From a virus: a DNA stretch of 64,000 bases. Position 1 is the stretch's first letter; every line of letters starts with the position of its first letter. Shown piece after piece: positions 1 through 64,000 of the stretch. Location of the stretch: IMG/VR virus record IMGVR_UViG_3300018080_000098, positions 62,001 through 126,000 of that record. One strand, written 5' to 3'. The translations under genes and the position numbers were made by a program. The notes under the pieces are model-generated. The model was not told the DNA's origin and did no database searches. It saw nothing but the letters and a program-made list of their open reading frames with translations.

Positions 1-1086
1 GCCTTTTCTGTTCTCGTTCAGCGCGTGCGCTCGCAGCATTGTATCCTCGAGGGGGAGGTTCCACAATGGAATCCCAAACTCGTCCAGTGTAGCTGCGCAC
101 TCGAACTTGAGGTTGTGCGCTACCAAAGACCGAAAGGATACGTTGCGAGCAGTGAAGAACATGTGTAGTAGTTTCTTCACCTCGCGGAACTCTTTGCCAC
201 TCCATGGACTGTCGGGGTGTCGGTAAGGGATAACGAATCCCCGGTCGGGGCCGTAGGCAAACCCGACTGTCAATATCTTGTTGCCCACTCGCTGTAAGTT
301 GGCTGTTTCGTAGTCCAGCACAACCACTCGATCCTTATCCAGGTTGCTCACCATATGCTTGAGCAACTTGTACACCTTATCTACTTCCTGCACTACTACT
401 GTCGGCTTCCCTCGTTTACTGTAGTCTGGTACTACCCCTCGAGCTTTGTAGAACGCCCGAGAAATATCCTCCTCGAACATCCCTCCCATTCCTGGCGTTC
501 TGCTGACGAAGGCGAAATGAAAAGTGATGATAGCCGGGTACTCCTCCCCGTCCGGCGTCTTTACCACTACCTCTTTTCCCCGCAGCCCGAATACTTTGGC
601 AGCCGAGTCAATCTGCTCGCCTGTTTGCTTGTCCACCGCTAGCCCTACTGCTGCTGATTTACCAAGCAGCACAATATAGGCAGGCTTGACCTTCATGATG
701 TCGCGCAAAATATTGCGTCGACACGTCCGCACCTCAGCCGAAGTAGGCGGTCGGTCCTTGCGAGGGTCTTCCTCGCGCACAGGTCTGCACCGCACCACGT
801 TCCCGTAGGCCACCCCTTTTTGCGTTCCTCCGTTGACTTTGTGGACTAACTGCCGAAGGATCTGACCCGTTCCACCCACCATCGGTCGACCCACATCATT
901 CTCTACCCGTCCTGGGGCCTCCGCGATAAACATCACGTCGACACCCATCCCCTTCCTATTCTTTCCTCCTCGGTAAACTTCGGTGGGAACCTGCTTACGA
1001 ACGAAGCGGTTGCCTAACAGGGGGCACTCGTACTGTTTGCAGATGTTATCTGCGAGAGGAGAAAGGATGAACTGGTCGTCGGTCAT
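1..1086 (-). CDS. Uracil-DNA glycosylase / PolA-type 3'-5' exonuclease fusion, N-terminal 362 residues (partial)
   Basis: Probable phage family-A DNA polymerase with an N-terminal uracil-DNA-glycosylase-like domain; the 3' part lies beyond base 1. Residues 1-225 resemble family 4 UDG: EAPGRVENDVGRPMVGGTG is the water-activating/phosphate motif, C16, C21, C100 and C122 could hold a 4Fe-4S cluster, LLGKSAAVGLAV follows, and the usual HPAYxxR is HFAFVSR. From about residue 250 a DnaQ-like 3'-5' exonuclease starts: Exo I is DYET (D258, E260), Exo II lies in AHNLKFECAATLDEFG, then EDTMLRAHAL. The same domain order is known in SPO1-type phage polymerases. The polymerase domain itself is inferred, since the window stops first. 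ATG at 1086 is chosen because UDG homology starts at once; it overlaps the upstream gene by 41 bp. The first cysteine pair is CX4C, not the usual CX2C. Confidence 0.85.
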   Translation of the reverse strand, partial: MTDDQFILSPLADNICKQYECPLLGNRFVRKQVPTEVYRGGKNRKGMGVDVMFIAEAPGRVENDVGRPMVGGTGQILRQLVHKVNGGTQKGVAYGNVVRCRPVREEDPRKDRPPTSAEVRTCRRNILRDIMKVKPAYIVLLGKSAAVGLAVDKQTGEQIDSAAKVFGLRGKEVVVKTPDGEEYPAIITFHFAFVSRTPGMGGMFEEDISRAFYKARGVVPDYSKRGKPTVVVQEVDKVYKLLKHMVSNLDKDRVVVLDYETANLQRVGNKILTVGFAYGPDRGFVIPYRHPDSPWSGKEFREVKKLLHMFFTARNVSFRSLVAHNLKFECAATLDEFGIPLWNLPLEDTMLRAHALNENRKG

Positions 1087-1351
1087 TCGGTGAGCTCCCT
1101 GAACGTAGCACCGAATCGGTGATACGTAGTAGTTTTACCAGGGAGACACCCGTCGACGCCTTGTCCCGGAAAGGTCCAGGAGTTCGGTTCATCGCCGTGA
1201 GCACGCGGGAAAGGTTATTGGCGATTGTACGTGCGGTCGGTCCGTTGCATCCGTAGGTAGCAATAAAGTTTGCTACGTTCACGAAGTTTCCAGTCTCACC
1301 TCGGATGAACAAACCGTAGCCGCCTTGCACGTTCATCGCCCAGAATCGCAT
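1046..1351 (-). CDS. Hypothetical protein, 101 aa
   Basis: Unrecognised small protein beginning MRFWAMNVQGGYGLFIRG. The central part, with FIATYGCNGPTARTIANNL, reads like a compact mixed alpha/beta or helix-turn-helix fold, but I cannot assign a family. The frame is open further upstream to an ATG at 1441, which would give 131 aa. I prefer 1351 because a CTTGTAAAAT box lies 22 nt upstream, exactly as it does before the gene at 8874-9677, and a GGGTGG stretch precedes this ATG. The C-terminus overlaps the polymerase start by 41 bp, so the two are probably cotranscribed and translationally coupled. A role in replication is only suggested by position. Confidence 0.6.
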   Translation of the reverse strand: MRFWAMNVQGGYGLFIRGETGNFVNVANFIATYGCNGPTARTIANNLSRVLTAMNRTPGPFRDKASTGVSLVKLLRITDSVLRSGSSPNDRRPVHPFSSRR

Positions 1352-1373
1352 ACCGGCGCCACCCTGCTCTAGT

Positions 1374-1383
1374 ATTTTACAAG
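1374..1383 (-). promoter_or_regulatory. Putative phage promoter box CTTGTAAAAT
   Basis: On the minus strand the sequence reads CACCTTGTAAAATACTAG. The 10-bp core is identical at 9700-9709 and 43830-43839, each time in the gap before a start codon. Here it lies 22 nt upstream of the ATG at 1351 and downstream of the stop of the 171-aa gene (1447). The A+T-rich right half suggests a -10-like element read by a phage or modified host polymerase. That is inference from position and repetition. Confidence 0.5.
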
Positions 1384-1446
1384 GTGGCTGCCCGTTTTGA
1401 TGGGCGTTACTACTTCTCTGCCTACCTCTGCAGCATCCCATCGTTT

Positions 1447-1962
1447 TTACGCCTGTTCGCCTGCAAGAGACTTCTTTCCAAAAGAAGCCTCCTTCGGCCA
1501 ATCACTAACGCCGTCAAATACTACGATAATACTATTTATTGTGTGATGGTCGCCTTCACGATACTTGTACATCAACTTCCTGCGCATGGTCAAGCTGCAA
1601 ATCCAGTTCGGCCCCAGCTTCTCCGGGTACTCCAGTATCTTCGGATGCAACAGGATAGTATTTCCACACCGCTCAGTAGTGTAGGTGCCAGGAATCATGT
1701 GGATGATATCGGGGTCCCCATTCGCATTCTTCGAAGGGACTTTCTCGATAGGACGCAACACAAACACACCTCGAGGACCACCAGCTCCCTTCTCCGCCAC
1801 AATCTCTACATACCAGAACTCTTCCGGTTGAGGAGCTTGCGACTGGTCCTCAATGTGCTCCCAAGAAAGAACTCCCGTCTTCCCCAACGTCTTGGAAATT
1901 ACCTTGTTGTTGGGAGGGGCGTCTTCCTGCCTGTTTTTCATGAATTTGACTAATGTGATCAA
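1447..1962 (-). CDS. Hypothetical protein, 171 aa
   Basis: Unrecognised soluble protein, mixed alpha/beta, with no signal peptide or membrane segment. Notable stretches are PEEFWYVEIVAEKG, RGVFVLRPIEKVPSKNANGD and DDHHT-like acidic/histidine residues near the C-terminus. The start is probably TTG at 1962: a GGAG sequence lies 8 nt upstream, while the alternative ATG at 1941 has no ribosome-binding site. It follows the virion gene at 1980-2897 by 17 nt and precedes the putative promoter at 1374, so it sits at the border of the structural and replication regions. No function can be inferred. Confidence 0.65.
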   Translation of the reverse strand: MITLVKFMKNRQEDAPPNNKVISKTLGKTGVLSWEHIEDQSQAPQPEEFWYVEIVAEKGAGGPRGVFVLRPIEKVPSKNANGDPDIIHMIPGTYTTERCGNTILLHPKILEYPEKLGPNWICSLTMRRKLMYKYREGDHHTINSIIVVFDGVSDWPKEASFGKKSLAGEQA

Positions 1963-1979
1963 CGTAATGACTCCGTGAG

Positions 1980-2897
1980 TTAGAGGTACTTCCAGAAATG
2001 CACTCTGAGTCTTCCTACACGGATATACTCACCCTTATACACATCGAAGGTGAGCCGCACTGTGTAGGGCTTTCCAGTATCGAAAGTTCCTGAAGTCTGG
2101 TCTACCGTGACCGTGTGGTCTGTCCATGCACCAGACCCGTTAATGGTTCCTCCTGTAACTGTGACAGGGGCTTGGTTGGTGTCGTAGAGCTCTACCGTCA
2201 ACTTCGTGTTGGGAGATGTAGCAAATTCTACGTAGGTATCGATGGATACCGGTCGTAGGTCCCCCTGTACGAAAAAGCTGAAATTCTGTACAAGCTGCTG
2301 TATGTTGGGTAGCGCGGTGGGGGAATTCTCTACCCGTTCGTTCACAACGAAACTTACTGCATCGAACTCGTTTTCCGTGAACGTGATATCTGTACCTACA
2401 GCCGAGTTGGCGTAGCGTTCGAAGGGAGGCACAAGCTCTACTGGCAAAGAGGTAGCCACGAGTTGTGTGTAGTCGTCTTCAGCCAACTTTGGAGCTTCAA
2501 TGATATATTCCTGCACTAGGGGGAGCCCACCACCAGGATGATTTATCCACCCAATTACTACTCCATCAAATATGTCCGAATTGGAAAGTTGCGCCTCTTC
2601 TAGCGCGTACTCTACTGGAACCCCTCCAAGCGAACGCCGGTTCTCGTGCGTGGCTACTAATGTGTACCAGGTCGCTGTTCCTGGAGCTGTAAAGCTAAAT
2701 GTGGTTTCCGTATCCTCTCGCCACATTACGCCGTTGTGCTGAAGGCCGTACCCTTCTCCCATTACCAGATTGTTGTCCGTATTCACAGACAAGTCGAATC
2801 CACGGTAAACACCTTTAGGATGCAATCCGTAATGAATCGTATTTTCGCTTAGGTCGTCTTGTGTTGCGCCGTAGTTGTAGTATCTCAGCTGTGCCAT
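1980..2897 (-). CDS. Virion structural protein, baseplate/fibre-base type, 305 aa
   Basis: Probable virion protein. The N-terminal 120 residues (NTIHYGLHPKGVYRGFDLSV, then WYTLVATHENRR) resemble the opening beta-domains of phage baseplate and fibre-network proteins, in which a short strand pattern with GxxxxDG-like turns is followed by a value/range strand pair; weaker versions open the 426-aa and 1810-aa proteins of this window. The C-terminal 130 residues look like a beta-sandwich (YVEFATSPNTKLTVELYD, then KPYTVRLTFDVYKGEYIRVG), a plausible carbohydrate- or protein-contact domain. The gap to the upstream gene is 9 bp. It closes the structural block before the non-structural genes. Confidence 0.65.
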   Translation of the reverse strand: MAQLRYYNYGATQDDLSENTIHYGLHPKGVYRGFDLSVNTDNNLVMGEGYGLQHNGVMWREDTETTFSFTAPGTATWYTLVATHENRRSLGGVPVEYALEEAQLSNSDIFDGVVIGWINHPGGGLPLVQEYIIEAPKLAEDDYTQLVATSLPVELVPPFERYANSAVGTDITFTENEFDAVSFVVNERVENSPTALPNIQQLVQNFSFFVQGDLRPVSIDTYVEFATSPNTKLTVELYDTNQAPVTVTGGTINGSGAWTDHTVTVDQTSGTFDTGKPYTVRLTFDVYKGEYIRVGRLRVHFWKYL

Positions 2898-2906
2898 CTC
2901 GAGCTC

Positions 2907-3764
2907 CTAGCCGAAAACGAGCATCCCAATATAGTCAACTGTGTTGACAGCAACCTTGATCATGTCTGGTGTACTTGGGAACGTAACCTCGTAAGTGTTT
3001 CTCATCCCTGGCACCGCGGTCGTTGTTAGAGAACCCCATACTCCAGATATGTACGCGTACACCAGTGGTGGGTTCTGATACTGGAAATAAATTTCCGAGC
3101 GTACCTCTTCCAACGGAACCATCACTACGCGCCAGGTAGCACCAGACCCCGATTTCACATCCAGCGCTCGAGTTTGGTACCACCCCTCGGAACCCACCCT
3201 CAGTTTGCTGATATTGTTCATCGGGAGCGCGTACGGCAGGGTATCGTATCGTTCGTTGTTGGGGACCATATCGTGCAAGCTGGGAGCTCGGAAGTCCTCC
3301 ATGTAGACAGTGGAGTTTCCGCCTGCCAACGTGTTGGCGATGTACATTAACGAATCATTTGCTGGAGCTTTCAGCAGGAAGTCTCGAACGGTTGTAGAGA
3401 TGATACGTTTGTCCCGTGTTTCTGCTAGACGGAGCCCATCCCACATCACTTCTGCGATGTGGCATCCATCCTTTAGTTTATCGTACGTGTCGTAGGGATT
3501 GTGGGAAGCCCACATCATGATAGCGGCACCGGGTCCTGCGTCGGTTGCTTCATCGATAACGATCTGGTCGAGGCTAGAGAACACTTGTGAACTGCTGTTA
3601 ACTGCTTGTGGTGTGATAGTATTTTTGGGTACCGGACCTGGGTCTACCCATGTTGAGTCGAACTCGAAGATGTGTTCAATTGAGTTTCCGTTTGCATCTT
3701 TGCCGTAGAGGTGGACCTTCACGACCATGGTGCCAGCACCGGAGGCATCTGCGAGGCCACACAT
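2907..3764 (-). CDS. Virion structural protein (first ATG gives 285 aa); frame open back to the upstream TGA
   Basis: Probable tail-fibre or baseplate protein rich in predicted beta-strands, with a domain around HNPYDTYDKLKDGCHIAEVMWD and a C-terminal beta-domain ending VAVNTVDYIGMLVFG. The start is a problem. The ATG at 3764 has no visible ribosome-binding site, and the same frame upstream (3765-3833) encodes ATSDTFDIDLYGPARIM, which reads as the missing first strands of the same domain. That stretch has no ATG, GTG or TTG and runs straight to the TGA that ends the 426-aa gene. Either a non-canonical start is used, or this is the downstream part of one longer protein reached by TGA readthrough, or a nonsense mutation split a 730-aa gene. 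Confidence 0.65.
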   Translation of the reverse strand: MCGLADASGAGTMVVKVHLYGKDANGNSIEHIFEFDSTWVDPGPVPKNTITPQAVNSSSQVFSSLDQIVIDEATDAGPGAAIMMWASHNPYDTYDKLKDGCHIAEVMWDGLRLAETRDKRIISTTVRDFLLKAPANDSLMYIANTLAGGNSTVYMEDFRAPSLHDMVPNNERYDTLPYALPMNNISKLRVGSEGWYQTRALDVKSGSGATWRVVMVPLEEVRSEIYFQYQNPPLVYAYISGVWGSLTTTAVPGMRNTYEVTFPSTPDMIKVAVNTVDYIGMLVFG

Positions 3765-3833
3765 GATACGAGCTGGTCCGTAGAGGTCGATGTCGAACGT
3801 GTCGGAAGTGGCTATAGGAGTGAGTAGTTTGTA

Positions 3834-5114
3834 TCAGTATATTACTTGGGGGGACTTGATTAAACTTCCGGTTCCGTCTACCAAGATCTCGTAGATCATG
3901 GGGAACTTCTGGGCATCCGCAAACGCTTCCTGAGTGTTGGTTAGCGCGGTAAACCCAGAGCCCCCCGCGATGATGAGCTCCTCTGCGCTGGGGTTCTTGG
4001 TAGAAAATAGAATTTCATTACTTCCTACTGGGGGCTCGCAGGCATCCACTTTAGTGTAGTACATATGGACCGCCCAATCGGTTGGAACGGTTTCCCATAT
4101 TACTACGCGGTTGGTGCCTACTACGATACTTCCAGCGTAGTCGGTTTCGGTGATTCCGTCTGTTACCCAGACTTTGCCTAATCGTACAGGATAGTTGGTA
4201 AGTTCGACGTATTGTGCGTTTGGGACAGATGTTTTTGACCCGGCGCCATCATCGGTTTTTATGGAAGCATAGGGGATTGCTACTTCACATCGGACACCGG
4301 GAATCTTGGCAATGGATCTATCGTCGGCCACAATCATCCCGTGATCTAGTTGTAGCTGCAGCGGCGAGAAGTCGCCAACGGTTAGATCGTTTTGTGATAG
4401 CGCGTGGGGGTTGGTTGCGGTGGATACGCCGGTTCCGATTTGTCCTCGATGCTCTACGTCTACAGCAGAGAACCAGGGACGGTTCCAGCTGTAGTTTCCT
4501 CGTGTGTGGTCAATCGACATCTGTGTGGTAACTGTAGATGTCAAAGGGTCTTCCACGTTTTGCATAGTGGCGATAGCAATCGGCACTAAGCTGTTGCGCA
4601 CATCCTCGTCGTAGTTTTGATACGCGTCGAGTGTATCGATATCTACTTGTACATCTGCTTCTGACGCACTGTTAGGGGAACCTGGTCTCCAGGTTACTGG
4701 AATAACCGGATCGAGGTAATCATTCAGCTGTGAATCTCCGGGGTCGAGAACGTACCGGAGGTAGACAACGTTTGTGATGCCGACTTCTGGGTCGTCCAGC
4801 TCGATTTGGCGTACTGTGTCGGGGATGAGGATCCACATCCCGTCTTTTGTGACCGCCATACCTGGGCTAATATCAACAGATTCTGTGTTGTTATTATTTA
4901 CTGAGACTGTGAGGGGAACGGTAGTTGTACCTGAAACAGCTGTTTCAGGGTTCTGTTCGCTTACGATTCCGTATGCGGGTGTGGTGAAGTAGTCGGGATG
5001 CCCTATCATGAGCAGCAGTCGCTGCACGAATTCTTCATTGTAGGTGTTGGCTTGATACTGCAGTCTGTCGAGCGACTGTCGAATCGTGTACGTGAGTCCT
5101 GGAATGTTTGCCAT
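3834..5114 (-). CDS. Virion structural protein, baseplate/fibre type, 426 aa
   Basis: Probable baseplate or fibre-base protein. The N-terminus is helical (LDRLQYQANTYNEEFVQRLL); residues 70-140 form a beta-domain with SPGMAVTKDGMWILIPD and VVYLRYVLDPGD, the same general design as the opening of the 1810-aa protein. The middle contains NPHALSQNDLTVGDFSPLQLQ, a phrase often seen in phage tail connector proteins, and the C-terminal part is beta-rich. It ends SPQVIY-TGA, after which the frame continues open into the next gene. The upstream neighbour is the 707-aa structural gene, 11 bp away. Function rests on composition and context. Confidence 0.7.
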   Translation of the reverse strand: MANIPGLTYTIRQSLDRLQYQANTYNEEFVQRLLLMIGHPDYFTTPAYGIVSEQNPETAVSGTTTVPLTVSVNNNNTESVDISPGMAVTKDGMWILIPDTVRQIELDDPEVGITNVVYLRYVLDPGDSQLNDYLDPVIPVTWRPGSPNSASEADVQVDIDTLDAYQNYDEDVRNSLVPIAIATMQNVEDPLTSTVTTQMSIDHTRGNYSWNRPWFSAVDVEHRGQIGTGVSTATNPHALSQNDLTVGDFSPLQLQLDHGMIVADDRSIAKIPGVRCEVAIPYASIKTDDGAGSKTSVPNAQYVELTNYPVRLGKVWVTDGITETDYAGSIVVGTNRVVIWETVPTDWAVHMYYTKVDACEPPVGSNEILFSTKNPSAEELIIAGGSGFTALTNTQEAFADAQKFPMIYEILVDGTGSLIKSPQVIY

Positions 5115-5125
5115 GGCGCGTGTCC

Positions 5126-7249
5126 TTAGACGTGGAGGTAGCCGCCGTTGAGCTTACCGTAGAAGCCCAGTTTGGTTTCGAGATCTTTAAGAGAGGGGAA
5201 TAGTGGTTTGATAAAGAGGCCGTTCGCGGCGTAGGTGTGATCTCCCACCATTTGCGAAACGTACTCATGAGACACTGCGGCCACACGAGGAGTAGCGATA
5301 TTCCAATCACCCATCTGTACTTCGCCCGCAGCGGCACCCTTCATGAGAATGTCGATACGTTCTATTGGTTCATCAGTAGATGACAACGTCGCGTTGACTA
5401 GAGTGGGTACTCCTGCAGTGATATTCACGTTGGTCCAATCGTTGGGAAAGAACCTGATGCGCAGTAAAATATCTTGGTCCGAGTTTATCTCGAAGCTCCA
5501 TTGAGCTCCTCCAGTACCGCCAGCCATGCCAGTAATAAGGAAGTTGGGATCTGTGATGCTATACGTGATGGGGTTGTTACCATCTGTGCCTCTAAGCTCA
5601 CTGAAAATTTGGAACGAATTGAAGATGCCAGGGTATTCTGCTCGAGCCAGGAGGTTTGCGCGGTTGATGGCAGCGCTGGTAAGGATAGCCACCTCAACGT
5701 CGGTAGTGGCAGCGCTTATATCGATGGTTTCCAGGTCGTCTGTACCACCACTCATAGTGAATGGTGGTACTCCGGGGGATGCTACCCAGCCGATGCCGAT
5801 TAGGTTTGCTGTGAGCGTGATGAGCTGGTTGCCCTTGATGCTGATTTCATCGTGTGTCAGGTTTACGGTTGTGAGCATTCTGCTTGCGGTAATCTTCAGC
5901 GCAGCCACCGCATTGATTGCTGCCTCCGTTGCTACAGCAACATCAACCGCAAACACCGCGGATGAGATGTCTATTACTCGAGCTCCACTCGTAGCGACGA
6001 AGGTGGAATCGATTTTGTACTCAAACGTGATGCTGGTGCCAAACCCATCATCGAGAACAAAGTTGTCGTTGTTCAGTATTAGTCCAACAGCAGGGCTTAC
6101 AGTGATCCAGCCTGTGGAAGCAGATGTCGGTGTTGGGACGTAGGCGCTGTTCGTTTGGAACTCGAACAGCATAGCGTTTTCACCATCGTCAATGCGGAAC
6201 CAATCGTTGTTCACGATTCCTGCTGGGTCGACAGCAACCATTGAACCAGAAGCGTACGTGAACGGCACTTCTATAATGGGAGCGCAAGTATGCTTGAGCC
6301 ACCATTTTCCTTCATCGTTTAAAAGAGCGAGGAACTTTTCTATATCCGCGTCGTAGTTTATTTCCCCGTCTACTCTGTCCCAGAAAAGAAACTGATCTGC
6401 TTTAATAGGGGTCTCTAAAAATATAGTGTTCTTCTTGATTTCAATTGGTACACCTAAAGCAGATAGAGAAGAATCGTATTTTTGAACATACTGCGTTTCC
6501 TTCATAGTGAAACCGGTAATGAAGGGAGAGGAGCGCCAATCTAGAAGGAATGGTCCTTGTACTTGTTTTACAAAGCTGGCATTAACAGGTAAAGGGAGAA
6601 TTCTGGACTTGTATGCTAGATACGCACGGATTTGGATAATCTCTTCGTCGTCCAGGTCGCGGTGGATTCCGCGGTCCAAAGTAACTTGGTATTGGTAAAT
6701 TCCGTTGACCAAGCTAACGAACTTGTAATCCAGTATGGTGTACTCTTTAAAAGCTGTGGTTATTTCAGGGGTGGAAGATATTGCAATAACGTCTCCCCGC
6801 ACTACGTAGTCGGTGCTATCAATTACGATTATTTTTTTATCTGCTGAGTAGGCACCTTCTACTTTAATGGGGTTGGAGTAGTGGTAAACGGGTTCCCTTT
6901 CAGGGTGGTCTGCAAGAAGCCTACTTCCAAGAACAAGGACGTCATCGATGACGTCGGCCACTTCGTGGAGCTCACGTTCACCTATGGAGATGTATCCTCC
7001 AGCTTCTATCCAGGTTGGGACACGGTTGAGGGTAATGCGGTCTATAAGATATATAGCGTCTTCTTCGAGGCGGAATCTGTTATCGGGTGTGAAGAGGGGC
7101 ATCACAGCGGTGAGTTTTTTCCCGTAGCGCACGTCACCTTTTGCGAAGATGTCGAGGGGCATCGTGATCCCTCGGGGGACGATATGCATCGCCAACCCTT
7201 GGTACATCTGGCGTTGGACTGCGTCCTTTGTTAGCTTGATGATGCCCAT
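5126..7249 (-). CDS. Large virion structural protein with sheath-insertion-like repeats, 707 aa
   Basis: Probable tail/baseplate structural protein. The N-terminal 320 residues are mixed (IVPRGITMPLDIFAKGDVRYG, then FRLEEDAIYLIDRITLNRV, VVRGDVIAISS). Residues about 340-470 hold two copies of a small module of the form NNDxFxxDDG...FEF (NDWFRIDDGENAMLFEF and NDNFVLDDGFGTSITFEY), each followed by strands ending in a helix such as AVATEAAINAV. Modules of this kind are common insertions in phage tail sheath and baseplate proteins. A third diverged copy follows near ATTDVEVAILTSAAINRANL. The C-terminus is beta-rich. The start ATG at 7249 follows the 143-aa membrane gene by 10 bp. I cannot assign a specific tail position. 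Confidence 0.7.
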   Translation of the reverse strand: MGIIKLTKDAVQRQMYQGLAMHIVPRGITMPLDIFAKGDVRYGKKLTAVMPLFTPDNRFRLEEDAIYLIDRITLNRVPTWIEAGGYISIGERELHEVADVIDDVLVLGSRLLADHPEREPVYHYSNPIKVEGAYSADKKIIVIDSTDYVVRGDVIAISSTPEITTAFKEYTILDYKFVSLVNGIYQYQVTLDRGIHRDLDDEEIIQIRAYLAYKSRILPLPVNASFVKQVQGPFLLDWRSSPFITGFTMKETQYVQKYDSSLSALGVPIEIKKNTIFLETPIKADQFLFWDRVDGEINYDADIEKFLALLNDEGKWWLKHTCAPIIEVPFTYASGSMVAVDPAGIVNNDWFRIDDGENAMLFEFQTNSAYVPTPTSASTGWITVSPAVGLILNNDNFVLDDGFGTSITFEYKIDSTFVATSGARVIDISSAVFAVDVAVATEAAINAVAALKITASRMLTTVNLTHDEISIKGNQLITLTANLIGIGWVASPGVPPFTMSGGTDDLETIDISAATTDVEVAILTSAAINRANLLARAEYPGIFNSFQIFSELRGTDGNNPITYSITDPNFLITGMAGGTGGAQWSFEINSDQDILLRIRFFPNDWTNVNITAGVPTLVNATLSSTDEPIERIDILMKGAAAGEVQMGDWNIATPRVAAVSHEYVSQMVGDHTYAANGLFIKPLFPSLKDLETKLGFYGKLNGGYLHV

Positions 7250-7259
7250 AAGTACAGCT

Positions 7260-7691
7260 CTAGTCCTGGTGGTGTTCGAGGTAGCCGATGAAGAGATCTA
7301 GTGTGTAAGTGCCTGTAGCGCCTACGGTTGCAGCTATCATCGAGCCAACCACCAGGTTTTTGAGGTCAACAGGACCCCAAAGAAAGTAACTATTACGCCA
7401 GCTTGGATTCCAGTAGGCGTGGAGGGTTAGCAGGAGGTGCGCAGCAGCGCCGGTCCAGATACCCATACAGAAGTAGCACTTCATGAATTTCTGGAAGAAC
7501 TGCTGCACGAAACTCAAGGGAAACTGTAGAAGCCAGCGTCGAAGAGGGAGGACCCCAGATTCTCGGATGTACTTTTCGTCGGTGGGGTCTTGGAGGAAGG
7601 CTTTGGTAGACACACCAAAGATGGTGGCGTCTGCAGCTAGGAAGGCCAATCCGTAGGAAAGGAAAACGAATAGCAGGAACGAGAGTGTCAT
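7260..7691 (-). CDS. Three-pass membrane protein with CxxC motif, DUF1360-like, 143 aa
   Basis: Small integral membrane protein. Hydrophobic segments lie at residues 1-20, 72-90 and 110-135. The second segment begins KCYFCMGIWTG, a CxxC at the membrane edge followed by (F/I)W, the hallmark of the DUF1360 group of phage and bacterial membrane proteins of unknown function. The start ATG at 7691 overlaps the stop of the 62-aa gene (ATGA), so the two are translationally coupled. Position at the end of the membrane-protein cluster suggests a role at the host envelope during late infection, but no activity is known. Confidence 0.65.
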   Translation of the reverse strand: MTLSFLLFVFLSYGLAFLAADATIFGVSTKAFLQDPTDEKYIRESGVLPLRRWLLQFPLSFVQQFFQKFMKCYFCMGIWTGAAAHLLLTLHAYWNPSWRNSYFLWGPVDLKNLVVGSMIAATVGATGTYTLDLFIGYLEHHQD

Positions 7692-7876
7692 TGAGAAGGC
7701 GGTGCTGGGTTATCACGGATGTTGTTGACCACTTCTACGATCAGGTCGAAGTCTCTCCAAGTGAGAGCCACGGACCCTCCGTGGTCATCCTTGATGAGCA
7801 CCTCGTCCTCTGAAACGAACACTTCAGGGCAATTGCGTCCTCGACAGCATGCTGTCCACTGTTTGTTTTCCGGCAT
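7688..7876 (-). CDS. Hypothetical protein, 62 aa, cysteine-containing
   Basis: Small soluble protein beginning MPENKQWTACCRGRNCPEVF. Three cysteines in CCxGRxC could bind a metal or form a disulfide; the rest is a short beta-hairpin with DDHGG and a C-terminal helix (DFDLIVEVVNNI). Small phage and actinobacterial proteins with a similar CC..R.CP layout exist, all without known function. It begins 3 bp after the spanin-like lipoprotein gene and overlaps the membrane gene downstream by 4 bp, so it belongs to the membrane/lysis-like operon. Confidence 0.6.
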   Translation of the reverse strand: MPENKQWTACCRGRNCPEVFVSEDEVLIKDDHGGSVALTWRDFDLIVEVVNNIRDNPAPPSQ

Positions 7877-7879
7877 CTT

Positions 7880-8461
7880 CTACCAGCGCATGATGTGAGC
7901 GTTCGAGCTCGTTTGCATCCCGTCACCCTTGGTGACCGCGTACAGCACCCCCACCACAAGCCCAATACCGATAGTTACCCCAACTGCAAGCCCCATCAAC
8001 CCCTTGTTGCGCTCCCACCACGTGTTCCGAGCTCGGACCTTCGCCTCGATGTGCTCGAGCGCGGACTTGTTGATGAGCTTCCGTATCTCCAGATTCTGCC
8101 GCGCCGCCTCGAGCTCCTTACGCCTCCGGTCCCTTTCTGCCTTGATGGCTACGTAATACCGGGCCTTGTCTGCGTCGATCACTATCCCCGCATGCGGGGC
8201 CAGATCCCCCTTCTTTACTACGCTGCTCTTGCCCTCCGAGTAGCCCTCTCGTTTCTCAATAGGACCACTTACCAATGAACCGCGAGCTCCTACTTCCTTC
8301 TTCGCTTGCTCGTACGTCATGACAGGAGGCACCTTCACTGTCGCGCACCCCGACGACCCCACCACACCCAACGTAGCAGCAAACGCGATAATTACTGCCC
8401 ACCAAGACAGAAACTGCCTACAGCAACTTGTTGAGCTCTTCCAGACGCTCTTGCTCATCAT
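7880..8461 (-). CDS. Spanin-like lipoprotein with C-terminal transmembrane segment, 193 aa
   Basis: Probable spanin subunit that would help fuse inner and outer membrane at the end of lysis. The N-terminus is a lipoprotein-type signal (hydrophobic residues 18-35) ending GVVGSSGC, with C39 the likely lipidated residue; serine at -3 makes the lipobox weak. Then come KKGDLAPHAGIVID, typical of phage Rz-like lipoproteins, a charged coiled coil at about 95-145, and a clear transmembrane helix at 155-176. Lipid anchor plus C-terminal membrane helix is the layout of unimolecular spanins such as T1 gp11. The start ATG at 8461 has AAGGAGATAG directly upstream and lies 44 bp inside the preceding gene, as in Rz/Rz1 pairs. 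No experiment supports activity. Confidence 0.6.
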   Translation of the reverse strand: MMSKSVWKSSTSCCRQFLSWWAVIIAFAATLGVVGSSGCATVKVPPVMTYEQAKKEVGARGSLVSGPIEKREGYSEGKSSVVKKGDLAPHAGIVIDADKARYYVAIKAERDRRRKELEAARQNLEIRKLINKSALEHIEAKVRARNTWWERNKGLMGLAVGVTIGIGLVVGVLYAVTKGDGMQTSSNAHIMRW

Positions 8462-8825
8462 CTATCTCCTTGATCTCCTCCAGCTTCTTGACCACAGCCT
8501 CCTCCGCCTTCTTGGCCTCAGCTACTTTGATCTTCTCCTCGATGTCCGCCTTCGCCGTCTCATGCTTCGTCTTCGCAATAACGTCCTTCACGCCCTTCAC
8601 TGGACCCTTCCCCTTCAACAGATAAAGGATCCCGAAGACTCCTGCAACAGCAGCACCAATAGCAGTGATGATGCCCACCACCCACAGAAGAACTTTTTTG
8701 CCAGTAGACCCCGTAGCTTTCTTGAGGTCTTGCTTGAGCTCCTCGCTCACCTTGGGCGTATCAGCCTTCTTCTCTTCTGTTTTAGGGGTTTCTTCCGTCT
8801 TGGGAGGGGTTAATGTGTCAGGCAT
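8418..8825 (-). CDS. Single-pass coiled-coil membrane protein, i-spanin-like, 135 aa
   Basis: Candidate inner-membrane spanin partner. Residues 1-44 are hydrophilic and Pro/Glu/Lys/Thr-rich; 45-70 form one transmembrane helix (VLLWVVGIITAIGAAVAGVF); 85-135 form a long charged coiled coil (KAEEAVVKKLEEIKEIDDEQ). This is the i-spanin design except for the longer N-terminal segment. The 3' end overlaps the start of the lipoprotein gene by 44 bp, the classic spanin pairing. SD-like AAAGGGA precedes the ATG at 8825. Alternatively it is a scaffold or holin-accessory protein. Confidence 0.55.
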   Translation of the reverse strand: MPDTLTPPKTEETPKTEEKKADTPKVSEELKQDLKKATGSTGKKVLLWVVGIITAIGAAVAGVFGILYLLKGKGPVKGVKDVIAKTKHETAKADIEEKIKVAEAKKAEEAVVKKLEEIKEIDDEQERLEELNKLL

Positions 8826-8873
8826 CGTAATATTCCCTTTGGTAAGGGGAGCTCGTAGTCCCCCAGAGAGCCG

Positions 8874-9677
8874 CTACTTATCGTTCTTGGGCTCGTCTTT
8901 TTTCTCCTCTGGTTTCTCTTCCGGCTTTTCCTCAGGCGCTGCGGTCGTCTTTGACTCACCGTTTCCTTCAGTCCGCTTGAGTCCCAGCGCAGACTCGATT
9001 ACATCACCCAAGTAGGCAGATCCCTTCTCCGCGAGCCCAGAGTCTACCAGGTACTTGTTGGCTGTCTTTATGGCCAGGTCGAGCTTCTCAGCGCTGTCCA
9101 TCGGGTTGTCTTTGAGCTTGTGAGCAGCTTCCTCGGCCTTCCCGATACCGAACATCGCCGCTTTCAAAACCATGTCGTCAACCATCTGCTTGCTCTGCAG
9201 ATTTGAAATCTTGAACTTCTTGTAGAGCCACGAAGTGAAGATGGGGATGAAGACGGTCAGGAAGGCACCTAGAAGGTAGAGAATCACCTGGAGGATCCAT
9301 CCTCCGATGACGCTACCCTTCGAGTCTTTCTTAGCCGCTGGAGCAGCCTTGGCAGGCTGAGCTGGCACCATTGCAGCAGGGGCAGCCATAGTCGGCACAG
9401 CGGCCATCGCGGGAGCCATAACTGCTGGTGCAGCCATCGCGGCAGCAGGCGCCATTACTGCAGTCATTACCGCTGGTTTCGGCGCTGTCTTCGGCTTCTT
9501 TACTGCTGGACGAGGGCGCGGTTTGGGAGCAGCTCGCATCGCAGGAGCTGCCATTGCTGGAGCCATCGGAGCAGCTCGCATTGCAGGCGCCGGAGCTCCC
9601 ATCGGCTGCGCGTCGACTGGAGCGCTCAGTACAGCTACCAATCCTAGGGTAGCAAACATCAATGTGATCTTCTTCAT
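8874..9677 (-). CDS. Holin-like membrane protein with signal peptide and Ala/Pro/Met-rich repeat region, 267 aa
   Basis: Residues 1-23 are a Sec signal peptide with a cleavage site near VDA-Q. Residues 24-117 are low complexity, with repeated APAM/RAAP/MAAP units and a basic patch KPRPRPAVKKPK. A transmembrane helix follows at 124-149 (WILQVILYLLGAFLTVFIPI). The remaining cytoplasmic-type helices (KKFKISNLQSKQMVDDMVLK, then GKAEEAAHKLKD, ALGL) match the pattern of LL-H-type phage holins, in which one membrane helix is followed by amphipathic helices with KaaEq. The C-terminus is a Glu/Lys/Pro tail. It has its own putative promoter box 22 nt upstream. Holin function is inference; the long exported spacer is unlike standard LL-H holins. 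Confidence 0.5.
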   Translation of the reverse strand: MKKITLMFATLGLVAVLSAPVDAQPMGAPAPAMRAAPMAPAMAAPAMRAAPKPRPRPAVKKPKTAPKPAVMTAVMAPAAAMAAPAVMAPAMAAVPTMAAPAAMVPAQPAKAAPAAKKDSKGSVIGGWILQVILYLLGAFLTVFIPIFTSWLYKKFKISNLQSKQMVDDMVLKAAMFGIGKAEEAAHKLKDNPMDSAEKLDLAIKTANKYLVDSGLAEKGSAYLGDVIESALGLKRTEGNGESKTTAAPEEKPEEKPEEKKDEPKNDK

Positions 9678-9699
9678 GGGATTGTTCTCCTCTTCCCTG

Positions 9700-9709
9700 A
9701 TTTTACAAG
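9700..9709 (-). promoter_or_regulatory. Putative phage promoter box CTTGTAAAAT
   Basis: The minus strand reads CATCTTGTAAAATCAGG. The box sits between the stop of the four-pass membrane gene (9724) and the ATG at 9677, with GAGGAG just before that ATG. Core and 22-nt spacing to the start are the same as at 1374. It could give the holin/spanin cluster its own timing. Confidence 0.5.
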
Positions 9710-9723
9710 ATGAGCTCTGGTTC

Positions 9724-10701
9724 CTACGCTGTAGGCTGCTCGGTAGCTGGAGCTCCAGGCGCTTGCCCGTTCTTGCCTCGTTGTCTATACTTAGTCAGTA
9801 CCGTCTGCCACATCAGACCGTTGTTGAACGCGAAGATGACTCCGCGTAGGGACAGCTTGTCTGCCTCCTTCTCGAGACCCTGCTGGATCGAGTAATACAC
9901 CATCGCGGCGATGATGAAGCTCATCACAATGAGATGCGGCTGAAATTTGACAGACAGCCCTTTACTCTTCTGGTCTGCGTAGTCCCAGTAGTACGTCCCC
10001 AGCACACCCAGAACCAACGCCAGGAAGTAGAACAGCGCAGCATACCTGTCCTTGAAAGGCTTCTTCTTTACCGTGGTCTTCGTGACCACCTTCTCATCAG
10101 ATCCAGGCTTCTCCTGAAGCCACCAGAAACTTTGCCGCATCACCTTTGGCCGCTTCTTGGGATGTACCCGCAGATGCTTGTGGTGGAACTTCCGTATGTG
10201 TGCGCGTACCTTCTGCTTAGCCTGGTACCGGATGAACTTCTCCATCGCCTGCTTTTCATGTACACGAACGTCGGCCATCCACGCTTTCACCGCAGGTGAT
10301 TCAAGCCCCGTACATTGCACAATCCCATTTTGGATAAGCGTGACCTCGTCGGACGCGCAACGATTGAGCGCTGCTACATCTGTTTCTTTGGAACCGTCGG
10401 AGATGACCAGCTTGAGGACAGGTTCTGGCTTTGGCGGCTCAGGTGCCGTGACCTTTGCAGGACTGTATACTACTTTTTGTTCGGTGACCTTTTCGTTCCC
10501 ATTGTCGACAGTACTCACTATCACAACCCCAACTATGAGGGGGATCACGATAGCCAGTGCTCCGATGACAACCGCATGCCGCTGCATCCACGTGGCAGAT
10601 GGATTTTCCTCTTCTTCCTTGTTTTTGAACTTGTCTGCGAGGTATACTCCCAGGACAAACAGTCCCATGAGAGCACCCCACAGTACGGTGGAGCTGCCCA
10701 T
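9724..10701 (-). CDS. Four-pass membrane protein, 325 aa
   Basis: Unrecognised integral membrane protein. Transmembrane helices are at about 5-22, 44-64, 221-238 and 255-272. Between helices 2 and 3 is a hydrophilic domain with two cysteines (C115, C130) in a small strand pair and a strongly basic segment (RAHIRKFHHKHLRVHPKKRP) at 167-186, plausibly a nucleic-acid- or lipid-headgroup-facing surface. The last domain has FAFNNGLMWQTVL at 290-302, a phrase that recurs at the end of small phage and bacterial membrane proteins of unknown function. It starts 3 bp after the phospholipase gene with GAGGAG over the stop codon, so the two are coupled. Confidence 0.6.
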   Translation of the reverse strand: MGSSTVLWGALMGLFVLGVYLADKFKNKEEEENPSATWMQRHAVVIGALAIVIPLIVGVVIVSTVDNGNEKVTEQKVVYSPAKVTAPEPPKPEPVLKLVISDGSKETDVAALNRCASDEVTLIQNGIVQCTGLESPAVKAWMADVRVHEKQAMEKFIRYQAKQKVRAHIRKFHHKHLRVHPKKRPKVMRQSFWWLQEKPGSDEKVVTKTTVKKKPFKDRYAALFYFLALVLGVLGTYYWDYADQKSKGLSVKFQPHLIVMSFIIAAMVYYSIQQGLEKEADKLSLRGVIFAFNNGLMWQTVLTKYRQRGKNGQAPGAPATEQPTA

Positions 10702-10704
10702 CTG

Positions 10705-11595
10705 CTACTCCTCAGCTTCCAGTATCTGCTTTGCTACTTCAATGCCAATATCTCTACGTTTCCTTACTAGTTTAGGATCGAAGTCCAGCCCGCTTCCTAA
10801 TCCATGTGGTGGCATGAAGATGCGGATGTCTAGTTTTTTCTTTCCTTCAGCGTCGGGATGTCCAGCTTCGACAAGCTTGTTGCAGAGCAGTGCGTACTTC
10901 ACATCTCGTAGGAATATTTCAGAGCTCATGAGGTCAACGCAACGCATTCCAATGGTGGCGGCATTACGTTTAGTGCCTAACCAGTTGTCGTGAGGATCTT
11001 TCTTACCCGTTACGGGAGGGCCAGTGAGGATGACGTCTATGGCTTCACAGCCAGCATCAATAGCACTCTGAAGAGGAGTCACACAACGATAGCCACCATC
11101 CATCCAGAAATCGTCTTTAATCCATCTACCAAGTAGGTATGGTTCAAGGCCACTGGATGCGCAAACCCACTTCCACAGGTTTTTAGTATTTTGGTCGGCT
11201 TCATAGTAATGGCCACCGCCATACGCGCAACAGCCAATTCGTATCTCTCTACCCGAAGCCTGGGCCAGTTCATCTTTTACGCGTTCCTTGATTAGCTCTT
11301 GGAGAGCCTTGGAGTTGTAGAATGCGTCTTTAGCTATCAGACCAGCTAGCATTCCCCAGATCCAGCGTTTGTAGATGTCCTTATTTCCGGTGAGTCCGAG
11401 CCAGATGTCATCTAGTGCATTGACAGCGTCATCCAGCACCCCGATGGGGTACTGACTAATCATTGATGCCTGGAGAGCTCCTACGCTTACTCCGCTAACA
11501 AACTCGTACTCGTAGTTATTCCTTACCAGCTCGGTTAGTACTCCTTGGGTGAAAGCGCCTTTGCTTCCACCCCCACTCATAACAAGACCGCGCAT
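10705..11595 (-). CDS. Patatin-like phospholipase, 296 aa
   Basis: Predicted lipid acyl hydrolase of the patatin family. The oxyanion loop is SGGGSKGAF (residues 7-15), the nucleophile elbow is GVSVG with Ser37, and the catalytic Asp lies in WMDGG at D166, completing the Ser-Asp dyad. Length is normal for a minimal patatin domain, with no signal peptide, so the enzyme would act in the cytoplasm or on the inner leaflet. The frame is open to an ATG at 11625, but the start is placed at 11595 because GGAGAAAG lies just upstream and the homology begins there. It follows a fibre-type gene by 13 bp and precedes the four-pass membrane gene and the lysis-like cluster, suggesting late membrane remodelling or help in lysis. 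Confidence 0.88.
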   Translation of the reverse strand: MRGLVMSGGGSKGAFTQGVLTELVRNNYEYEFVSGVSVGALQASMISQYPIGVLDDAVNALDDIWLGLTGNKDIYKRWIWGMLAGLIAKDAFYNSKALQELIKERVKDELAQASGREIRIGCCAYGGGHYYEADQNTKNLWKWVCASSGLEPYLLGRWIKDDFWMDGGYRCVTPLQSAIDAGCEAIDVILTGPPVTGKKDPHDNWLGTKRNAATIGMRCVDLMSSEIFLRDVKYALLCNKLVEAGHPDAEGKKKLDIRIFMPPHGLGSGLDFDPKLVRKRRDIGIEVAKQILEAEE

Positions 11596-11608
11596 TATCT
11601 TTCTCCCG

Positions 11609-12589
11609 TTACTCCGATGTAGCATGCCATCGGAAGAGCATCATAAATCCGTTCATCTCACACGGTTCCGTTCCTGCGTAGTTTTTCTCTAGAACCATAC
11701 CTAGTTTCCAGTGACGGCTTATCCATTCTACTAAATATGCATCAATTTCAAACACGCCTCTAGGTGAACCTAGGCTAACGTTGCGACAGAGGTAAATGGG
11801 GGGTGGTTCTACAAGTAATATTTGGATTCTTTGATCGTACTTTCCGAGTTCTGCAGAGTCGGTGTAAATAGTTATCTCTTCAGTTCTTTCGTTTACCACC
11901 CACGGACCGGAGCTGTCTGGGATAGGAACCGCAGCAGAGAGGTCGACATCGTATTCTCCATCTCCTGCTGCTGGGATAACGATGTAATTGTACGGGGCAT
12001 CCATCAGGTTGCAGTTACCGGTGCCGCCCGGGTTGGGAGTAACAGAGCTGACTGCAAACTTTACGTAGACCGAAAAGAGATCTATTCCACTGAAGCCACT
12101 GACGGGCTTCCAATTTATCTCGCCATCGTGGAGGTAGACGCCTTCCGCAAATTGGAGTTCTATATTTTTTGCTCCAGTCTCTTCAGCAGCGTAGACGATG
12201 TGAGCAACAGTACCTTCACCACGTTTAACGGGTGGTCCCAGATCGTCTCCGCAAGAGGTATACCACGTGTAAGATCCTCCTGGAGCTGGTGTTGGGACAA
12301 TCACCTGTTTCCCATCGCTGTCGAAACGAGCGCCTTCAATTTTAACTTCTACTGCGTCGTCTTCCAGTGGCTCTCCACTATGATTAGCAACAACAGTGTC
12401 TAGTCTGTTCCTGTTTTCACCATCTAGTTCGTTCTTGAACCAGATATTGCAATCGTCGTCAACAATCTCAATGTAGTCTAAGGCAACAGTGATTTCGCTT
12501 TCCTCTATCTCCTCAGTTAAACGAGGAATGTCTACCTTGTGATTTGGAAAGTCGTTTTGGATTGAGTATGTGTATTTTGTTGCAGCCAT
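11609..12589 (-). CDS. Virion protein sharing an N-terminal domain with its neighbour, 326 aa
   Basis: Probable fibre or fibre-base protein. The first 60 residues (TKYTYSIQNDFPNHKVDIPR, EEIEESEITVAL, CNIWFKNELD) match the opening of the gene immediately upstream (12594-13241) in pattern: YTYSI..DFP..xV.I..L.EEI..S.I..AL, then D.CNI.F..ELD. This shared domain may dock onto, or assemble with, the 1474-aa fibre. The rest is beta-rich and unlike the neighbour, with WKPVSGFSGIDLFSVYVKF and a cysteine-containing C-terminus. It starts 4 bp after the upstream gene and precedes the phospholipase. It could also be a fibre-assembly chaperone. Confidence 0.6.
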   Translation of the reverse strand: MAATKYTYSIQNDFPNHKVDIPRLTEEIEESEITVALDYIEIVDDDCNIWFKNELDGENRNRLDTVVANHSGEPLEDDAVEVKIEGARFDSDGKQVIVPTPAPGGSYTWYTSCGDDLGPPVKRGEGTVAHIVYAAEETGAKNIELQFAEGVYLHDGEINWKPVSGFSGIDLFSVYVKFAVSSVTPNPGGTGNCNLMDAPYNYIVIPAAGDGEYDVDLSAAVPIPDSSGPWVVNERTEEITIYTDSAELGKYDQRIQILLVEPPPIYLCRNVSLGSPRGVFEIDAYLVEWISRHWKLGMVLEKNYAGTEPCEMNGFMMLFRWHATSE

Positions 12590-12593
12590 TTTA

Positions 12594-13241
12594 CTACACC
12601 TGCATCAGCTCAATACGAGCTGCGCTCAAGCTTGCTGTTTGCGATTTATGCGAGGAGGCAAACTGAATTGCTATACTGTGTGAACCTTCCGTAAGAGCTC
12701 GCTTAGTAAAAAAACTATGCTCAATTGAGGCCCCCTTCCAACCACCATCACCCATACTCAAAGCTGGACTTACTTCTTTTTCTAACAATACGGTAACCCC
12801 GTCCAAAACAATTCTGTATTTTACATCTTTGTTGTACTTGGCTGCGCTTAGATTGAAGCCCCAATGGATATAATAGCTTCCACTGGGAATGAGAGGAACG
12901 TTGAGCGTAAGTGTATCAACATATTCAGTTCTGTTTGTTTTGTACTCTTTTTCCGATTCCGCGAACCACAGTTCTTCTTCTGGTGTTGGGTTCCCATCAT
13001 GGCTACCAATAATACTAGAGCCGCTAGGAGGGGAGGTGTTACCGTCTAAAACAGTCTTGTCATCTGTGTCTAGCTCAGTAACAAATATTATGTTGCACAC
13101 ATCCCCTTTTGTACTGACACCTCGTAGGGCTGCTTTGATAGTGCTTACTCTTATTTCCTCTTCCAGCAGTGCTATGTTCACTTCTCCAAGAGGGAAATCT
13201 GAAGAGATGCTGTACGTGTATTCAAACCCAGGTCCCAACAT
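12594..13241 (-). CDS. Virion protein with shared N-terminal domain and a carbohydrate-binding-like beta-sandwich, 215 aa
   Basis: Residues 1-65 are homologous to the N-terminus of the 326-aa protein downstream. Residues 100-215 form a beta-sandwich (YVDTLTLNVPLIPSGSYYIH, KYRIVLDGVTVLLEKEV, TEGSHSIAIQFASS) of the type found as galactose-binding-like or fibre-tip modules. Its ATG overlaps the stop of the 1474-aa fibre gene (TGATG), so it is translated right after the fibre, a usual arrangement for a fibre accessory or second receptor-binding subunit. The fold is judged from strand pattern only. Confidence 0.6.
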   Translation of the reverse strand: MLGPGFEYTYSISSDFPLGEVNIALLEEEIRVSTIKAALRGVSTKGDVCNIIFVTELDTDDKTVLDGNTSPPSGSSIIGSHDGNPTPEEELWFAESEKEYKTNRTEYVDTLTLNVPLIPSGSYYIHWGFNLSAAKYNKDVKYRIVLDGVTVLLEKEVSPALSMGDGGWKGASIEHSFFTKRALTEGSHSIAIQFASSHKSQTASLSAARIELMQV

Positions 13242-16200
13242 CAGCTCAACCTCATTACTGTCAATCTGGTTCCATAGACAATTGTTCTCAATATACTTGG
13301 GCCAGACAGGCGTTCAACTCCAATGGCTAAACTGTCTCCGTTGTTGAGATCTAAAACAACTGTGGCGCTACAAGAAGTGGCACCCTGCGAAGCGTTTCGA
13401 TGATACATCCGTGCACGTGTACCTGCCACTTCTATAAATCCTAATCCAGTGTCCAAAAACAAAGAAGCTTCGCTTTCTGTTCGCGTAGTACCACTATTTA
13501 TACCAATAGTTGTTTCGCACACAATTTTGTATCTGCCATCCGCATTAACAGTGATTGCATCTGATGCTAGTGTGTACAGGTTTCCAATCACTGTAGTAGC
13601 GTCTAAATTAATTTGAGTTAGTGTGGTAAATGCTTGGTTACCTAGTGAGTCGTAGGCGGTAACAGCATCGTTTGCACGTTCACCGCCAATTCTGTACAGG
13701 CCTTCAGCTGTGTTGTAGTCGGCGGTTCCGCTGGCAACCGGGTGTCTATTGTCTATACCGTACGAAGGAGAGGTTGTTCCTAACCCGATAGGGCCATCTT
13801 TATCGAGGTGCAGTAGTTGGGTTGTGGTACCAGAGCTATTCTCTATGTGTAGCGGGTACGTATTAGCATCGTTGGCTGTTTTAATATACAGTCCGCTCCT
13901 ATCCGTATCTCCACGGAGCGTGAGGCAGTAGTTAGATTCAGCTGCTCCTCCAATAGAAATTTCGTCGTTGGTGGGGTCAATTTTCAGTATGTTGGTAAAT
14001 GTAGATCCAGGCCACGTAGTAATATCATTGTCATCTACTACGATGCCTGTGTCCTGTAACAAGTCTCCTCCTGTTCCATTCCACCGAGTTAACGCGTGGT
14101 CGGTGCTGGGAGGAGAAGCTTTCACCTGAGCATCATTAGTGACGTTTCCCAATCCTACTTGGGCAGCAGTTACGCTGTGCGGGTTAGTAGTGACATCACC
14201 TAGGTGGTTGTCAATCTGCGCATGACTGTTGACCCCCCTATTTAGAATAGTGAGGTGATCAACGTCTCCCTCTACTGTGCTAAACTTTATTTTCTTTTTG
14301 CTGTAGCCGTCGCTGCTGTCTTCGATCAGGAAAAGATCGTCTGCACCAATGTCAGCACTCGAGGGAAAAGAATCAAAGTCTGCCGCTTCCCTGTCTAGGC
14401 CAGCATGTACGTGGTCTGAACGTGAAACAGTGGAAGCACTTCCTGGTGCGTTCGTTGCCCCAACAGCTACCGGCGTTCCAGTAGTAATACCATGCTGGTG
14501 GTCACTACGAGCAAAATTATTAGCAGTTCCTTCCGCTGGTGAAGCTCCTACTTGTACGGCTACTGGGGTACCAGTAGATAGTGAATCGGCAGCCCCTGGA
14601 ACATGCCTGGATGCATGAGATGATACGTCTACGCCATCTACCGTACCAACATTGGAGATGTTGTTGCTCCCCATGTTTAGGGAGCCACCCATTGCGCGGG
14701 CCCCACTGGTCAGAAGATACTGAGAGTGGTCATCCGACCCTAAACCAGCTAGATCTCCGTGCACAGTGATTGCAGTCCCACCCGACCCCGATGAAGCGCC
14801 AATAGGACGTTCATCTACAAACGAAACTATACCGTTTCCCTGTTCCACAATTAAACGCGAAAGATAAATACCACTCTCTTCTATGAATGTGGGTTTGTTC
14901 TCTAGCGAAGCAGCTTCAGCCAAAGTTTGGGTGGAGAACTCCTCAGTTCCATAAATAACTGATATACGGCCATCGGAAGTTAAGATCACTGTGTCAGACC
15001 GGAAATACCCAGCAGTCATCGCTGTAAGTGTCCCCGAATCGTCATAATTAGTTGTGTCTACGTCAATCTGGCTCGCTACTTCTGTCGCACCATTGGTCCC
15101 ATAAAAATAAGAGAACGTAGCATCACCACCGCTACCAGCATAAGTAATAATATCTACGGCACGGTAGTAACTGCCGCTGCCCAGCTCAAATCTAGTACCA
15201 GTAGTTCCTGCTGTAACAGCTAATCCCGACTTTAAAAGCAGCTTACGTGTGGTGTTTAAATAATTCTGAAGTTTCGCACCAAACCCGTGACTGATGCTTC
15301 TAGTTTGGTGAATGAATCTTACGCTGGTTGGTCCGGTTTCAACGATAGCGAGTAGCAACGTGGTAGAGCCAGGTTCCGACGTAGCAGCTGTGATAGCTTC
15401 TGAGACAGAATCGTAACCAATGTAATTAGAAGCGTCCGCAGTTAGGGAAAGCCCAGTAACAGCGTCCCAAAAAACATCGAAAGCATCATCGTTGGCCTGT
15501 CTAGAAATCCATCCATTTCCAGCAGAGACATCTACAGTTAGCCCACCACCATCGGTGACAAGGCCATCACTGTCTTCTGTTATTCCAGTGGAGGTTTGGT
15601 CGTGGAACCACTTCTCCAACGCCATAGACTTGAAAGTTGTGAACCAATAACTAAAATCTCCGGCGAGGAAAGTGCGGGCAAAGGAAGTAGATTGCACTAT
15701 ACCTGAAAGAATTGAGCCAGGAACAGCGGACCATTTAAACTCATCTGAGGAGGCACTGACTAAAAATACTCCTGTAGCGCTATCACACTGACCATTAATA
15801 GTATTTCCAAAGTAAGCGCAACTTTGGATAATAAAGGTTGTATCAGACCCAGTCGACCCGATGCGAGTTCCTCTGTAGCAATTGGATACTTCGCTAGCAA
15901 GAAGTGTGCATTTGGAACCATTATCGGCTAGGAGCGCGTCCGGTGTATTGTCTTTGTTAGCTATTCTAAATGTAGCCCCTACAATATATGCTTCCGCAGA
16001 ATCATCTACTATGATTCCGGTTTGTAAAGGGTTATTGGCGTACGCGGGAAGGACTGCAGATGGTACAGAGAAGAATCCTCCAACCATTCCTAGGTAGGAA
16101 TCACTACCACTAACGCTAATACCTGTGGTAACTGCAATACCAGCGGCATCAATATTGATCGAGAAATTAGTGGCAATTACCTTAGCACCATTTTCAACTG

Positions 16201-17665
16201 CTACTCCCGTAGCACAGCCCTTTAATCCTACTCCGTGTAAAACCACCAGTGAATTTGCAGTAGCAGCGCGAATAATCGCTTTTGTTGGGTCCGTAACTCC
16301 ATAACACTCCAATCCACAAATAGACCCACCAGTACACGTGAATAAATCTTCTGCTGAATTGTTGGCTTCTACGTAAACTGAATCCATCCTACTTGCAGAC
16401 GTAGTGGTTACCAGTACTCCTGGTTGAACCGTCATTGGATCTTCAGTGTACGTACCAGGGAAAACTGCAATCTCGTAGGGATTAGTAGCAGACGCGCCAG
16501 CAGCTATTGCTGCGTCTATCGCAGCTTTAATTGATGTGTAATCTCCACCAGTAGGAGAAACCCTAAAATATTTTTCAGGGTTCTTTAATCTGTCGTCCGA
16601 ATCAGTAACGTAAGGATTAGCGCCAGAAGGAGAACCACCTACCCCAGCAAGTGCGAATATTTGTGACGCTGTTACAGGGTTAAGGCCAGATACGTTGAAA
16701 GATATTTTTCCGTCTGTTACGTCCGACTTTAAAACGCTCCCAACGTTTTGTACCTCTCCCGTGAATGGGTCCTGATCTGGCGGAGGTCTCAGAAAATCAC
16801 CAGCGTCACCTAGCACAAGTTGGTCCGTTACCGCCCACGATGATGTATCCGACGTGATAACTCCCTGGACTAACATCTCCCCATTAGTATCATCATTGAC
16901 CGCCGAGACAATATAACCAATTGCTGGCCTTGCATTTGGATCGTCTTTGTCCGCCACTACGATTAACGGGAGATCTTCTGTGTCGTTCCACCCTCCTGAA
17001 GCTACTAGAGTGCCAGCTGGAATAACACTACCTGTTTCATTTCTGCACCCAACTATTATGCTGCCTTCACTCAGCTCGTCCAGCTTTGTTTTGTCTCCTG
17101 GGAGCATTAGCCCAGATTCGGTGGCAGTCACGTCGGGAATAATATCTGTGCCACCGTCAATATGACTAGAGGCGTGCGCGTTTGGGTCTCTGGGATCTCC
17201 CACATCATCTAGAGTAGCATCTGTAATAACCGCGTTTAGTTCGGCTAAAGAACCGCTACCAAGATTACCGACATCTGTTGCGTGAGGATTGTCTGTCTGC
17301 CCCCGATGAGTAGTATTCGCAGCTACGTCACTGTTCGCTGAAACTCTACCTTCCGTATAATAGAGATTAGACCCTTCTGTAACTTCATCGGTACTCAGTT
17401 GCCCATAATGTGCAGTGCCCCCAATCTCGTGTGGAGCAACAGCATCATCGTAAGCTTGGGCATAAGGGATTATCGATCCACCCTCACTATCAAGGCGAAC
17501 TAAATCTCCTGTGGACAGCCCAGTGTCCAAGTTCACACTGCGTCGTATGTCTTCGAAGTAGTATGCTGAGTGCAGATCAATTTCTTCCCCGGCTGGAAGG
17601 GACAGACCTAAGTCTTCTATCTCGTAGCCTGCGCCAGTAGTATTTCGAATCCAGAATTCAGCCAT
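13241..17665 (-). CDS. Large multidomain tail fibre with beta-helix and C1q-like tip, 1474 aa
   Basis: Tail fibre with a clear mosaic layout. Residues 1-65 are a docking-type domain shared with the 248- and 508-aa proteins. Near 165 is HASSHIDGGTD, a fibre hinge motif. Residues 205-330 carry the beta-module also ending the 248-, 204- and 904-aa proteins (SVIPAGTLVA, AIGYIVSAV). Residues 365-630 look like a right-handed pectate-lyase-type beta-helix, opening YFRVSPTGGDYTSIKAAIDA, a common polysaccharide-contact domain. Further hinges follow near 970-1100 (HASRHVPGAADSL, SRSDHVHAG). The last 100 residues (DGRYKIVCETTIG, DLNNGDSLAIGVERL) match a C1q/TNF-like jelly roll, typical of receptor-binding tips. 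The gene is A+T-richer than the baseplate genes. Confidence 0.8.
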   Translation of the reverse strand: MAEFWIRNTTGAGYEIEDLGLSLPAGEEIDLHSAYYFEDIRRSVNLDTGLSTGDLVRLDSEGGSIIPYAQAYDDAVAPHEIGGTAHYGQLSTDEVTEGSNLYYTEGRVSANSDVAANTTHRGQTDNPHATDVGNLGSGSLAELNAVITDATLDDVGDPRDPNAHASSHIDGGTDIIPDVTATESGLMLPGDKTKLDELSEGSIIVGCRNETGSVIPAGTLVASGGWNDTEDLPLIVVADKDDPNARPAIGYIVSAVNDDTNGEMLVQGVITSDTSSWAVTDQLVLGDAGDFLRPPPDQDPFTGEVQNVGSVLKSDVTDGKISFNVSGLNPVTASQIFALAGVGGSPSGANPYVTDSDDRLKNPEKYFRVSPTGGDYTSIKAAIDAAIAAGASATNPYEIAVFPGTYTEDPMTVQPGVLVTTTSASRMDSVYVEANNSAEDLFTCTGGSICGLECYGVTDPTKAIIRAATANSLVVLHGVGLKGCATGVAVENGAKVIATNFSINIDAAGIAVTTGISVSGSDSYLGMVGGFFSVPSAVLPAYANNPLQTGIIVDDSAEAYIVGATFRIANKDNTPDALLADNGSKCTLLASEVSNCYRGTRIGSTGSDTTFIIQSCAYFGNTINGQCDSATGVFLVSASSDEFKWSAVPGSILSGIVQSTSFARTFLAGDFSYWFTTFKSMALEKWFHDQTSTGITEDSDGLVTDGGGLTVDVSAGNGWISRQANDDAFDVFWDAVTGLSLTADASNYIGYDSVSEAITAATSEPGSTTLLLAIVETGPTSVRFIHQTRSISHGFGAKLQNYLNTTRKLLLKSGLAVTAGTTGTRFELGSGSYYRAVDIITYAGSGGDATFSYFYGTNGATEVASQIDVDTTNYDDSGTLTAMTAGYFRSDTVILTSDGRISVIYGTEEFSTQTLAEAASLENKPTFIEESGIYLSRLIVEQGNGIVSFVDERPIGASSGSGGTAITVHGDLAGLGSDDHSQYLLTSGARAMGGSLNMGSNNISNVGTVDGVDVSSHASRHVPGAADSLSTGTPVAVQVGASPAEGTANNFARSDHQHGITTGTPVAVGATNAPGSASTVSRSDHVHAGLDREAADFDSFPSSADIGADDLFLIEDSSDGYSKKKIKFSTVEGDVDHLTILNRGVNSHAQIDNHLGDVTTNPHSVTAAQVGLGNVTNDAQVKASPPSTDHALTRWNGTGGDLLQDTGIVVDDNDITTWPGSTFTNILKIDPTNDEISIGGAAESNYCLTLRGDTDRSGLYIKTANDANTYPLHIENSSGTTTQLLHLDKDGPIGLGTTSPSYGIDNRHPVASGTADYNTAEGLYRIGGERANDAVTAYDSLGNQAFTTLTQINLDATTVIGNLYTLASDAITVNADGRYKIVCETTIGINSGTTRTESEASLFLDTGLGFIEVAGTRARMYHRNASQGATSCSATVVLDLNNGDSLAIGVERLSGPSILRTIVYGTRLTVMRLS

Positions 17666-17677
17666 GATGCCCTAGTC

Positions 17678-20611
17678 CTAGGTTCTCCACGAGGTCCAGA
17701 TAATTATAGCTACATCATTTGAAGCAGCTCCCGTGGCAGACGCCTCAACCCAAACGTAGTCATCTTCATTCAAGTCTGTATTGGCAGAGTTATTTTTGTA
17801 AGTTCCAGCAGCCAATGAAAAGCTTAATACGCTTGATCCATTTACCAGTAAATCGAATTGTTTGGTTGCGTTGCCTGCTCTTGTTCTAGCTGTAATCCGT
17901 TTCACCGTGCAGTCTCTAGGAATTAGAATGCCTGTACCACTACCAGCATTGATAATTCCGTGGCCCCTCAATTGGTTTCCATCTGCATTATCATGCCCCC
18001 AACTATAAACGCATTCAGTAATGGAAAGCCATTTGGTACGAGTAGCATCGTAGTACTGCCACGACTCGAATGTAGTATTATAGTACATATCCCCATCACT
18101 TGGTGGTGGGGTTGTAGGATTGGTCGCAGAGGGAGGGTATATGTCTACTCCGCCCGTTTGCGCGTGGGTATGAAGTGCATCGGCGTTTGACCCATCAAGT
18201 AGAGTGTCTACATTTGGTGCAGTCCAGTTACCTGTGGTTAGTGCAACCCCGCCAATACGAAAAGCAGTTCCAGAAGGAACGTCTAATGCTGTGACAGACG
18301 TCCTCAAATCCACCAGCGGAGCATCGCCCTGCACGAATGTAGACGCCCTAAGAACAAGACGTCCTGATTGAGCTTCTACAATTCCGTTGGTGGTGAAATC
18401 ATATTCGGTGCCATCAGTAGTGACATTTCCATTGGAGGCTAAATTCCAATTGTCAGCGGTGACCACAAGATCCCCTGTGGTGCCCCCAGCAGTAATATTT
18501 ACATCACCGGAACCGCCAGCAGTTAAATTAAGGTTTCCTCCAGAAGTTACTACTGTGCCAGCTCCGCCGCTGAACAAAAGCGAAGTTCCGGAGATGCCTA
18601 GGCTTCCTGCTAGCTGAGCCGCGCCATTTTGTGCCAACACTAAAGCTAGGAGGTACCCTGGTTCAGAAAGATCTCCTGGGTCCGTTGGATTCTGTTTGTA
18701 CTTGAAGTGCAGATCTTGAGCAGATGCGTCTGATACTATCTGCCAATTTTCTACATCCGACGCATCTGCAGAGGGTAAAGCTATCCCTGTATCTTCTGGT
18801 GTCCCAGCAGCAGCATCTTCATTTACTATCCAAACATTAGAATTGGTTCCGTCAGAATTAAAGTTTGTTGAATCTATGGTGGTGCAGTAGACGTCTCCCA
18901 ATCTATTTGCGGCAGTACCAAAGTCGTGGCCGGTTGCTAGTACATCCGTCTGCACATTTATAGTAGGACCAGCTGGATTCAAACTCAGGAATTGAGTATA
19001 CCCGGCCTCTGTTAAATCCGTTAGGTCGGTTGGGTTTGTTTTGTGCTCAAACCATAGAGCAGATGTTGGACCTAGTAAGCGGGTTCTCCAGGACTCAATA
19101 TTACCTGATCCGTCACCAGCTGCCACAACGTGCCCTGCTATTTCGGCGGTTCCCCCAGCAGCATCATAGTTGATAATGAAGGGCTCAGCAGACGTTTGGA
19201 GCACGTCTGCGTTGACTGTCAATTCGCTCGAGGAAAAATCTCCGTAAATTAGCGGGGTGCTAGTACTGCTATTGGAGATATATAGTTTGTCGTCTCCCGC
19301 TTCGTTTTGGCCAGCGCGGAAACCTATAAATACATTGTTGCTTCCAGAAGCTCCTACAGATCCTGCTCTGTACCCGACTACTGTATTTTCGGTTCCGCTC
19401 ACATTGTTTTGTAGTGCAGCCCTACCAATTGCGATGTTACCAGTACCGCCGGGGTTAAGCTGTAGAGCATCTGTCCCCAGTGCAATGCAATCTCTAGCGT
19501 TTGTGGCTGTGTAGAGGGCGTGGTACCCGAGAACAATGTTGTCGTGGCCTTGCGTGTTGGAATAGAGTGCTTCGTAACCAACAACAGTGTTTGCGTCACC
19601 ATTTGTAGTTTGTGCGGCTGCTCCGTAGCCAATTGCTACGCCATACTCTGCTGATGTGGCGGCGCCAAAGGCTTCACTACCAATAGCAATGATGCCATTT
19701 GCTGTGTTCAGAGCGTCGAGAGTGTTGAAACCAATAGCTATTGTATCGTTGGCTGTTTGTTGCGTACTGCCAGCGCCGGTACCAAGAGCAGTATTTCGTT
19801 GACCCGTTGTTGTGCTATTTAACGCGTAGTAACCAACAGCAGTGTTGAAACCGGCTGCTGTCATATTTTCTAGCGCGTAATTTCCTACAGCAACACAGCG
19901 GCTTGTTGGGCCTGTGACCGAATTAAACGTGTTGCTGCCTACTCCAAGAATGTCTCCAGCTGATGTGGTGAAGTTGCCGGAGTTTCGCCCCAAGAAAAGA
20001 TTATTGTTGTAGGCGTGTAGGAATCGGGTTCCACCGAGCTCCACTACACCGTTTCCTGCACCGGACGTTGCTGGAAGGGTTAGGTTACCAGCGAGGACGT
20101 CTATTCCGCTGCTCGCATCCAGATTACCATAAACAGTGGTTACGTTGGTTGGGCCGTCGTAACCGATAGCTGTAGTATAGCCGCCTTCTGAAAGGTCTTT
20201 GGGGTCTGTAGGGTTGGTCTTGTACTGAACGTGGAATTCTCGACCACTGGTTACGGTTAGCTGCCTCCAATTGTGGAGGGTAGTAACGCCATCGGTGGCC
20301 TCCCACATAACCCCCACATTTTCAGCAACCGCTGGAACCGCGTCCTGATTTACCGCCCAGACGTTGGCGTTTGTTCCGTCGGTATTGATAGGCCCGATAA
20401 TATTGTTGGCGTTTAGATTGTTGCAGTAGATATCTCCTAATCTGTTGACGGCGGTTCCAAAATCATAGTTTGTTGCGAGTACATCACTTCCTATAGTGAG
20501 GCTTCCTGTTGCAGGCGCGATGTTACCGACGAGTAGTGTATCAGTATCGGCAATTTCGGTGTCGATTCGGGGCAGGGTGGGATCAAATGCTATGGCACGG
20601 TAGTTAGCCAT
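17678..20611 (-). CDS. Tail fibre with YadA-like beta-roll and three internal module copies, 977 aa
   Basis: Fibre protein. Residues 200-445 form an array of 23-25-residue repeats of the form NTAxGYxAL....GxxNTALG (NTAVGYYALNSTTTGQ, TVVGYEALYSNTQGHDN), the pattern of the left-handed beta-roll in YadA-type trimeric adhesins. On either side lies a module with VLAT..DFGTA.NRLGD.YC, DGTN.NVW.VN.DA and K.NPTD..DLSE.GY: full copies open the protein and reappear near 580-690, and a partial copy lies near 520-560. After a glycine-rich stalk (SGGNLNLTAGGSGDVNITAG) comes a hinge (HTHAQTGGVDIYP) and a 110-residue C-terminal beta-domain, probably the receptor tip. The protein is likely trimeric. Confidence 0.8.
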   Translation of the reverse strand: MANYRAIAFDPTLPRIDTEIADTDTLLVGNIAPATGSLTIGSDVLATNYDFGTAVNRLGDIYCNNLNANNIIGPINTDGTNANVWAVNQDAVPAVAENVGVMWEATDGVTTLHNWRQLTVTSGREFHVQYKTNPTDPKDLSEGGYTTAIGYDGPTNVTTVYGNLDASSGIDVLAGNLTLPATSGAGNGVVELGGTRFLHAYNNNLFLGRNSGNFTTSAGDILGVGSNTFNSVTGPTSRCVAVGNYALENMTAAGFNTAVGYYALNSTTTGQRNTALGTGAGSTQQTANDTIAIGFNTLDALNTANGIIAIGSEAFGAATSAEYGVAIGYGAAAQTTNGDANTVVGYEALYSNTQGHDNIVLGYHALYTATNARDCIALGTDALQLNPGGTGNIAIGRAALQNNVSGTENTVVGYRAGSVGASGSNNVFIGFRAGQNEAGDDKLYISNSSTSTPLIYGDFSSSELTVNADVLQTSAEPFIINYDAAGGTAEIAGHVVAAGDGSGNIESWRTRLLGPTSALWFEHKTNPTDLTDLTEAGYTQFLSLNPAGPTINVQTDVLATGHDFGTAANRLGDVYCTTIDSTNFNSDGTNSNVWIVNEDAAAGTPEDTGIALPSADASDVENWQIVSDASAQDLHFKYKQNPTDPGDLSEPGYLLALVLAQNGAAQLAGSLGISGTSLLFSGGAGTVVTSGGNLNLTAGGSGDVNITAGGTTGDLVVTADNWNLASNGNVTTDGTEYDFTTNGIVEAQSGRLVLRASTFVQGDAPLVDLRTSVTALDVPSGTAFRIGGVALTTGNWTAPNVDTLLDGSNADALHTHAQTGGVDIYPPSATNPTTPPPSDGDMYYNTTFESWQYYDATRTKWLSITECVYSWGHDNADGNQLRGHGIINAGSGTGILIPRDCTVKRITARTRAGNATKQFDLLVNGSSVLSFSLAAGTYKNNSANTDLNEDDYVWVEASATGAASNDVAIIIWTSWRT

Positions 20612-20613
20612 TC

Positions 20614-21360
20614 CTAAGCCTTCTTCAGGGGTCTACTGAGCTCCACGACCAGAATAGAAGCAGTTTTCGCGTAGCCTACTTGCTGTATAACATTCCCGCT
20701 TGTGGATGGTGGAGTGATAGTGACAGCGCCCGCAGTAGTGGCTGAAACGTAGTAGTAGTTATCAGCAGTTAAAGTAAACCCGGTCATTTCTCCTGAACGC
20801 CCAACGATACACGTGGTTGGGTTGGGTTTAGCTCGCACTATTCCTACGCTTGGCATTGTAGCAGTTGTGTTTGCACGAGCTTTGTCTACACTATCTGGTC
20901 CCGTTTGATAAACTACATCCCGAATTGCCACTGTAGCTGGGCATGCCCATTCTGTTTCTAGCAGTTCAATTTGTGGGATGGGGTCGGCTCCATCGAAGAC
21001 GTGCGTGCTGCCGTGTGCAGGAACTATTCCACCTGGTCCAATTATTACACCGTCCAGGTCATGTGTGGGTTCTCCAAACTTCTGCCTCAGTGCTCCTGTA
21101 GCATCTACCCAATAAGTGTACCCACCTAGGCGTAGTTTTGGCTCCTGGTCCCACTCCGACACGTAATCGATCACCTCATCCAGGTTAACAATTCTGATGA
21201 TGTTTTTGGTAAGGAGATCGCGTATCCTGTAGTCGTTGGTGAGCTTGTCGTATTCTACATACTGGTAGTCCTTTGTTTGGCGCGGACCAAGATTATCGTC
21301 GACTGGATTAGGTAACCCAACCGGGCTCGTCATCAACAAATTTGTGATCCGCACACCCAA
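20614..21360 (-). CDS. Fibre-type protein with docking domain and shared C-terminal beta-module, 248 aa
   Basis: Residues 1-110 share a docking region with the 508-aa protein upstream: a strand-rich start, then LRLGGYTYWVDATGALRQ against LTIGTHEYWIDATGTTRV. A hinge HGSTHVFDGADPI follows near 130. The C-terminal 120 residues are the beta-module also seen in the 1474-, 204- and 904-aa proteins (VVYQTGPDSVDKA, PSVGIVRAKP, YYYVSATTAGAVT, VVELSRPL). The start is TTG at 21360 with AGGAG seven bases upstream; there is no ATG that keeps the docking domain. It is likely a short fibre or a connector for the 977-aa fibre encoded 2 bp downstream. Confidence 0.7.
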   Translation of the reverse strand: MGVRITNLLMTSPVGLPNPVDDNLGPRQTKDYQYVEYDKLTNDYRIRDLLTKNIIRIVNLDEVIDYVSEWDQEPKLRLGGYTYWVDATGALRQKFGEPTHDLDGVIIGPGGIVPAHGSTHVFDGADPIPQIELLETEWACPATVAIRDVVYQTGPDSVDKARANTTATMPSVGIVRAKPNPTTCIVGRSGEMTGFTLTADNYYYVSATTAGAVTITPPSTSGNVIQQVGYAKTASILVVELSRPLKKA

Positions 21361-21388
21361 TTAAAAACTCCTGTGCAAGCGAAAAGAT

Positions 21389-21667
21389 TTATGCGGGCTC
21401 AGTGTACTGTACAAGAATCCCTACTGAAAGGGTGAGCTCAGCACCATCTGCTGGTACCGTAGCGATCTCCGTCCATTCAGCAGGCAACGGGTCTGGCAGC
21501 TCTATACTTCCAATCTCTGCTACAACCTCCTTCAGCATCTCCAATACAGTTTTTTCGCCATCAGCCGTGACCTCTACATCGAGACTCCCGTCACTCTGCA
21601 GACGTAGCGTAGCTGTGTGCTTCGTGTTTACACTGAACCCTCCAACATCTGCGCTCACTGGGGGCAT
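21389..21667 (-). CDS. Hypothetical protein, 92 aa
   Basis: Small protein beginning MPPVSADVGGFSVNTKHTAT. One strand-rich half (LRLQSDGSLDVEVTADGEKT) is followed by a helix (VLEMLKEVVAEIG) and a Pro-rich link to a last strand pair. The start is set at the ATG at 21667, which has AAGGAG 7 nt upstream; an in-frame ATG-like start at 21703 would only add a basic peptide and lies in the hairpin-bearing leader. It lies between two fibre-type genes, after a 160-bp non-coding stretch. It may be a fibre chaperone or minor virion protein, but nothing in the sequence proves this. Confidence 0.6.
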   Translation of the reverse strand: MPPVSADVGGFSVNTKHTATLRLQSDGSLDVEVTADGEKTVLEMLKEVVAEIGSIELPDPLPAEWTEIATVPADGAELTLSVGILVQYTEPA

Positions 21668-21731
21668 CGTTAGTCTCCTTGTGTGCCGCTTGCTGATAAG
21701 CACCCAACAGAATGTTCGATGCGCATTAGCA

Positions 21732-21815
21732 AGCAGCCCCTACTACCAGGGCTGCTCATTATGCCGCCCCTACTACCAGGGCAGCGCGTTAAACCATCCC
21801 TACTACCAGGACGGC
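21732..21815 (-). repeat. Three tandem hairpins on an exact 30-bp period with invariant loop
   Basis: The 10-mer TACTACCAGG occurs on the plus strand at 21741, 21771 and 21801, exactly 30 bp apart. Flanking bases make three stem-loops: arms 21732-21739/21749-21756 (8 bp), 21763-21769/21779-21785 and 21793-21799/21809-21815. In the minus-strand RNA each has the same 9-nt loop UGGUAGUAG. Stem bases differ between copies but stay paired, and the differences that break pairing on the plus strand become G-U pairs in the minus-strand RNA. This favours a function in the mRNA. The array fills the gap between the 508-aa gene stop (21828) and the 92-aa gene start (21667). No U-tract follows, so these are not ordinary terminators. 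Confidence 0.75.
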
Positions 21816-21827
21816 TCCTCGCTAAAT

Positions 21828-23354
21828 TTAATGCGCGCACCGTGCAGGGAGCAATCGGTACGTCGCATGCGGTACCCTCCTTCTTATAGAATAAAGTGGA
21901 TACCAGGCAGATCTCATGCCCGTAAGCTTGTTTCTCCTAGCTACGTACACTTTGTCCGGGTAACTGTTGCTATCAGGATTGTACCCTACGCAACCTGGCT
22001 GTCGCTGTGCGAGTACCGAGCTGAGCTTTAACGGGCTCGGGGTTACAACGGTCCAGTGGGACCACATGTAGTGCTCGTCGTCCGTTCCAACAGTGTACCA
22101 TGGATCGGCCACCACAACATACTTTGGGCGCGACGTGTTCCTGTAAACCAGCTTGAGTGTGAGCTCATAGGTGCCCAAGTCAAAAGATTCAGTGGCAAAC
22201 GAATCGTAGTTGTATGGGTACATCAAGTAAGCACGCCAACGGCCGGACAGATCTACTGGAAATATGATTGCAGATACAGCACTCGTGGCAGCAAGCCCCC
22301 AATCACGTGGGCCAGACGGTATCACAACCTGTAGAATCCTTTTCCTGCCATACTCTTGTAGAATGAATGGGTTTCCTACAACGTAACTTCCTGCAGGCGC
22401 CGGAACTACCCAACTTACTGCTGCTGTATCCCATACAGCACCACGTGCGTTTGGAGGCACGTTTACAATAGACCCAACCTTTGGGAGCCCGTGTTTGCTG
22501 CGCACCCGAATGGTGTGCCAAATAGCGTTGTCCTCATTGACTATAGGGAGCACTCCTGTGTCGGCTTGTACAATCCGTTGAGCGAGCTCACCGTAATAGT
22601 TGGTGTAGTATTGAGGAGCGTTAAACGCACTAGAAACTCCATATGGTTGCGTGCGCCGGTTGTATTTGTATTTTCCAAGAACAGAAGCTACCAATGAATT
22701 TCTATGCACCACCTTGTGCGGGAACGAGTCACTCACATCAACTCGTTCTTCTGTACGGAAATTCATGACACTGGCAGTGTAGACACCTCCAGCAGACGGG
22801 ATTACTGTTTCCATCCAGCTGAAGAGATCGTTGATTGCGTCAAATCTTCGGTACTCCGTCCAAGTGCTTCCCGGATATTTCAAGCTCCAGTAGCAATACT
22901 TATACAGGGTGTCCCAGGTTCCCATGACGCGGTTTTCGAACCAGCTGAAAAACGCTGACCGCACCTGGGCGAACGGACGTCCTGAAACCGGTATCGTGTC
23001 TGAGTAAATCGAGACAGCTTTGTCTGCCGCACCCAACGGGTCTCCGTCTGTGTCCGACGTTGGTGTTCCATCTACCACCCGTGTAGTACCTGTAGCGTCA
23101 ATCCAGTACTCGTGGGTTCCTATTGTCAGGTGCGGAGTTTCGTTCCAACTCCCAGAAAACTGGATGTCCATATCATCCAGATTTTTTATTTTCAGTACTC
23201 CCTTACGAAGGAGGTACTGCACGTTACCATTGTTAATCAGAGAGTCGTACTCAACGTCTTGGTAAACGCGTGCTTCCCCAATATTGAATGCTTGCCCACC
23301 AACACCAGGCACTACAAGTTTGAACGAGCCTTTGTTCCAGATTTTGACTGCCAT
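21828..23354 (-). CDS. Fibre-type protein with docking domain, 508 aa
   Basis: Residues 1-110 share the docking region with the 248-aa protein (YQDVEYDSLINNG, LLRKGVLKIKNLDD, THEYWIDATGTTRV). The remaining 400 residues are unusually rich in Tyr and Trp (YKYCYWSLKYPGSTWTEYRR, APQYYTNYYGELAQ, WYTVGTDDEHYMWSHW), which suits an exposed ligand-contact surface, but I recognise no fold. The C-terminus is basic (YSIRRRVPHATYRLLPARC). It begins 3 bp after the 149-aa gene, and its stop lies 13 bp from the hairpin array. It is likely a short tail fibre or receptor-binding protein. Confidence 0.65.
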   Translation of the reverse strand: MAVKIWNKGSFKLVVPGVGGQAFNIGEARVYQDVEYDSLINNGNVQYLLRKGVLKIKNLDDMDIQFSGSWNETPHLTIGTHEYWIDATGTTRVVDGTPTSDTDGDPLGAADKAVSIYSDTIPVSGRPFAQVRSAFFSWFENRVMGTWDTLYKYCYWSLKYPGSTWTEYRRFDAINDLFSWMETVIPSAGGVYTASVMNFRTEERVDVSDSFPHKVVHRNSLVASVLGKYKYNRRTQPYGVSSAFNAPQYYTNYYGELAQRIVQADTGVLPIVNEDNAIWHTIRVRSKHGLPKVGSIVNVPPNARGAVWDTAAVSWVVPAPAGSYVVGNPFILQEYGRKRILQVVIPSGPRDWGLAATSAVSAIIFPVDLSGRWRAYLMYPYNYDSFATESFDLGTYELTLKLVYRNTSRPKYVVVADPWYTVGTDDEHYMWSHWTVVTPSPLKLSSVLAQRQPGCVGYNPDSNSYPDKVYVARRNKLTGMRSAWYPLYSIRRRVPHATYRLLPARCAH

Positions 23355-23357
23355 CGT

Positions 23358-23807
23358 TTACCCTTCGTAATACGCGTCTTTGTTTATCTTTGGAAGCATC
23401 ACTTTGCCCTGTAGCCAAGAATTGATAATATACGCAGGTTTGTCGTAGTAAAATATTTCCACTTCTTGGTTGGGGTAATTAGCAAACTCGTCGTACTCGT
23501 TCTTCGAAAGTGCGCCTGCGTTGATAGCGGAGACGAGGGTTGCCGGAGCTTCAGTAATCAGGCCTCCATCTACAAGGCCCGCGATCTCATCGTCCGACCA
23601 TCCAAGGTCAGCCAGTTTTTGCCAGGTAGCAGGCATGATTGTGGGGCGTATGATACTCTCCAGGAAACGATGGAAGCTCCCGTTCGCTAGGGAGTCGTAA
23701 GCGTTCGCCTGGTCGATAGCTCCCAGGAAATCGTCAGGGTCGAGCACCTCGAAAGCGCGAGCGATGCCAGCAGCACGGATAGCTTTTTTCAGCAGGTCCT
23801 TGGCCAT
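23358..23807 (-). CDS. Hypothetical protein, mostly helical, 149 aa
   Basis: Unrecognised protein. Residues 1-100 are alpha-helical (LLKKAIRAAGIARAFEVLD, WQKLADLGWSDDEIAGLVDG), the latter resembling a UBA- or SAP-like helical hairpin; the C-terminus has aromatic strands (EVEIFYYDKPAYIINSWLQG). The start ATG overlaps the stop of the 127-aa gene (TAATG), so they are translationally coupled. As it precedes the 508-aa fibre protein by 3 bp, a fibre-chaperone or attachment role is possible, but this is a guess from position. Confidence 0.55.
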   Translation of the reverse strand: MAKDLLKKAIRAAGIARAFEVLDPDDFLGAIDQANAYDSLANGSFHRFLESIIRPTIMPATWQKLADLGWSDDEIAGLVDGGLITEAPATLVSAINAGALSKNEYDEFANYPNQEVEIFYYDKPAYIINSWLQGKVMLPKINKDAYYEG

Positions 23808-24190
23808 TAGTCGTTCTGCTTCCTATACTGGAGCTCCTTGAAGACGTTCTTCACGAGGCTCCAATCGATGCCCATGCAGCGTCTGCATTTATCCTCGAGC
23901 TCCTTGTAGCTTACTGAGCGCAGATAGCGTTGCTCTTTTTTGAACTTTTCAGGGTCGTCTTTCGCGAGATACCTCGCCACTTCATTTTCTGATGGCATTC
24001 CTGGAACGAGGACCCATTTGTGCTTTTCGTCGTGCCAGAAGACGCGACCGACCTTCGGGTTGTCTTTGGAGCCCCATTGTTGAAGCACACGCATGAGGGG
24101 TCCGACTTCGTTGCTGGCGAACCACTGGATACCGTACAAATCGGTGGCTACGCGAATGTACCTTTTTCCTCTATAGGTGATTCGTTGCAT
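23807..24190 (-). CDS. Hypothetical protein, basic, 127 aa
   Basis: Unrecognised basic protein beginning MQRITYRGKRYIRVATDLYG. A small beta-barrel-like half (VGRVFWHDEKHKWVLVPGM) is followed by helices (EVARYLAKDDPEKFKKEQ) and a CxxC-like pair, CRRC, near residue 103. No Shine-Dalgarno sequence precedes the ATG at 24190; it lies 2 nt after the stop of the 204-aa gene (TTATAACAATG), so expression probably depends on translational coupling. Its own stop overlaps the next start. The charge and CRRC pair would allow nucleic-acid binding, but nothing more specific. Confidence 0.55.
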   Translation of the reverse strand: MQRITYRGKRYIRVATDLYGIQWFASNEVGPLMRVLQQWGSKDNPKVGRVFWHDEKHKWVLVPGMPSENEVARYLAKDDPEKFKKEQRYLRSVSYKELEDKCRRCMGIDWSLVKNVFKELQYRKQND

Positions 24191-24192
24191 TG

Positions 24193-24807
24193 TTATAAAA
24201 TCGCTATAAACTGCGGATGAATTACCAAAGTGTTGCTGTCTTTAGCGACTCCCATTATTTGAATGGTGTCTCCTGCACCATGTCCAGAAACGTTATTCGT
24301 GATCTGCCCTGCAGTAGTATCAAGGTAGTAGGTGTCGCCAGCTACGAGGGTGCCGCTGAATACGGCAGCTTCTCCAGCGTACTGGACCGTGGCTGTAGCA
24401 ACGTCGGGTTTTGCGATACAGATTCCGACGGTGAAGTTGGCTCCTGTTGGCGACGATGCGTCTGCCTGCGAAACGGTGTTTGCTGCGGACACGTACACGG
24501 CATCAGCCACGTTCACGGTGGGCCCTGTGTAGGTACCAACGACGGCGCCAGTACTACCTCCGGCAGCGATATTTATCCACGTGTTTGGGGTGGTGGTCTT
24601 CCACCAAAGAGTGGCATTGCTTTGCTTATAGAACTGTCCGATGGGCAGGTTGTACAGCCACTGTTCACCTGGAGTCCCGAGAGGATTTACTGCGTTGGGG
24701 TCGCCGTCGTAGCCGAGAGGAGTAACCTTGTCGTTCAGCGTGGTCAACGGGGACCACGTGATGACCCGTCGCTCAATCTCAAACTGATTAAGGACCGGGT
24801 CTGCCAT
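24193..24807 (-). CDS. Fibre-type protein ending in the shared beta-module, 204 aa
   Basis: Residues 1-80 (ITWSPLTTLNDKVTPLGYDG, LPIGQFYKQSNATLWWKTTT) form a beta-rich start with aromatic clusters. After a glycine-rich link, residues 95-204 are the shared module (DAVYVSAANTVSQADASSP, FTVGICIAKPDVATATVQYA, GDTYYLDTTAGQIT, VAKDSNTLVIHP), the best preserved of the four copies in the window. The module resembles small decoration-type beta-barrels used on phage capsids and tail spikes. The start ATG overlaps the stop of the 769-aa gene (TAATG). It is likely a minor fibre or a cap on the fibre encoded before it. Confidence 0.65.
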   Translation of the reverse strand: MADPVLNQFEIERRVITWSPLTTLNDKVTPLGYDGDPNAVNPLGTPGEQWLYNLPIGQFYKQSNATLWWKTTTPNTWINIAAGGSTGAVVGTYTGPTVNVADAVYVSAANTVSQADASSPTGANFTVGICIAKPDVATATVQYAGEAAVFSGTLVAGDTYYLDTTAGQITNNVSGHGAGDTIQIMGVAKDSNTLVIHPQFIAIL

Positions 24808-27116
24808 TATACAGTCTCCTCCACGGTCACATCTGTATCGTCTGAGCTCGAGCTGGTTGCTGCTGTATCGAGGATCCGCGCCGTAGTTGGGCTGCTACCA
24901 ATCGTGCCTGCGAAGCACCAGCTGTTGGGGTCTGGTGTCGTCGTGGTGTTGAACGCTCTTTTGTTGGGCAAGTCTTTGAACGCCCACTCCAGCGTGCATT
25001 TAGCGTAGTCGGCCACTGCTGCATTGAACGTCGTTTCGTTGTTGAACGCGGGCAGCGTGATCGTTCTTGATACGAATCCTCCTATAATGTAGTTGCTATC
25101 TCCTGTGTAGGTGGTGGTCACCCTGTTTGCCAGATTGGTGGCTGCTAGGGTACCATAGGCGTACGTGCCCACAGTGTCATTGTCGTGGCACTGGAGGTCT
25201 CTGGTCCACACTTCGGGTCCGCCGGTCCAGCCAGCTCCCTGCCAGGTTCCTCCGCCAGCAGGTGGGGCGGCAATAGTGGGGGCGGTGATAAGGCGCTGGT
25301 TGGCGGTTAGCGTGATTGTGTGGTTTTGCGTGCTCGTGCCATCGTTGCCGCCAGTGCGCAATCTGGTGGCGGGTTCTGTCATCTGGATTTGGGCGAAGTC
25401 GTGTGCGATGTAGACTACGACATTCTCGGTTGTAGTTGCATCGTTGGCTGCTCGGTTTGCGGAGATCTGGTAGTTCGGGCTGGTGATGTTGTAGCCACCA
25501 GCGCTGCGTGCGACTCCAGCTTTGTTTGCAGCGTATGTGTTGGGGCTGGGAATCGAGAGTTGTCCTAGTGGCGAAAAGTAAGTGATTGTGTCGAAGTTGA
25601 GGCAGATCGAGTGCACGGTGACTGTTTCGGCGTCTTTTATTGCCTCTTGTGTTGCCGGGTACGTAATATCCGACTGGTCCATCGCCCCTACTGTTGGGTA
25701 GAGGTTGTTGAGGAAGACGAGGTCCTTGCCGTCTACAGTTCCGCCGCCTGCGTTGGTATACACCCAATCCGACCAGGTTCCCGTGGAGCGTTGTACTCTC
25801 ACACGTGCTGGGAGTGCTTGGGTGGTGGTACCTCGGTCTGCGATATCGGAGGCGAAGGTATGGTTGGTTGTGGGTGCTACGCTGAAGCTCATTGCTTCGC
25901 AGGCGCCGCTGTTTTCCACTTCGACGTTGACAAACTGCAGGTCGGTTTGGATATTGATGTCGAAGGTGTCTGTAGCCTTGAGCTCGGTTTGCGTCCCAGG
26001 GTAGCCGCCCGTGAATTCGAGGGTGGTTATTTGTGGCTTTGCGTCTTCGGTCACGATGATGGTGTACGAGTTTCCATCTTGGTGTGTGGCTGTGATTGTG
26101 TACGGGAGTGTGAATCCTGTTAGGTCGGCTGTTCCGTGGTACGCTGTTGGGTCCTGGTTTGGAGAGGTACTCCAGACGACGGGTTCTCCATTCACGTCGA
26201 CGTCTGGACGGACTTGTACGTGTCCGGTGTAGGCGAAGACGTGAACCGTGATCACGGTCACGTCCGGGCTAGCAGCTGCGCTGGCTACGCGGGTTCCATT
26301 CTCCGTGAGGGTGACGTCGATGTTGCCGATGTTGGGCGTGAGGTTGGAGATGAAGATCACGCCGTCGTAGTCGGGCCCTCCCCCGCCGCCTAATGGGTAA
26401 TCGGTGGCACCGTCCCAAACGTGTACCAGGTTGTCACCAGAGTTCCAGTACATCAGACGGTCGAGCGGGTCGGTGCTGGGAGTAGTTGCTTGCTGCGGGT
26501 CGAAGTAGTAGGTGGGGCTCTTCGCAGAGGTGCCGAAGTAGCCATCTCGTGCGGTCCAGCTATCTCTACCGATGTAGACGTCTCGAGGTCTACGTAGTTG
26601 CACTCCGTCGTCTAGGGAGCCGATGTCGTAGACGGTGTCAGTGGTAAATTCTACGTGGCCACCGATGCGCAGTTGACCTTCTTGGTTGACTTCGAGGAAG
26701 TATGTGGAGCCGTCTCGAACGCGTAGGTAATCCACGGTGCCTTGAGTGGCCCAGATGTCTACGGGTCCGAGGTTGGGGTCGAGGTCGATGTAGGGGCCAT
26801 CGCGGTACGATTCCCGCAGCGGCATAAATACGGTATTGTGGTCGTGCGTGTGTGCAGTGACAGGTGTAGGGACCTGTTCCAGCGTTAGCAGAACAATGTA
26901 GAACTGGATGTCCCCTATGTACCCTTCTTGGAGTAGGCGGCTTCCCAGGAAGACTGTATTCTCAGGCAGGCCAGCGAGCGAAGTTATTCTCGCTTTTTCC
27001 TCATCCTGCAGAACGTACTGTTCTGGGTCTACGATAGGGTCGAGGGATTTCAGCGTAACGCGAACTGCGTAGACGCGTGTTGCTGACGTCACCTGGGTGG
27101 TGATTTCTACAGCCAT
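24807..27116 (-). CDS. Tail fibre with Ig-like repeats, 769 aa
   Basis: Probable tail fibre. Residues 1-90 form a base domain whose SLAGLPENTVFLGSRLL resembles SRAGLEEDVEF in the 97-aa protein upstream, suggesting related attachment domains. HTHDHN near 92 is a metal-binding hinge of the kind found in fibre stalks. Residues 110-245 carry YIGRDSWTARDGYFGT and MYWNSGDNLVHVWDGATDYP, a small domain common in fibres before the shaft. From 250 onward are four or five Ig-like beta-sandwich repeats of about 100 residues, opening VIFISNLTPNIGNIDVTLTE and recurring as LVFLNNLYPTVGAMDQSDI. The C-terminus is acidic and Ser-rich. Confidence 0.7.
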   Translation of the reverse strand: MAVEITTQVTSATRVYAVRVTLKSLDPIVDPEQYVLQDEEKARITSLAGLPENTVFLGSRLLQEGYIGDIQFYIVLLTLEQVPTPVTAHTHDHNTVFMPLRESYRDGPYIDLDPNLGPVDIWATQGTVDYLRVRDGSTYFLEVNQEGQLRIGGHVEFTTDTVYDIGSLDDGVQLRRPRDVYIGRDSWTARDGYFGTSAKSPTYYFDPQQATTPSTDPLDRLMYWNSGDNLVHVWDGATDYPLGGGGGPDYDGVIFISNLTPNIGNIDVTLTENGTRVASAAASPDVTVITVHVFAYTGHVQVRPDVDVNGEPVVWSTSPNQDPTAYHGTADLTGFTLPYTITATHQDGNSYTIIVTEDAKPQITTLEFTGGYPGTQTELKATDTFDINIQTDLQFVNVEVENSGACEAMSFSVAPTTNHTFASDIADRGTTTQALPARVRVQRSTGTWSDWVYTNAGGGTVDGKDLVFLNNLYPTVGAMDQSDITYPATQEAIKDAETVTVHSICLNFDTITYFSPLGQLSIPSPNTYAANKAGVARSAGGYNITSPNYQISANRAANDATTTENVVVYIAHDFAQIQMTEPATRLRTGGNDGTSTQNHTITLTANQRLITAPTIAAPPAGGGTWQGAGWTGGPEVWTRDLQCHDNDTVGTYAYGTLAATNLANRVTTTYTGDSNYIIGGFVSRTITLPAFNNETTFNAAVADYAKCTLEWAFKDLPNKRAFNTTTTPDPNSWCFAGTIGSSPTTARILDTAATSSSSDDTDVTVEETV

Positions 27117-27137
27117 CGTGCAGCTAATTGCCTTTGG

Positions 27138-27431
27138 TTAGCTGTTCGCTGCGTCCAACTGCATCTTGTAGATGTGGTTGCCATTGGATGCAGTCGTGTG
27201 GGACTCTTCGGTAATAGTTGTGAACTCTACGTCCTCCTCGAGCCCAGCGCGGCTGACTATTTCAGGCAGCATGTTTTGCGCTGTGATGTAGTCTGTCGAT
27301 GTTGGCAGAAGTTCCTCACGTGCAACTAGTGTCACCTTCACTGTAGCAGGTGAGCTATTTATCACCGAGGTGGTGATGGATAGAACAACCAGCCCGCTGG
27401 AGATTGGTTGCTTTTCGATTTGGGTAACCAT
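27138..27431 (-). CDS. Hypothetical protein, probable fibre-base subunit, 97 aa
   Basis: Small beta-rich protein with GLVVLSITTSVINSSPATVK and MLPEIVSRAGLEEDVEFTTI. The second part is weakly similar to the N-terminal domain of the 769-aa fibre encoded 21 bp downstream, so it may be a free copy of that attachment domain or a partner of it. The upstream neighbour is the 506-aa beta-propeller protein, 11 bp away. Not recognised beyond this. Confidence 0.55.
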   Translation of the reverse strand: MVTQIEKQPISSGLVVLSITTSVINSSPATVKVTLVAREELLPTSTDYITAQNMLPEIVSRAGLEEDVEFTTITEESHTTASNGNHIYKMQLDAANS

Positions 27432-27442
27432 AGCGCTTTCCT

Positions 27443-28963
27443 TTAGGCTTGCTTACCGTGTATGATGAGCTCCCTGATGTACCAATCTCGTACAAACTTG
27501 TGCGGGTCTAGCTGTACGGACACGCGGAATTGCACGGTGGAGGTGGAGGGGATACTTGCCGACGCGCAGTTGAGCTCTCTAAATTGTTCAGTCTCTGCGA
27601 AGCGATAGTAGACACGTAGCATGTCTGTTGGGATATCTCCTGCTACAGTCCAGCCTTCAATGGAAACAGGGACGTCGAATTGCAGCAGCCCGAAGTTGGC
27701 GAAGTTGTCTGTTGTGTACGCGTTGAGGTTGAACCGGTGCAACCGCTTATTGAGCGGGTCTGCACAGATCATGACATCCGTTTCCTCGTCGTCTAGCATT
27801 ACGCGGTCTGCTACAACTCCTTGCGCGAAGCCCACAGCACCGTACACTTCTGTGGACATCCTGTTGTAGCTATTGAGCTCGTCTTCGAGCGCACGATAGC
27901 CGTAGGTTTTCTGATGAGACAGGGTCAGGTAGTCGAACTGCTCGATGAAGCCTGCGGCTCCGTTAGCTACGAAAACTTGTTTGAAACCTCCTAGCAAGTC
28001 GTGCACGTACACTTGGGCTGGTGAGTAGAGGGAGTACCCGGCTCCGGATGCTTCGATATACTTCAAGCATTTGGGGGACGTTCCGGAGAGATCAATAGCA
28101 CCGACTTCACTGTTGCCGTTGGACACCCAAAGCAGCCCACCGTGGAAGAAGATATCGGTAGCGGTGGTGACCTCAGCGCTCAGGAGGCTACCAGTGGTCA
28201 CGTAGAACATTTCGTGTGCGATGTACACAGGAGCTGTGGGTACGGTGATGTCGAAAGAGATTACGTACCCACGGTTTAGGGTGGCTCCAGCTGGCTGTCC
28301 TTCTGCGCACAGAATGTAGAGGATGCTATTCGTTTCGTCGCAGGCTACGCCTACCGGGTTGTTCAGCAGTGTAGAAGTATCTCCTGGGGTATCGATAGTT
28401 CCAATTCTCGCCTGGAAGGTGCCATCGAGAGAGTACTCATAGATGTTGCAGATGTGGTGGCTGCGCATAGTGATCGCCACGTATTCAGTGGTTCCCACTG
28501 TGAATGTACAGCAATCACTTGCATCGTCGTACTCGTCGGCTACCAGGTTGGCTCCGAAGTGCGGGAAGCGGTGTAGCACTTCGACTTCCTCGTTGAGTAT
28601 AAGTACGCCACCTACCCGGTCTGCAAGGAGGTAGCGTTCATGATCTCCTACTGCTGTCGTTCGTTTCCAGAACTTACGGGGGTCGCTGATAAGCCCTTCA
28701 CGAAATGCGGACAAGGTGGTAGTGAAACCTCTGGTATCGAACTTGATTGCGGTGTTAGTCGTATCCTGCTCGATCATCCCAAGCACCGAAATCACGTCCC
28801 CGAACCCTTGTGCTACAGAAATGTCGGGCGTGAGCGCGTCGATCCGATCCATTTGCGCCTGTAGAAATGTATCGTCTTGGTACAGCAAGTTGTTCCTACG
28901 AAAATCTTCAGAGGATACAGCCTGCTTGAGTGTAGCCTTGAACTGGTCAAACATCGTTCCCAT
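27443..28963 (-). CDS. NHL-like beta-propeller virion protein, 506 aa
   Basis: Residues 1-105 are helical with FDQFKATLKQAVSSEDFRRN, a likely attachment region. Residues 110-420 hold irregular repeats of an NHL/WD-type propeller: strands of the form xYLLADRVGGVLILNE, NICNIYEYSLDGTFQARIG, NNPVGVACDETNSILYILC, GGLLWVSNGNSEVGAIDLSG, and LLGGFKQVFVANGAAGFIEQ. The last 80 residues (QFRVSVQLDPHKFVRDWYIR) form a separate beta-domain of the kind that closes baseplate-associated proteins. An exposed propeller on a virion would suit receptor or glycan binding. The start ATG at 28963 has GAGGAT upstream; a 67-bp gap with TTATAAGG precedes it. Confidence 0.6.
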   Translation of the reverse strand: MGTMFDQFKATLKQAVSSEDFRRNNLLYQDDTFLQAQMDRIDALTPDISVAQGFGDVISVLGMIEQDTTNTAIKFDTRGFTTTLSAFREGLISDPRKFWKRTTAVGDHERYLLADRVGGVLILNEEVEVLHRFPHFGANLVADEYDDASDCCTFTVGTTEYVAITMRSHHICNIYEYSLDGTFQARIGTIDTPGDTSTLLNNPVGVACDETNSILYILCAEGQPAGATLNRGYVISFDITVPTAPVYIAHEMFYVTTGSLLSAEVTTATDIFFHGGLLWVSNGNSEVGAIDLSGTSPKCLKYIEASGAGYSLYSPAQVYVHDLLGGFKQVFVANGAAGFIEQFDYLTLSHQKTYGYRALEDELNSYNRMSTEVYGAVGFAQGVVADRVMLDDEETDVMICADPLNKRLHRFNLNAYTTDNFANFGLLQFDVPVSIEGWTVAGDIPTDMLRVYYRFAETEQFRELNCASASIPSTSTVQFRVSVQLDPHKFVRDWYIRELIIHGKQA

Positions 28964-29030
28964 GAGTTATATCCTCAATCCGTGCTGGAATTCGCTGAAT
29001 TGGACCTGTTATAAGGTAACCTGCTTGCCT

Positions 29031-29348
29031 CTAGTTCTCACTGGTCTGCGCCTTCAACTGCTTTTCCAGATTTTCTACTCGAGCTTGCACATCCTTTATT
29101 TGCTTATTAGATTCTGCAGCCACCTTTCGAACAGCTCTCATCTCTTCCCGGCAGTACGAAAGTCCACTGTTCACCCTACTCGACTTCGCCACAGATTCCT
29201 CTAGCTGCAGTGCAATATTATTTACTTCGGTGAACAAATCGTTTACGGTTGAGGTCAATTCAGCAACTCGTCCTACAAGAGCACGCACTTCCACTTGTAG
29301 AAGGTCTCTATAGATTTCTATCGTGCGCTTACTTTTTTTACCCTCCAT
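29031..29348 (-). CDS. Small coiled-coil protein, 105 aa
   Basis: Almost entirely heptad-patterned: LLQVEVRALVGRVAELTSTV and NNIALQLEESVAKSS near the start, then VAAESNKQIKDVQARVENLE at the C-terminus, with a basic first ten residues. It would form a long oligomeric coiled coil, as trimeric fibre chaperones or scaffold proteins do. It lies between the zinc-ribbon-like gene (17 bp upstream) and the propeller gene. Function unknown. Confidence 0.6.
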   Translation of the reverse strand: MEGKKSKRTIEIYRDLLQVEVRALVGRVAELTSTVNDLFTEVNNIALQLEESVAKSSRVNSGLSYCREEMRAVRKVAAESNKQIKDVQARVENLEKQLKAQTSEN

Positions 29349-29365
29349 AATATTATTTTCCTATG

Positions 29366-29881
29366 CTAATGCGGGTTTCGGTCACAAATAGAAACACCGC
29401 TGCTGCAATTGTCACACGTTAGTTCACTGCCACTAACCTGTGTAAGCGTTTTGAAAGTGTCGCCGTTGTTGACCCTATCCGCGTCCCAAATATTGTCGTC
29501 TGCATCAAGGTATACTAAAAACGATGTAGAGCAGTTGGTACACGTTGCTATGTAAGGACGAAGGTGGGACTCGAAAGTATTGATAAGTAAATATTCGTCT
29601 GGAGACGCTGCACTGTCCATCGCTTTTTTGCTAGTAAACTTCTTGTTGACGGCAACCAAAGGTTTTAGATCTTCGTCCAGCAACCCTAATAACTCTTCTA
29701 TGTTTTCTGCTTCAGTGGTAAACAAAAATGAAGCTGCAGTTATGGGTCCCCCCTCACTAAGCGTAGCTTCACGTGTGCTCGTATCAAATACAGTGACATT
29801 CTTGACCGGTTTACCATTGGCTTCCAACACCGAAAGAGATTCTACTAAAAGAGCGTCGGAAGTTGCTTTATTGATGATCAT
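29366..29881 (-). CDS. Hypothetical protein with zinc-ribbon-like CxxC pairs, 171 aa
   Basis: Residues 1-80 are mixed alpha/beta (VFDTSTREATLSEGGPITAA, ENIEELLGLLDEDLKPLVAV). The C-terminal half has CTNC (C114, C117) and CDNC (C156, C159), spaced as in a zinc ribbon, with strands between (FLVYLDADDNIWDADRV) and an extra C166 near the end. Zinc ribbons in phages are found in transcription factors, nucleases and structural proteins; none of these can be chosen here. GGAG stands 7 nt before the ATG. Its position between the 1574-aa fibre and the coiled-coil gene argues for a virion or assembly role over a regulatory one. Confidence 0.55.
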   Translation of the reverse strand: MIINKATSDALLVESLSVLEANGKPVKNVTVFDTSTREATLSEGGPITAASFLFTTEAENIEELLGLLDEDLKPLVAVNKKFTSKKAMDSAASPDEYLLINTFESHLRPYIATCTNCSTSFLVYLDADDNIWDADRVNNGDTFKTLTQVSGSELTCDNCSSGVSICDRNPH

Positions 29882-29891
29882 TTTGTGCTCC

Positions 29892-32800
29892 TTACCAGCC
29901 GCAACCAGCAGAGAAGTCTGTGATGTCGTACTCTACTCTCACAATGTAAACATAGCTAGCACTACTGGAAGCTGTAACGCCGTTTAAAAATTGTACATAA
30001 TACGAATATTGCGTATTGTCTACGGTAGAACTTAGCCCAGATAGGGTAATCGTTTGTACACCGGAAGATAACGCTCCAGTAGTAGTTCCCAGCGAGGTAC
30101 TAATACTAGGAGATCCCGCATTGACTGGATGGCGATAAAGAGTAACCTTAGCTCCACTAGTAGGAACATTTTGGTGATAGCAAACCACCTCAATTTCTTT
30201 AATTGTAGAAGCATGTGGTATATAAAGAGGAGCACAAATTGTTCTAGCAGCTGTCCCTAACGTATACCACCGTTGTGCTGAAGTAGTGCATTGGTATTGC
30301 CAATACGACGTTGTCGTGTTGGTCATATTTTCTTGGAATGAACTGGTGGGTGCCTGTCTTACGTTTGTCTTGGTAGCATTAAATACAATTGCCCGCCTGG
30401 TATCTTCAGTATTACCGCCAGCATAAGCATGATTTAATTCTAAACACTTACCGCTACTAGTTGTGTTAAGACTACCAACGAACAGCGCAGGGGAGGTGTT
30501 ACTGCTATTACTATTACTGATATTGACAACCGCCGCCCCTAGTGCAGTCCACTCACCACTTCCCCGTTGGAACAGATTTGACCCCGCACTGGAGTACACC
30601 CCATAAGTACAGTTATTGCCCGCGTTAAATGCGCACATGTCTAGATCGGTCGATGCGCTGTCTGCTTGAGCATAAAAAGAATTCAAAGCCCCAGCGGTAT
30701 CGGAGGCGTGACGTGTGTGGTAGTAACTGTAGCCGTAGTAGGTTCCGCTCGCAACAGCGGAACTGGAAAGTGACTCTACATGGATCGTGCCTTCACCGGG
30801 AGCTTGCTGTTTACTAAGGTCATTTCCTACATAAAGACCATAGTGCCAATTGTCGTTGGCATGAAATGCGAACGATCCAACCGAATCGTTGGCGTTTGCG
30901 TTCTGCATGTTTGCACGGACGCCATACCAACTACTGCCGTCTGATTGGCTAGCATCTGGGGAAATGTCTAAATTAATACACCTGCCTTCAATGGAGCTAT
31001 TTAGACGACCACTTAAATTGAGGTCAACATAATTAATATCGCTTGTAACGGTACCAAAATCCTCTGTACCCGACCACAAACCGGAGGAAATCCAAAATGC
31101 GTAGTGGTCTGCGGGCCAAGTAGAATCAAAATAAATACCTCGTTTTGATGCGGATCCATTATCAGTAGTCGTTACATACAAACCGTAATAAAATGCCCCA
31201 CCATCATTATTATCATCGGTGATAGATGCTTTGTAACAAGCTACTTTATCATTTGATGCCAATCCAGCGGCATCAGTAGCAATAATACTCTCTACTGTCC
31301 ACCATGCAGCGCTACCGCCACCATTTGCGGGCTCAGATTTAAAATAATTTCTGGAAGAGCTAACAAATGCGCCCCAGTCCCAATTATCATCTGTATAGAA
31401 ACCTGTCTTTACAGAACTACCAGTAGCACTTCCTTCAGCATAAACTCCGTAGTATCCTGAAGAAGCATTATCGGCAGCATTGGCAGTAATATTTGCGTTT
31501 AAAACTCGAACAGCATCTCCCAAACCAAGAGCAGCACTTGCAGCACTATAACGGTTATCGCTAACAGATACAGTTCCGCCAGGAGCACTACCCGGAGTTA
31601 CCCCCACAAAACTAAGTGCAGTTGTGTATAGTCCATAATCCCAATTGGAATCGGTAAAGAAAGCAATTTTATTAGCTGAACCTGTAGTAGACCCGGCAGC
31701 ATAAAACCCCATGTAATAAGCGTTGGAATTATCAGCAGCATTGGGAGTAATGGTAGCGTGGTAAACTAAAACAGAACTGGTGGCTCCTAACGCAGCACCA
31801 CTAGCATCATAACCGCCCCCATAAACACTATAGAGGCCAGCAGTAGCAGTGCTAGGTGTGGGCTCTACAAAAACTGGAGAAGCACTGTTTAATCCATAGT
31901 CCCAATCACCGTCAACCAACACACCAATAGTATCGTTGCTAGCGCTAGCATCCGGAGTAAGGGATAAATTTACACCTCTTATTTTACTGGCGTCGGTAGC
32001 GCTTTCAGTTACATCAAAATTAAAACCGACTAAATCAGGTGCACCCAAGCCAGAAGTGGTTACTACAGCGTCATAAACATTTACACCGGAACTAATACTA
32101 CTTAAGGTGGCGTAGATTTTTGCGCCAGAATAAAGACCGTAATCCCAAGCTGTATCTGCGTAAAATCCATATTTTACAGCTGATCCAGTGGCAGTCCCAT
32201 TTGCATAAAATCCACGAATAGAAGCAGTACCAGGATCACTAGCATGCCCATTAATTTGAGACTCTATACCATTTAAAACAACACCCGCCCCAAGAGTGGT
32301 AGAAGATGAAACCACTTGGAGGCAACTATCAGCTGTAGTAAATGAATCTGTGATATATGCTTTAGCTAATCCGTAAAAACTCTCTTCCCAATTTTGATCT
32401 GCATAAAAAGCTCGCTTGGTAGCGCTTCCCGTAGCAGTACCTTCAGCCAAATAACCATAATATGACCCACCAGCATTATCACCTGCATCTCCAGTAGGTT
32501 TGGCACGATAATGATAAATTATTGCACCGCTAGCTAATCCTGGAGAGGTATACTGACTATCTACAACATGTGTGGAACCAGCAGAAGAACTGGCAGGAGC
32601 TAACACAACAGCAGCTAAAGATTCACTGTACAATCCATAATCGAAATTAGCGTCTGCATAAAATCCATACTGGTTTGTCCAACTACCAACAGTAGTACCC
32701 GCTGCACTAAAAGCTCTAAATGTACCACCACTGTCAGCAGCATCAGCGCTTAGAGTGCCGTAGTAAGCGTGAACATCGGCATTAGTCACACCTGTAGTAG

Positions 32801-34616
32801 AAGAAAATTCTGATTTAGAAATGGTAATGGTGCCTAAATTACCGCCAACTGCGTCTTCATAAACAGAAGCAAAAGAAGGCTGGTCGTCTACAGACCCAAC
32901 CGGAGAATTTTTAGCTTGGAGAATGGGAGAGTTGGTGCTAGCAGAACCTAATCCACGATAAACGTGCAGTCCATACCCAGTGGTAGAGGTTTGCTCGAAT
33001 ACGAGAGGAGCGCCATCAATATCCAGGTGTTTATCGTTGGCGTAGATCATATCCCAGGTAATGAATCCACCACTATTAAGTTCATTAATAGCACCAACAA
33101 TATTTTTTGTTGTGGTGTCTAACGTGACATCAGCGGTAGAGTTAAATGGGATATCTCCAGACCCGTGAGCTTCAAACAGAATGTCGCTGCTGGCGTGATT
33201 AGGAACACTTAGAGTTAAATCATAAGCAGCAGTATCAACATGCATGTTGAGCGTGCGGCCTGAACTAATAGTGGTATTGCCGCCACTTTGGATAACTAAT
33301 TGAGCGGAGCTGCCTGTATCAGCAGAAATATAAATAGCGCCGCCGTTGGTGGTTTGGATATAGCTAACTCCAGTACCTTCATTTTTAATATCAAATCCGT
33401 AACCGCCGTTATCAGTACCAGCGGTAATGTTCACCTGTCGATCTACAGAGGCAACAAAATTTAATCCGGGGTTAAAATTGACACTTCCATTAGCGTTGGT
33501 AAAGTTAATATTTCCTGTACTACAACTAACATTCCAATTACCACTACTTTGTGTCCAAGTAGAGCTACTACCAGCATTGTGAGAAATACCATTGGTGGAC
33601 GTTATGGCAACTGTACTGTTTGTACCATCTGCAGTTAAATAAAGGTGCCCGTTAATAGCAGCTGTGCCCAGATTGAGGACACCTGTTGCAGCTTCTGCAT
33701 CGAAGTACGTGTTGCCATTTGTATCGTCGATAGTAAAGTTGTACGGGGAAGATAGCCGCCAGGTCAGATTCCTGGCGTCCATCGTTACTAATCCTGCGGA
33801 TACGCCGAAGGCGTCGTAGGCCTGATCTAGATCGTTTCCGTCCCCAGTATTGATTTTCACCCACGTGGTGCCATCGTGGGCGAGCTCCCACTCGCTCGTG
33901 CTGCTGTTGTAGCGGATGCCAGGATCGTTGGAGCCTGTTTGGAGAGCAGTGATAGTTTTCGTATTGGCTGCTGTGGGGCCGAGCTCGAGGTTCTGTGCTT
34001 TGATGACGGTGCCTCCACCGTCTACCTGGGTAACCGCGTAGATATAGTCGGGGCTGTTACCTCCCGACCATCCGATGTTGCCGCCACCCGTAGTGTCCCA
34101 CAGCAGGTCTGCTCCACTGCTACCCACCAGGTAGAAGTCTCCGCTCTGCTTGAAGCGGAAGAGTTCTTGGTAAGCTAAGGCGGCATTGGTGTAGCCCATC
34201 GAGAACAGGTCTGCTTCCTGGGGTGGGCTGTTGGTCTGAATGTCGTGGGTGATACGGAACGCGATGTCGTCGTCGGTAGGGCTACCGGAATCGCGGACCT
34301 TGAAGTCGGTTATCCAACCGGTGCCGCTGGTGAGCTTTCGAACGGTAAGCAGGTGATCGGAGTTGTGCGCGTCGTTTAGGGTGAGCGCGTCTTGCGCTTC
34401 GTATGCATCTACTGTGAGGGCGGACTCGGAAAACGAGGAGAGGCTTTTGAGCTTGGTCTCACCACCGTTCAGAACTTGGAGGACCTCGTTCCCAGTGCCT
34501 CCCCTTTCAAGCGTGATAACGTTTCCGGTAGCCTCGGTGTAATTGTGGTGGATGGTGTCGTCACCACTGTACACCCCAAAACCAGCGTCGAACCAAACTG
34601 GTGTTTTGTTCGCCAT
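29892..34616 (-). CDS. Giant repetitive tail fibre, 1574 aa
   Basis: Residues 1-300 resemble parts of the 904-aa fibre (GNDLDQAYDAFG against GNDLQQAYDAFG, followed by matching strands). From about 540 (AND KHLDIDGAPLVFEQTS) to 1400 are roughly nine diverged repeats of 60-120 residues, each with a core like YYGVYAEGSATGSSVKTGFY then WDYGLYS, a pattern of long beta-helical or beta-prism fibre shafts. The last 120 residues (IKEIEVVCYHQNVPTSGAKV, ITLSGLSSTVDNTQYSYYVQ) match the C-terminus of the 416-aa fibre and are probably the receptor tip. Base composition changes inside the gene near 33660: the shaft and tip are A+T-rich, the first 315 codons are not. Confidence 0.8.
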   Translation of the reverse strand: MANKTPVWFDAGFGVYSGDDTIHHNYTEATGNVITLERGGTGNEVLQVLNGGETKLKSLSSFSESALTVDAYEAQDALTLNDAHNSDHLLTVRKLTSGTGWITDFKVRDSGSPTDDDIAFRITHDIQTNSPPQEADLFSMGYTNAALAYQELFRFKQSGDFYLVGSSGADLLWDTTGGGNIGWSGGNSPDYIYAVTQVDGGGTVIKAQNLELGPTAANTKTITALQTGSNDPGIRYNSSTSEWELAHDGTTWVKINTGDGNDLDQAYDAFGVSAGLVTMDARNLTWRLSSPYNFTIDDTNGNTYFDAEAATGVLNLGTAAINGHLYLTADGTNSTVAITSTNGISHNAGSSSTWTQSSGNWNVSCSTGNINFTNANGSVNFNPGLNFVASVDRQVNITAGTDNGGYGFDIKNEGTGVSYIQTTNGGAIYISADTGSSAQLVIQSGGNTTISSGRTLNMHVDTAAYDLTLSVPNHASSDILFEAHGSGDIPFNSTADVTLDTTTKNIVGAINELNSGGFITWDMIYANDKHLDIDGAPLVFEQTSTTGYGLHVYRGLGSASTNSPILQAKNSPVGSVDDQPSFASVYEDAVGGNLGTITISKSEFSSTTGVTNADVHAYYGTLSADAADSGGTFRAFSAAGTTVGSWTNQYGFYADANFDYGLYSESLAAVVLAPASSSAGSTHVVDSQYTSPGLASGAIIYHYRAKPTGDAGDNAGGSYYGYLAEGTATGSATKRAFYADQNWEESFYGLAKAYITDSFTTADSCLQVVSSSTTLGAGVVLNGIESQINGHASDPGTASIRGFYANGTATGSAVKYGFYADTAWDYGLYSGAKIYATLSSISSGVNVYDAVVTTSGLGAPDLVGFNFDVTESATDASKIRGVNLSLTPDASASNDTIGVLVDGDWDYGLNSASPVFVEPTPSTATAGLYSVYGGGYDASGAALGATSSVLVYHATITPNAADNSNAYYMGFYAAGSTTGSANKIAFFTDSNWDYGLYTTALSFVGVTPGSAPGGTVSVSDNRYSAASAALGLGDAVRVLNANITANAADNASSGYYGVYAEGSATGSSVKTGFYTDDNWDWGAFVSSSRNYFKSEPANGGGSAAWWTVESIIATDAAGLASNDKVACYKASITDDNNDGGAFYYGLYVTTTDNGSASKRGIYFDSTWPADHYAFWISSGLWSGTEDFGTVTSDINYVDLNLSGRLNSSIEGRCINLDISPDASQSDGSSWYGVRANMQNANANDSVGSFAFHANDNWHYGLYVGNDLSKQQAPGEGTIHVESLSSSAVASGTYYGYSYYHTRHASDTAGALNSFYAQADSASTDLDMCAFNAGNNCTYGVYSSAGSNLFQRGSGEWTALGAAVVNISNSNSSNTSPALFVGSLNTTSSGKCLELNHAYAGGNTEDTRRAIVFNATKTNVRQAPTSSFQENMTNTTTSYWQYQCTTSAQRWYTLGTAARTICAPLYIPHASTIKEIEVVCYHQNVPTSGAKVTLYRHPVNAGSPSISTSLGTTTGALSSGVQTITLSGLSSTVDNTQYSYYVQFLNGVTASSSASYVYIVRVEYDITDFSAGCGW
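30590..32990 (-). repeat. Protein-level repeat array of the 1574-aa fibre shaft
   Basis: About nine units, each ending in a diverged WDYGLY core: NFDYGLYSE, AWDYGLYSG, DWDYGLNSA, NWDYGLYTT, NWDWGAFVS, NWHYGLYVG and NCTYGVYSS among them, usually preceded by G(F/V)Y(A/T)(D/E). Units differ enough in DNA that simple slippage is no longer likely. Spacing is 60-120 codons and not uniform, with some units lacking the ATGSAxK element. Confidence 0.7.
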
Positions 34617-34676
34617 AATAGAGCCTCAGGCGTGAGTAGTTGGAAGGTGGGCTACTGCAGCTCGCAGCCCCAATCA

Positions 34677-34714
34677 AACGCGGGAGAGGGAGGTTTGTTT
34701 CCCTCTCCCGCGTT
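34677..34714 (-). terminator. Strong hairpin, probable transcription terminator
   Basis: A perfect 15-bp inverted repeat with an 8-nt loop: left arm 34677-34691, right arm 34700-34714, G+C-rich (CGCGGGAGAGGGA). In the minus-strand RNA the stem is followed by UUGAUU, a short imperfect U-tract. It lies 18 bp after the stop of the 904-aa fibre gene and 60 bp before the start of the 1574-aa gene, so it would end the 904-aa transcript. It is by far the strongest hairpin I see in the window. Confidence 0.8.
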
Positions 34715-34732
34715 CTCAGAGACTACGAACTA

Positions 34733-37447
34733 CTACAGGCTGACGCGTGTGCCAATCTGGATGACGAACTTGTTGGCAGCGGTGATGACTCCGACTTTCT
34801 GCACAACAGAGGCACCAGGAGTAGTAGAAACTGCTCCGTCCGCATTCATGTACACGTACTCGCCAGTGTCAGCAGCGGCCAATGCACTACTAGATGTCAC
34901 CTCTCCAGCGAGTGCGATTTCGATGTCTACACCGATCGCGCCACCGTTCAGCGCTACACCAATAGCGCGGCTGGCTGCTGCCACCCCCTGGTCTGCCTGG
35001 TACACCGTATTAGCTGCACCGTTATCCAAGGCTACGAGGTCACCTGTGGTGATGGCTTCTGCAGCTGGGTAAGTGATGGTGGTGTCGCCAACACCAGCAA
35101 CAGCTGTATCCAACGCGAGCAGCGCACTCACTATGGATGTTTCCGCTCCGATGTAGGTACCACCAGTGATGTCCTGGTTGACCGCGTCGTTGTAGGTGAG
35201 AGAGTTTCCTGCGGACCCACGTGCCTCGAACGTGATGTCCCCAGTTGCCCCAGCGACGAGGTCTACGTCGGTAGTTCCGTCGTTCACACCAATCGTGATA
35301 GTGCGGTCGCCATCGGTTCCGATGTTGATACCAAAGTCATCATCATCGTTACCGATGTTTATGGCACCCCCATCGGAATTTAGCGATAACGTAGTACCAG
35401 CATCCAGGTCCATCGTAGTTGTGGCATCTAGACCGATTGAGGTGGTAGCTGTTACTGTGGTGCTAGTTGTGGAGTCAATAGCCACAGCGCCATCCGAATC
35501 GATGTCGATGTCGTCGGCTACCAAGTAGACTTCCGTAGCATCGTTGCTACCTACTTGGATGGTCCGTGCGCCACCAGTACCAACGTTGATATTCTGCGCT
35601 ACAGCATCATCACCAACGTTAATGACTCCTCCAGACGAGTTTATGGAGAGTATGCCACCAGCATCTAGATCCATTGTCGTTGTGGAGGTTGCTGCAACTG
35701 CCCCGTCCGAATCGATGTCGATGTCGTCGGCTACCAAGTAGACTTCCGTAGCATCGTTGCTACCTACTTGGATGGTCCGTGCGCCACCAGTACCAACGTT
35801 GATGTTTTGAGCTACTGCATCGTTACCAACGTTAATTACGTCGCCAGAGGAATTGATGGACACTGCACCGGTTCCATCGATATCCACTGTTGTACCAGCT
35901 ACTCCTACTGGGATGGCCCCGCCAGCACCAACGTTGAAGGCTGTGCCATCGAAGTCCATATCGCCGCCGTCCACATCTAGTGTGGTAGCGTTGAGATCGA
36001 CTGTTTGCCCAGTACCATCAAGTGTTAGTGTGCCTCCAGTAGAGGTGACTGTCACACCACCACCACCTGTGAGGCTGAGCAGGTTCGCACCTGTAGTCGA
36101 CACCGTCATGGTGTTCGCGTTGGTCAGCGTGCGCCCAGCCGTACCGTCGAACGTGATGTTGGTGCCTACGAGGCCAGCGAAATTTACTTCGCGCTCGTTC
36201 ACGCCGCCAGTGGACCCAAGGATCAACGCATCATTGGTCTCGTCGACCCGCAGGAAATCGTCACCATTGTCATCTGTCCAGATAATGTCCCAGTCGGAAC
36301 CAGCTGTAACTTCCCAAGTAAGGTCCCCTGTGGCATCGAGGGTAACTGTTGCCGGTCCACCACCGAAGGCATCGTAGGCTTGCTGCAAGTCGTTACCGAG
36401 GGAACTACCGACAGCTGTCCAGTTCATTCCATCAGCATCACAGAAGTAGATTTTACCACCAGCAGCGGTGCTCATGCATATGTCACCAGTGGTACCAGTG
36501 ACGTTTCCATCCGGGTCTCCGTTGTACACGAAGATGGATCCGTTGATCGAACCTTCTTCGTCAGCGAGTGTTAGGATCGCCTGTTCGGTCGCGCCACGTG
36601 TAATTGTTGCGCCACCATTTTTATTCATTGTCAGGCGCGCGTCTGCGTACCCGTTGTACACCTCGAATAGGTTGTCGTCTGTATTCAGCGCGTAGTTGAC
36701 GGGTCCTACGTTTGCTGTGAACGCAGCGTTGACTTCGAGTGAGGTGTCATTAGTAATCGAGTCGACTCTTCTAATGTCTATTGTTGTACCGTTATCGAGG
36801 TCAACTTCGATGGCATCGCCCACCTGTAGCTCTGTGGTGAACGACGAGTTGGTAGCGGTTAGTGTTGTCCCGTTTGTGGTGTAGTTGTCGCGCGTGAGCG
36901 CTACACCCAAACCACCTTGCGCGATTGTGGTTCCTTCGGGAACAATCTTCAGATCGCCACTCGTGGTAGTGAAGTGGGATGTAACTGCAGCCGCGAAGTT
37001 AATCGCCTGATCTACACTAGCTGTGATGGTCAGTGTATCAGTAGAGGCGTCACCGATATCGGTGTCGCCATTGAAGGTTGCAGAGCCTGTTACTGTCTCC
37101 GCACCGTCCACATCGAGGTCACCCTTGATAGTAACTGTTTGCCCCACGCGTCCGATGTTGATATCGGTGGCGTTCGTTCCGCCGATATTAAACGCTTGCA
37201 CAGCATCCGTATCGATGCCTACACCGAACTGCACCACCGTTGCGTTCGTTCCACCGATGACCAGCGCTTCCGCTGCGTCTTTATCGATGTTTGCACCGAA
37301 CTCGACAGCAGTCGCGTTCGTTCCACCTACTGTCAGAACGCCACCACCGGAACCAAAGTCAACTGATGCTGCCAGAAGACCATCGTTGTCGGAGTCCAGT
37401 TGTGTGACTGATCCAGCGTTAATCCAAAGTGCTTCTCTGTCTGCCAT
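34733..37447 (-). CDS. Tail fibre with internal tandem repeats and shared C-terminal module, 904 aa
   Basis: Residues 1-110 hold short beta repeats (VLTVGGTNATAVEFGANIDK, LVIGGTNATVVQFGVGIDTD). A middle part (GNDLQQAYDAFGGGPATVTL) matches the 1574-aa fibre. Residues about 500-750 are a Gly/Asp/Thr-rich shaft with 71-residue repeats, each with INSSGxVINVGxDAVAQNIN and TIQVGSNDATEVYLVADDID, typical of elongated beta-structured spikes. The last 115 residues are the beta-module shared with the 204-, 248- and 1474-aa proteins (AITTGDLVALDNGAANTVY, YVYMNADGAVSTTPGASVV). The ATG at 37447 has AAGGAAAGGGG upstream. A strong hairpin follows the stop, suggesting high and separate expression of this gene and the 156-aa gene before it. 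Confidence 0.78.
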   Translation of the reverse strand: MADREALWINAGSVTQLDSDNDGLLAASVDFGSGGGVLTVGGTNATAVEFGANIDKDAAEALVIGGTNATVVQFGVGIDTDAVQAFNIGGTNATDINIGRVGQTVTIKGDLDVDGAETVTGSATFNGDTDIGDASTDTLTITASVDQAINFAAAVTSHFTTTSGDLKIVPEGTTIAQGGLGVALTRDNYTTNGTTLTATNSSFTTELQVGDAIEVDLDNGTTIDIRRVDSITNDTSLEVNAAFTANVGPVNYALNTDDNLFEVYNGYADARLTMNKNGGATITRGATEQAILTLADEEGSINGSIFVYNGDPDGNVTGTTGDICMSTAAGGKIYFCDADGMNWTAVGSSLGNDLQQAYDAFGGGPATVTLDATGDLTWEVTAGSDWDIIWTDDNGDDFLRVDETNDALILGSTGGVNEREVNFAGLVGTNITFDGTAGRTLTNANTMTVSTTGANLLSLTGGGGVTVTSTGGTLTLDGTGQTVDLNATTLDVDGGDMDFDGTAFNVGAGGAIPVGVAGTTVDIDGTGAVSINSSGDVINVGNDAVAQNINVGTGGARTIQVGSNDATEVYLVADDIDIDSDGAVAATSTTTMDLDAGGILSINSSGGVINVGDDAVAQNINVGTGGARTIQVGSNDATEVYLVADDIDIDSDGAVAIDSTTSTTVTATTSIGLDATTTMDLDAGTTLSLNSDGGAINIGNDDDDFGINIGTDGDRTITIGVNDGTTDVDLVAGATGDITFEARGSAGNSLTYNDAVNQDITGGTYIGAETSIVSALLALDTAVAGVGDTTITYPAAEAITTGDLVALDNGAANTVYQADQGVAAASRAIGVALNGGAIGVDIEIALAGEVTSSSALAAADTGEYVYMNADGAVSTTPGASVVQKVGVITAANKFVIQIGTRVSL
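35493..35590 (-). repeat. 98-bp direct repeat, copy 1
   Basis: These 98 bases are identical to 35706-35803, 213 bp (71 codons) away, within the shaft of the 904-aa fibre gene. Perfect DNA identity, not just protein similarity, points to a recent duplication or ongoing gene conversion between the two units. Confidence 0.9.
35706..35803 (-). repeat. 98-bp direct repeat, copy 2
   Basis: Identical to 35493-35590. The offset is a whole number of codons, so recombination between copies would add or remove 71 residues from the fibre shaft without breaking the frame. Confidence 0.9.
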
Positions 37448-37465
37448 GGGTTGCCCCTTTCCTTT

Positions 37466-37936
37466 TTAGAGTCCACGATTCGCGAAGTAAGCGCTGGCCT
37501 TTTCAACCCACGGCTGGAGGGTTGCCTTGTCTCTGCCAGCTGGTTCCGGTCCGTTGCCCGACATGTTCACGTATCGGACAACGAGATTTTTTTCTTTTCT
37601 CGTAATCTGTTCCACCCCACTAACAGCGGGGTCTATGGTTGGATCTCCAGTCGCCGCCTCGAACAGCTTTTCTGTACTTGGGTTGCCGATAATCCAAGTA
37701 CCATTCACTTTCACGGCAGGAGGAGGCATCGTTTCAATTGCATCCATCATCCGTTGGTTGGTGGTCTCAATAATGTCTGTGGACGCATTGAAGGTAAGCT
37801 TGTACACTTTACTCTTAGTAACGTCTTCGACATCCCCACGCCACGCAAAGAACACTTCGATGTTTCCAGAGCCATCGATAAACCCCGCTTCAGTAAGCGC
37901 GGTAATCAGCGTGGTTTTGACTTTGTATTTCGCCAT
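37466..37936 (-). CDS. Hypothetical protein upstream of the 904-aa fibre, 156 aa
   Basis: Starts MAKYKVKTTLITALTEAGFI; this ATG at 37936 has AGGGAGGC upstream, while an in-frame ATG at 38020 would only add a non-conserved tail in the leader. The protein is alpha/beta (NIEVFFAWRGDVEDVTKSKV, YKLTFNASTDIIETTNQRMM) with a basic stretch ITRKEKNLVVRYVNMSG. It lies 18 bp before the 904-aa fibre and shares its transcription unit, bounded by a 164-bp leader and the hairpin at 34677. A chaperone or attachment protein for that fibre is possible; I do not recognise the family. Confidence 0.6.
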   Translation of the reverse strand: MAKYKVKTTLITALTEAGFIDGSGNIEVFFAWRGDVEDVTKSKVYKLTFNASTDIIETTNQRMMDAIETMPPPAVKVNGTWIIGNPSTEKLFEAATGDPTIDPAVSGVEQITRKEKNLVVRYVNMSGNGPEPAGRDKATLQPWVEKASAYFANRGL

Positions 37937-38100
37937 GCGGCTGCCTCCCTGAACTGTTTCCGTTTGTAAACGGTTGGTTTTACTGCCGTGAAATCCTGAA
38001 GCAGGTGCAAAAGAACACACCCAGCCTTCACTGTTTCGCTATACAATAACTTGGTTTTTTGTGGGATAGAGAGGAGGGAAAGGAAGGGATTTCTGGCAGG
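37937..38100 (-). promoter_or_regulatory. 164-bp non-coding leader, probable promoter region
   Basis: The largest or second-largest gap in the window, before the 156-aa gene. It contains a palindrome CCGTTTACAAACGG at 37960-37973 close to the ribosome-binding site, an A+T-rich segment around 38020-38060 with AAGTTATTGTATAGCG, and a pyrimidine-rich run at its upstream end. The CTTGTAAAAT box is absent. A promoter for the unit ended by the hairpin at 34677 is likely, but no consensus can be proved. Confidence 0.4.
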
Positions 38101-38565
38101 CTACGTTTCCGACTCGCGTTCCACCGCGACCTGGTCGAAGGAAGCATCGTCTACCCTGTCCAGAGCCTCGTTTACCGCAGGTGCCGACATGTGCCACACG
38201 TGCCCTTCCCACCCCGAATCGTACTCCTCACCCTCCACCTCCTGAGTACTCCTAACGAACTCGTGGTTGTGCTCGAGGTACCAAGCCCGCAGAAGGTCGT
38301 CAGCACGATTCAGAATCGAGTTCCGGGTCTCGTGGCCCAGTTGCGAAATCATGAGCGCCGCTTTGGGGCGGTCTCCACTTCGGTGATCTACCATCACCCC
38401 GACGTACACCGGGTCGTCGTCATCGAGGTCCATTTGGCCACCACCAGAAACTACCACCACATTGCTCAGGAAATCCACGAGGTCGTCCACCTCGGGGTCC
38501 TTCCGAATGTAGTCAGCACGTTTCCGCTGTTTTTTCCAGCCCTTCAGTTTCTGTGGAGTCGACAT
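38101..38565 (-). CDS. Hypothetical protein, 154 aa
   Basis: Begins MSTPQKLKGWKKQRKRADYI with a strongly basic N-terminus, then an acidic helix-rich middle (DPEVDDLVDFLSNVV, QMDLDDDDPVYVGVMVDH) and a helical part LGHETRNSILNRADDLLRAW. The C-terminus is acidic. The ATG at 38565 with GAGGAG upstream is chosen over ATG 38697, which would run through the coding end of the 930-aa gene. Charge distribution would fit an assembly or nucleic-acid-associated factor, but the family is unknown. It ends the adhesin block before the leader at 37937. Confidence 0.6.
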   Translation of the reverse strand: MSTPQKLKGWKKQRKRADYIRKDPEVDDLVDFLSNVVVVSGGGQMDLDDDDPVYVGVMVDHRSGDRPKAALMISQLGHETRNSILNRADDLLRAWYLEHNHEFVRSTQEVEGEEYDSGWEGHVWHMSAPAVNEALDRVDDASFDQVAVERESET

Positions 38566-38576
38566 TCTCACGCTCC

Positions 38577-41369
38577 TCACGGATACTCGATGGTCACCTG
38601 GTAGAAGTGGACCGCTTTGTTGTGCCTGCACTGGCAAGGCATGTGCAAGATGGCGAACAGGAAGCTCGTACCAATTTCTGCTGGGATGGGTGACCAAATA
38701 ATTTCTGCGAACAGCCCGAGCTCGCCTATGGGCGCGGTTACTACTTCCTTTGGAACTCTACACCAATAGGTAACTTCCCACGGGTCCATTGGGTAGTTGG
38801 TGGTATCGTACGTAATTTGTGTTATGCGGCTTCGATATATCTCGTTGATCAATGCGGTGTCTGCAGTGTTCACCGGAACAACTGTAGTGGGGGCCGTGGG
38901 CACAAATCCGCCGGTTCCCACCGCGAATTCGGTGATCGCGTAGATGGTGCCGTCTACTGCCGATCGGGCGATGTACCCGGCTGGGAAGGGATCGTCCGCC
39001 AGGTCGGTAAGCTGCAGATCACTCGCTCCCGGAGTGCCCGATAGAATAGGTGCTGTTTGCAGCTGTACTCGAACCTGGGTAAGGAACGCCTCTCCCTCGA
39101 GGACCACCATCCCGTATTCGGCTCCATCAATTTCTGCGATGGTCCAGGGAGCTCCGCTGAAGGGAGAGGTGAAGTACTCTTCCCGGAGCTCGAACCAGCT
39201 CCCACCAGTGTTCCCGATGGAGAAGGTCTTCCCCACGTACGTTTCGCCGCCATAGCGAATGAGCGGCGCCACGACCGCAGTTGTGGTAGCTCCGCCCAGC
39301 CTCACGATGCAACGTACCTGCACAGCGTACGCTTGCTCTCCTGGAGGGAAAGCTCCTACTGGTGGGCCTACGGTGAACGTGCCGTACTGGGTGGTCCCTA
39401 CTGCAGTAGCGTCCGCTCCCAGGTAGCTCGTGTTGTAATCGGGAGGAGTTTCGTCCACGTTCTGCCAACGAGAGCCTGGAACTTGTGGGGGCACCTGTAC
39501 CGGGTAGTCTTGGTGGTAGCCATCAGCGGTGGGTAGCATATCGAAGGTGTTCAGGGGCGTGTGTTTCTGGAACACCTCGGCAGCTACCGTGGTGACGCGC
39601 AAGTCGCCGTCCAGGTTCTTCACCCCTACCTCGAGCAGGTCCACCTGCGCAGAGTTCCAAGACGTGTACCCCGGGGACCCAGATGGCCATCCAGTAGAAG
39701 GGTCGTTGATGAACTCCTCCTCAATCAGATGCCACTTGCCATCTGCTGGGATTTCCCAACCTTCATCACTGTGAGCTCCCAGATAGTTCGTTCCTGCTGA
39801 GCGACTTACCACAGCACAGCGCGCAACGTTCTCTCCCATGTTTTTGACCAGACAGCTGGCCTGCACCCGGTCGATATTGGGAGGGTAGGTAGGCGTCGTA
39901 AAATTTGAGAGCGTAAAAATGGATATGGGGAGCCAACCGTTCTCCTGGTACGCCAAGGATAACCCGTCGTCGCCCACCACAAAGATGTTGGTTGCCAGGC
40001 TTCCCCAGATACCGTAGAGGTGCTCCGTACGGAAGGAGGGCTTCTCCTGCCACAGCGCGCCATCCCAGCGAAGGGTCAAGCCGTTCTCCCCCACAACGAG
40101 CACGTCGGTGCTACTGCCACCCCACACACCTTGTAGGGATTCCACTGTACCGGATGCCATCGGTGCCCAGACTGCACCGTTCCAGTGTAGGATTGTTCCA
40201 GCGAACCCGACTGCGAAAACATCCGACGCGGCGGTACCCCACACACCGAACAGGTCTCGGATGGTTCCACTAACAAGAGGAGCCCAGACGGCTCCGTTGT
40301 AGTAGATGATTTCGCCCGTGTCACCCACGACGAAGATGTTGTTCGCATCAGCACCCCAGATGGCGTAGAGGTCTTGCGCAGACCCCGATGCCATAGGAAC
40401 CCAGGTAACACCATCCCAGTTGGTGACGAGCCCGTTTCTGCCCACTGCGAAGACGTTGTTGGTTGCGGTGCCCCAGACTCCTCGCAGCTGCTCGAGGGTG
40501 TTCGAGGTCAAATCTGTCCAGGAGGTACCATCGTAGTGGAGGATAGTGCCTAGGTTTCCTACGGCGAACATGTCGTTGTTCGCGGTGCCCCACACTCCGT
40601 ACAGGTCTTTTTCGGTACCCGAATCTTGCTCATCCCACGTCGAGCCATCCCAGTAGAGGATGGTTCCGCCATCGCCCACAGCGAACACATCGTTGCTGGC
40701 GAAGCCGTACACGTCCCGGAGTGTCTCGGTAACTTCGGTGTCCAGCACCTGCCAAGCGGTAGTAGAGTAGATGTAGCTGCCGTCTCCGTCGAATTTGCCG
40801 ACGGACATGTGGGCGCTGGCAGTACCTGGGTAGTTGTGCCACTCCTGGAAGGAAGGGTTGATGCCGTTGGCTGCCATGGTTTGGTGCGAATAGAGCTCGG
40901 TGTGGACCTGAATTTCGAGCTTCGTACAGCGAAGTTCTGATCCTTCTACATAGACAAGTCCTGCTTCAACACCGTTGAGGCTGGTGGAGTTCCAGGCGGT
41001 TCCGTTGGGGCCTTGAAAGTAGGTGGCTGGTATTTCGATGTAGGTGTTGGAGGAGATAGTGATCTCTTCGCTATCGTAGTCTACACCTAGTTGCCGGACA
41101 CGAAGCTTAAATTTTGTGGGAAGAGCGCCGTTGACACGCACTGTTGCAATGAGAGTTGCGCTGCCCACTCGAGTAGGTCGTACGTACGATCCGGAAGAAG
41201 TATCGCTAAAGCAGACCGTAAAAGCGCCAGGCTCAGTTGTGTAGACGTAAGCAGTATCTCCATCAGAGTCCGCTTCATTGAGATTAGCCCAGAATGGATT
41301 TGCATTGTTGCTCGTCCAGTAGGTTGCGTACCGTCCTACGTTGTCTGGTCTGAGGATTTGGAGCGCCAT
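38577..41369 (-). CDS. Virion protein with seven-repeat beta-propeller and jelly-roll-like modules, 930 aa
   Basis: Residues 1-160 are a jelly-roll-like module (FKLRVRQLGVDYDSEEITIS, AGLVYVEGSELRCTKLEIQV). Residues 205-475 contain seven tandem repeats of 39-40 residues with consensus xLxGVWGxxxNxVFAVGxxGxIxxWDGxxW, such as LYGVWGTANNDMFAVGNLGT; seven such units would close a seven-bladed propeller. Two more jelly-roll-like modules follow (about 490-600 and 615-755). The last 155 residues share a module with the 166- and 143-aa proteins (LGLFAEIIWSPIPAEIGTSF, FLFAILHMPCQC). The combination suggests an exposed glycan- or receptor-binding appendage. It is encoded 12 bp after the 166-aa gene. Confidence 0.72.
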   Translation of the reverse strand: MALQILRPDNVGRYATYWTSNNANPFWANLNEADSDGDTAYVYTTEPGAFTVCFSDTSSGSYVRPTRVGSATLIATVRVNGALPTKFKLRVRQLGVDYDSEEITISSNTYIEIPATYFQGPNGTAWNSTSLNGVEAGLVYVEGSELRCTKLEIQVHTELYSHQTMAANGINPSFQEWHNYPGTASAHMSVGKFDGDGSYIYSTTAWQVLDTEVTETLRDVYGFASNDVFAVGDGGTILYWDGSTWDEQDSGTEKDLYGVWGTANNDMFAVGNLGTILHYDGTSWTDLTSNTLEQLRGVWGTATNNVFAVGRNGLVTNWDGVTWVPMASGSAQDLYAIWGADANNIFVVGDTGEIIYYNGAVWAPLVSGTIRDLFGVWGTAASDVFAVGFAGTILHWNGAVWAPMASGTVESLQGVWGGSSTDVLVVGENGLTLRWDGALWQEKPSFRTEHLYGIWGSLATNIFVVGDDGLSLAYQENGWLPISIFTLSNFTTPTYPPNIDRVQASCLVKNMGENVARCAVVSRSAGTNYLGAHSDEGWEIPADGKWHLIEEEFINDPSTGWPSGSPGYTSWNSAQVDLLEVGVKNLDGDLRVTTVAAEVFQKHTPLNTFDMLPTADGYHQDYPVQVPPQVPGSRWQNVDETPPDYNTSYLGADATAVGTTQYGTFTVGPPVGAFPPGEQAYAVQVRCIVRLGGATTTAVVAPLIRYGGETYVGKTFSIGNTGGSWFELREEYFTSPFSGAPWTIAEIDGAEYGMVVLEGEAFLTQVRVQLQTAPILSGTPGASDLQLTDLADDPFPAGYIARSAVDGTIYAITEFAVGTGGFVPTAPTTVVPVNTADTALINEIYRSRITQITYDTTNYPMDPWEVTYWCRVPKEVVTAPIGELGLFAEIIWSPIPAEIGTSFLFAILHMPCQCRHNKAVHFYQVTIEYP
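39935..40770 (-). repeat. Seven-unit repeat encoding the beta-propeller
   Basis: Seven units of about 117 bp, each coding for GVWG...DVFAVG..G.I..W.G..W or a close variant (VYGFASNDVFAVGD, VWGTAASDVFAVGF, IWGSLATNIFVVGD). The best-preserved units are the central ones; the first and last are the most diverged. Exactly seven copies match the usual blade number for such propellers. Confidence 0.75.
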
Positions 41370-41380
41370 GAGGGACTACC

Positions 41381-41881
41381 TTAGAACTGCACGTTGACGC
41401 GAAAGGCGTACTTCATGGAGCTGTTTTTGCAGATGAGTGGGAAGTGCGCGATGGCTGCAAGGAAGACGGTGCCCACTTCGGATGTGATGGGGGAGCATTT
41501 GATTTCGGCCCAGATGCCTACTTCACTGAGGCGTTCGTTGGCTTCGGTAGTATCGAGTAAGCAGTACACGCAGGCTGCGTTGTCGTTGGGGTGCTCGTAC
41601 TCTGTGATGGCTTTAGTGGGACTACCTCCGATGTTGATGGGGAGCTCGAGCTGCACAGCATCGGGGTTGACGGGAGTGGATACGAGGTAGTCGAAGGGAT
41701 CAAGTCCTCCTTGGCCGACGGAGAACTCTATGGTCTCGAAACCCGTTCCATCTACCTTTCCACGAGCGAGCAGAGCTCGAGCTCGGGAGGTTACTTCGGC
41801 GTCTGTTTCCAGTAGCAGGAAGGTGCTCGGGTCTCCTCCGAAGACTGCGGAACCGAATTCTGAAGTGCCGAAGATGCCCAT
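41381..41881 (-). CDS. Small virion protein with shared C-terminal module, 166 aa
   Basis: Begins MGIFGTSEFGSAVFGGDPST. The last 100 residues match the C-terminus of the 930-aa protein and the 143-aa protein at 49318 (LSEVGIWAEIKCSPITSEVG, TVFLAAIAHFPLICK), a domain of strands with a conserved GT(V/I)FL(F/A)AI.H.P core. Here the module is nearly the whole protein, suggesting it works as a free subunit, perhaps linking adhesins to the baseplate. It lies 3 bp after the 416-aa fibre gene. Confidence 0.6.
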   Translation of the reverse strand: MGIFGTSEFGSAVFGGDPSTFLLLETDAEVTSRARALLARGKVDGTGFETIEFSVGQGGLDPFDYLVSTPVNPDAVQLELPINIGGSPTKAITEYEHPNDNAACVYCLLDTTEANERLSEVGIWAEIKCSPITSEVGTVFLAAIAHFPLICKNSSMKYAFRVNVQF

Positions 41882-41884
41882 ATG

Positions 41885-43135
41885 TTAGCCGTTGGTACCG
41901 ATGGCTGCTCCAAGGTCGTCCATTTCGTAGTTCATAAGAGCAGCATATAAAAAAGGAACTCCTGTAGTGTTGGCTGTAGCTGTACGGAACCTCAGAGAGT
42001 AGGAGTGGCCGGTTCTGTCGATGTTGAACGATCCGGAGAGTGTGATAGTATTCACTCCCATGTCGGAAGCATAGGCAGTGGACAACACAGTAACGCTACT
42101 TCCTACTCCAGTATCTTTTTCTAGAAGCTCCAAACGGGGGCGCTGGCCTATAACGCCTGGCAATACTCCACCTCCCCAGTAGCCCCACACTTGCACTGAT
42201 TTCAGGACAGCCCGATTGGGAAGTGGGAGCGGGATAGCCAAGCGTTTGTCGTAGGAGTTGGAGCCAGTTTCGGTGCACTGCCAATAAATAGAAACTGGTG
42301 CAGAGTCGTCTGTGATATTGTAGAAGAAGTCTGGTTCGTACGTGCCTGCATCGAGGGTGTGCTGAGTGACGTAGGTAGCCGGGTCGAGGTACATCCGTAC
42401 CGGCCGTACAGAGCTCAGCATTAAGGTGTAGCGGTTGCCTTCAGTGAGAGATGAGTTGAAGGTGGTTATGTAAAGAGCGCTCCCCGAGCTTGAGTTGCAG
42501 TCACTAGTTACTTTCACTCCATGACCAGAGCTGTTGTTCTGGAGCACCTCCAACGCAGGGCCAGATGCTGCGCAGGTTACCAACGCAGCCCCTTCTGTAT
42601 CCGATGCGTTCTTGTTTTCGACGTGCAGTATAGGGGAGTCTGCTACCGCTTGGTCGCGGTCTACAACGAACCCGTAGTCGGTCGTAGCAGTCTGCGTGTA
42701 CGTCAACGGAGATGCGTTGATATCGAGCGCCTGGTCCAGTGCGTAGAGACCGTCCCAACTGTTGATGCCGGTGGCTGCCAGGTCGGTAAACGTTCCTACC
42801 GGATCGCCCGCTTTGTGGTAAGAAACGTTCCCAGTGCCGCTATCGATGAATATCCCACCTTCCGCCTGCAACCCTGGCCACACTGCGTGGCTTCCTGCCA
42901 TGCGGACGCCCTGGTTGGGTACACCACTCACCGTGAGCAGCCCCCAATCTACAGAGGTGACAGCGGGGTCGTCTAGCTTCCCCACACGCGTTTGCACAGC
43001 TACCAGTGCATCATCTGTGTTGTTACGGTACTCCGCAGCAATGTTGCGCGCAGGGTCGGCGGGAGGAATCACATCGACTTTCGTAGGGCCTAAAGTCGTT
43101 GCGTCGTCGAAGTCAGTAGGATATTTTGTGCTCAT
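41885..43135 (-). CDS. Short tail fibre related to the 1574-aa fibre, 416 aa
   Basis: Residues 1-115 form a base (GLLTVSGVPNQGVRMAG). Residues 125-180 (WDGLYALDQALDINASPLTY, DSPILHVENKNAS) match the start of the 1574-aa fibre shaft (WDMIYANDKHLDIDGAPLVF, NSPILQAKN). The last 140 residues (LPNRAVLKSVQVWGYWGG, NTITLSGSFNIDRTGHSYSL) match the C-terminal tip of the same fibre. So it reads as a compact version of that fibre without the long shaft, possibly binding the same class of receptor. It is encoded 31 bp after the 104-aa coiled-coil gene. Confidence 0.7.
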   Translation of the reverse strand: MSTKYPTDFDDATTLGPTKVDVIPPADPARNIAAEYRNNTDDALVAVQTRVGKLDDPAVTSVDWGLLTVSGVPNQGVRMAGSHAVWPGLQAEGGIFIDSGTGNVSYHKAGDPVGTFTDLAATGINSWDGLYALDQALDINASPLTYTQTATTDYGFVVDRDQAVADSPILHVENKNASDTEGAALVTCAASGPALEVLQNNSSGHGVKVTSDCNSSSGSALYITTFNSSLTEGNRYTLMLSSVRPVRMYLDPATYVTQHTLDAGTYEPDFFYNITDDSAPVSIYWQCTETGSNSYDKRLAIPLPLPNRAVLKSVQVWGYWGGGVLPGVIGQRPRLELLEKDTGVGSSVTVLSTAYASDMGVNTITLSGSFNIDRTGHSYSLRFRTATANTTGVPFLYAALMNYEMDDLGAAIGTNG

Positions 43136-43166
43136 GAGCGAGCGCCTTCACGGTGGGGGCAGGGAA

Positions 43167-43481
43167 CTATTGCTGTTGCTGCTGAGGCGGCGCGTCTACC
43201 GTGTCGCCCGTCTCGAGGTTCAGCTCCTTCCCTTCCGGTACCTCCAACACCTTTTTGAGTTTGTCGTATCGGGGTTTGTAGATAGCGCGAAGCTCTTCGT
43301 GGTCTCTACTAACCAACAGTTTGTTGGTTTCTAGCAGCTGCGCTTCCGTGCTGAGCCTCGCTTGCCGCTCCTCGAAAACACCCACCTGTTTGGCGAGTGC
43401 TGCCATCTTCAGTTGTAGCACGAACAGCTCCTGCTGCTCTTGCTTCGGATCGTATTCAGTTTCAGCGTTTTTCTCGTCCAT
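43167..43481 (-). CDS. Small coiled-coil protein with poly-Gln end, 104 aa
   Basis: Mostly one long helix with heptads (QLKMAALAKQVGVFEERQAR, EAQLLETNKLLVSRDHEEL), then a basic link and a C-terminal TGDTVDAPP followed by five glutamines. The end (VPEGKELNLETGDTV) matches the 98-aa protein just upstream (TPGKDKVDVQTGIIT), so the two are paralogues. Likely oligomeric; role unknown. They share a putative promoter with the upstream gene, 3 bp away. Confidence 0.6.
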   Translation of the reverse strand: MDEKNAETEYDPKQEQQELFVLQLKMAALAKQVGVFEERQARLSTEAQLLETNKLLVSRDHEELRAIYKPRYDKLKKVLEVPEGKELNLETGDTVDAPPQQQQQ

Positions 43482-43484
43482 TCT

Positions 43485-43781
43485 TTAACCTCTAGTGATG
43501 ATGCCTGTTTGTACGTCCACTTTGTCTTTACCCGGAGTCAGGTTGTACTTCTCGTTCAGCTGAGACATGAGGCGGCTCAGTTGGGCTTCGGCAGCTTCCT
43601 TCTCGCGCTCCCTTTCTCCCACTCTTGCCTGTGCGAGCTGCATTTGCAGGTCGGCGTTGTCACGGGCGCCGATCGCTACTTGGATAACGAGTCGGTCCGC
43701 TACCTCTACCGTCTCTTGAGGAGAGGATTCTTTTTTCTTGGCTGCAGATTTCTTCTTAGGTGCTTTCTTCTTTGTTGGCAT
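43485..43781 (-). CDS. Small Lys-rich coiled-coil protein, 98 aa
   Basis: Residues 1-20 are extremely basic (KKKAPKKKSAAKKKE), like histone tails or DNA-contact arms. A coiled coil follows (LQMQLAQARVGEREREKEAA), with a short C-terminal strand motif YNLTPGKDKVDVQTG shared with the 104-aa neighbour. The gene begins 48 nt after a CTTGTAAAAT box and follows the 1810-aa structural gene by 67 bp. The basic tail suggests nucleic-acid or anionic-surface contact. Confidence 0.6.
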   Translation of the reverse strand: MPTKKKAPKKKSAAKKKESSPQETVEVADRLVIQVAIGARDNADLQMQLAQARVGEREREKEAAEAQLSRLMSQLNEKYNLTPGKDKVDVQTGIITRG

Positions 43782-43829
43782 TTCAAATACCTCTTGTGCT
43801 GTTGTCGGTTGGTCTACCGGTCTGTACCT

Positions 43830-43839
43830 ATTTTACAAG
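43830..43839 (-). promoter_or_regulatory. Putative phage promoter box CTTGTAAAAT
   Basis: The minus strand reads CATCTTGTAAAATAGG in the gap between the stop of the 1810-aa gene (43849) and the start of the 98-aa gene (43781). The core and the preceding CAT are the same as at 9700. The distance to the ATG is 48 nt, longer than the 22 nt at the other two sites. Confidence 0.5.
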
Positions 43840-43848
43840 ATGGTGTGG

Positions 43849-46800
43849 CTACTTTTTCGATTTCAGAAGGGGGCGCCCCTTGGGCCAGAAGGCGTCGATG
43901 GCGGTGCCGTCGAGATCGTCCTGTGTGTAGGCCCCCGAAGCAGCCCCCACCCCTCCAGTAGGCCCACCGGACATTTGGATCACCAATTGATTTTTGTATG
44001 TATCTGCGGTTGGGTTGACCAATAGCCCGAAGCAAACATATGCCATCGGGCCTCCGTGGTCGCTGCTGTAGTAGACTCGACCGCTGTCTGAGAACAACGG
44101 CTCTCCCGGCATGTAGGGATACGCTCCCGGCGTCAGGTCGTTATTGTCCAGCAGAAGGTGTGCATCCTTGCACACGTCGGCCAACGGGGTGCCTGTCCCG
44201 GGTACCAGTACCGGCATATTGTAGCGATACGAAATGCTGGCACCGCCAACTCCGCTGAGGTAGATTCCTCGGCCCGCGTTTCTGCTGTCGGAGGTTGCGG
44301 TTAACAGACCTTCCAACGTTGCAATCGTTGCAGGAGACCATGCGGGATACTCGATTTGGAGGCCCTTCAGCGAAGTAACACCGATGGATTGGGAGTCCTC
44401 AAGCGTTGCTGGTTCGGGGAAAAAAACGGCTCCGGTAGCCCATGTAAGTAGTCTTCGGTGGGCCGACGAGCCAAATGGTATAGTGACAATATCGGTTACT
44501 CTCCCTACATGGAACTCTGCTTCTGTACCTGTATTTTTGTTATACACCTCTTCCGTATCTATAGCTGCATAGCTGCCATAGATGTACCCATCATTGGCAG
44601 CAGGTTGCACGTACGAAACAAGCGTTGCGGTATTTACTCGATTTGCATTGTCACTGTTAGCTAGGTACCACTCGATTATACTACCAGGATTAACAGTGTA
44701 GTACACATCTCGCCGAGCTCCTGCTAGCGTTAAATCTTGCAAGGACGTCCACTTAGGGTCTGCTGAACCTACGGGGGTCAGATATTTGGATGGTAATGTG
44801 GACCCTCCGGATATAGGGAGCTGCTTTCCATTGTTTTCCCACAAGGTAGTAAACCACAATGTAAGAAATTCATCTATGTCGGCGTACACCGCTAACCGTT
44901 TGACTACCTGCGATCCTTTAACACGGGGATCGATATACAAGTCTAGCTGCTGTGCTGCTCCAGAAGTTTCCCACCTACTTGTAGTGAGCTCACCTGTTGT
45001 GTACGGCCCTGCAGTGTACATAAAAGGTGTTATAACAGCGCCCTCTTCTTGCTGTGCGGGTGCTCCTACTGTGCATAGGGGTGTGAGGCTGTTCACAAAT
45101 TGGTCTATACGAGGGACAGGTACGGATGGCGGCGCTACCGGTTCGTAACCGGGAGCGTAGCAACGGTACCCAGAAGCTACTCCTGCTCTAGCAGGGTCGA
45201 AGTCGAAATTCATTGCGCCTGTGTGGTAAGCGCTTGCGAACATACTAGTGTTAATGGGGAACGGCATACGCAACATAGAAGCTGCGTTACACGTATGGTT
45301 GGCTAGTACTCTCGAAGTGAGATCTGTAGTTCCTCCTCCTTGTATTCCTTTCACAACGATCGTTTCGTTGTACATTTCGAAGCGCGCACTTCCGAGTAGT
45401 GCGGAAGCTGCTCCGAGTCCAACGTGGTTCGCTGGGATACCTGTCCAGGAGTCAACTCCAGAAAAGTACGAGCACGCCCCTGATTGGGACACATAGAAAT
45501 CGCTGTTCGCTTCCACCTTGCCATGCAGCAGTTCTTTGCACTTGGGCAGCGCTGTACCGATGGTGGCTTGCTGCTCTCCATCAGAGCTCAGTCCCTGGTA
45601 AGGTGTATACGTGTAATGTATTACACACCTATCGGATGCTGCTGTACTCAACGCCTTGTGCGCCGGTACGATAACCAAGGCGTACTGGGAGAAGTCATCC
45701 GATTTGTAGGACACCAGGTTGCTGTGCTCATGCCCAGCTTCGGTTGTCTCTGGAAGAACTCCGATGGGAACGTTTCGTACGAGGTTCCAGTCTGCACCAA
45801 GAGCAGCCCGTGTCCAACAAATAGGCATCGCCTCGCTGGTGGTGTTTCCGCCTACGCTGACGTTTCTCCAGGTAGCTCCCCCGATGCTGTACGAGAAGTC
45901 ACCACTAGGAGCGGGTACTGTGTGGTCGATGTCAAGCTCTTCCCACTCGAAGTATGCCTGAACCGATTTGCCTCCTCTGCCTACTTCCACCCACTTGTTC
46001 ATATCACTCGTCGAGAAGAAAACTGGCATGTCGACTGAGCCAGTGAAAACCCCTGCGCCAAAGTCTACGACGATGGTGTCACGCGCGTCGTTCATGGTGA
46101 CAGTAGCCGGGCCTAAAAGCACAGTTGGGTCTTCGGCAACAGCCGACAGTCGGTCTACGCCCATAAGAGTGACAGTTCCGGATATTCCGGACGCTGCAGT
46201 CACATCGGCGTCTGTGATAGTAATCGAAGTACCCACGATCGGCTTCCGCACGGTTGTATACATCGGCCCAACATGAAGCTCCTCATCGGTGCCACCTGGG
46301 TCCTTGACCACCTTGTGTACAGTATCCGGAATCCCAGATAGCCCGTAGTTGGCCGAATAGTTGCTGCCGGTGAAGCTCCTATCGAAGTGCACCCACCACG
46401 TTAGGACTGCCGTTCCACTTGTGATGCCGGTGGTGTCGATCTCCCCCGTCATCTCGATAGCACGCCCCTTTGCATCAGTGACGGTTACATCGAACCCCTG
46501 ACCACCAGTATAGGGCCGCGTGATGTCGGGGTAGTAGTAAAAAGATATCTCGTCTTCGGTCCCCGCAGGAACCGGTGGTACCACTACCGGAGGGGTTCCG
46601 GAAGAGTCAATCCATTTTGCTGCTGCAGGTGATGGGTGAACAGGGTTTCCCGTGGTGAGGAGCCTCTCCTGCTGGGTAGTCCAGCAGGGGGGACCATAAA
46701 ATTTGAGGTAAGCGATTGAGCCTTCATCCGCCCCAGTGTATAGCATCGCAGGGGTGTGCCGCACGATTTGTGCGTACGCAGTAGGAAAACCAGGAGCCCT

Positions 46801-49281
46801 GATTTGCAGTGTTCCCTGCGTGCCTGCGTGGTTGTAATTGTAGAGGTCACCGGAAGAGCTCGCTAGGATGTCAAACTCAATAGATACCGGGTAGAACTCT
46901 CGAGCGTCACTCCAGATCTTCCGCACCCCATCCGGAGCAGACAGCTGCGCGGCCCCACCCACCGCGCCCAAAGCGTCTGCCTGCAGAATTCTCGCTCCCG
47001 CCACTTCACCCGTGGTGCCCCCTGCACCTAAGTGCTTGTTGGCCAGTCGTGTGCGCAGCTGCCCTTTCATCATCCGATCGATGTCCCGCTTGAGACGCTC
47101 CTCGAGCTCGTGCTCCTCGATGCCCACTTCGTGCCGCAGGTCTACCAGATCGTCGGGATACACACGATCCGGATCGGTAAGACCATCCGGGCGTCCAGCA
47201 CCACTTCCGTTGGGGTTGGTATCAAACGCCCACGGTTGTGTGTTTTTACGATGGATGACAGCAATGGGAATGGCCCACTCTGCCAGGAAGGGGTGGATGC
47301 GATCGTCCGCGTCGATGGCGATAGACTTGGACCAGATACCACCGTCCTCGTACTGCGCGCCAGACCCAGCCATCGTGACATCACCGCGGGTCCAGCCTGC
47401 AGCCACCATTGCATCCGCTTCGTCTAGATAATCATTATTACCCAGATCTTCCGCTACCAATTGCCACTGTACGTAGCCACGCTTCCACCCTTGCCCTCTA
47501 ATCGTCCCGCTGCTGTTGGAGGGTATATAAGGTCGGTGGCGTCTACTTACCAGGTATTCCGAGTTAGCCGTACCATCTGCGTTGTCGTACAGTGTGATAT
47601 TCATTTTCAAGTAGACGAGATTCCTCGCCCACCCATTAACAGCAGTGGGAGCGCTGGGCATCGTCAACTGAGGTCCACACGGAAACTCCAGCCAGTCTTC
47701 GATGCCGCGTACGCGTACTTTAACCTGCTCGTCGTACACCACCAAGTTGGTGGGAAAGGCCCCCGTCTGCATCACGTGGTCCATCCCAGTTAAGAACCCG
47801 CTAGGTTCGTCGTAGGGATAGTGATTGACGCCGAAGGGGGTTTCCTCTTTCAGGTAAACGGAATCGATAGCCTTCCGAGCGGAGTGGGAAACGTCGGCTA
47901 CAGGGTAGACGGGAAAAACGAACCGAACACCGTCCCTGAAAACCTGGATAGCGTTGGGGATGACTTCGAGGCTCGTGCGCTTTACAACGAAGAGCGGAAT
48001 AGCCCAGCTGTAGCCGTCGACAGACGAGACAGCTGCGGGAGCTACCCAAATGCGGTCGTCTGCTGTACTACCAGCAGGCTGTCCGGTAAATGGGTTGCCA
48101 TCGATGTTTGTGCAATCACTGGCGACGTTGGCGTGTCCTGGGTTGTAGAGTGCCAGGGTAGTGGCTGTAAGATTTGACGCAGTTCCGAGTCGGTACCGAA
48201 GAACGTTCCAGCCGTGATCATCGGCATCGATGGGATTGAGGTTGAAGTTGTCTGCGGGTGGTGCTGTTGGGATGCCCTGCTGCCACTCGAGCTTCTGAAG
48301 TTTCTCATCTACTTCGGAGATGGTGTACTTCAGAGTTCCGTCGGGGTTCCTGTCGTACCGGATATCTTCGGGAACAGCCGCCGATGGGTCGATGTATTCT
48401 CGCCATACTTCGAGGAAGATGATGTCGTAGCGTTCCCCGATGCCGGGTTTGGGGTCCATGGTGACGTACTGGCCATGGAGCTCGACGCGGTGTCCATTGA
48501 CATCTGCGGTGAAGGAGTCGAAGCCTATCTGGTCGGCTACGGTTGGGGTTTCAACGATCAGAATTTCGGTATCACTGGCATAGTTTCCAGCGCTGTTGGG
48601 TCGTGGTCCTGCGACCACACCGGAGCCTTCGACGTTCCTCTCGTGCTGGCTTTCTACCAGCATGTGATTCATGAGGGTGGTTTCGGTGTTGTAGGAGCCG
48701 GTGTTGAGGGGGCTCCAGGCGGTACCGGTCCAGAAGTGGAACGTGCGATCGGACAGGACGAAGTAGAAATCTCCCACACGGTTGATGTGCGGTGGCGGTA
48801 CGGGGAGAGCTGCTGGAGTGGCTGCGGTGCCGCGGTACCAATCGCGACCGAGAGGGTTGATTTCATCTCGGTAGTCGAAGTAGAGGTCGTTCGGGGTGAC
48901 GCTTACAGCTGCGGGCGGGATATCCGCGACGCAGTAGACGATGAGGTAGTCTTTTTGCGCATGTACGAGGTAGTCTGCTTCCTTGTAGGAGTGCCACTCG
49001 AGGGTTGGGGTAGCTGGGCTTCCTCCAGCGTTGTACTTCGCCCATAGAACGATGTAGTTCTTTTCGTTGGCGAGGACAGGCAGCGTTTGTGGGGCATCCT
49101 CTACTACTGTCATACCATCGAAGCTGATGGCGACGGAGGGGTCCACTACGACGTTGAGGCCAATGCCTGGTACGACGTTGCCGCCGAAGATAACGCCTCG
49201 GTTGACGACTCGTTCCAGTCGTTCGTTGAGGTTGCTGGTGGAATCCGGGTTCTTCCAGATGAAGGAAGCTCTGAGAGTCAT
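43849..49281 (-). CDS. Very large virion protein, baseplate/tail-appendage type, 1810 aa
   Basis: The largest complete gene in the window. The N-terminus (LRASFIWKNPDSTSNLNERL, RGVIFGGNVVPGIG, AISFDGMTVVEDA, NYIVLWAKYNAGG) is a baseplate-type beta-domain like those opening the 305- and 426-aa proteins. A region near 470-620 contains VFRDGVRFVFPVYPVADVSH, and a charged helix near 770 (EVGIEEHELEERLKRDIDRM) separates it from the C-terminal half, which is long, beta-rich and low in helices. The end holds a Gly/Pro-rich segment (MSGGPTGGVGAASGAYTQDD). No catalytic motif is apparent. Between baseplate wedge genes and the fibre blocks, it may form the platform that holds the adhesins. Confidence 0.7.
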   Translation of the reverse strand: MTLRASFIWKNPDSTSNLNERLERVVNRGVIFGGNVVPGIGLNVVVDPSVAISFDGMTVVEDAPQTLPVLANEKNYIVLWAKYNAGGSPATPTLEWHSYKEADYLVHAQKDYLIVYCVADIPPAAVSVTPNDLYFDYRDEINPLGRDWYRGTAATPAALPVPPPHINRVGDFYFVLSDRTFHFWTGTAWSPLNTGSYNTETTLMNHMLVESQHERNVEGSGVVAGPRPNSAGNYASDTEILIVETPTVADQIGFDSFTADVNGHRVELHGQYVTMDPKPGIGERYDIIFLEVWREYIDPSAAVPEDIRYDRNPDGTLKYTISEVDEKLQKLEWQQGIPTAPPADNFNLNPIDADDHGWNVLRYRLGTASNLTATTLALYNPGHANVASDCTNIDGNPFTGQPAGSTADDRIWVAPAAVSSVDGYSWAIPLFVVKRTSLEVIPNAIQVFRDGVRFVFPVYPVADVSHSARKAIDSVYLKEETPFGVNHYPYDEPSGFLTGMDHVMQTGAFPTNLVVYDEQVKVRVRGIEDWLEFPCGPQLTMPSAPTAVNGWARNLVYLKMNITLYDNADGTANSEYLVSRRHRPYIPSNSSGTIRGQGWKRGYVQWQLVAEDLGNNDYLDEADAMVAAGWTRGDVTMAGSGAQYEDGGIWSKSIAIDADDRIHPFLAEWAIPIAVIHRKNTQPWAFDTNPNGSGAGRPDGLTDPDRVYPDDLVDLRHEVGIEEHELEERLKRDIDRMMKGQLRTRLANKHLGAGGTTGEVAGARILQADALGAVGGAAQLSAPDGVRKIWSDAREFYPVSIEFDILASSSGDLYNYNHAGTQGTLQIRAPGFPTAYAQIVRHTPAMLYTGADEGSIAYLKFYGPPCWTTQQERLLTTGNPVHPSPAAAKWIDSSGTPPVVVPPVPAGTEDEISFYYYPDITRPYTGGQGFDVTVTDAKGRAIEMTGEIDTTGITSGTAVLTWWVHFDRSFTGSNYSANYGLSGIPDTVHKVVKDPGGTDEELHVGPMYTTVRKPIVGTSITITDADVTAASGISGTVTLMGVDRLSAVAEDPTVLLGPATVTMNDARDTIVVDFGAGVFTGSVDMPVFFSTSDMNKWVEVGRGGKSVQAYFEWEELDIDHTVPAPSGDFSYSIGGATWRNVSVGGNTTSEAMPICWTRAALGADWNLVRNVPIGVLPETTEAGHEHSNLVSYKSDDFSQYALVIVPAHKALSTAASDRCVIHYTYTPYQGLSSDGEQQATIGTALPKCKELLHGKVEANSDFYVSQSGACSYFSGVDSWTGIPANHVGLGAASALLGSARFEMYNETIVVKGIQGGGTTDLTSRVLANHTCNAASMLRMPFPINTSMFASAYHTGAMNFDFDPARAGVASGYRCYAPGYEPVAPPSVPVPRIDQFVNSLTPLCTVGAPAQQEEGAVITPFMYTAGPYTTGELTTSRWETSGAAQQLDLYIDPRVKGSQVVKRLAVYADIDEFLTLWFTTLWENNGKQLPISGGSTLPSKYLTPVGSADPKWTSLQDLTLAGARRDVYYTVNPGSIIEWYLANSDNANRVNTATLVSYVQPAANDGYIYGSYAAIDTEEVYNKNTGTEAEFHVGRVTDIVTIPFGSSAHRRLLTWATGAVFFPEPATLEDSQSIGVTSLKGLQIEYPAWSPATIATLEGLLTATSDSRNAGRGIYLSGVGGASISYRYNMPVLVPGTGTPLADVCKDAHLLLDNNDLTPGAYPYMPGEPLFSDSGRVYYSSDHGGPMAYVCFGLLVNPTADTYKNQLVIQMSGGPTGGVGAASGAYTQDDLDGTAIDAFWPKGRPLLKSKK

Positions 49282-49317
49282 GCGATGCTCCTAAAAATAG
49301 GTGCCAGCGTCGGTGTG

Positions 49318-49749
49318 CTACAAGAACACGCTGACGCGAAATTCTGCTGTATCGGAACCAGTGAACACGACCAGAGGTCGGTGGTGGATGGCGAACAGGA
49401 ATATGGTGCCTTCTGGTTCCGGGTCCCCTGATGGAACACAAGTCGTTTCAGCCCATAACCCCAAGGCGCTCACGGGACCTGTGACCTCGTGTTTCCGCAC
49501 GTTGCAGACGAATACTGGGCAGAAGTCGTTTACCCATTCGTACGCATCGATGGGTTCCAGTCCAAAGACGGAAGCTCCAATATCTGTTGCGGAGGGGTCA
49601 ATGGCGAGTGACACTGTGGGATCGAGGAAATCGTGTCCTGTAGCTGCGAGCGAGAAGTACTTGACTATGAAGGACTTTCCGTTGGTCCACCCTACAGCTT
49701 CGCGTCGTTTGGCTTCGTTGGTGAGAAGTGCGATGGAGTCGTACGCCAT
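49318..49749 (-). CDS. Small virion protein with shared module, 143 aa
   Basis: Residues 40-143 share the module of the 166-aa and 930-aa proteins: VSALGLWAETTCVPSGDPEP, GTIFLFAIHHRPLVVF, then a last strand FRVSVFL. The first 40 residues (LTNEAKRREAVGWTNGKSF) are different and partly helical. The ATG at 49749 has only a weak AGGATT before it and follows an 85-bp gap containing a palindrome. Probably a minor baseplate or adhesin subunit. Confidence 0.6.
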   Translation of the reverse strand: MAYDSIALLTNEAKRREAVGWTNGKSFIVKYFSLAATGHDFLDPTVSLAIDPSATDIGASVFGLEPIDAYEWVNDFCPVFVCNVRKHEVTGPVSALGLWAETTCVPSGDPEPEGTIFLFAIHHRPLVVFTGSDTAEFRVSVFL

Positions 49750-49779
49750 GGGTAATTAATCCTGTTTCGTTTGGTTTTT

Positions 49780-49795
49780 CCTGGTGTGCACCAGG
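49780..49795. repeat. Near-perfect palindrome CCTGGTGTGCACCAGG
   Basis: Seven-base arms around TG, in the 85-bp gap (49750-49834) before the 143-aa gene. In the minus-strand RNA it forms CCUGGU-GCAC-ACCAGG, followed by AAAAA instead of U, so it is not a simple terminator of the 543-aa gene. The arm CCCUGGU resembles the arm/loop junction of the hairpins at 21732-21815. It could be an operator or an mRNA-end stabiliser. Confidence 0.4.
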
Positions 49796-49834
49796 GCAGA
49801 CTCCACCTTTTGCGCCGAAATTGTGTTCACGGGC

Positions 49835-51466
49835 TTATTGCTCCTCTAAATGTACCTTGTAAATCAGGATCTTGTAGGCGGGAAAGCCTGCAGTTTTTCT
49901 ACCTATCGTCACAATCAGAACGTCATCTGTCACGCTGGTTAAGCTGATACTTGACATGGCAGCTAGCGTGGTTCGTGTTATCTGGTTGGGTAGTGTTACT
50001 GATTGGAAGGTGGAGGACCAGGTGGTTCCTATTTCATCCCAGTACCACAGGTCGGAAGACCGTTGCAGGATGAGCTCTCCCTCTGTGAACGCGATATCCA
50101 TTTTGTAGTCGATACTCAGGTCGTAGAGGGTGGGGTTGGGGTCTGGTAGTCCTTCCACCTGTGAGATGGCGCATGGTTCTGGTGGGTCTGTTACGTCCAG
50201 AACGCAGGCGTGATGGCTTTGACCTGCGGTTACACCGGGGGGATCGATGAACACTTTACGCACTATTTCTGAGTCTGTGAAGTCCACCCCTATCTGGTTG
50301 GAAGAGAAATCCCAGTTGTCCCAATTTTTGAAGATGCCTCCATCTCGTTTGAAGTGTCTCCAAGATAGGTAATCGATGTCGGCTCGTCCGATGTCGTAGG
50401 GGAGTCCTGGCGAAGTTCCGAAGGCGAGATACGAGAAGAACGGCAGGTAGTGCGGGAAGTCTTGCCAGAACCCAGCTTGGAGCAGGGGAGTTTCTGCATA
50501 ATCAATAAATACTTCAACCTGTCCATAATCGCCGGGGACTTGATTTCGGTCGATTCTCAGTCGCACATGGAGGTCTTTGTTGACGTAGTCAAACGGGACG
50601 AGTGCAGCGTAGTTGTTGGGGTCAAGCGGGTTTACCGAGTCTTCAATGAGTCCCAAGTGGAGGACTCCTCCCAACTTTACAGCTGCTAACGAAATGCCTG
50701 TGGTGTCGAACATATCGAACAGCAGCCAGGTGTAGCCATCCGGAGCTGCTGTTGGGTTGGTGATAATTAAACGTGTTTCCGCTTCGGTAACGTAGTCGTT
50801 TCGGAACTCGTCTGGGGTATACGGCAGCAAAATTGGACCGATGTACGCGAAGCTGTTCAGTGGGTCTACGTCGTCCACGCGGAGGTAGTTGTTGCCAGTG
50901 ATGGCGCCTGGTACACCTCCTCCAGCGGTGATCCAATTTAGGGGTCCAACGATGGCATCAGGCGTTACTCCATCGAAGGGGTCGTAGAAGGTGGGACCGT
51001 ACACGTATTCAATTTCGAGCCATAGTTGGCTGATGTCTATTCGTCCTGCTGCTGCTACAGTGGTCACGCCAGCTCCGAGAGAGCTCGTGTCTGCGAGGGT
51101 GAATCTGGTCAGTGTGGTCCAGTCTTCGCGGACGCGGATGAGGCCGTTTTGCCAACCTAGGTTGACGTTCACGGTGGCTCCTACGGTGTGCGGGGCGCCT
51201 CCTTGAGTAATTTGGAAGTCGACCTGGTTGGTTCCGGCAACGTTTGCTCGTATGCGGTAGTGGAGTGTCACTGCCATGATGCGGCCCATAGTGGGGGCCC
51301 ATCCGGCGCCACAGTGGAAGTTGGAGGTTTCTGCTACGGTATCAGAGTAGACGTAGCTGCTGTCATCGGATGTGTTGAGCACAGCTTCCCAACCAGAGGG
51401 GGCGTTGGAGACGCTCCAATCTGCTGCTGTTCCGGGAGCGCTTGTAGGTACGATGATGCGTGGCAT
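49835..51466 (-). CDS. Virion protein with jelly-roll-like and lectin-like domains, 543 aa
   Basis: Residues 1-155 are the jelly-roll-like module also present in the 930-aa protein (DDSSYVYSDTVAETSNFHCG, IMAVTLHYRIRANVAG, ISQLWLEIEYVYG). Residues 160-370 resemble a concanavalin-like lectin/laminin-G sandwich (DPFDGVTPDAIVGPLNW, YTWLLFDMFDTTGISLAAVK, LHVRLRIDRNQVPGDYGQVE, VFIDYAETPLL), the layout of many phage glycan-binding proteins. The last 150 residues are another beta-domain (GELILQRSSDLWYWDEIGTT). It follows the 440-aa gene by 3 bp, at the edge of the baseplate block, and may be a baseplate-attached receptor-binding protein. Confidence 0.65.
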   Translation of the reverse strand: MPRIIVPTSAPGTAADWSVSNAPSGWEAVLNTSDDSSYVYSDTVAETSNFHCGAGWAPTMGRIMAVTLHYRIRANVAGTNQVDFQITQGGAPHTVGATVNVNLGWQNGLIRVREDWTTLTRFTLADTSSLGAGVTTVAAAGRIDISQLWLEIEYVYGPTFYDPFDGVTPDAIVGPLNWITAGGGVPGAITGNNYLRVDDVDPLNSFAYIGPILLPYTPDEFRNDYVTEAETRLIITNPTAAPDGYTWLLFDMFDTTGISLAAVKLGGVLHLGLIEDSVNPLDPNNYAALVPFDYVNKDLHVRLRIDRNQVPGDYGQVEVFIDYAETPLLQAGFWQDFPHYLPFFSYLAFGTSPGLPYDIGRADIDYLSWRHFKRDGGIFKNWDNWDFSSNQIGVDFTDSEIVRKVFIDPPGVTAGQSHHACVLDVTDPPEPCAISQVEGLPDPNPTLYDLSIDYKMDIAFTEGELILQRSSDLWYWDEIGTTWSSTFQSVTLPNQITRTTLAAMSSISLTSVTDDVLIVTIGRKTAGFPAYKILIYKVHLEEQ

Positions 51467-51469
51467 GGG

Positions 51470-52792
51470 TTAGACCAGTTCGTCGAAGTAGGGGTTATCG
51501 AGCAGTCCGGGTGTATCTCCTCCGAAGATGGGGTTGTTGGGCGTGTGTACAGCGGTAGCTGTATCTGCGCACGCCATCGTAGTAAATTTTACAGTGTCGG
51601 GCCCGTTCATGCAGCAGTTGGCGTCCTCGTCGTGCACTCCGTGGAGTGGGTACGTGTCGAGGCATCTGCTGAAGTCGAACATCTTCTTGGTGGATGTACC
51701 CACCCAGAAGTCTGTCAGGAGGTCGATATCATAGATAGAATCGAATGGTGGCGTAGGTGGAAGAGGAACAGGTTCTGTATCCAGAGTGTCTCCGCTGTCA
51801 AAGAAGTGACTACTACCGATGCCGGGATGCTCGACGGTCTGGTCGAAGGGCGTAGCGTAGGCGCAGATGGGGATATCTGCTTTGAAGAGCATGGCGCCGA
51901 CAACGTAGACGCTGTCCATACAGCCCATGTACTCGATGAGAGCTTGTGCAGAGCAGACGTCATCGAGGGTGTCGAACTGGTGTGCGGAGAATTCGGTGGT
52001 ATCTGCTGGCGCTACCGTGATTACGTCTTCTCCGTAGGTGGCGAAGTCGTAGTAGTCTGCTACGTTATTGACGAGCTTGCTGAAAGCGACCCAGCGGGCT
52101 ACGCAGAGGTTGGGCAGCCAGACGTGTCCTTCGAACCCGAAGACATCGTCTGCGGAGGTCACGGGTTGGTAGAGGTCGGGTTGCCAGAGCTCGGGGTTGC
52201 GCGTTTCTTTGAACACGGGTGTGGACGAGACGAATCCGGATACGTAATCGGTAACTCCGCCTTCGGTGCCTCCTTCTGCGAACAGGCTGATGGCCATCGC
52301 TTTGACGGCGAGGATGCGAAGGGATCTGATGGAGGGCAGGTATTTACGCCATGGGAGCTGGTACTCTGCGATGAAGGAGGCCCATTTGGAATTCAGGAGG
52401 TTGAAGTATTTCTCTACTTGGCGTCCGGAGTATTCGTAGAGCTGTCTACTACCCATCTCCAGGATGGAGGTCATGTAGGTGGCAGCGATAGCCAGGTGTA
52501 CGGGCTCGTCCACACCGTTGTAGGCTGTAAGAAAGTTTATAGCTGGTGGTTCGAACAGATTGATGTAAACGGGCTGCGAGTTCGATTTTGGGATAATCGT
52601 TCCCATTGGCTCGTCGTTTATCGTAATATGAACTGGGTCTTCTCTATCTGTGGTCAGAATAAATTCGGTTGGTTTTGAAGACCTGGGCACTCGGATATCC
52701 GCGAACAGGTAGAAGGAGCCTGGAGGGACCTGTGCGGTCATATCATCTGTGGAGAATGTCCACGGGTAGATTCTTGGGTAGAAGTTCAACAT
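51470..52792 (-). CDS. Baseplate-adjacent virion protein, 440 aa
   Basis: Encoded directly after the baseplate J-like gene, where many contractile phages carry the protein that joins wedge and fibre (P2 gpI position). Residues 1-80 are beta-rich (VPPGSFYLFADIRVPRS, EFILTTDREDPVHITIND); residues 90-170 are helical (ATYMTSILEMGSRQLYEYSG, LRILAVKAMAISLFAEGG); the rest is mixed and rich in Cys (CVARWVAFSK, DVCSAQALIEYMGCMDS, EDANCCMNGPDTVK). I recognise no family and base the call on position and size. Gaps are 6 bp upstream and 3 bp downstream. Confidence 0.55.
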   Translation of the reverse strand: MLNFYPRIYPWTFSTDDMTAQVPPGSFYLFADIRVPRSSKPTEFILTTDREDPVHITINDEPMGTIIPKSNSQPVYINLFEPPAINFLTAYNGVDEPVHLAIAATYMTSILEMGSRQLYEYSGRQVEKYFNLLNSKWASFIAEYQLPWRKYLPSIRSLRILAVKAMAISLFAEGGTEGGVTDYVSGFVSSTPVFKETRNPELWQPDLYQPVTSADDVFGFEGHVWLPNLCVARWVAFSKLVNNVADYYDFATYGEDVITVAPADTTEFSAHQFDTLDDVCSAQALIEYMGCMDSVYVVGAMLFKADIPICAYATPFDQTVEHPGIGSSHFFDSGDTLDTEPVPLPPTPPFDSIYDIDLLTDFWVGTSTKKMFDFSRCLDTYPLHGVHDEDANCCMNGPDTVKFTTMACADTATAVHTPNNPIFGGDTPGLLDNPYFDELV

Positions 52793-52798
52793 GATGGT

Positions 52799-54229
52799 TT
52801 ACTGTGCGGAGAAGATGGACCCTGGTGATAGCACTGGGTACTCTGTTCTTCCATCGAATTCGATGGGCGACACATCTTGGACACCTTCGTCTAGCCGGGC
52901 GAAAACGAGGACGGTAAACGTGCTCAATCCGGGCACAGCAGCTAGGACGGTGTCTTGGTAATCGCGTGGGTCGAGTGTGGCTCCAAATCGTTTTCTGGTA
53001 GCAGATGGAGAAATGGGGTCGTTGAAGTAGAACTCCGTGTATTCCTGAATAGCGACGTTTACAGCGTCCTGGTCTTCTGCAGACGTTGCTACAGCTCGAG
53101 CTTGTACAAAAACTGGGACAGCGTATCCTAGTCGTACGAGGACGTCGTTTCCGAAAGGTTTTCCCCTACCTTGCAGAGCGGTGTTCGCGTCCACAATACC
53201 CTCGTAGTTGAAATATTTGATTTCAACTGTTTGCCCAGGTTGTAGCGCGGTTGACAACGTAACTCGATCGTTGGCCCTTGGCGAATTACGAAACGCTTGT
53301 GCTGAGTCTGGCGTGAAGGTGAACGTAGCCCGTTCTCCATCAACCATGACATACTGAACTGACTGTACTGGGGGCTTATCGAGCGGGATAGACAGCTCTC
53401 CTCCTAACGCGGTGAACGTTTGGAGCTCATTCCCAAGGGTGTCTGTAATCACGTAGACGTCGTAGGCTGTGCGGCCATTAACGTAAGCTTGTCGTTCGAA
53501 GAGCTCGAACTCACTGGACGAAACGAGGGCTACATCGGTAGCTGCTACATCGTAGTCGAGGATGGTGGTTACCAGCCTACCAGTGAGGTCTGTATCCAGG
53601 GCCTGCAGGTTATTCCAGATGAGGTTTCTGAAGCTGGTTCTATCGAGTGGGTCGAATCCTCCGAGGGCCGCTTCGAAGTTGGTTACTCCATCGAAGTCGT
53701 TGACTCCGCTGATGATCGAGGTGATAGTTTCGGGTGGCAGGTTGAAGTCGTCGCCTATGGAAACGGCTTCGACTTCTCCGCGAACCTCGTACCGTCTTTC
53801 TGTTGGATTGTAGTAGATGTCCGGGTTATTTCCATCCATCACAATATCGTCAGTGGTGATGAATGTGTACCTTTGGTCTTCGGTACCGACGAGGGCGCCT
53901 TGTGGGATGACGTATACCTCTCCTGCTATTGGTCTGGATTCTCTGTAGAACGTTACTACAGCGTCTGCGAGCTCTCCGACATTGGGGTCTAGTGAGTAGT
54001 TATTCCCCAACGCTTCTATATCGTCATCGTCGATGTCTTCTGTGTTTTCTAGCTGGTACACCGTAGTTAGGTAAGCTGCTTGCGTTTCAGTAGCAGAGAG
54101 TTCAGTTGCTGTGGCGTAGATGAGCACACCGAGGGGGCCTTTGGCCACATCGATAGTGGGGTCGATATCCTCGAAGGTTTCTCCCATCGATTCGATAATT
54201 TCGTCTACATTTCTTGGAGCGGTAGCCAT
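52799..54229 (-). CDS. Baseplate J-like wedge protein, 476 aa
   Basis: Matches the baseplate J / T4 gp6 family, which builds the wedge ring of contractile tails. The N-terminal region has the family's helical start (AKGPLGVLIYATATELSATE), then a strand pair with RPIAGEVYVIPQGALVGTED and YTFITTDDIVMD, the usual VPxGTxV...F.T motif. The middle continues with GVTNFEAALGGFDPLDRTSF and LVTTILDYDVAATDVALVSS, and the C-terminal part (RLGYAVPVFVQARAVATSAE, LDPRDYQDTVLAAVPGLSTF) matches the family's domain that contacts the hub. Length is normal for the family. AAGGAAAAACC precedes the ATG. The gp25-like gene lies 9 bp upstream, the usual order. Confidence 0.82.
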   Translation of the reverse strand: MATAPRNVDEIIESMGETFEDIDPTIDVAKGPLGVLIYATATELSATETQAAYLTTVYQLENTEDIDDDDIEALGNNYSLDPNVGELADAVVTFYRESRPIAGEVYVIPQGALVGTEDQRYTFITTDDIVMDGNNPDIYYNPTERRYEVRGEVEAVSIGDDFNLPPETITSIISGVNDFDGVTNFEAALGGFDPLDRTSFRNLIWNNLQALDTDLTGRLVTTILDYDVAATDVALVSSSEFELFERQAYVNGRTAYDVYVITDTLGNELQTFTALGGELSIPLDKPPVQSVQYVMVDGERATFTFTPDSAQAFRNSPRANDRVTLSTALQPGQTVEIKYFNYEGIVDANTALQGRGKPFGNDVLVRLGYAVPVFVQARAVATSAEDQDAVNVAIQEYTEFYFNDPISPSATRKRFGATLDPRDYQDTVLAAVPGLSTFTVLVFARLDEGVQDVSPIEFDGRTEYPVLSPGSIFSAQ

Positions 54230-54238
54230 GGTTTTTCC

Positions 54239-54736
54239 TTAGAGGTAGGTTACCGAGCTTTCTGGGGTGGTGATGAAGTTCAACAAATCTTGTGCTTCGA
54301 GAGAAGACGGAAGTTGTTGACTAAGGTTAATAGTGAAATTGAGGGGAACGTCGTCTTCGCTTTCAGTGATTACTCTCAGGAAAAATCCGTAGGAAGATTT
54401 TCCTAGGTTTCTCACCCAGAGCTCTCGTATTTCTTCGATAAGCTCGTCTGCTTCTGCGTAGGAGTCTTCATCTTGGAGATCGATAAGGCGATCTACAGAG
54501 CTTTCCACAGCGAACCGTATACGTTCTTCAGCGGAGATAGCGTCTAGGGAGACTGGGTCGGAGTCGATAAGGTAGAGCTCGCTGCCGTTGTAGTAGACAG
54601 ACGTTTCTGGGTCCCAGTTGTTCAGCAGAGACTCTGCTATATCCTGGGCGCATTTTTCAATGCCTGTAACTATCATGAAGCGGCCCCCGGTGCTTACCAT
54701 GAGGTCGCCGTCGTCGCATTTGAGTGTCAAGCTCAC
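54239..54736 (-). CDS. gp25/gpW-like baseplate wedge protein, 165 aa
   Basis: Small wedge protein of the T4 gp25 / P2 gpW group, which bridges hub and sheath start in contractile tails. The family core is visible as FMIVTGIEKCAQDIAESLLN, i.e. the conserved G-x-E-x-x-x-Q-x-I helix, followed by an acidic second helix (DSYAEADELIEEIRELWVRN) and C-terminal strands (DDVPLNFTINLSQQLP). The start is GTG at 54736, with AAGGAG 8 nt upstream; no ATG fits. The order gp25-like then baseplate J supports the call. Length is slightly above the family's usual 120-140 residues. Confidence 0.75.
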   Translation of the reverse strand: MSLTLKCDDGDLMVSTGGRFMIVTGIEKCAQDIAESLLNNWDPETSVYYNGSELYLIDSDPVSLDAISAEERIRFAVESSVDRLIDLQDEDSYAEADELIEEIRELWVRNLGKSSYGFFLRVITESEDDVPLNFTINLSQQLPSSLEAQDLLNFITTPESSVTYL

Positions 54737-54751
54737 GCTGTACTCCTTTAG

Positions 54752-55294
54752 TTATGGGTACGACACGAAGGCTCGTATCCATGACCGAAGTTCTTTTCTG
54801 ACATCGTTCTCTTCTTTTTGTTTGTACTGTGCTTCCATCACGCCATCAAACATGCGGTGGAAGTATTCATTTCGGTCTATGTCTACGAGACGTCCAAGCG
54901 ACCTGGTCATTGCTTGGAGGACAGGTTGCATACCTGTTTGGATAGATAATCCTCCGCTGTCTAGGGTTCCTGAGAAGCTATCGAGGAAGTCGTTGAACTT
55001 TCCTGTGATAGTCAGCAATTCTGCAGCTACGAGCTCGCTGTAGAGAACTTGTTGCTCGGTTACTTCTTTGAGCAGCGCGTTGTAATCTTTCGTACGTTGG
55101 CTTGATTCTCCTTTGGTCAGCTGCTTCAGGTAGGCGACAGCCTTCTTTTTAGTAGTAGAGGATAGGAGAATTAGGGCATCTTCTGTGGACGCCGGGATAG
55201 CTTGCGATACACCATTCACTGAATCGTAGTAGGAGGGTGTTACCTGCCGTCTGTTGGCTACTAGTTTTTTCAGTTGGTTATCGGAGAGTGCCAT
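54752..55294 (-). CDS. Helical baseplate-region protein, 180 aa
   Basis: Predominantly alpha-helical: LSDNQLKKLVANRRQVTPSY, VAYLKQLTKGESSQRTKDYN, ELVAAELLTITGKFNDFLD, and a C-terminal helix with QYKQKEENDVRKELRSWIRA. No family recognised. It lies between the 885-aa protein and the gp25-like gene, a position often held by small baseplate or hub-cap proteins. A 55-bp gap upstream contains TTATTTTATAACACT, a possible A+T-rich promoter element, and AAAGAAAGC stands before the ATG. Confidence 0.55.
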   Translation of the reverse strand: MALSDNQLKKLVANRRQVTPSYYDSVNGVSQAIPASTEDALILLSSTTKKKAVAYLKQLTKGESSQRTKDYNALLKEVTEQQVLYSELVAAELLTITGKFNDFLDSFSGTLDSGGLSIQTGMQPVLQAMTRSLGRLVDIDRNEYFHRMFDGVMEAQYKQKEENDVRKELRSWIRAFVSYP

Positions 55295-55349
55295 GTGTTT
55301 GCTTTCTTTGTGCCAAAAGCAGTGTTATAAAATAACTTCAAAGCCTTAA
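55295..55349 (-). promoter_or_regulatory. A+T-rich gap with possible promoter
   Basis: A 55-bp gap between the 885-aa gene stop and the 180-aa gene start. The minus strand contains ATTTTATAACA, the same 11-mer found at the stop/start junction near 24190. The TTATTTTATAAC core is close to a symmetric A+T box. I cannot define -35 and -10 elements with confidence. Confidence 0.3.
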
Positions 55350-58007
55350 TTAGATAAATTGTGTTATTGCATCTGTGAGCGCGCCAACTGATACAGGGGC
55401 GCAGCTTTCTTGGGTTGTTACCGTAGTACCGATTTTCAGAGACAGTTCGGACGCATCTTCACCTAGCAGCTCTTTGATGGCTTTGTCGAACTCGTTGAGC
55501 ACGTCTACTTTGGACTCTACACTTTTGGTGATATCCTCCATAACTTCCTTGATGCCTCTAGATATTTCTTGGGAGGTGGTGGTAGCAGTTTTGAGGACGT
55601 CTCCAGTGAAGTCTTCTATTTCTTCGCTTATTTCAGTTGTCTCTGGTTCTGTGGGGAACAAGCTTGCTTGAGGTAGTGTATCGTACACAGCGGAGAGCTC
55701 TTCCGATTCGTTGATGGTGTGTTGGACCTCGTCTGGTGAACACTCGTTGTTGGGGTCTGTTCCTTCTTTGCAGGGGTTAGTCTCACCTTCGAGGTCGATG
55801 CCGAGGATGTCGTCCATGATGGCAGTGATCATGCAGAGGGGTTTCTCGATGATACTAATCATTTTCTCGAAAGCTGTAGTAATAGTCTCGTCGAGGACAG
55901 CGCTGAGCTCTTTAAGGGCATCTCCCAGCAGGGACATGGGGATTGGGATACCACCGATGCTAACGGAGCCTCCTCCGAGGGATGGCGTACTGATGCTTCC
56001 TGTAGCGGCGGAAGCAGCACCCAGCAGGCATTGGGTGAGGTTGTTGTTGACGAGGTTGTCTGCAAGTGACAAGATATTTTGCAGGGTATTCAGAACGGGC
56101 TTTACGAGGCTCATCATGCCATCAATGAGTCGGTCAAACACTCCAGTAGCTGTGGTCACAACGGAAGACAGCGCGCCGAAAGCCGCCTCCACTTTCTTGG
56201 CCACGTCTGGCAGCTCTGGGGAAGGTAGGTTGGCGAGGGCTTCCTGGGCCGTGTTCAGGTTTGAGCTCAGGTAGTCTGGGACCTGGGATATTGTTCCGGT
56301 GGCCAGATTGAGTACGTCTGAGACGGGGGACTCGAGACTGGTTCTCATATTTTTGAGTTGGCGGGCGCAGCCCCTACCTCGAGTGGCCATTTCTTTTGCC
56401 AGGTCTTTGTCTTCTCCTGTTTTGGACAGGTCGATGGCTTGTGCGGCTGCTAAAGATTTCTTGACTTTGGAGCGCATGCCATTCGGGAGTATTTCCTTGT
56501 TGTCTCTGACAATGGATGCTATCTTGCTCTGCTTGTTAGATGGGTCGTTTGCGTCTGGTACGGCAATACCATCTATGTCTTTTTCTAGCAGCTCTACTAT
56601 TTCAGCATCCGTGAACTGGAACTTCGTGAAGAGCTCTGGGTCGTCGATTACTTTGACAACAGGTATTTGAGCGTAGCCCGCGAAGTCTCCCTCATCCAGC
56701 ACAGGGGTTTCTCCTGCGAGGATGTCAGTGAGCATCAGATCTGGGTAGCCCCACACGTACAACTTGTTGTAACTGGAGATGGTGGTTTGTGTTTCTCCAA
56801 GCTCCCCAATCCAGAAGATGTAGCCGTTGAGCTGCGAGATGTCTCCGTTGGTGTAGAGGTCTGCGGTGCTTTGCAGAGATTGGTTGTAGGCACGATACTG
56901 TTCTTGGATGACTGGGGTTGCTACGATTTCTCCACAGACTTCTTCGTATGTATTGACTTCCACGTTTTGCGTGATGAACAGGTGCGGAAGATTGGGGGTC
57001 TCGTTCATTTTTGTGAGAAAGTCTTTAGTCTGCTGGAGGTCGTTTCCTAACAGGGTGTAGAGTTGCCTGATGCCAACGAGGTTGGTTCCTTCTACCAGGA
57101 AAAGCTTTTTGTTAATGATGACGATTTCGTCGTCGGTTGACTCGAGGTAGGCAGCGGCTTCCTCTGCCGACTCCACTACAGGAATATCGATAGCAGTCAT
57201 CAGCTGCTGGTAGGTGTTGTAGCCGAACTGCTTGGCAATGGTGTTAGAAGTATCCTCGGCGTCTTTAACGGGGGTGCCAGCGCCTCCTTCGAGGAAGGTG
57301 TACTCTACGATGTCTGGAGTGTCGACACCACTTCCGACGAGAGTTCCGCTGACCAGATCGGTGACATCTGTGTTGGCGAGCCATTTAGTTAACGTTGCTC
57401 CCATGTTGTACCGAGTAGACACTGCACCATCTACGTCCACCCCTAGCGAGAGTACGATGGTTGTTCCGTTGACACTCGAGGATGGTTCTCTCAAACGGGC
57501 GGTGATGACCCCATTTAAGCCAGCTTCGGTAATGCCGTCGTAGGTGTTGACCAGTATCAGATGAGTGTTGCTGTAGATACGCCATACTGTGTACGCTCTG
57601 AGGACGTTGCTGGAGTCTGTGATTTGAAGTTGGTCTCCTGCGTTTATCTCTGTAGTGAATAGCGTACCGGCCCCGTAGACGTTGGTGTCCCCGTTGGTTA
57701 CGCTAAGCGTTCCAGTGATGGCATCATTCGCGTAGATAGGCCCTTCATAGATGTAGCCGATTTGGATATCGTTTCCATCCCGACCAGGTTCTTTTGCTTT
57801 CCAGAGAACCTTGTTGTTGGCAGTAGAACCGATGGTCACCTCGGCGTAGGATTTCGTAGTAGCATTTATTTTTGTTAGCTCCGTACTCAGATCAGCCAGT
57901 GTGGTTTCACCTTCTGCTTCGATGTCTCGAAGGGATTGGTTGACCTCTTTGAGGGCTTCCGCAATATCGTCTTCGATTGCACAGCCTAGGTAAATGGATG
58001 GAGACAT
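55350..58007 (-). CDS. Large baseplate-region structural protein, 885 aa
   Basis: Virion protein encoded between the spike-like gene and the wedge genes. Residues 1-50 are helical (EALKEVNQSLRDIEAEGE). Residues 55-245 form an insertion-type domain with NNKVLWKAKEPGRDGNDIQI, a motif (nN.v.w.ak.pG..GN.I.v) common in tail sheath and baseplate insertions. A helical part follows (EILPNGMRSKVKKSLAAAQA, RGRGCARQLKNMRTSLES). The C-terminal third is mostly helices with a glycine-rich linker (SLGGGSVSIGGIPIPMSLL) and acidic coiled coil (ESKVDVLNEFDKAIKELLG). It may be the central hub-wedge connector, but it is not assigned to a named family. Confidence 0.6.
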   Translation of the reverse strand: MSPSIYLGCAIEDDIAEALKEVNQSLRDIEAEGETTLADLSTELTKINATTKSYAEVTIGSTANNKVLWKAKEPGRDGNDIQIGYIYEGPIYANDAITGTLSVTNGDTNVYGAGTLFTTEINAGDQLQITDSSNVLRAYTVWRIYSNTHLILVNTYDGITEAGLNGVITARLREPSSSVNGTTIVLSLGVDVDGAVSTRYNMGATLTKWLANTDVTDLVSGTLVGSGVDTPDIVEYTFLEGGAGTPVKDAEDTSNTIAKQFGYNTYQQLMTAIDIPVVESAEEAAAYLESTDDEIVIINKKLFLVEGTNLVGIRQLYTLLGNDLQQTKDFLTKMNETPNLPHLFITQNVEVNTYEEVCGEIVATPVIQEQYRAYNQSLQSTADLYTNGDISQLNGYIFWIGELGETQTTISSYNKLYVWGYPDLMLTDILAGETPVLDEGDFAGYAQIPVVKVIDDPELFTKFQFTDAEIVELLEKDIDGIAVPDANDPSNKQSKIASIVRDNKEILPNGMRSKVKKSLAAAQAIDLSKTGEDKDLAKEMATRGRGCARQLKNMRTSLESPVSDVLNLATGTISQVPDYLSSNLNTAQEALANLPSPELPDVAKKVEAAFGALSSVVTTATGVFDRLIDGMMSLVKPVLNTLQNILSLADNLVNNNLTQCLLGAASAATGSISTPSLGGGSVSIGGIPIPMSLLGDALKELSAVLDETITTAFEKMISIIEKPLCMITAIMDDILGIDLEGETNPCKEGTDPNNECSPDEVQHTINESEELSAVYDTLPQASLFPTEPETTEISEEIEDFTGDVLKTATTTSQEISRGIKEVMEDITKSVESKVDVLNEFDKAIKELLGEDASELSLKIGTTVTTQESCAPVSVGALTDAITQFI

Positions 58008-58012
58008 TGGTA

Positions 58013-59269
58013 TTATCCGCTGGCAAAAACTTGCTTGCTTGGTATTTGGTTAGCTGTAGAGAGGGCACCAGCCAACGCTGTTGCTAGCGCTGCTGCAGCC
58101 ACGCCAATAGGGTTTGGTGCAGGAAAGGTTGCGGTAAGCGCGCTGGTGAGTCCTTGCATGGCACCGAAGGCGGTATTAAACGCAGTAGTTGTGGGCGCTG
58201 CTAGGGCAATAGGTAGCAGCGGTGCTTTACCAAAGTGGGTAATGGGTGCTTTTAGGTGCACTTTAGCGGATTCAACTGTGAACAGTGTAGACGCGTTGAA
58301 CTTGGTAGTTGGTGCGGTAGTGGTGAGAGATGTTCCGTATATGTAGGAGCCTCCTTTAACAAACTTGGTTTTGATATCTTGGGCAGTCAACCGAAGAACG
58401 TTTTTAGCTCCAAGGTCTACTTTGGTTTCTATCGAGGTTGATGTGTTGCTTAATAGGATGTTCAGATTCTGGTCTACCTGATGAAGCAGGTAGCCTGCGG
58501 CTTTGTGGTAAATTTTTTTGTGGTAGCGCAGGTCGAAGTTGGTACTGCTTTGTTTGGTAAACAGCCCGAGCCCGTCTACGATATCGCCTTCCTGGTGTTC
58601 GATGATGGGGACACCCAGTCTGTTGTTGAGCCAGCGACTGTACTCTACGGCGAACTCGGTGGTAGGCAGCTTGATATACTGCTGCATGGAGTTTTTGAAG
58701 ATGGTGTCGGGTCTTTTCACAACACCGAAGCGCTCCTCGTTCGCGACGGTGTAGGGAGGGCTGGTGTGGAGCTTTCGTGCGTAGGTTGGTGCGATGCTGC
58801 GGAGCTCGAGTCTACTTTGGGAGAGCTCCTGGCGGATGGTGCCGCCTCGAGTTTCTACGTCTCCTCCTTTTCCGAGGAAGAGGTAGGCTCTACCGTTGGA
58901 CATCATTTCCATCTCGCCGGGATTGAGAGGACGGTAGAGCTGTTGGTCGGCTTCGAAGCTTGCCACGTTGCTGTCGGGGTCTGATGAGAAATAGCCGACG
59001 ATTGTATTGAGAGGGGTGTCACCTCTTTGGAGGGTGAGCACTTCGGTGCTGGCTTCGGGCATCACACGCATCCAGCTGTTAGGTCCTACATAAGGATGTC
59101 GCACTCCTAGTCTGGTGAAGCCGGTCTCTAGACCCATATCGACTTCGATAGCTTCGAAATCGGGAAGTACCTGCTTGACGACGCCACGGATAGGCAAGCG
59201 TAGGCGTTGCTCTACCTCTTTGTGGCGTCGTGCTTCTGTATGTGCAAGTGTGCTCGCTGGCATTGCCAA
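58013..59269 (-). CDS. Tail spike/puncture-like protein with OB-fold start, 418 aa
   Basis: Probable central spike or hub-spike adaptor. Residues 25-115 read as an OB-fold like the one opening gp5/gpV/VgrG-type spikes (RGVVKQVLPDFEAIEVDMG, RVMPEASTEVLTLQRGDTP, LNTIVGYFSSD). After PLNPGEMEMMSNGRAYLFLG comes a long beta-strand region with LLSNTSTSIETKVDLGAKN and SAKVHLKAPITHFGKAPLLP, a pattern shared by phage needle stalks. The end is helical and Ala-rich (GVAAAALATALAGAL). It lies between the hub/peptidase gene (2 bp) and the 885-aa gene (5 bp), the expected spike position. Confidence 0.7.
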   Translation of the reverse strand: MAMPASTLAHTEARRHKEVEQRLRLPIRGVVKQVLPDFEAIEVDMGLETGFTRLGVRHPYVGPNSWMRVMPEASTEVLTLQRGDTPLNTIVGYFSSDPDSNVASFEADQQLYRPLNPGEMEMMSNGRAYLFLGKGGDVETRGGTIRQELSQSRLELRSIAPTYARKLHTSPPYTVANEERFGVVKRPDTIFKNSMQQYIKLPTTEFAVEYSRWLNNRLGVPIIEHQEGDIVDGLGLFTKQSSTNFDLRYHKKIYHKAAGYLLHQVDQNLNILLSNTSTSIETKVDLGAKNVLRLTAQDIKTKFVKGGSYIYGTSLTTTAPTTKFNASTLFTVESAKVHLKAPITHFGKAPLLPIALAAPTTTAFNTAFGAMQGLTSALTATFPAPNPIGVAAAALATALAGALSTANQIPSKQVFASG

Positions 59270-59271
59270 TC

Positions 59272-62200
59272 CTATCGGATGGGTAGAACTTTATCTCCAC
59301 TGGCGAGCCCCTTCATTGAGCTTCTTCCGCGCTTTGCCTGGTTTCTGAGATATTTCTTCGTTTGTTCGCCAACAAATTTGTTGCTCATCAGCATCTGCAG
59401 CCCCTTTTTAAACTTTTTGCCTCTTCGTGAATATAAAAATCCCTTTCCTTCGTACAAGGCAGCAAGCTCCTTAGCAGGTTTTGCAGCACATTTTTTGAGC
59501 TTTTCTTTATTGTACACGTACCCAGTACTGATTTTGAGGTACTGTCCAGTGAACATGTCGCGCGCTCGCGCTTTCAGTTTACACTTTTTAATCTGTACTT
59601 CTAGCTGGTTTATTCGTTTTTGGCTGAAGCGTTGACAAAATGTAGCCGCCGCATTGTTATATGCAGCGTCTAACCTGGCAAAATTCGCCTGCTCACTCAT
59701 AACCCTGTGGTACTTCTGTACTTTACCGTTAGGTTTTGGTATAAGTAGCTGCGATGGCAAAAAGAAAAATGCCCCGTTCACCCAAACCCATAGCTGCCCC
59801 CTACCTATTCCTTCAGGTGGGACGACAAACTTTTTGTACGTATTCCTTTTTTTATAGTACGCTATAACATCTTTCACTGTAATCTTCTTTTTGCCTTTAA
59901 CCCAACGCCTGATTCCCCGCCTGCGCCAGTATGAATTCCAATAACCTCTAGCTTCTTTGTTCATTGTATTAGGTATTTTGTTTGGGCCTTTCCGTGGATC
60001 TGACCCGGTGTACCCAGTATAAAAAGTGGCCCTGGCCCGTATCTGCGCATCTATGTACTGCTTGTTCGCTGCCAACGTGACTCGTAAAGACTCATCGTCT
60101 GCAGCATTTCCTGTACTTCTATTTCTTACCTGCATACCAAAATGCAAGTGCTCATTCGAAGTCCCACTGTTCCCAGACCAGCAAATCTGTTCACCAGCTC
60201 GCATCAAAGGTTTGTCTGGGCTGCCACGTTTCCAGTTTTTATGCCCACCTAAAGTTTGATCTTTATTCGGTCCCATCCTTCGGATATCGGATAGATGAAT
60301 GTAAGCAAGTTTGACCCAAAGCTTTCCACCATTGTTGAGGGAAATTTGAGTGCTCCCCTCTTTATGCTTTGGCAGTGATGCCCAACCTTCAATATCCAAG
60401 CGTAGCCCACCACTTTGATGTTTACGTTCCAATTTAATACCACTGCGCCACCCACCAAGATTTTTCCATATTACGTAAGGCTCAAAATATATTTTCATAT
60501 AGCCTTTCTTTACTTCTTCCTTGATCCTACCCAGCGCAAACTGTTTAAGCGCTCTTCTACTACTACTCCCCCGACCAATCTTCACCCACGCAATGCGACT
60601 GATTCCCGACTCTCCCCACCTTCCTACTTTCATAGAAGCATGCGCTTTGATCACATCAATAGGAGTAAGACATGGAGTTCCTACACCTGCGGGTAAATCC
60701 CACCCATAATGAGCAGCGTCTCTCCCTCCACGCCCCTTCTTAAATTTTTTCCTGGTTAAGTAAGGGTCCTCATACGCTTCGTAACCGCACCTCTGAAACC
60801 TACGCAAAAATCCAAAGGCTGAATACTCAACCTGCCTACCGGGAGAAGGAATATACTTCCAAGCGTCCCGCATGTACAGAATCGGGTCCCCGGTAGCCCT
60901 CCCAACCTCGACATTCGTTAAGTCGGGTGGGCTTGTTGGATTTGTTTTGACAGGAGACTTAGACCGAATACCCGCTGTAACCGTCTCCACCGCCATCCCG
61001 CGAGGCATCGACATACGACGCATATTGACCGGAGTTGCGTACGCAGCCCCCCATTGCGTCGCTACCGCTGCAGAAAAAGCACTAGCCGTCCGCGCCGCCG
61101 TGGCCAAGTCACCAGAACACCCCGCACCAGTAGTGCTCGCCTTCGTCGCCTTCCCACCACCCTTCGGACCCTCTTTAGGTGTTAGCACCTTGTTCCCATC
61201 CCGCGAAAATAGCCCCGTAAAAAAGTTCGTGTAATTAATCGGCTGCCTAGGCCCACCCGCAATAAACCTAAAAGTTCCATCACGGAACAGCCATCGCGTG
61301 TACGCCAGGTTGGTATCCGTATTACAAGTTCCCAAAGGAGGATTCATCGTATGCGTAACAGATTTCACCAACCCTATCCGCTGCCTTGGTACCAACCAAA
61401 TAGGACGGTTCGGAACAACGTAAGGACGGAACGGCATCGACACCTGCATGCTGTGCGCTTGCCCCAACTGCCGCTGAATGTGGAACAGCGCATATATCTT
61501 CAGCTGGTCAGCCGCCTGCTGCAGCTCAGTCTTAGTGAACTGAACCTTCCCATCTTTCCCCTTTTTCTTTGATACATCACCTGCACCACCCAATCCAGGG
61601 ATCTTGAGATTGATGTTCTCTACCCGCACGCCCAAACGCCGCGCCAAAGTAGTCGCTATGAATACACGCGTCCGAAAAAAGTTCTCATTAAGCGTTCCCT
61701 TCGTTTGGTTCTCGAGCTGCTTGTCTATATGAATACCCTTGACTACCCAAGCTGTAGGTATCTCCTGCGCCTCCTCCGCTATCGTAGCGTCAGACCAATC
61801 ACGACTTAACGTATACGCCTGATGTACGATGTTCCCGAAATCCCGTGGGAACGCATTATAATGAGGGAACTCGAAAACAAAGTCTCCCCACCCATTTATC
61901 CAATACTGGTAATCGATCACCGAGCATATATCATCCAACAACTTCTTCCGTGTCTCGTACACCACATTAAGTGAATTGTGCGTAACCTTCGAAGTGTTCT
62001 TTTGTACAATTGTAGAAGCGCCTGTGCCACCCGCAGGCATCAATAAATGGTAAAAAGCATTCAAAGGAGAAAACGCGCTACCCATATCCGATGTGGTCCC
62101 CTGACCCGCCTCCGTAACCTCTGGGTAGGTTAACGGTCTCCCCATTATACCGAACAAGACTATCCGATTCCACTTGTCCAACAAATGCCTTCCAGGAATA

Positions 62201-64000
62201 TTTTTATATGCTTGCGCTGTATTTCGTTTGTCTGTGTAAGACGCTAGCTTTGTAATGAATCCTCTAAATATAGGTGTCTGCTCACAACACAGATACTCTA
62301 TCGCTTGCTCGAATGACTTCCCCATTAAAGGATGCGGTTGGTCACCCATTTTACTCAAAAGGTCTGCAAAAATCCCAGCGTGCTTCTTCTCGAAGTGAGC
62401 AAACTTCAGCAGTGCGTCCGCTGTGGTGTGTACGCGCTTCGTTTCTTCTTTGCCCTTCTCCGTTGTACGTCGTAGGTGCTGTAGAAAACGTCCTATGCGA
62501 TCTAATCCGACGATTGTCGCAGACCCCTTCACCATGTTCCGCAGCTGCTCCCGCTTCCAGTTCACCCACCGTAGCGCTTCGCTTATATTCACTCCGCGTT
62601 GTTGACCAGTGAATGTGGAGATGTACGCTTGGTAGCTGCCATTAATGTTCTTTTTACTTGGAGTCAGCTGATTGAATATCTGACCCTTTATTTCCTTTGC
62701 TACCCCGTCCGCTTTGTTACTAGCAATAAGGTATGACTGTTCCCACTCGTTCATCCTCGGACCCAGCGCAGCCTCAATCTCGTTCCACTTAGCGACACCC
62801 AAGTTAGGGGATGTTACTGCTTCCACTTGTGTTGCCGGAACCGACCGCTCCCCACGAAAAACTACCCACCAGTCTACCCTAATTTCAGCAAATCCCAACC
62901 GCTTGCGCCAAGAATTTTTCGTGCTAGCACTCGCTGGATTATCCCGCTGCTCCCTCAACTGCTTCTGCCTGTCCTCTGCTCCCTTGATTCGCTCTGCATA
63001 CCACTGCTTCTGAGCAGCGCTAGTAGCCGCCGCCTTTGCAGCGTTCAAATCTGCTATATGTTTTTTCAGAAAAGCCAGGTTTTTTTGTATAATTTCGTAG
63101 TTCTTCGTCTGAATGGGTTTCACGTCTTTGCTGAGCAGACGGTTTCCCATGCTGTATAAATTGTCATTTACATATTTGACGTACGCAGTTAGCCTCTTTC
63201 CATATTCTTTGGTTATCTCTAATGGACCCGATTGCTTTAAATCCGTTGCTTCGGCTGCTGTTATTTTTCCGCTACTACGTGCAGAATCCACCCACTTTTC
63301 CCAACCACTCGTTTTAGTAGATGACGCAAACCGTGCCAATTCACTAGTATTACTACCATAAGCTTTATACTTCATAACTGCCGCATTTAAGTACGCCGCA
63401 GCTACATAATAAATAGATGCGTCTTTGACGAAAACCTGTTTAACTGTCTTCCCGTCTTTGAATGCGTTTTTTGTAAGAGCCTCGTACGCTTTGCGCGCCA
63501 AGTACTTGACCGATGATTTCTCCGCCTTATCCGCAGTAGCTTTAGGAACATTAGCAACGGGAGCTAGCTCTACTTCTAACACCCTTCTAGTTTTCTGAAT
63601 AGACGGCCTTATCTTGCTTGCTTTACCCCTAACCAAATAGGGCTCCCCTACCAGATCGTAGATAGCCATTATATCCTGAAGAACGTACCCAAGTGAATCA
63701 GTAATGTCCTCCGCAATCTTGGACATAGAAACGTCCACTTTGGCTAACACTTGCTTTGCACAAGCATCATTGTAGTCTTCCCCAGCTTTTGAATATTCCC
63801 CTCTACTAATATCGAGCTTACCCTTGCGACCTAAACACGCTTTTGTTTTCCCACCACCGCTCATTTCTTTCGCAGTCCACAAACGATGAAGGTCGATATA
63901 AGTATCTTCTAAATAGAAACCATCACGTCCATAAATATATGGATTACTATTTTTAGCGTAGAGTGCTTGGGTAGAGGAGATAGCGTAGACTTCTTTGAGC
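59272..64000 (-). CDS. Tail hub-like protein with M23 (LytM) peptidase domain, 5' end outside the window
   Basis: The frame is open past the TTG at 63882 to base 64000, coding VYAISSTQALYAKNSNP and YLEDTYIDLHRLW, so the gene begins beyond the window. The first 700 residues are Lys-rich and helical. A hub-like domain holds FRPYVVPNRPIWLVPRQRIG and VKSVTHTMNPPLGTCNTDTN, as in gp27/GpD-type hubs. A zinc peptidase of the M23 family follows: HYGWD (His codon 60709-60711, Asp codon 60697-60699), YIHLSD near 60290 and HLH (60142-60150). About 180 residues separate HxxxD from HxH, against roughly 80 in minimal M23 domains. The enzyme would cut cross-linking peptides of the cell wall during DNA entry. 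The C-terminus is basic. Confidence 0.8.
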   Translation of the reverse strand, partial: LKEVYAISSTQALYAKNSNPYIYGRDGFYLEDTYIDLHRLWTAKEMSGGGKTKACLGRKGKLDISRGEYSKAGEDYNDACAKQVLAKVDVSMSKIAEDITDSLGYVLQDIMAIYDLVGEPYLVRGKASKIRPSIQKTRRVLEVELAPVANVPKATADKAEKSSVKYLARKAYEALTKNAFKDGKTVKQVFVKDASIYYVAAAYLNAAVMKYKAYGSNTSELARFASSTKTSGWEKWVDSARSSGKITAAEATDLKQSGPLEITKEYGKRLTAYVKYVNDNLYSMGNRLLSKDVKPIQTKNYEIIQKNLAFLKKHIADLNAAKAAATSAAQKQWYAERIKGAEDRQKQLREQRDNPASASTKNSWRKRLGFAEIRVDWWVVFRGERSVPATQVEAVTSPNLGVAKWNEIEAALGPRMNEWEQSYLIASNKADGVAKEIKGQIFNQLTPSKKNINGSYQAYISTFTGQQRGVNISEALRWVNWKREQLRNMVKGSATIVGLDRIGRFLQHLRRTTEKGKEETKRVHTTADALLKFAHFEKKHAGIFADLLSKMGDQPHPLMGKSFEQAIEYLCCEQTPIFRGFITKLASYTDKRNTAQAYKNIPGRHLLDKWNRIVLFGIMGRPLTYPEVTEAGQGTTSDMGSAFSPLNAFYHLLMPAGGTGASTIVQKNTSKVTHNSLNVVYETRKKLLDDICSVIDYQYWINGWGDFVFEFPHYNAFPRDFGNIVHQAYTLSRDWSDATIAEEAQEIPTAWVVKGIHIDKQLENQTKGTLNENFFRTRVFIATTLARRLGVRVENINLKIPGLGGAGDVSKKKGKDGKVQFTKTELQQAADQLKIYALFHIQRQLGQAHSMQVSMPFRPYVVPNRPIWLVPRQRIGLVKSVTHTMNPPLGTCNTDTNLAYTRWLFRDGTFRFIAGGPRQPINYTNFFTGLFSRDGNKVLTPKEGPKGGGKATKASTTGAGCSGDLATAARTASAFSAAVATQWGAAYATPVNMRRMSMPRGMAVETVTAGIRSKSPVKTNPTSPPDLTNVEVGRATGDPILYMRDAWKYIPSPGRQVEYSAFGFLRRFQRCGYEAYEDPYLTRKKFKKGRGGRDAAHYGWDLPAGVGTPCLTPIDVIKAHASMKVGRWGESGISRIAWVKIGRGSSSRRALKQFALGRIKEEVKKGYMKIYFEPYVIWKNLGGWRSGIKLERKHQSGGLRLDIEGWASLPKHKEGSTQISLNNGGKLWVKLAYIHLSDIRRMGPNKDQTLGGHKNWKRGSPDKPLMRAGEQICWSGNSGTSNEHLHFGMQVRNRSTGNAADDESLRVTLAANKQYIDAQIRARATFYTGYTGSDPRKGPNKIPNTMNKEARGYWNSYWRRRGIRRWVKGKKKITVKDVIAYYKKRNTYKKFVVPPEGIGRGQLWVWVNGAFFFLPSQLLIPKPNGKVQKYHRVMSEQANFARLDAAYNNAAATFCQRFSQKRINQLEVQIKKCKLKARARDMFTGQYLKISTGYVYNKEKLKKCAAKPAKELAALYEGKGFLYSRRGKKFKKGLQMLMSNKFVGEQTKKYLRNQAKRGRSSMKGLASGDKVLPIR

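Follow-up and report, generated by a model that had tools for sequence, protein, structure and literature searches.

Does an array of three hairpins with one shared loop, lying in a gap of ~160 nt between two phage genes, act as RNA, and if so, in what role? The array is located in a stretch of 64,000 nucleotides, here called the window, which is part of a virus record of 349,793 bases (IMGVR_UViG_3300018080_000098, positions 62,001 to 126,000). The tail-sheath gene had a PHROG tail sheath match (E 6e-107), and the sheath is 42% identical to PhiPA3 gp165 across 59% of its length. On the basis of these matches we assign the ~350-kb record to a jumbo phage whose sheath is PhiPA3/phiKZ-like. A PhiPA3 nuclear-shell query, run without a positive control, had no match in four records. 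Downstream of the sheath gene, the minus-strand order is small genes, p508, the gap that holds the array, p104, p248 and p977, the last being a large gene with spike-like matches. The features of the locus are collected in Table 1.

Residues 27-104 of p508 are paralogous to the N-terminal part of p248 (20614-21360) in the same structural block, which makes it probable that p508, too, encodes a structural protein. For the same reason, the label "fibre mRNA" that the first-pass annotation gave to the p508-p104 message is plausible. A similar C-terminal domain is common to p204 and p248, as seen from tblastn cross-matches. No family or fold was found that identifies p508 or p104, and the AlphaFold models of both (mean pLDDT of 34 and 46, respectively) were too poor for a fold search. 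Homologues of the two proteins were found in a single related phage, L112 (IMGVR_UViG_3300031673_000125), among the viral contigs searched, and none were found in the phage collection.

Table 1. Features of the p508-p104 region (window coordinates; hairpin sequences are given 5' to 3' as RNA).
Feature	Position	Strand	Description
p508, upstream gene (508 aa)	21828-23354	-	N-terminal likeness to p248; in the two array-bearing phages only
Hairpin 1	21793-21815	-	GCCGUCC-UGGUAGUAG-GGAUGGU; 7-bp core, 9 bp with 21791-21817; against L112, both sides changed in 2 pairs and one side in 1, pairing kept
Hairpin 2	21763-21785	-	GCUGCCC-UGGUAGUAG-GGGCGGC; against L112, two one-sided changes, pairing kept
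Hairpin 3	21733-21755	-	GCAGCCC-UGGUAGUAG-GGGCUGC; 9 bp with 21731-21757; against L112, two compensatory double changes
Hairpin 4, long imperfect stem	21685-21737	-	Outer 5 bp formed by 21733-21737 with 21685-21689; before the p104 Shine-Dalgarno
Shine-Dalgarno of p104	21675-21679	-	AGGAG; 7 nt ahead of the ATG at 21667
p104, downstream gene	21389-21667	-	92 aa from the likely start MPPV (ATG at 21667), 104 aa from an upstream GTG; in the two array-bearing phages only

The array consists of three copies of a 13-mer, CCTGGTAGTAGGG on the coding strand, with an exact period of 30 bp. In its plus-strand form, CCCTACTACCAGG, the 13-mer begins at 21738, 21768 and 21798 (start-to-start spacing of 30 and 30). 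The first-pass annotation had placed a 10-mer at these sites; the copies are where it put them, and the shared string is longer than it claimed. Each copy contributes to a hairpin whose 9-nt loop, UGGUAGUAG, is invariant and has C-G closing pairs. The three stems have 7-bp cores, and in the minus-strand RNA all 21 of the core pairs form; on the plus strand the number is 18, because three of them read as G-U in the sense strand but as A-C in its complement. It had been noted earlier that some differences between the units pair only in the minus-strand RNA, as G-U; this holds, with three such pairs rather than two. As also noted then, no U-tract follows any of the hairpins. The sense strand of the gap (159 nt) folded with an energy of -72.1 kcal/mol (z -5.0; 0/200 shuffles as low), while the antisense strand gave a z of -1.9.

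The array was the top-scoring tandem repeat within the window, and two consecutive hairpins with an identical loop occurred nowhere else in it. A 12-mer of the repeat had no second site in the 349,793-base record, and a covariance model of the unit found nothing else convincing there beyond the three copies. The loop was also followed into other sequences. Thirty viral stretches contained CCCTGGTAGTAGGGG, and of these only the L112 contig had three hairpins. Likewise, 108 viral stretches with two loop copies were screened for stems, and there was no matching array except in the L112 contig; most of these stretches look like coding repeats. The bacterial matches were to a different 25-bp repeat in Omnitrophota MAGs and to one other MAG. 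In the Omnitrophota MAGs (L132-L137, L139-L143), the palindromic repeat GCCTGGTAGTAGGCCAGGCGTCCCT is arranged in tandem and, in two genomes, is present in several places. Its hairpin differs from ours, and the 12 nt that it has in common with the array are probably due to chance.

In L112, an array is present at the same place, with three units, an exact 30-nt period and identical loops. The two phages share 83% identity in the sheath, 89% in p149 (78% in the gap comparison), 67-68% in p508 and 62-66% in p104. The gap itself is 73% identical, compared to 67% for p508, 66% for p104, 56% for p248 and 78% for p149 in the same comparison. By sequence identity, the noncoding gap is thus conserved better than p508, p104 and p248 and less well than p149. 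The core stems differ by 9 substitutions in 42 columns, and yet 21/21 pairs are kept: three pairs were altered on both sides, three on one side, and none were lost. In hairpin 3, for example, the stem GCGACCC/GGGUCGC of L112 replaces that of the window phage. A null model with transitions only kept 17.7 core pairs on average compared to the 21 seen (P about 0.02). The loop bases were identical at 27/27 positions, in contrast to 56/93 of the other gap columns. In an alignment of all six units, 96% of cells were paired and the covariation score was 0.459 compared to 0.237 after shuffling (0/500 as high), a signal that was lost on sliding the register. The non-Watson-Crick core pairs comprised five G-U and no A-C in the mRNA sense, and the L112 gap folded with a z of -6.7. 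A protein-coding repeat was ruled out by stops in every frame through the L112 array.

Collectively, the compensatory stem changes, the invariant loop, the presence of G-U in the mRNA sense only and the lack of an open frame through the L112 array provide strong evidence, from a sequence comparison of two phages, that the array is a functional RNA structure in the coding-strand sense. Compensatory change at an orthologous noncoding position in the two phages places the array in the broad class of cis-acting structured RNAs. The first-pass annotation had proposed action as RNA in this direction and had named the lack of a homologous array in related phages, or a loop that varied without its stem, as observations that would speak against it. 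L112 supports its proposal, since it carries such an array and displays the reverse pattern, with variable stems around a fixed loop.

The relatives L113 and L114 (sheath identity of 79 and 72%, respectively) have p149 directly followed by p248, and p508, the array and p104 are all missing as a block. The corresponding sites are 11717-13682 in L112, about 10210 in L113 and about 11385 in L114, and the covariance model detected no convincing array elsewhere in the L113 and L114 records. This joint absence indicates that the array belongs to a p508-p104 cassette, which fits a cis element. The joint loss was not part of the first-pass annotation, and neither was a fourth hairpin that overlaps hairpin 3.

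Hairpin 3 and the extended form of hairpin 4 are mutually exclusive, since the outer pairs of hairpin 4 reuse the 3' arm of hairpin 3. This competition is present in both phages. At position 21736 in the shared arm, C is changed to U between the phages, and both alternative partners are changed from G to A. Between the window phage and L112, 18/18 tested pairs of hairpin 4 were kept despite 7 substitutions, the tested set leaving out one A-C mismatch inside the window stem; the P value of about 0.04 is modest, as is that for the core stems, and the two tests compare the same two phages and share five columns. The overlap looks like a conserved alternative pairing. Folding of the local stretch favoured extended hairpin 4 by ~2 kcal/mol in the window phage and by 8 in L112, and in a longer window context including the p104 coding sequence the two states were within ~1 kcal/mol of each other. 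A switch that masks the ribosome-binding site was put to a folding test: with either hairpin 3 or extended hairpin 4 forced, the p104 Shine-Dalgarno of the window phage was ~62-84% unpaired. Some partial masking by hairpin 4 was predicted in L112. For the window phage, the folding models therefore do not support a simple mechanism in which hairpin 4 hides the ribosome-binding site of p104.

The hairpins probably function in folded form within the messenger RNA, and we take them to be a cis-acting RNA structure in a structural-gene transcript that spans p508 and p104. What the structure does is less certain, and we tentatively favour, at somewhat less than even odds, an operator-type role, offering three sites for a protein that reads the loop. 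Protein-read sites are expected to combine an invariant loop and invariant closing pairs with variable stems in several copies, here three. The loop and its closing pairs would be read by a sequence-specific RNA-binding protein, and the fixed spacing suggests that it may occupy the three sites together. Hairpin 3 would form first during transcription. The bound protein would hold it against hairpin 4 and so alter how the message is translated, stabilised or processed at the p508-p104 boundary, setting the ratio of p104 to p508. Either p508 or p104 might be the ligand, as might some other RNA-binding protein from the phage or the host.

An ordinary role in processing or stabilising the message is almost as good a fit as the operator role. 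The cluster might act as a block to 3'-exonucleases or as a cleavage site for an RNase (RNase III or E), giving the p508 and p104 messages different stabilities; the needs of a nuclease or of folding would then account for the conserved loop. We regard such a boundary element as possible but rather doubtful. The array lies directly after the p508 stop and before p104, its folds are very stable in both phages and it has no U-tract, all of which would suit this role; nuclease barriers, however, normally need no identical 9-nt loop, no triple copies with a fixed period and no conserved alternative pairing, and the array was found only once in the record. The processing role gains weight from a second strongly folded gap at 34600-34740 on the minus strand, between the structural genes 34733-37447 and 29892-34616, since a 31-bp two-part hairpin between other structural genes suggests a general habit. 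This second hairpin (-67.4 kcal/mol, z -7.5) is built of two stems (15 and 16 bp) stacked on one another and has a loop of 8, no long U-tract and no array-type loop, and no convincing copy was found in the relatives' records. An intrinsic terminator was rejected, as a terminator scan gave no match in the gap and a U-tract is lacking. The same two observations count against a partial terminator or attenuator, in which the hairpins would stop part of transcription after p508, although the scan was designed around terminators of the host type and may not suit phage polymerases. In bacteria, transcript ends have been linked to clusters of hairpins that lie no more than 80 nt from a stop codon and lack U-tracts (PMC8355165), which favours partial termination here, but the invariant loop would be left unexplained and we consider this quite unlikely.

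Slightly less probable again is an independent small RNA or sponge that would use its three loops to sequester, in trans, a protein or an RNA of complementary sequence, for instance one with a 5'-CUACCA-3' end. The display of one exposed loop in multiple copies, here three, resembles Csr/Rsm-type sponges. However, no promoter-like site was found beside the array, the array is linked to its two neighbour genes, and the GGA found in Csr sites is missing from the loop. As short direct repeats of dyad symmetry are a usual mark of DNA bound by proteins, the array could in principle be a DNA-level element (iterons, cruciforms, or a recombination or replication site) with an incidental likeness to RNA. 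This we consider very improbable, given that every imperfect core pair is G-U when read as mRNA (5, against no A-C) and would turn into an A-C mismatch in the opposite strand, and that folding in the window is unusual on the sense strand only.

If the operator-type reading is taken further, the array could represent a phage RNA motif of a new type, an operator whose three sites would serve for the assembly of an RNA-binding protein encoded by the phage. The third site would be coupled to a mutually exclusive helix, the number of bound copies would tune the output of the next structural protein, and the gene-array-gene cassette would move as a unit. We think this full version unlikely. No described match was found in the literature searched, the coverage of which was incomplete. 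The structural operons of jumbo phages are large, and little is known about how the amounts of their many proteins are set. A small fixed-loop motif, kept by compensatory change in a gap that is better conserved than the flanking cassette genes, offers a handle on post-transcriptional control and on a putative RNA-binding protein; should a protein read the loop, the hairpin could also serve as a ready-made RNA tag.

Several known types of element were rejected. A CRISPR-like array is rejected, as the units have no unrelated spacers. For a TIGR-Tas array, no PF01798 (Nop/Tas) match was found in the window's record or in that of L112, while archaeal control genomes did match; unrelated guide spacers are also absent, the arms being self-complementary and changing in pairs. 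For a diversity-generating retroelement, neither the window's record nor that of L112 (a 44-kb fragment) had an RVT_1 match, and the 3' end of the upstream gene matched only itself in the record, with no template copy. A more distant relative (sheath identity of 67%) has a reverse transcriptase gene (L119, in the record of L117, 27880-28599), which is possibly part of such a retroelement.

The first-pass annotation knew of no described phage element of this kind. In agreement, a cmscan of the whole window gave no Rfam match above the gathering score, but hairpins between cistrons are, as a general class, familiar from phages. Like the array, the C-UUCG-G hairpins of T4 and the RNase III sites of T7 are stable hairpins that lie between genes of a single transcript and share recurring features; they recur at many sites of the genome, whereas the array loop is confined to one locus, in three copies. 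Csr/Rsm sponge RNAs also present one loop sequence on several hairpins, but their loop motif differs and the array is embedded between two protein genes. TIGR arrays are similar in having tandem short stem-loop units in phage genomes (PMC12045711), and the present array differs from them in lacking a Nop/Tas gene, a box C/D layout and variable guide spacers. In the T4 gene 43 operator, the hairpin loop is conserved and the rest varies between T4 and RB69 (PMC3014915). The array has in common with translational operators of this type a conserved loop, a free stem and a hairpin upstream of a phage gene, and is unlike them in its three fixed-period copies, its competing hairpin and its hairpins being clear of the ribosome-binding site. 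Together, these comparisons suggest by analogy that the array may work most like phage mRNA operators such as the T4 gene 43 operator.
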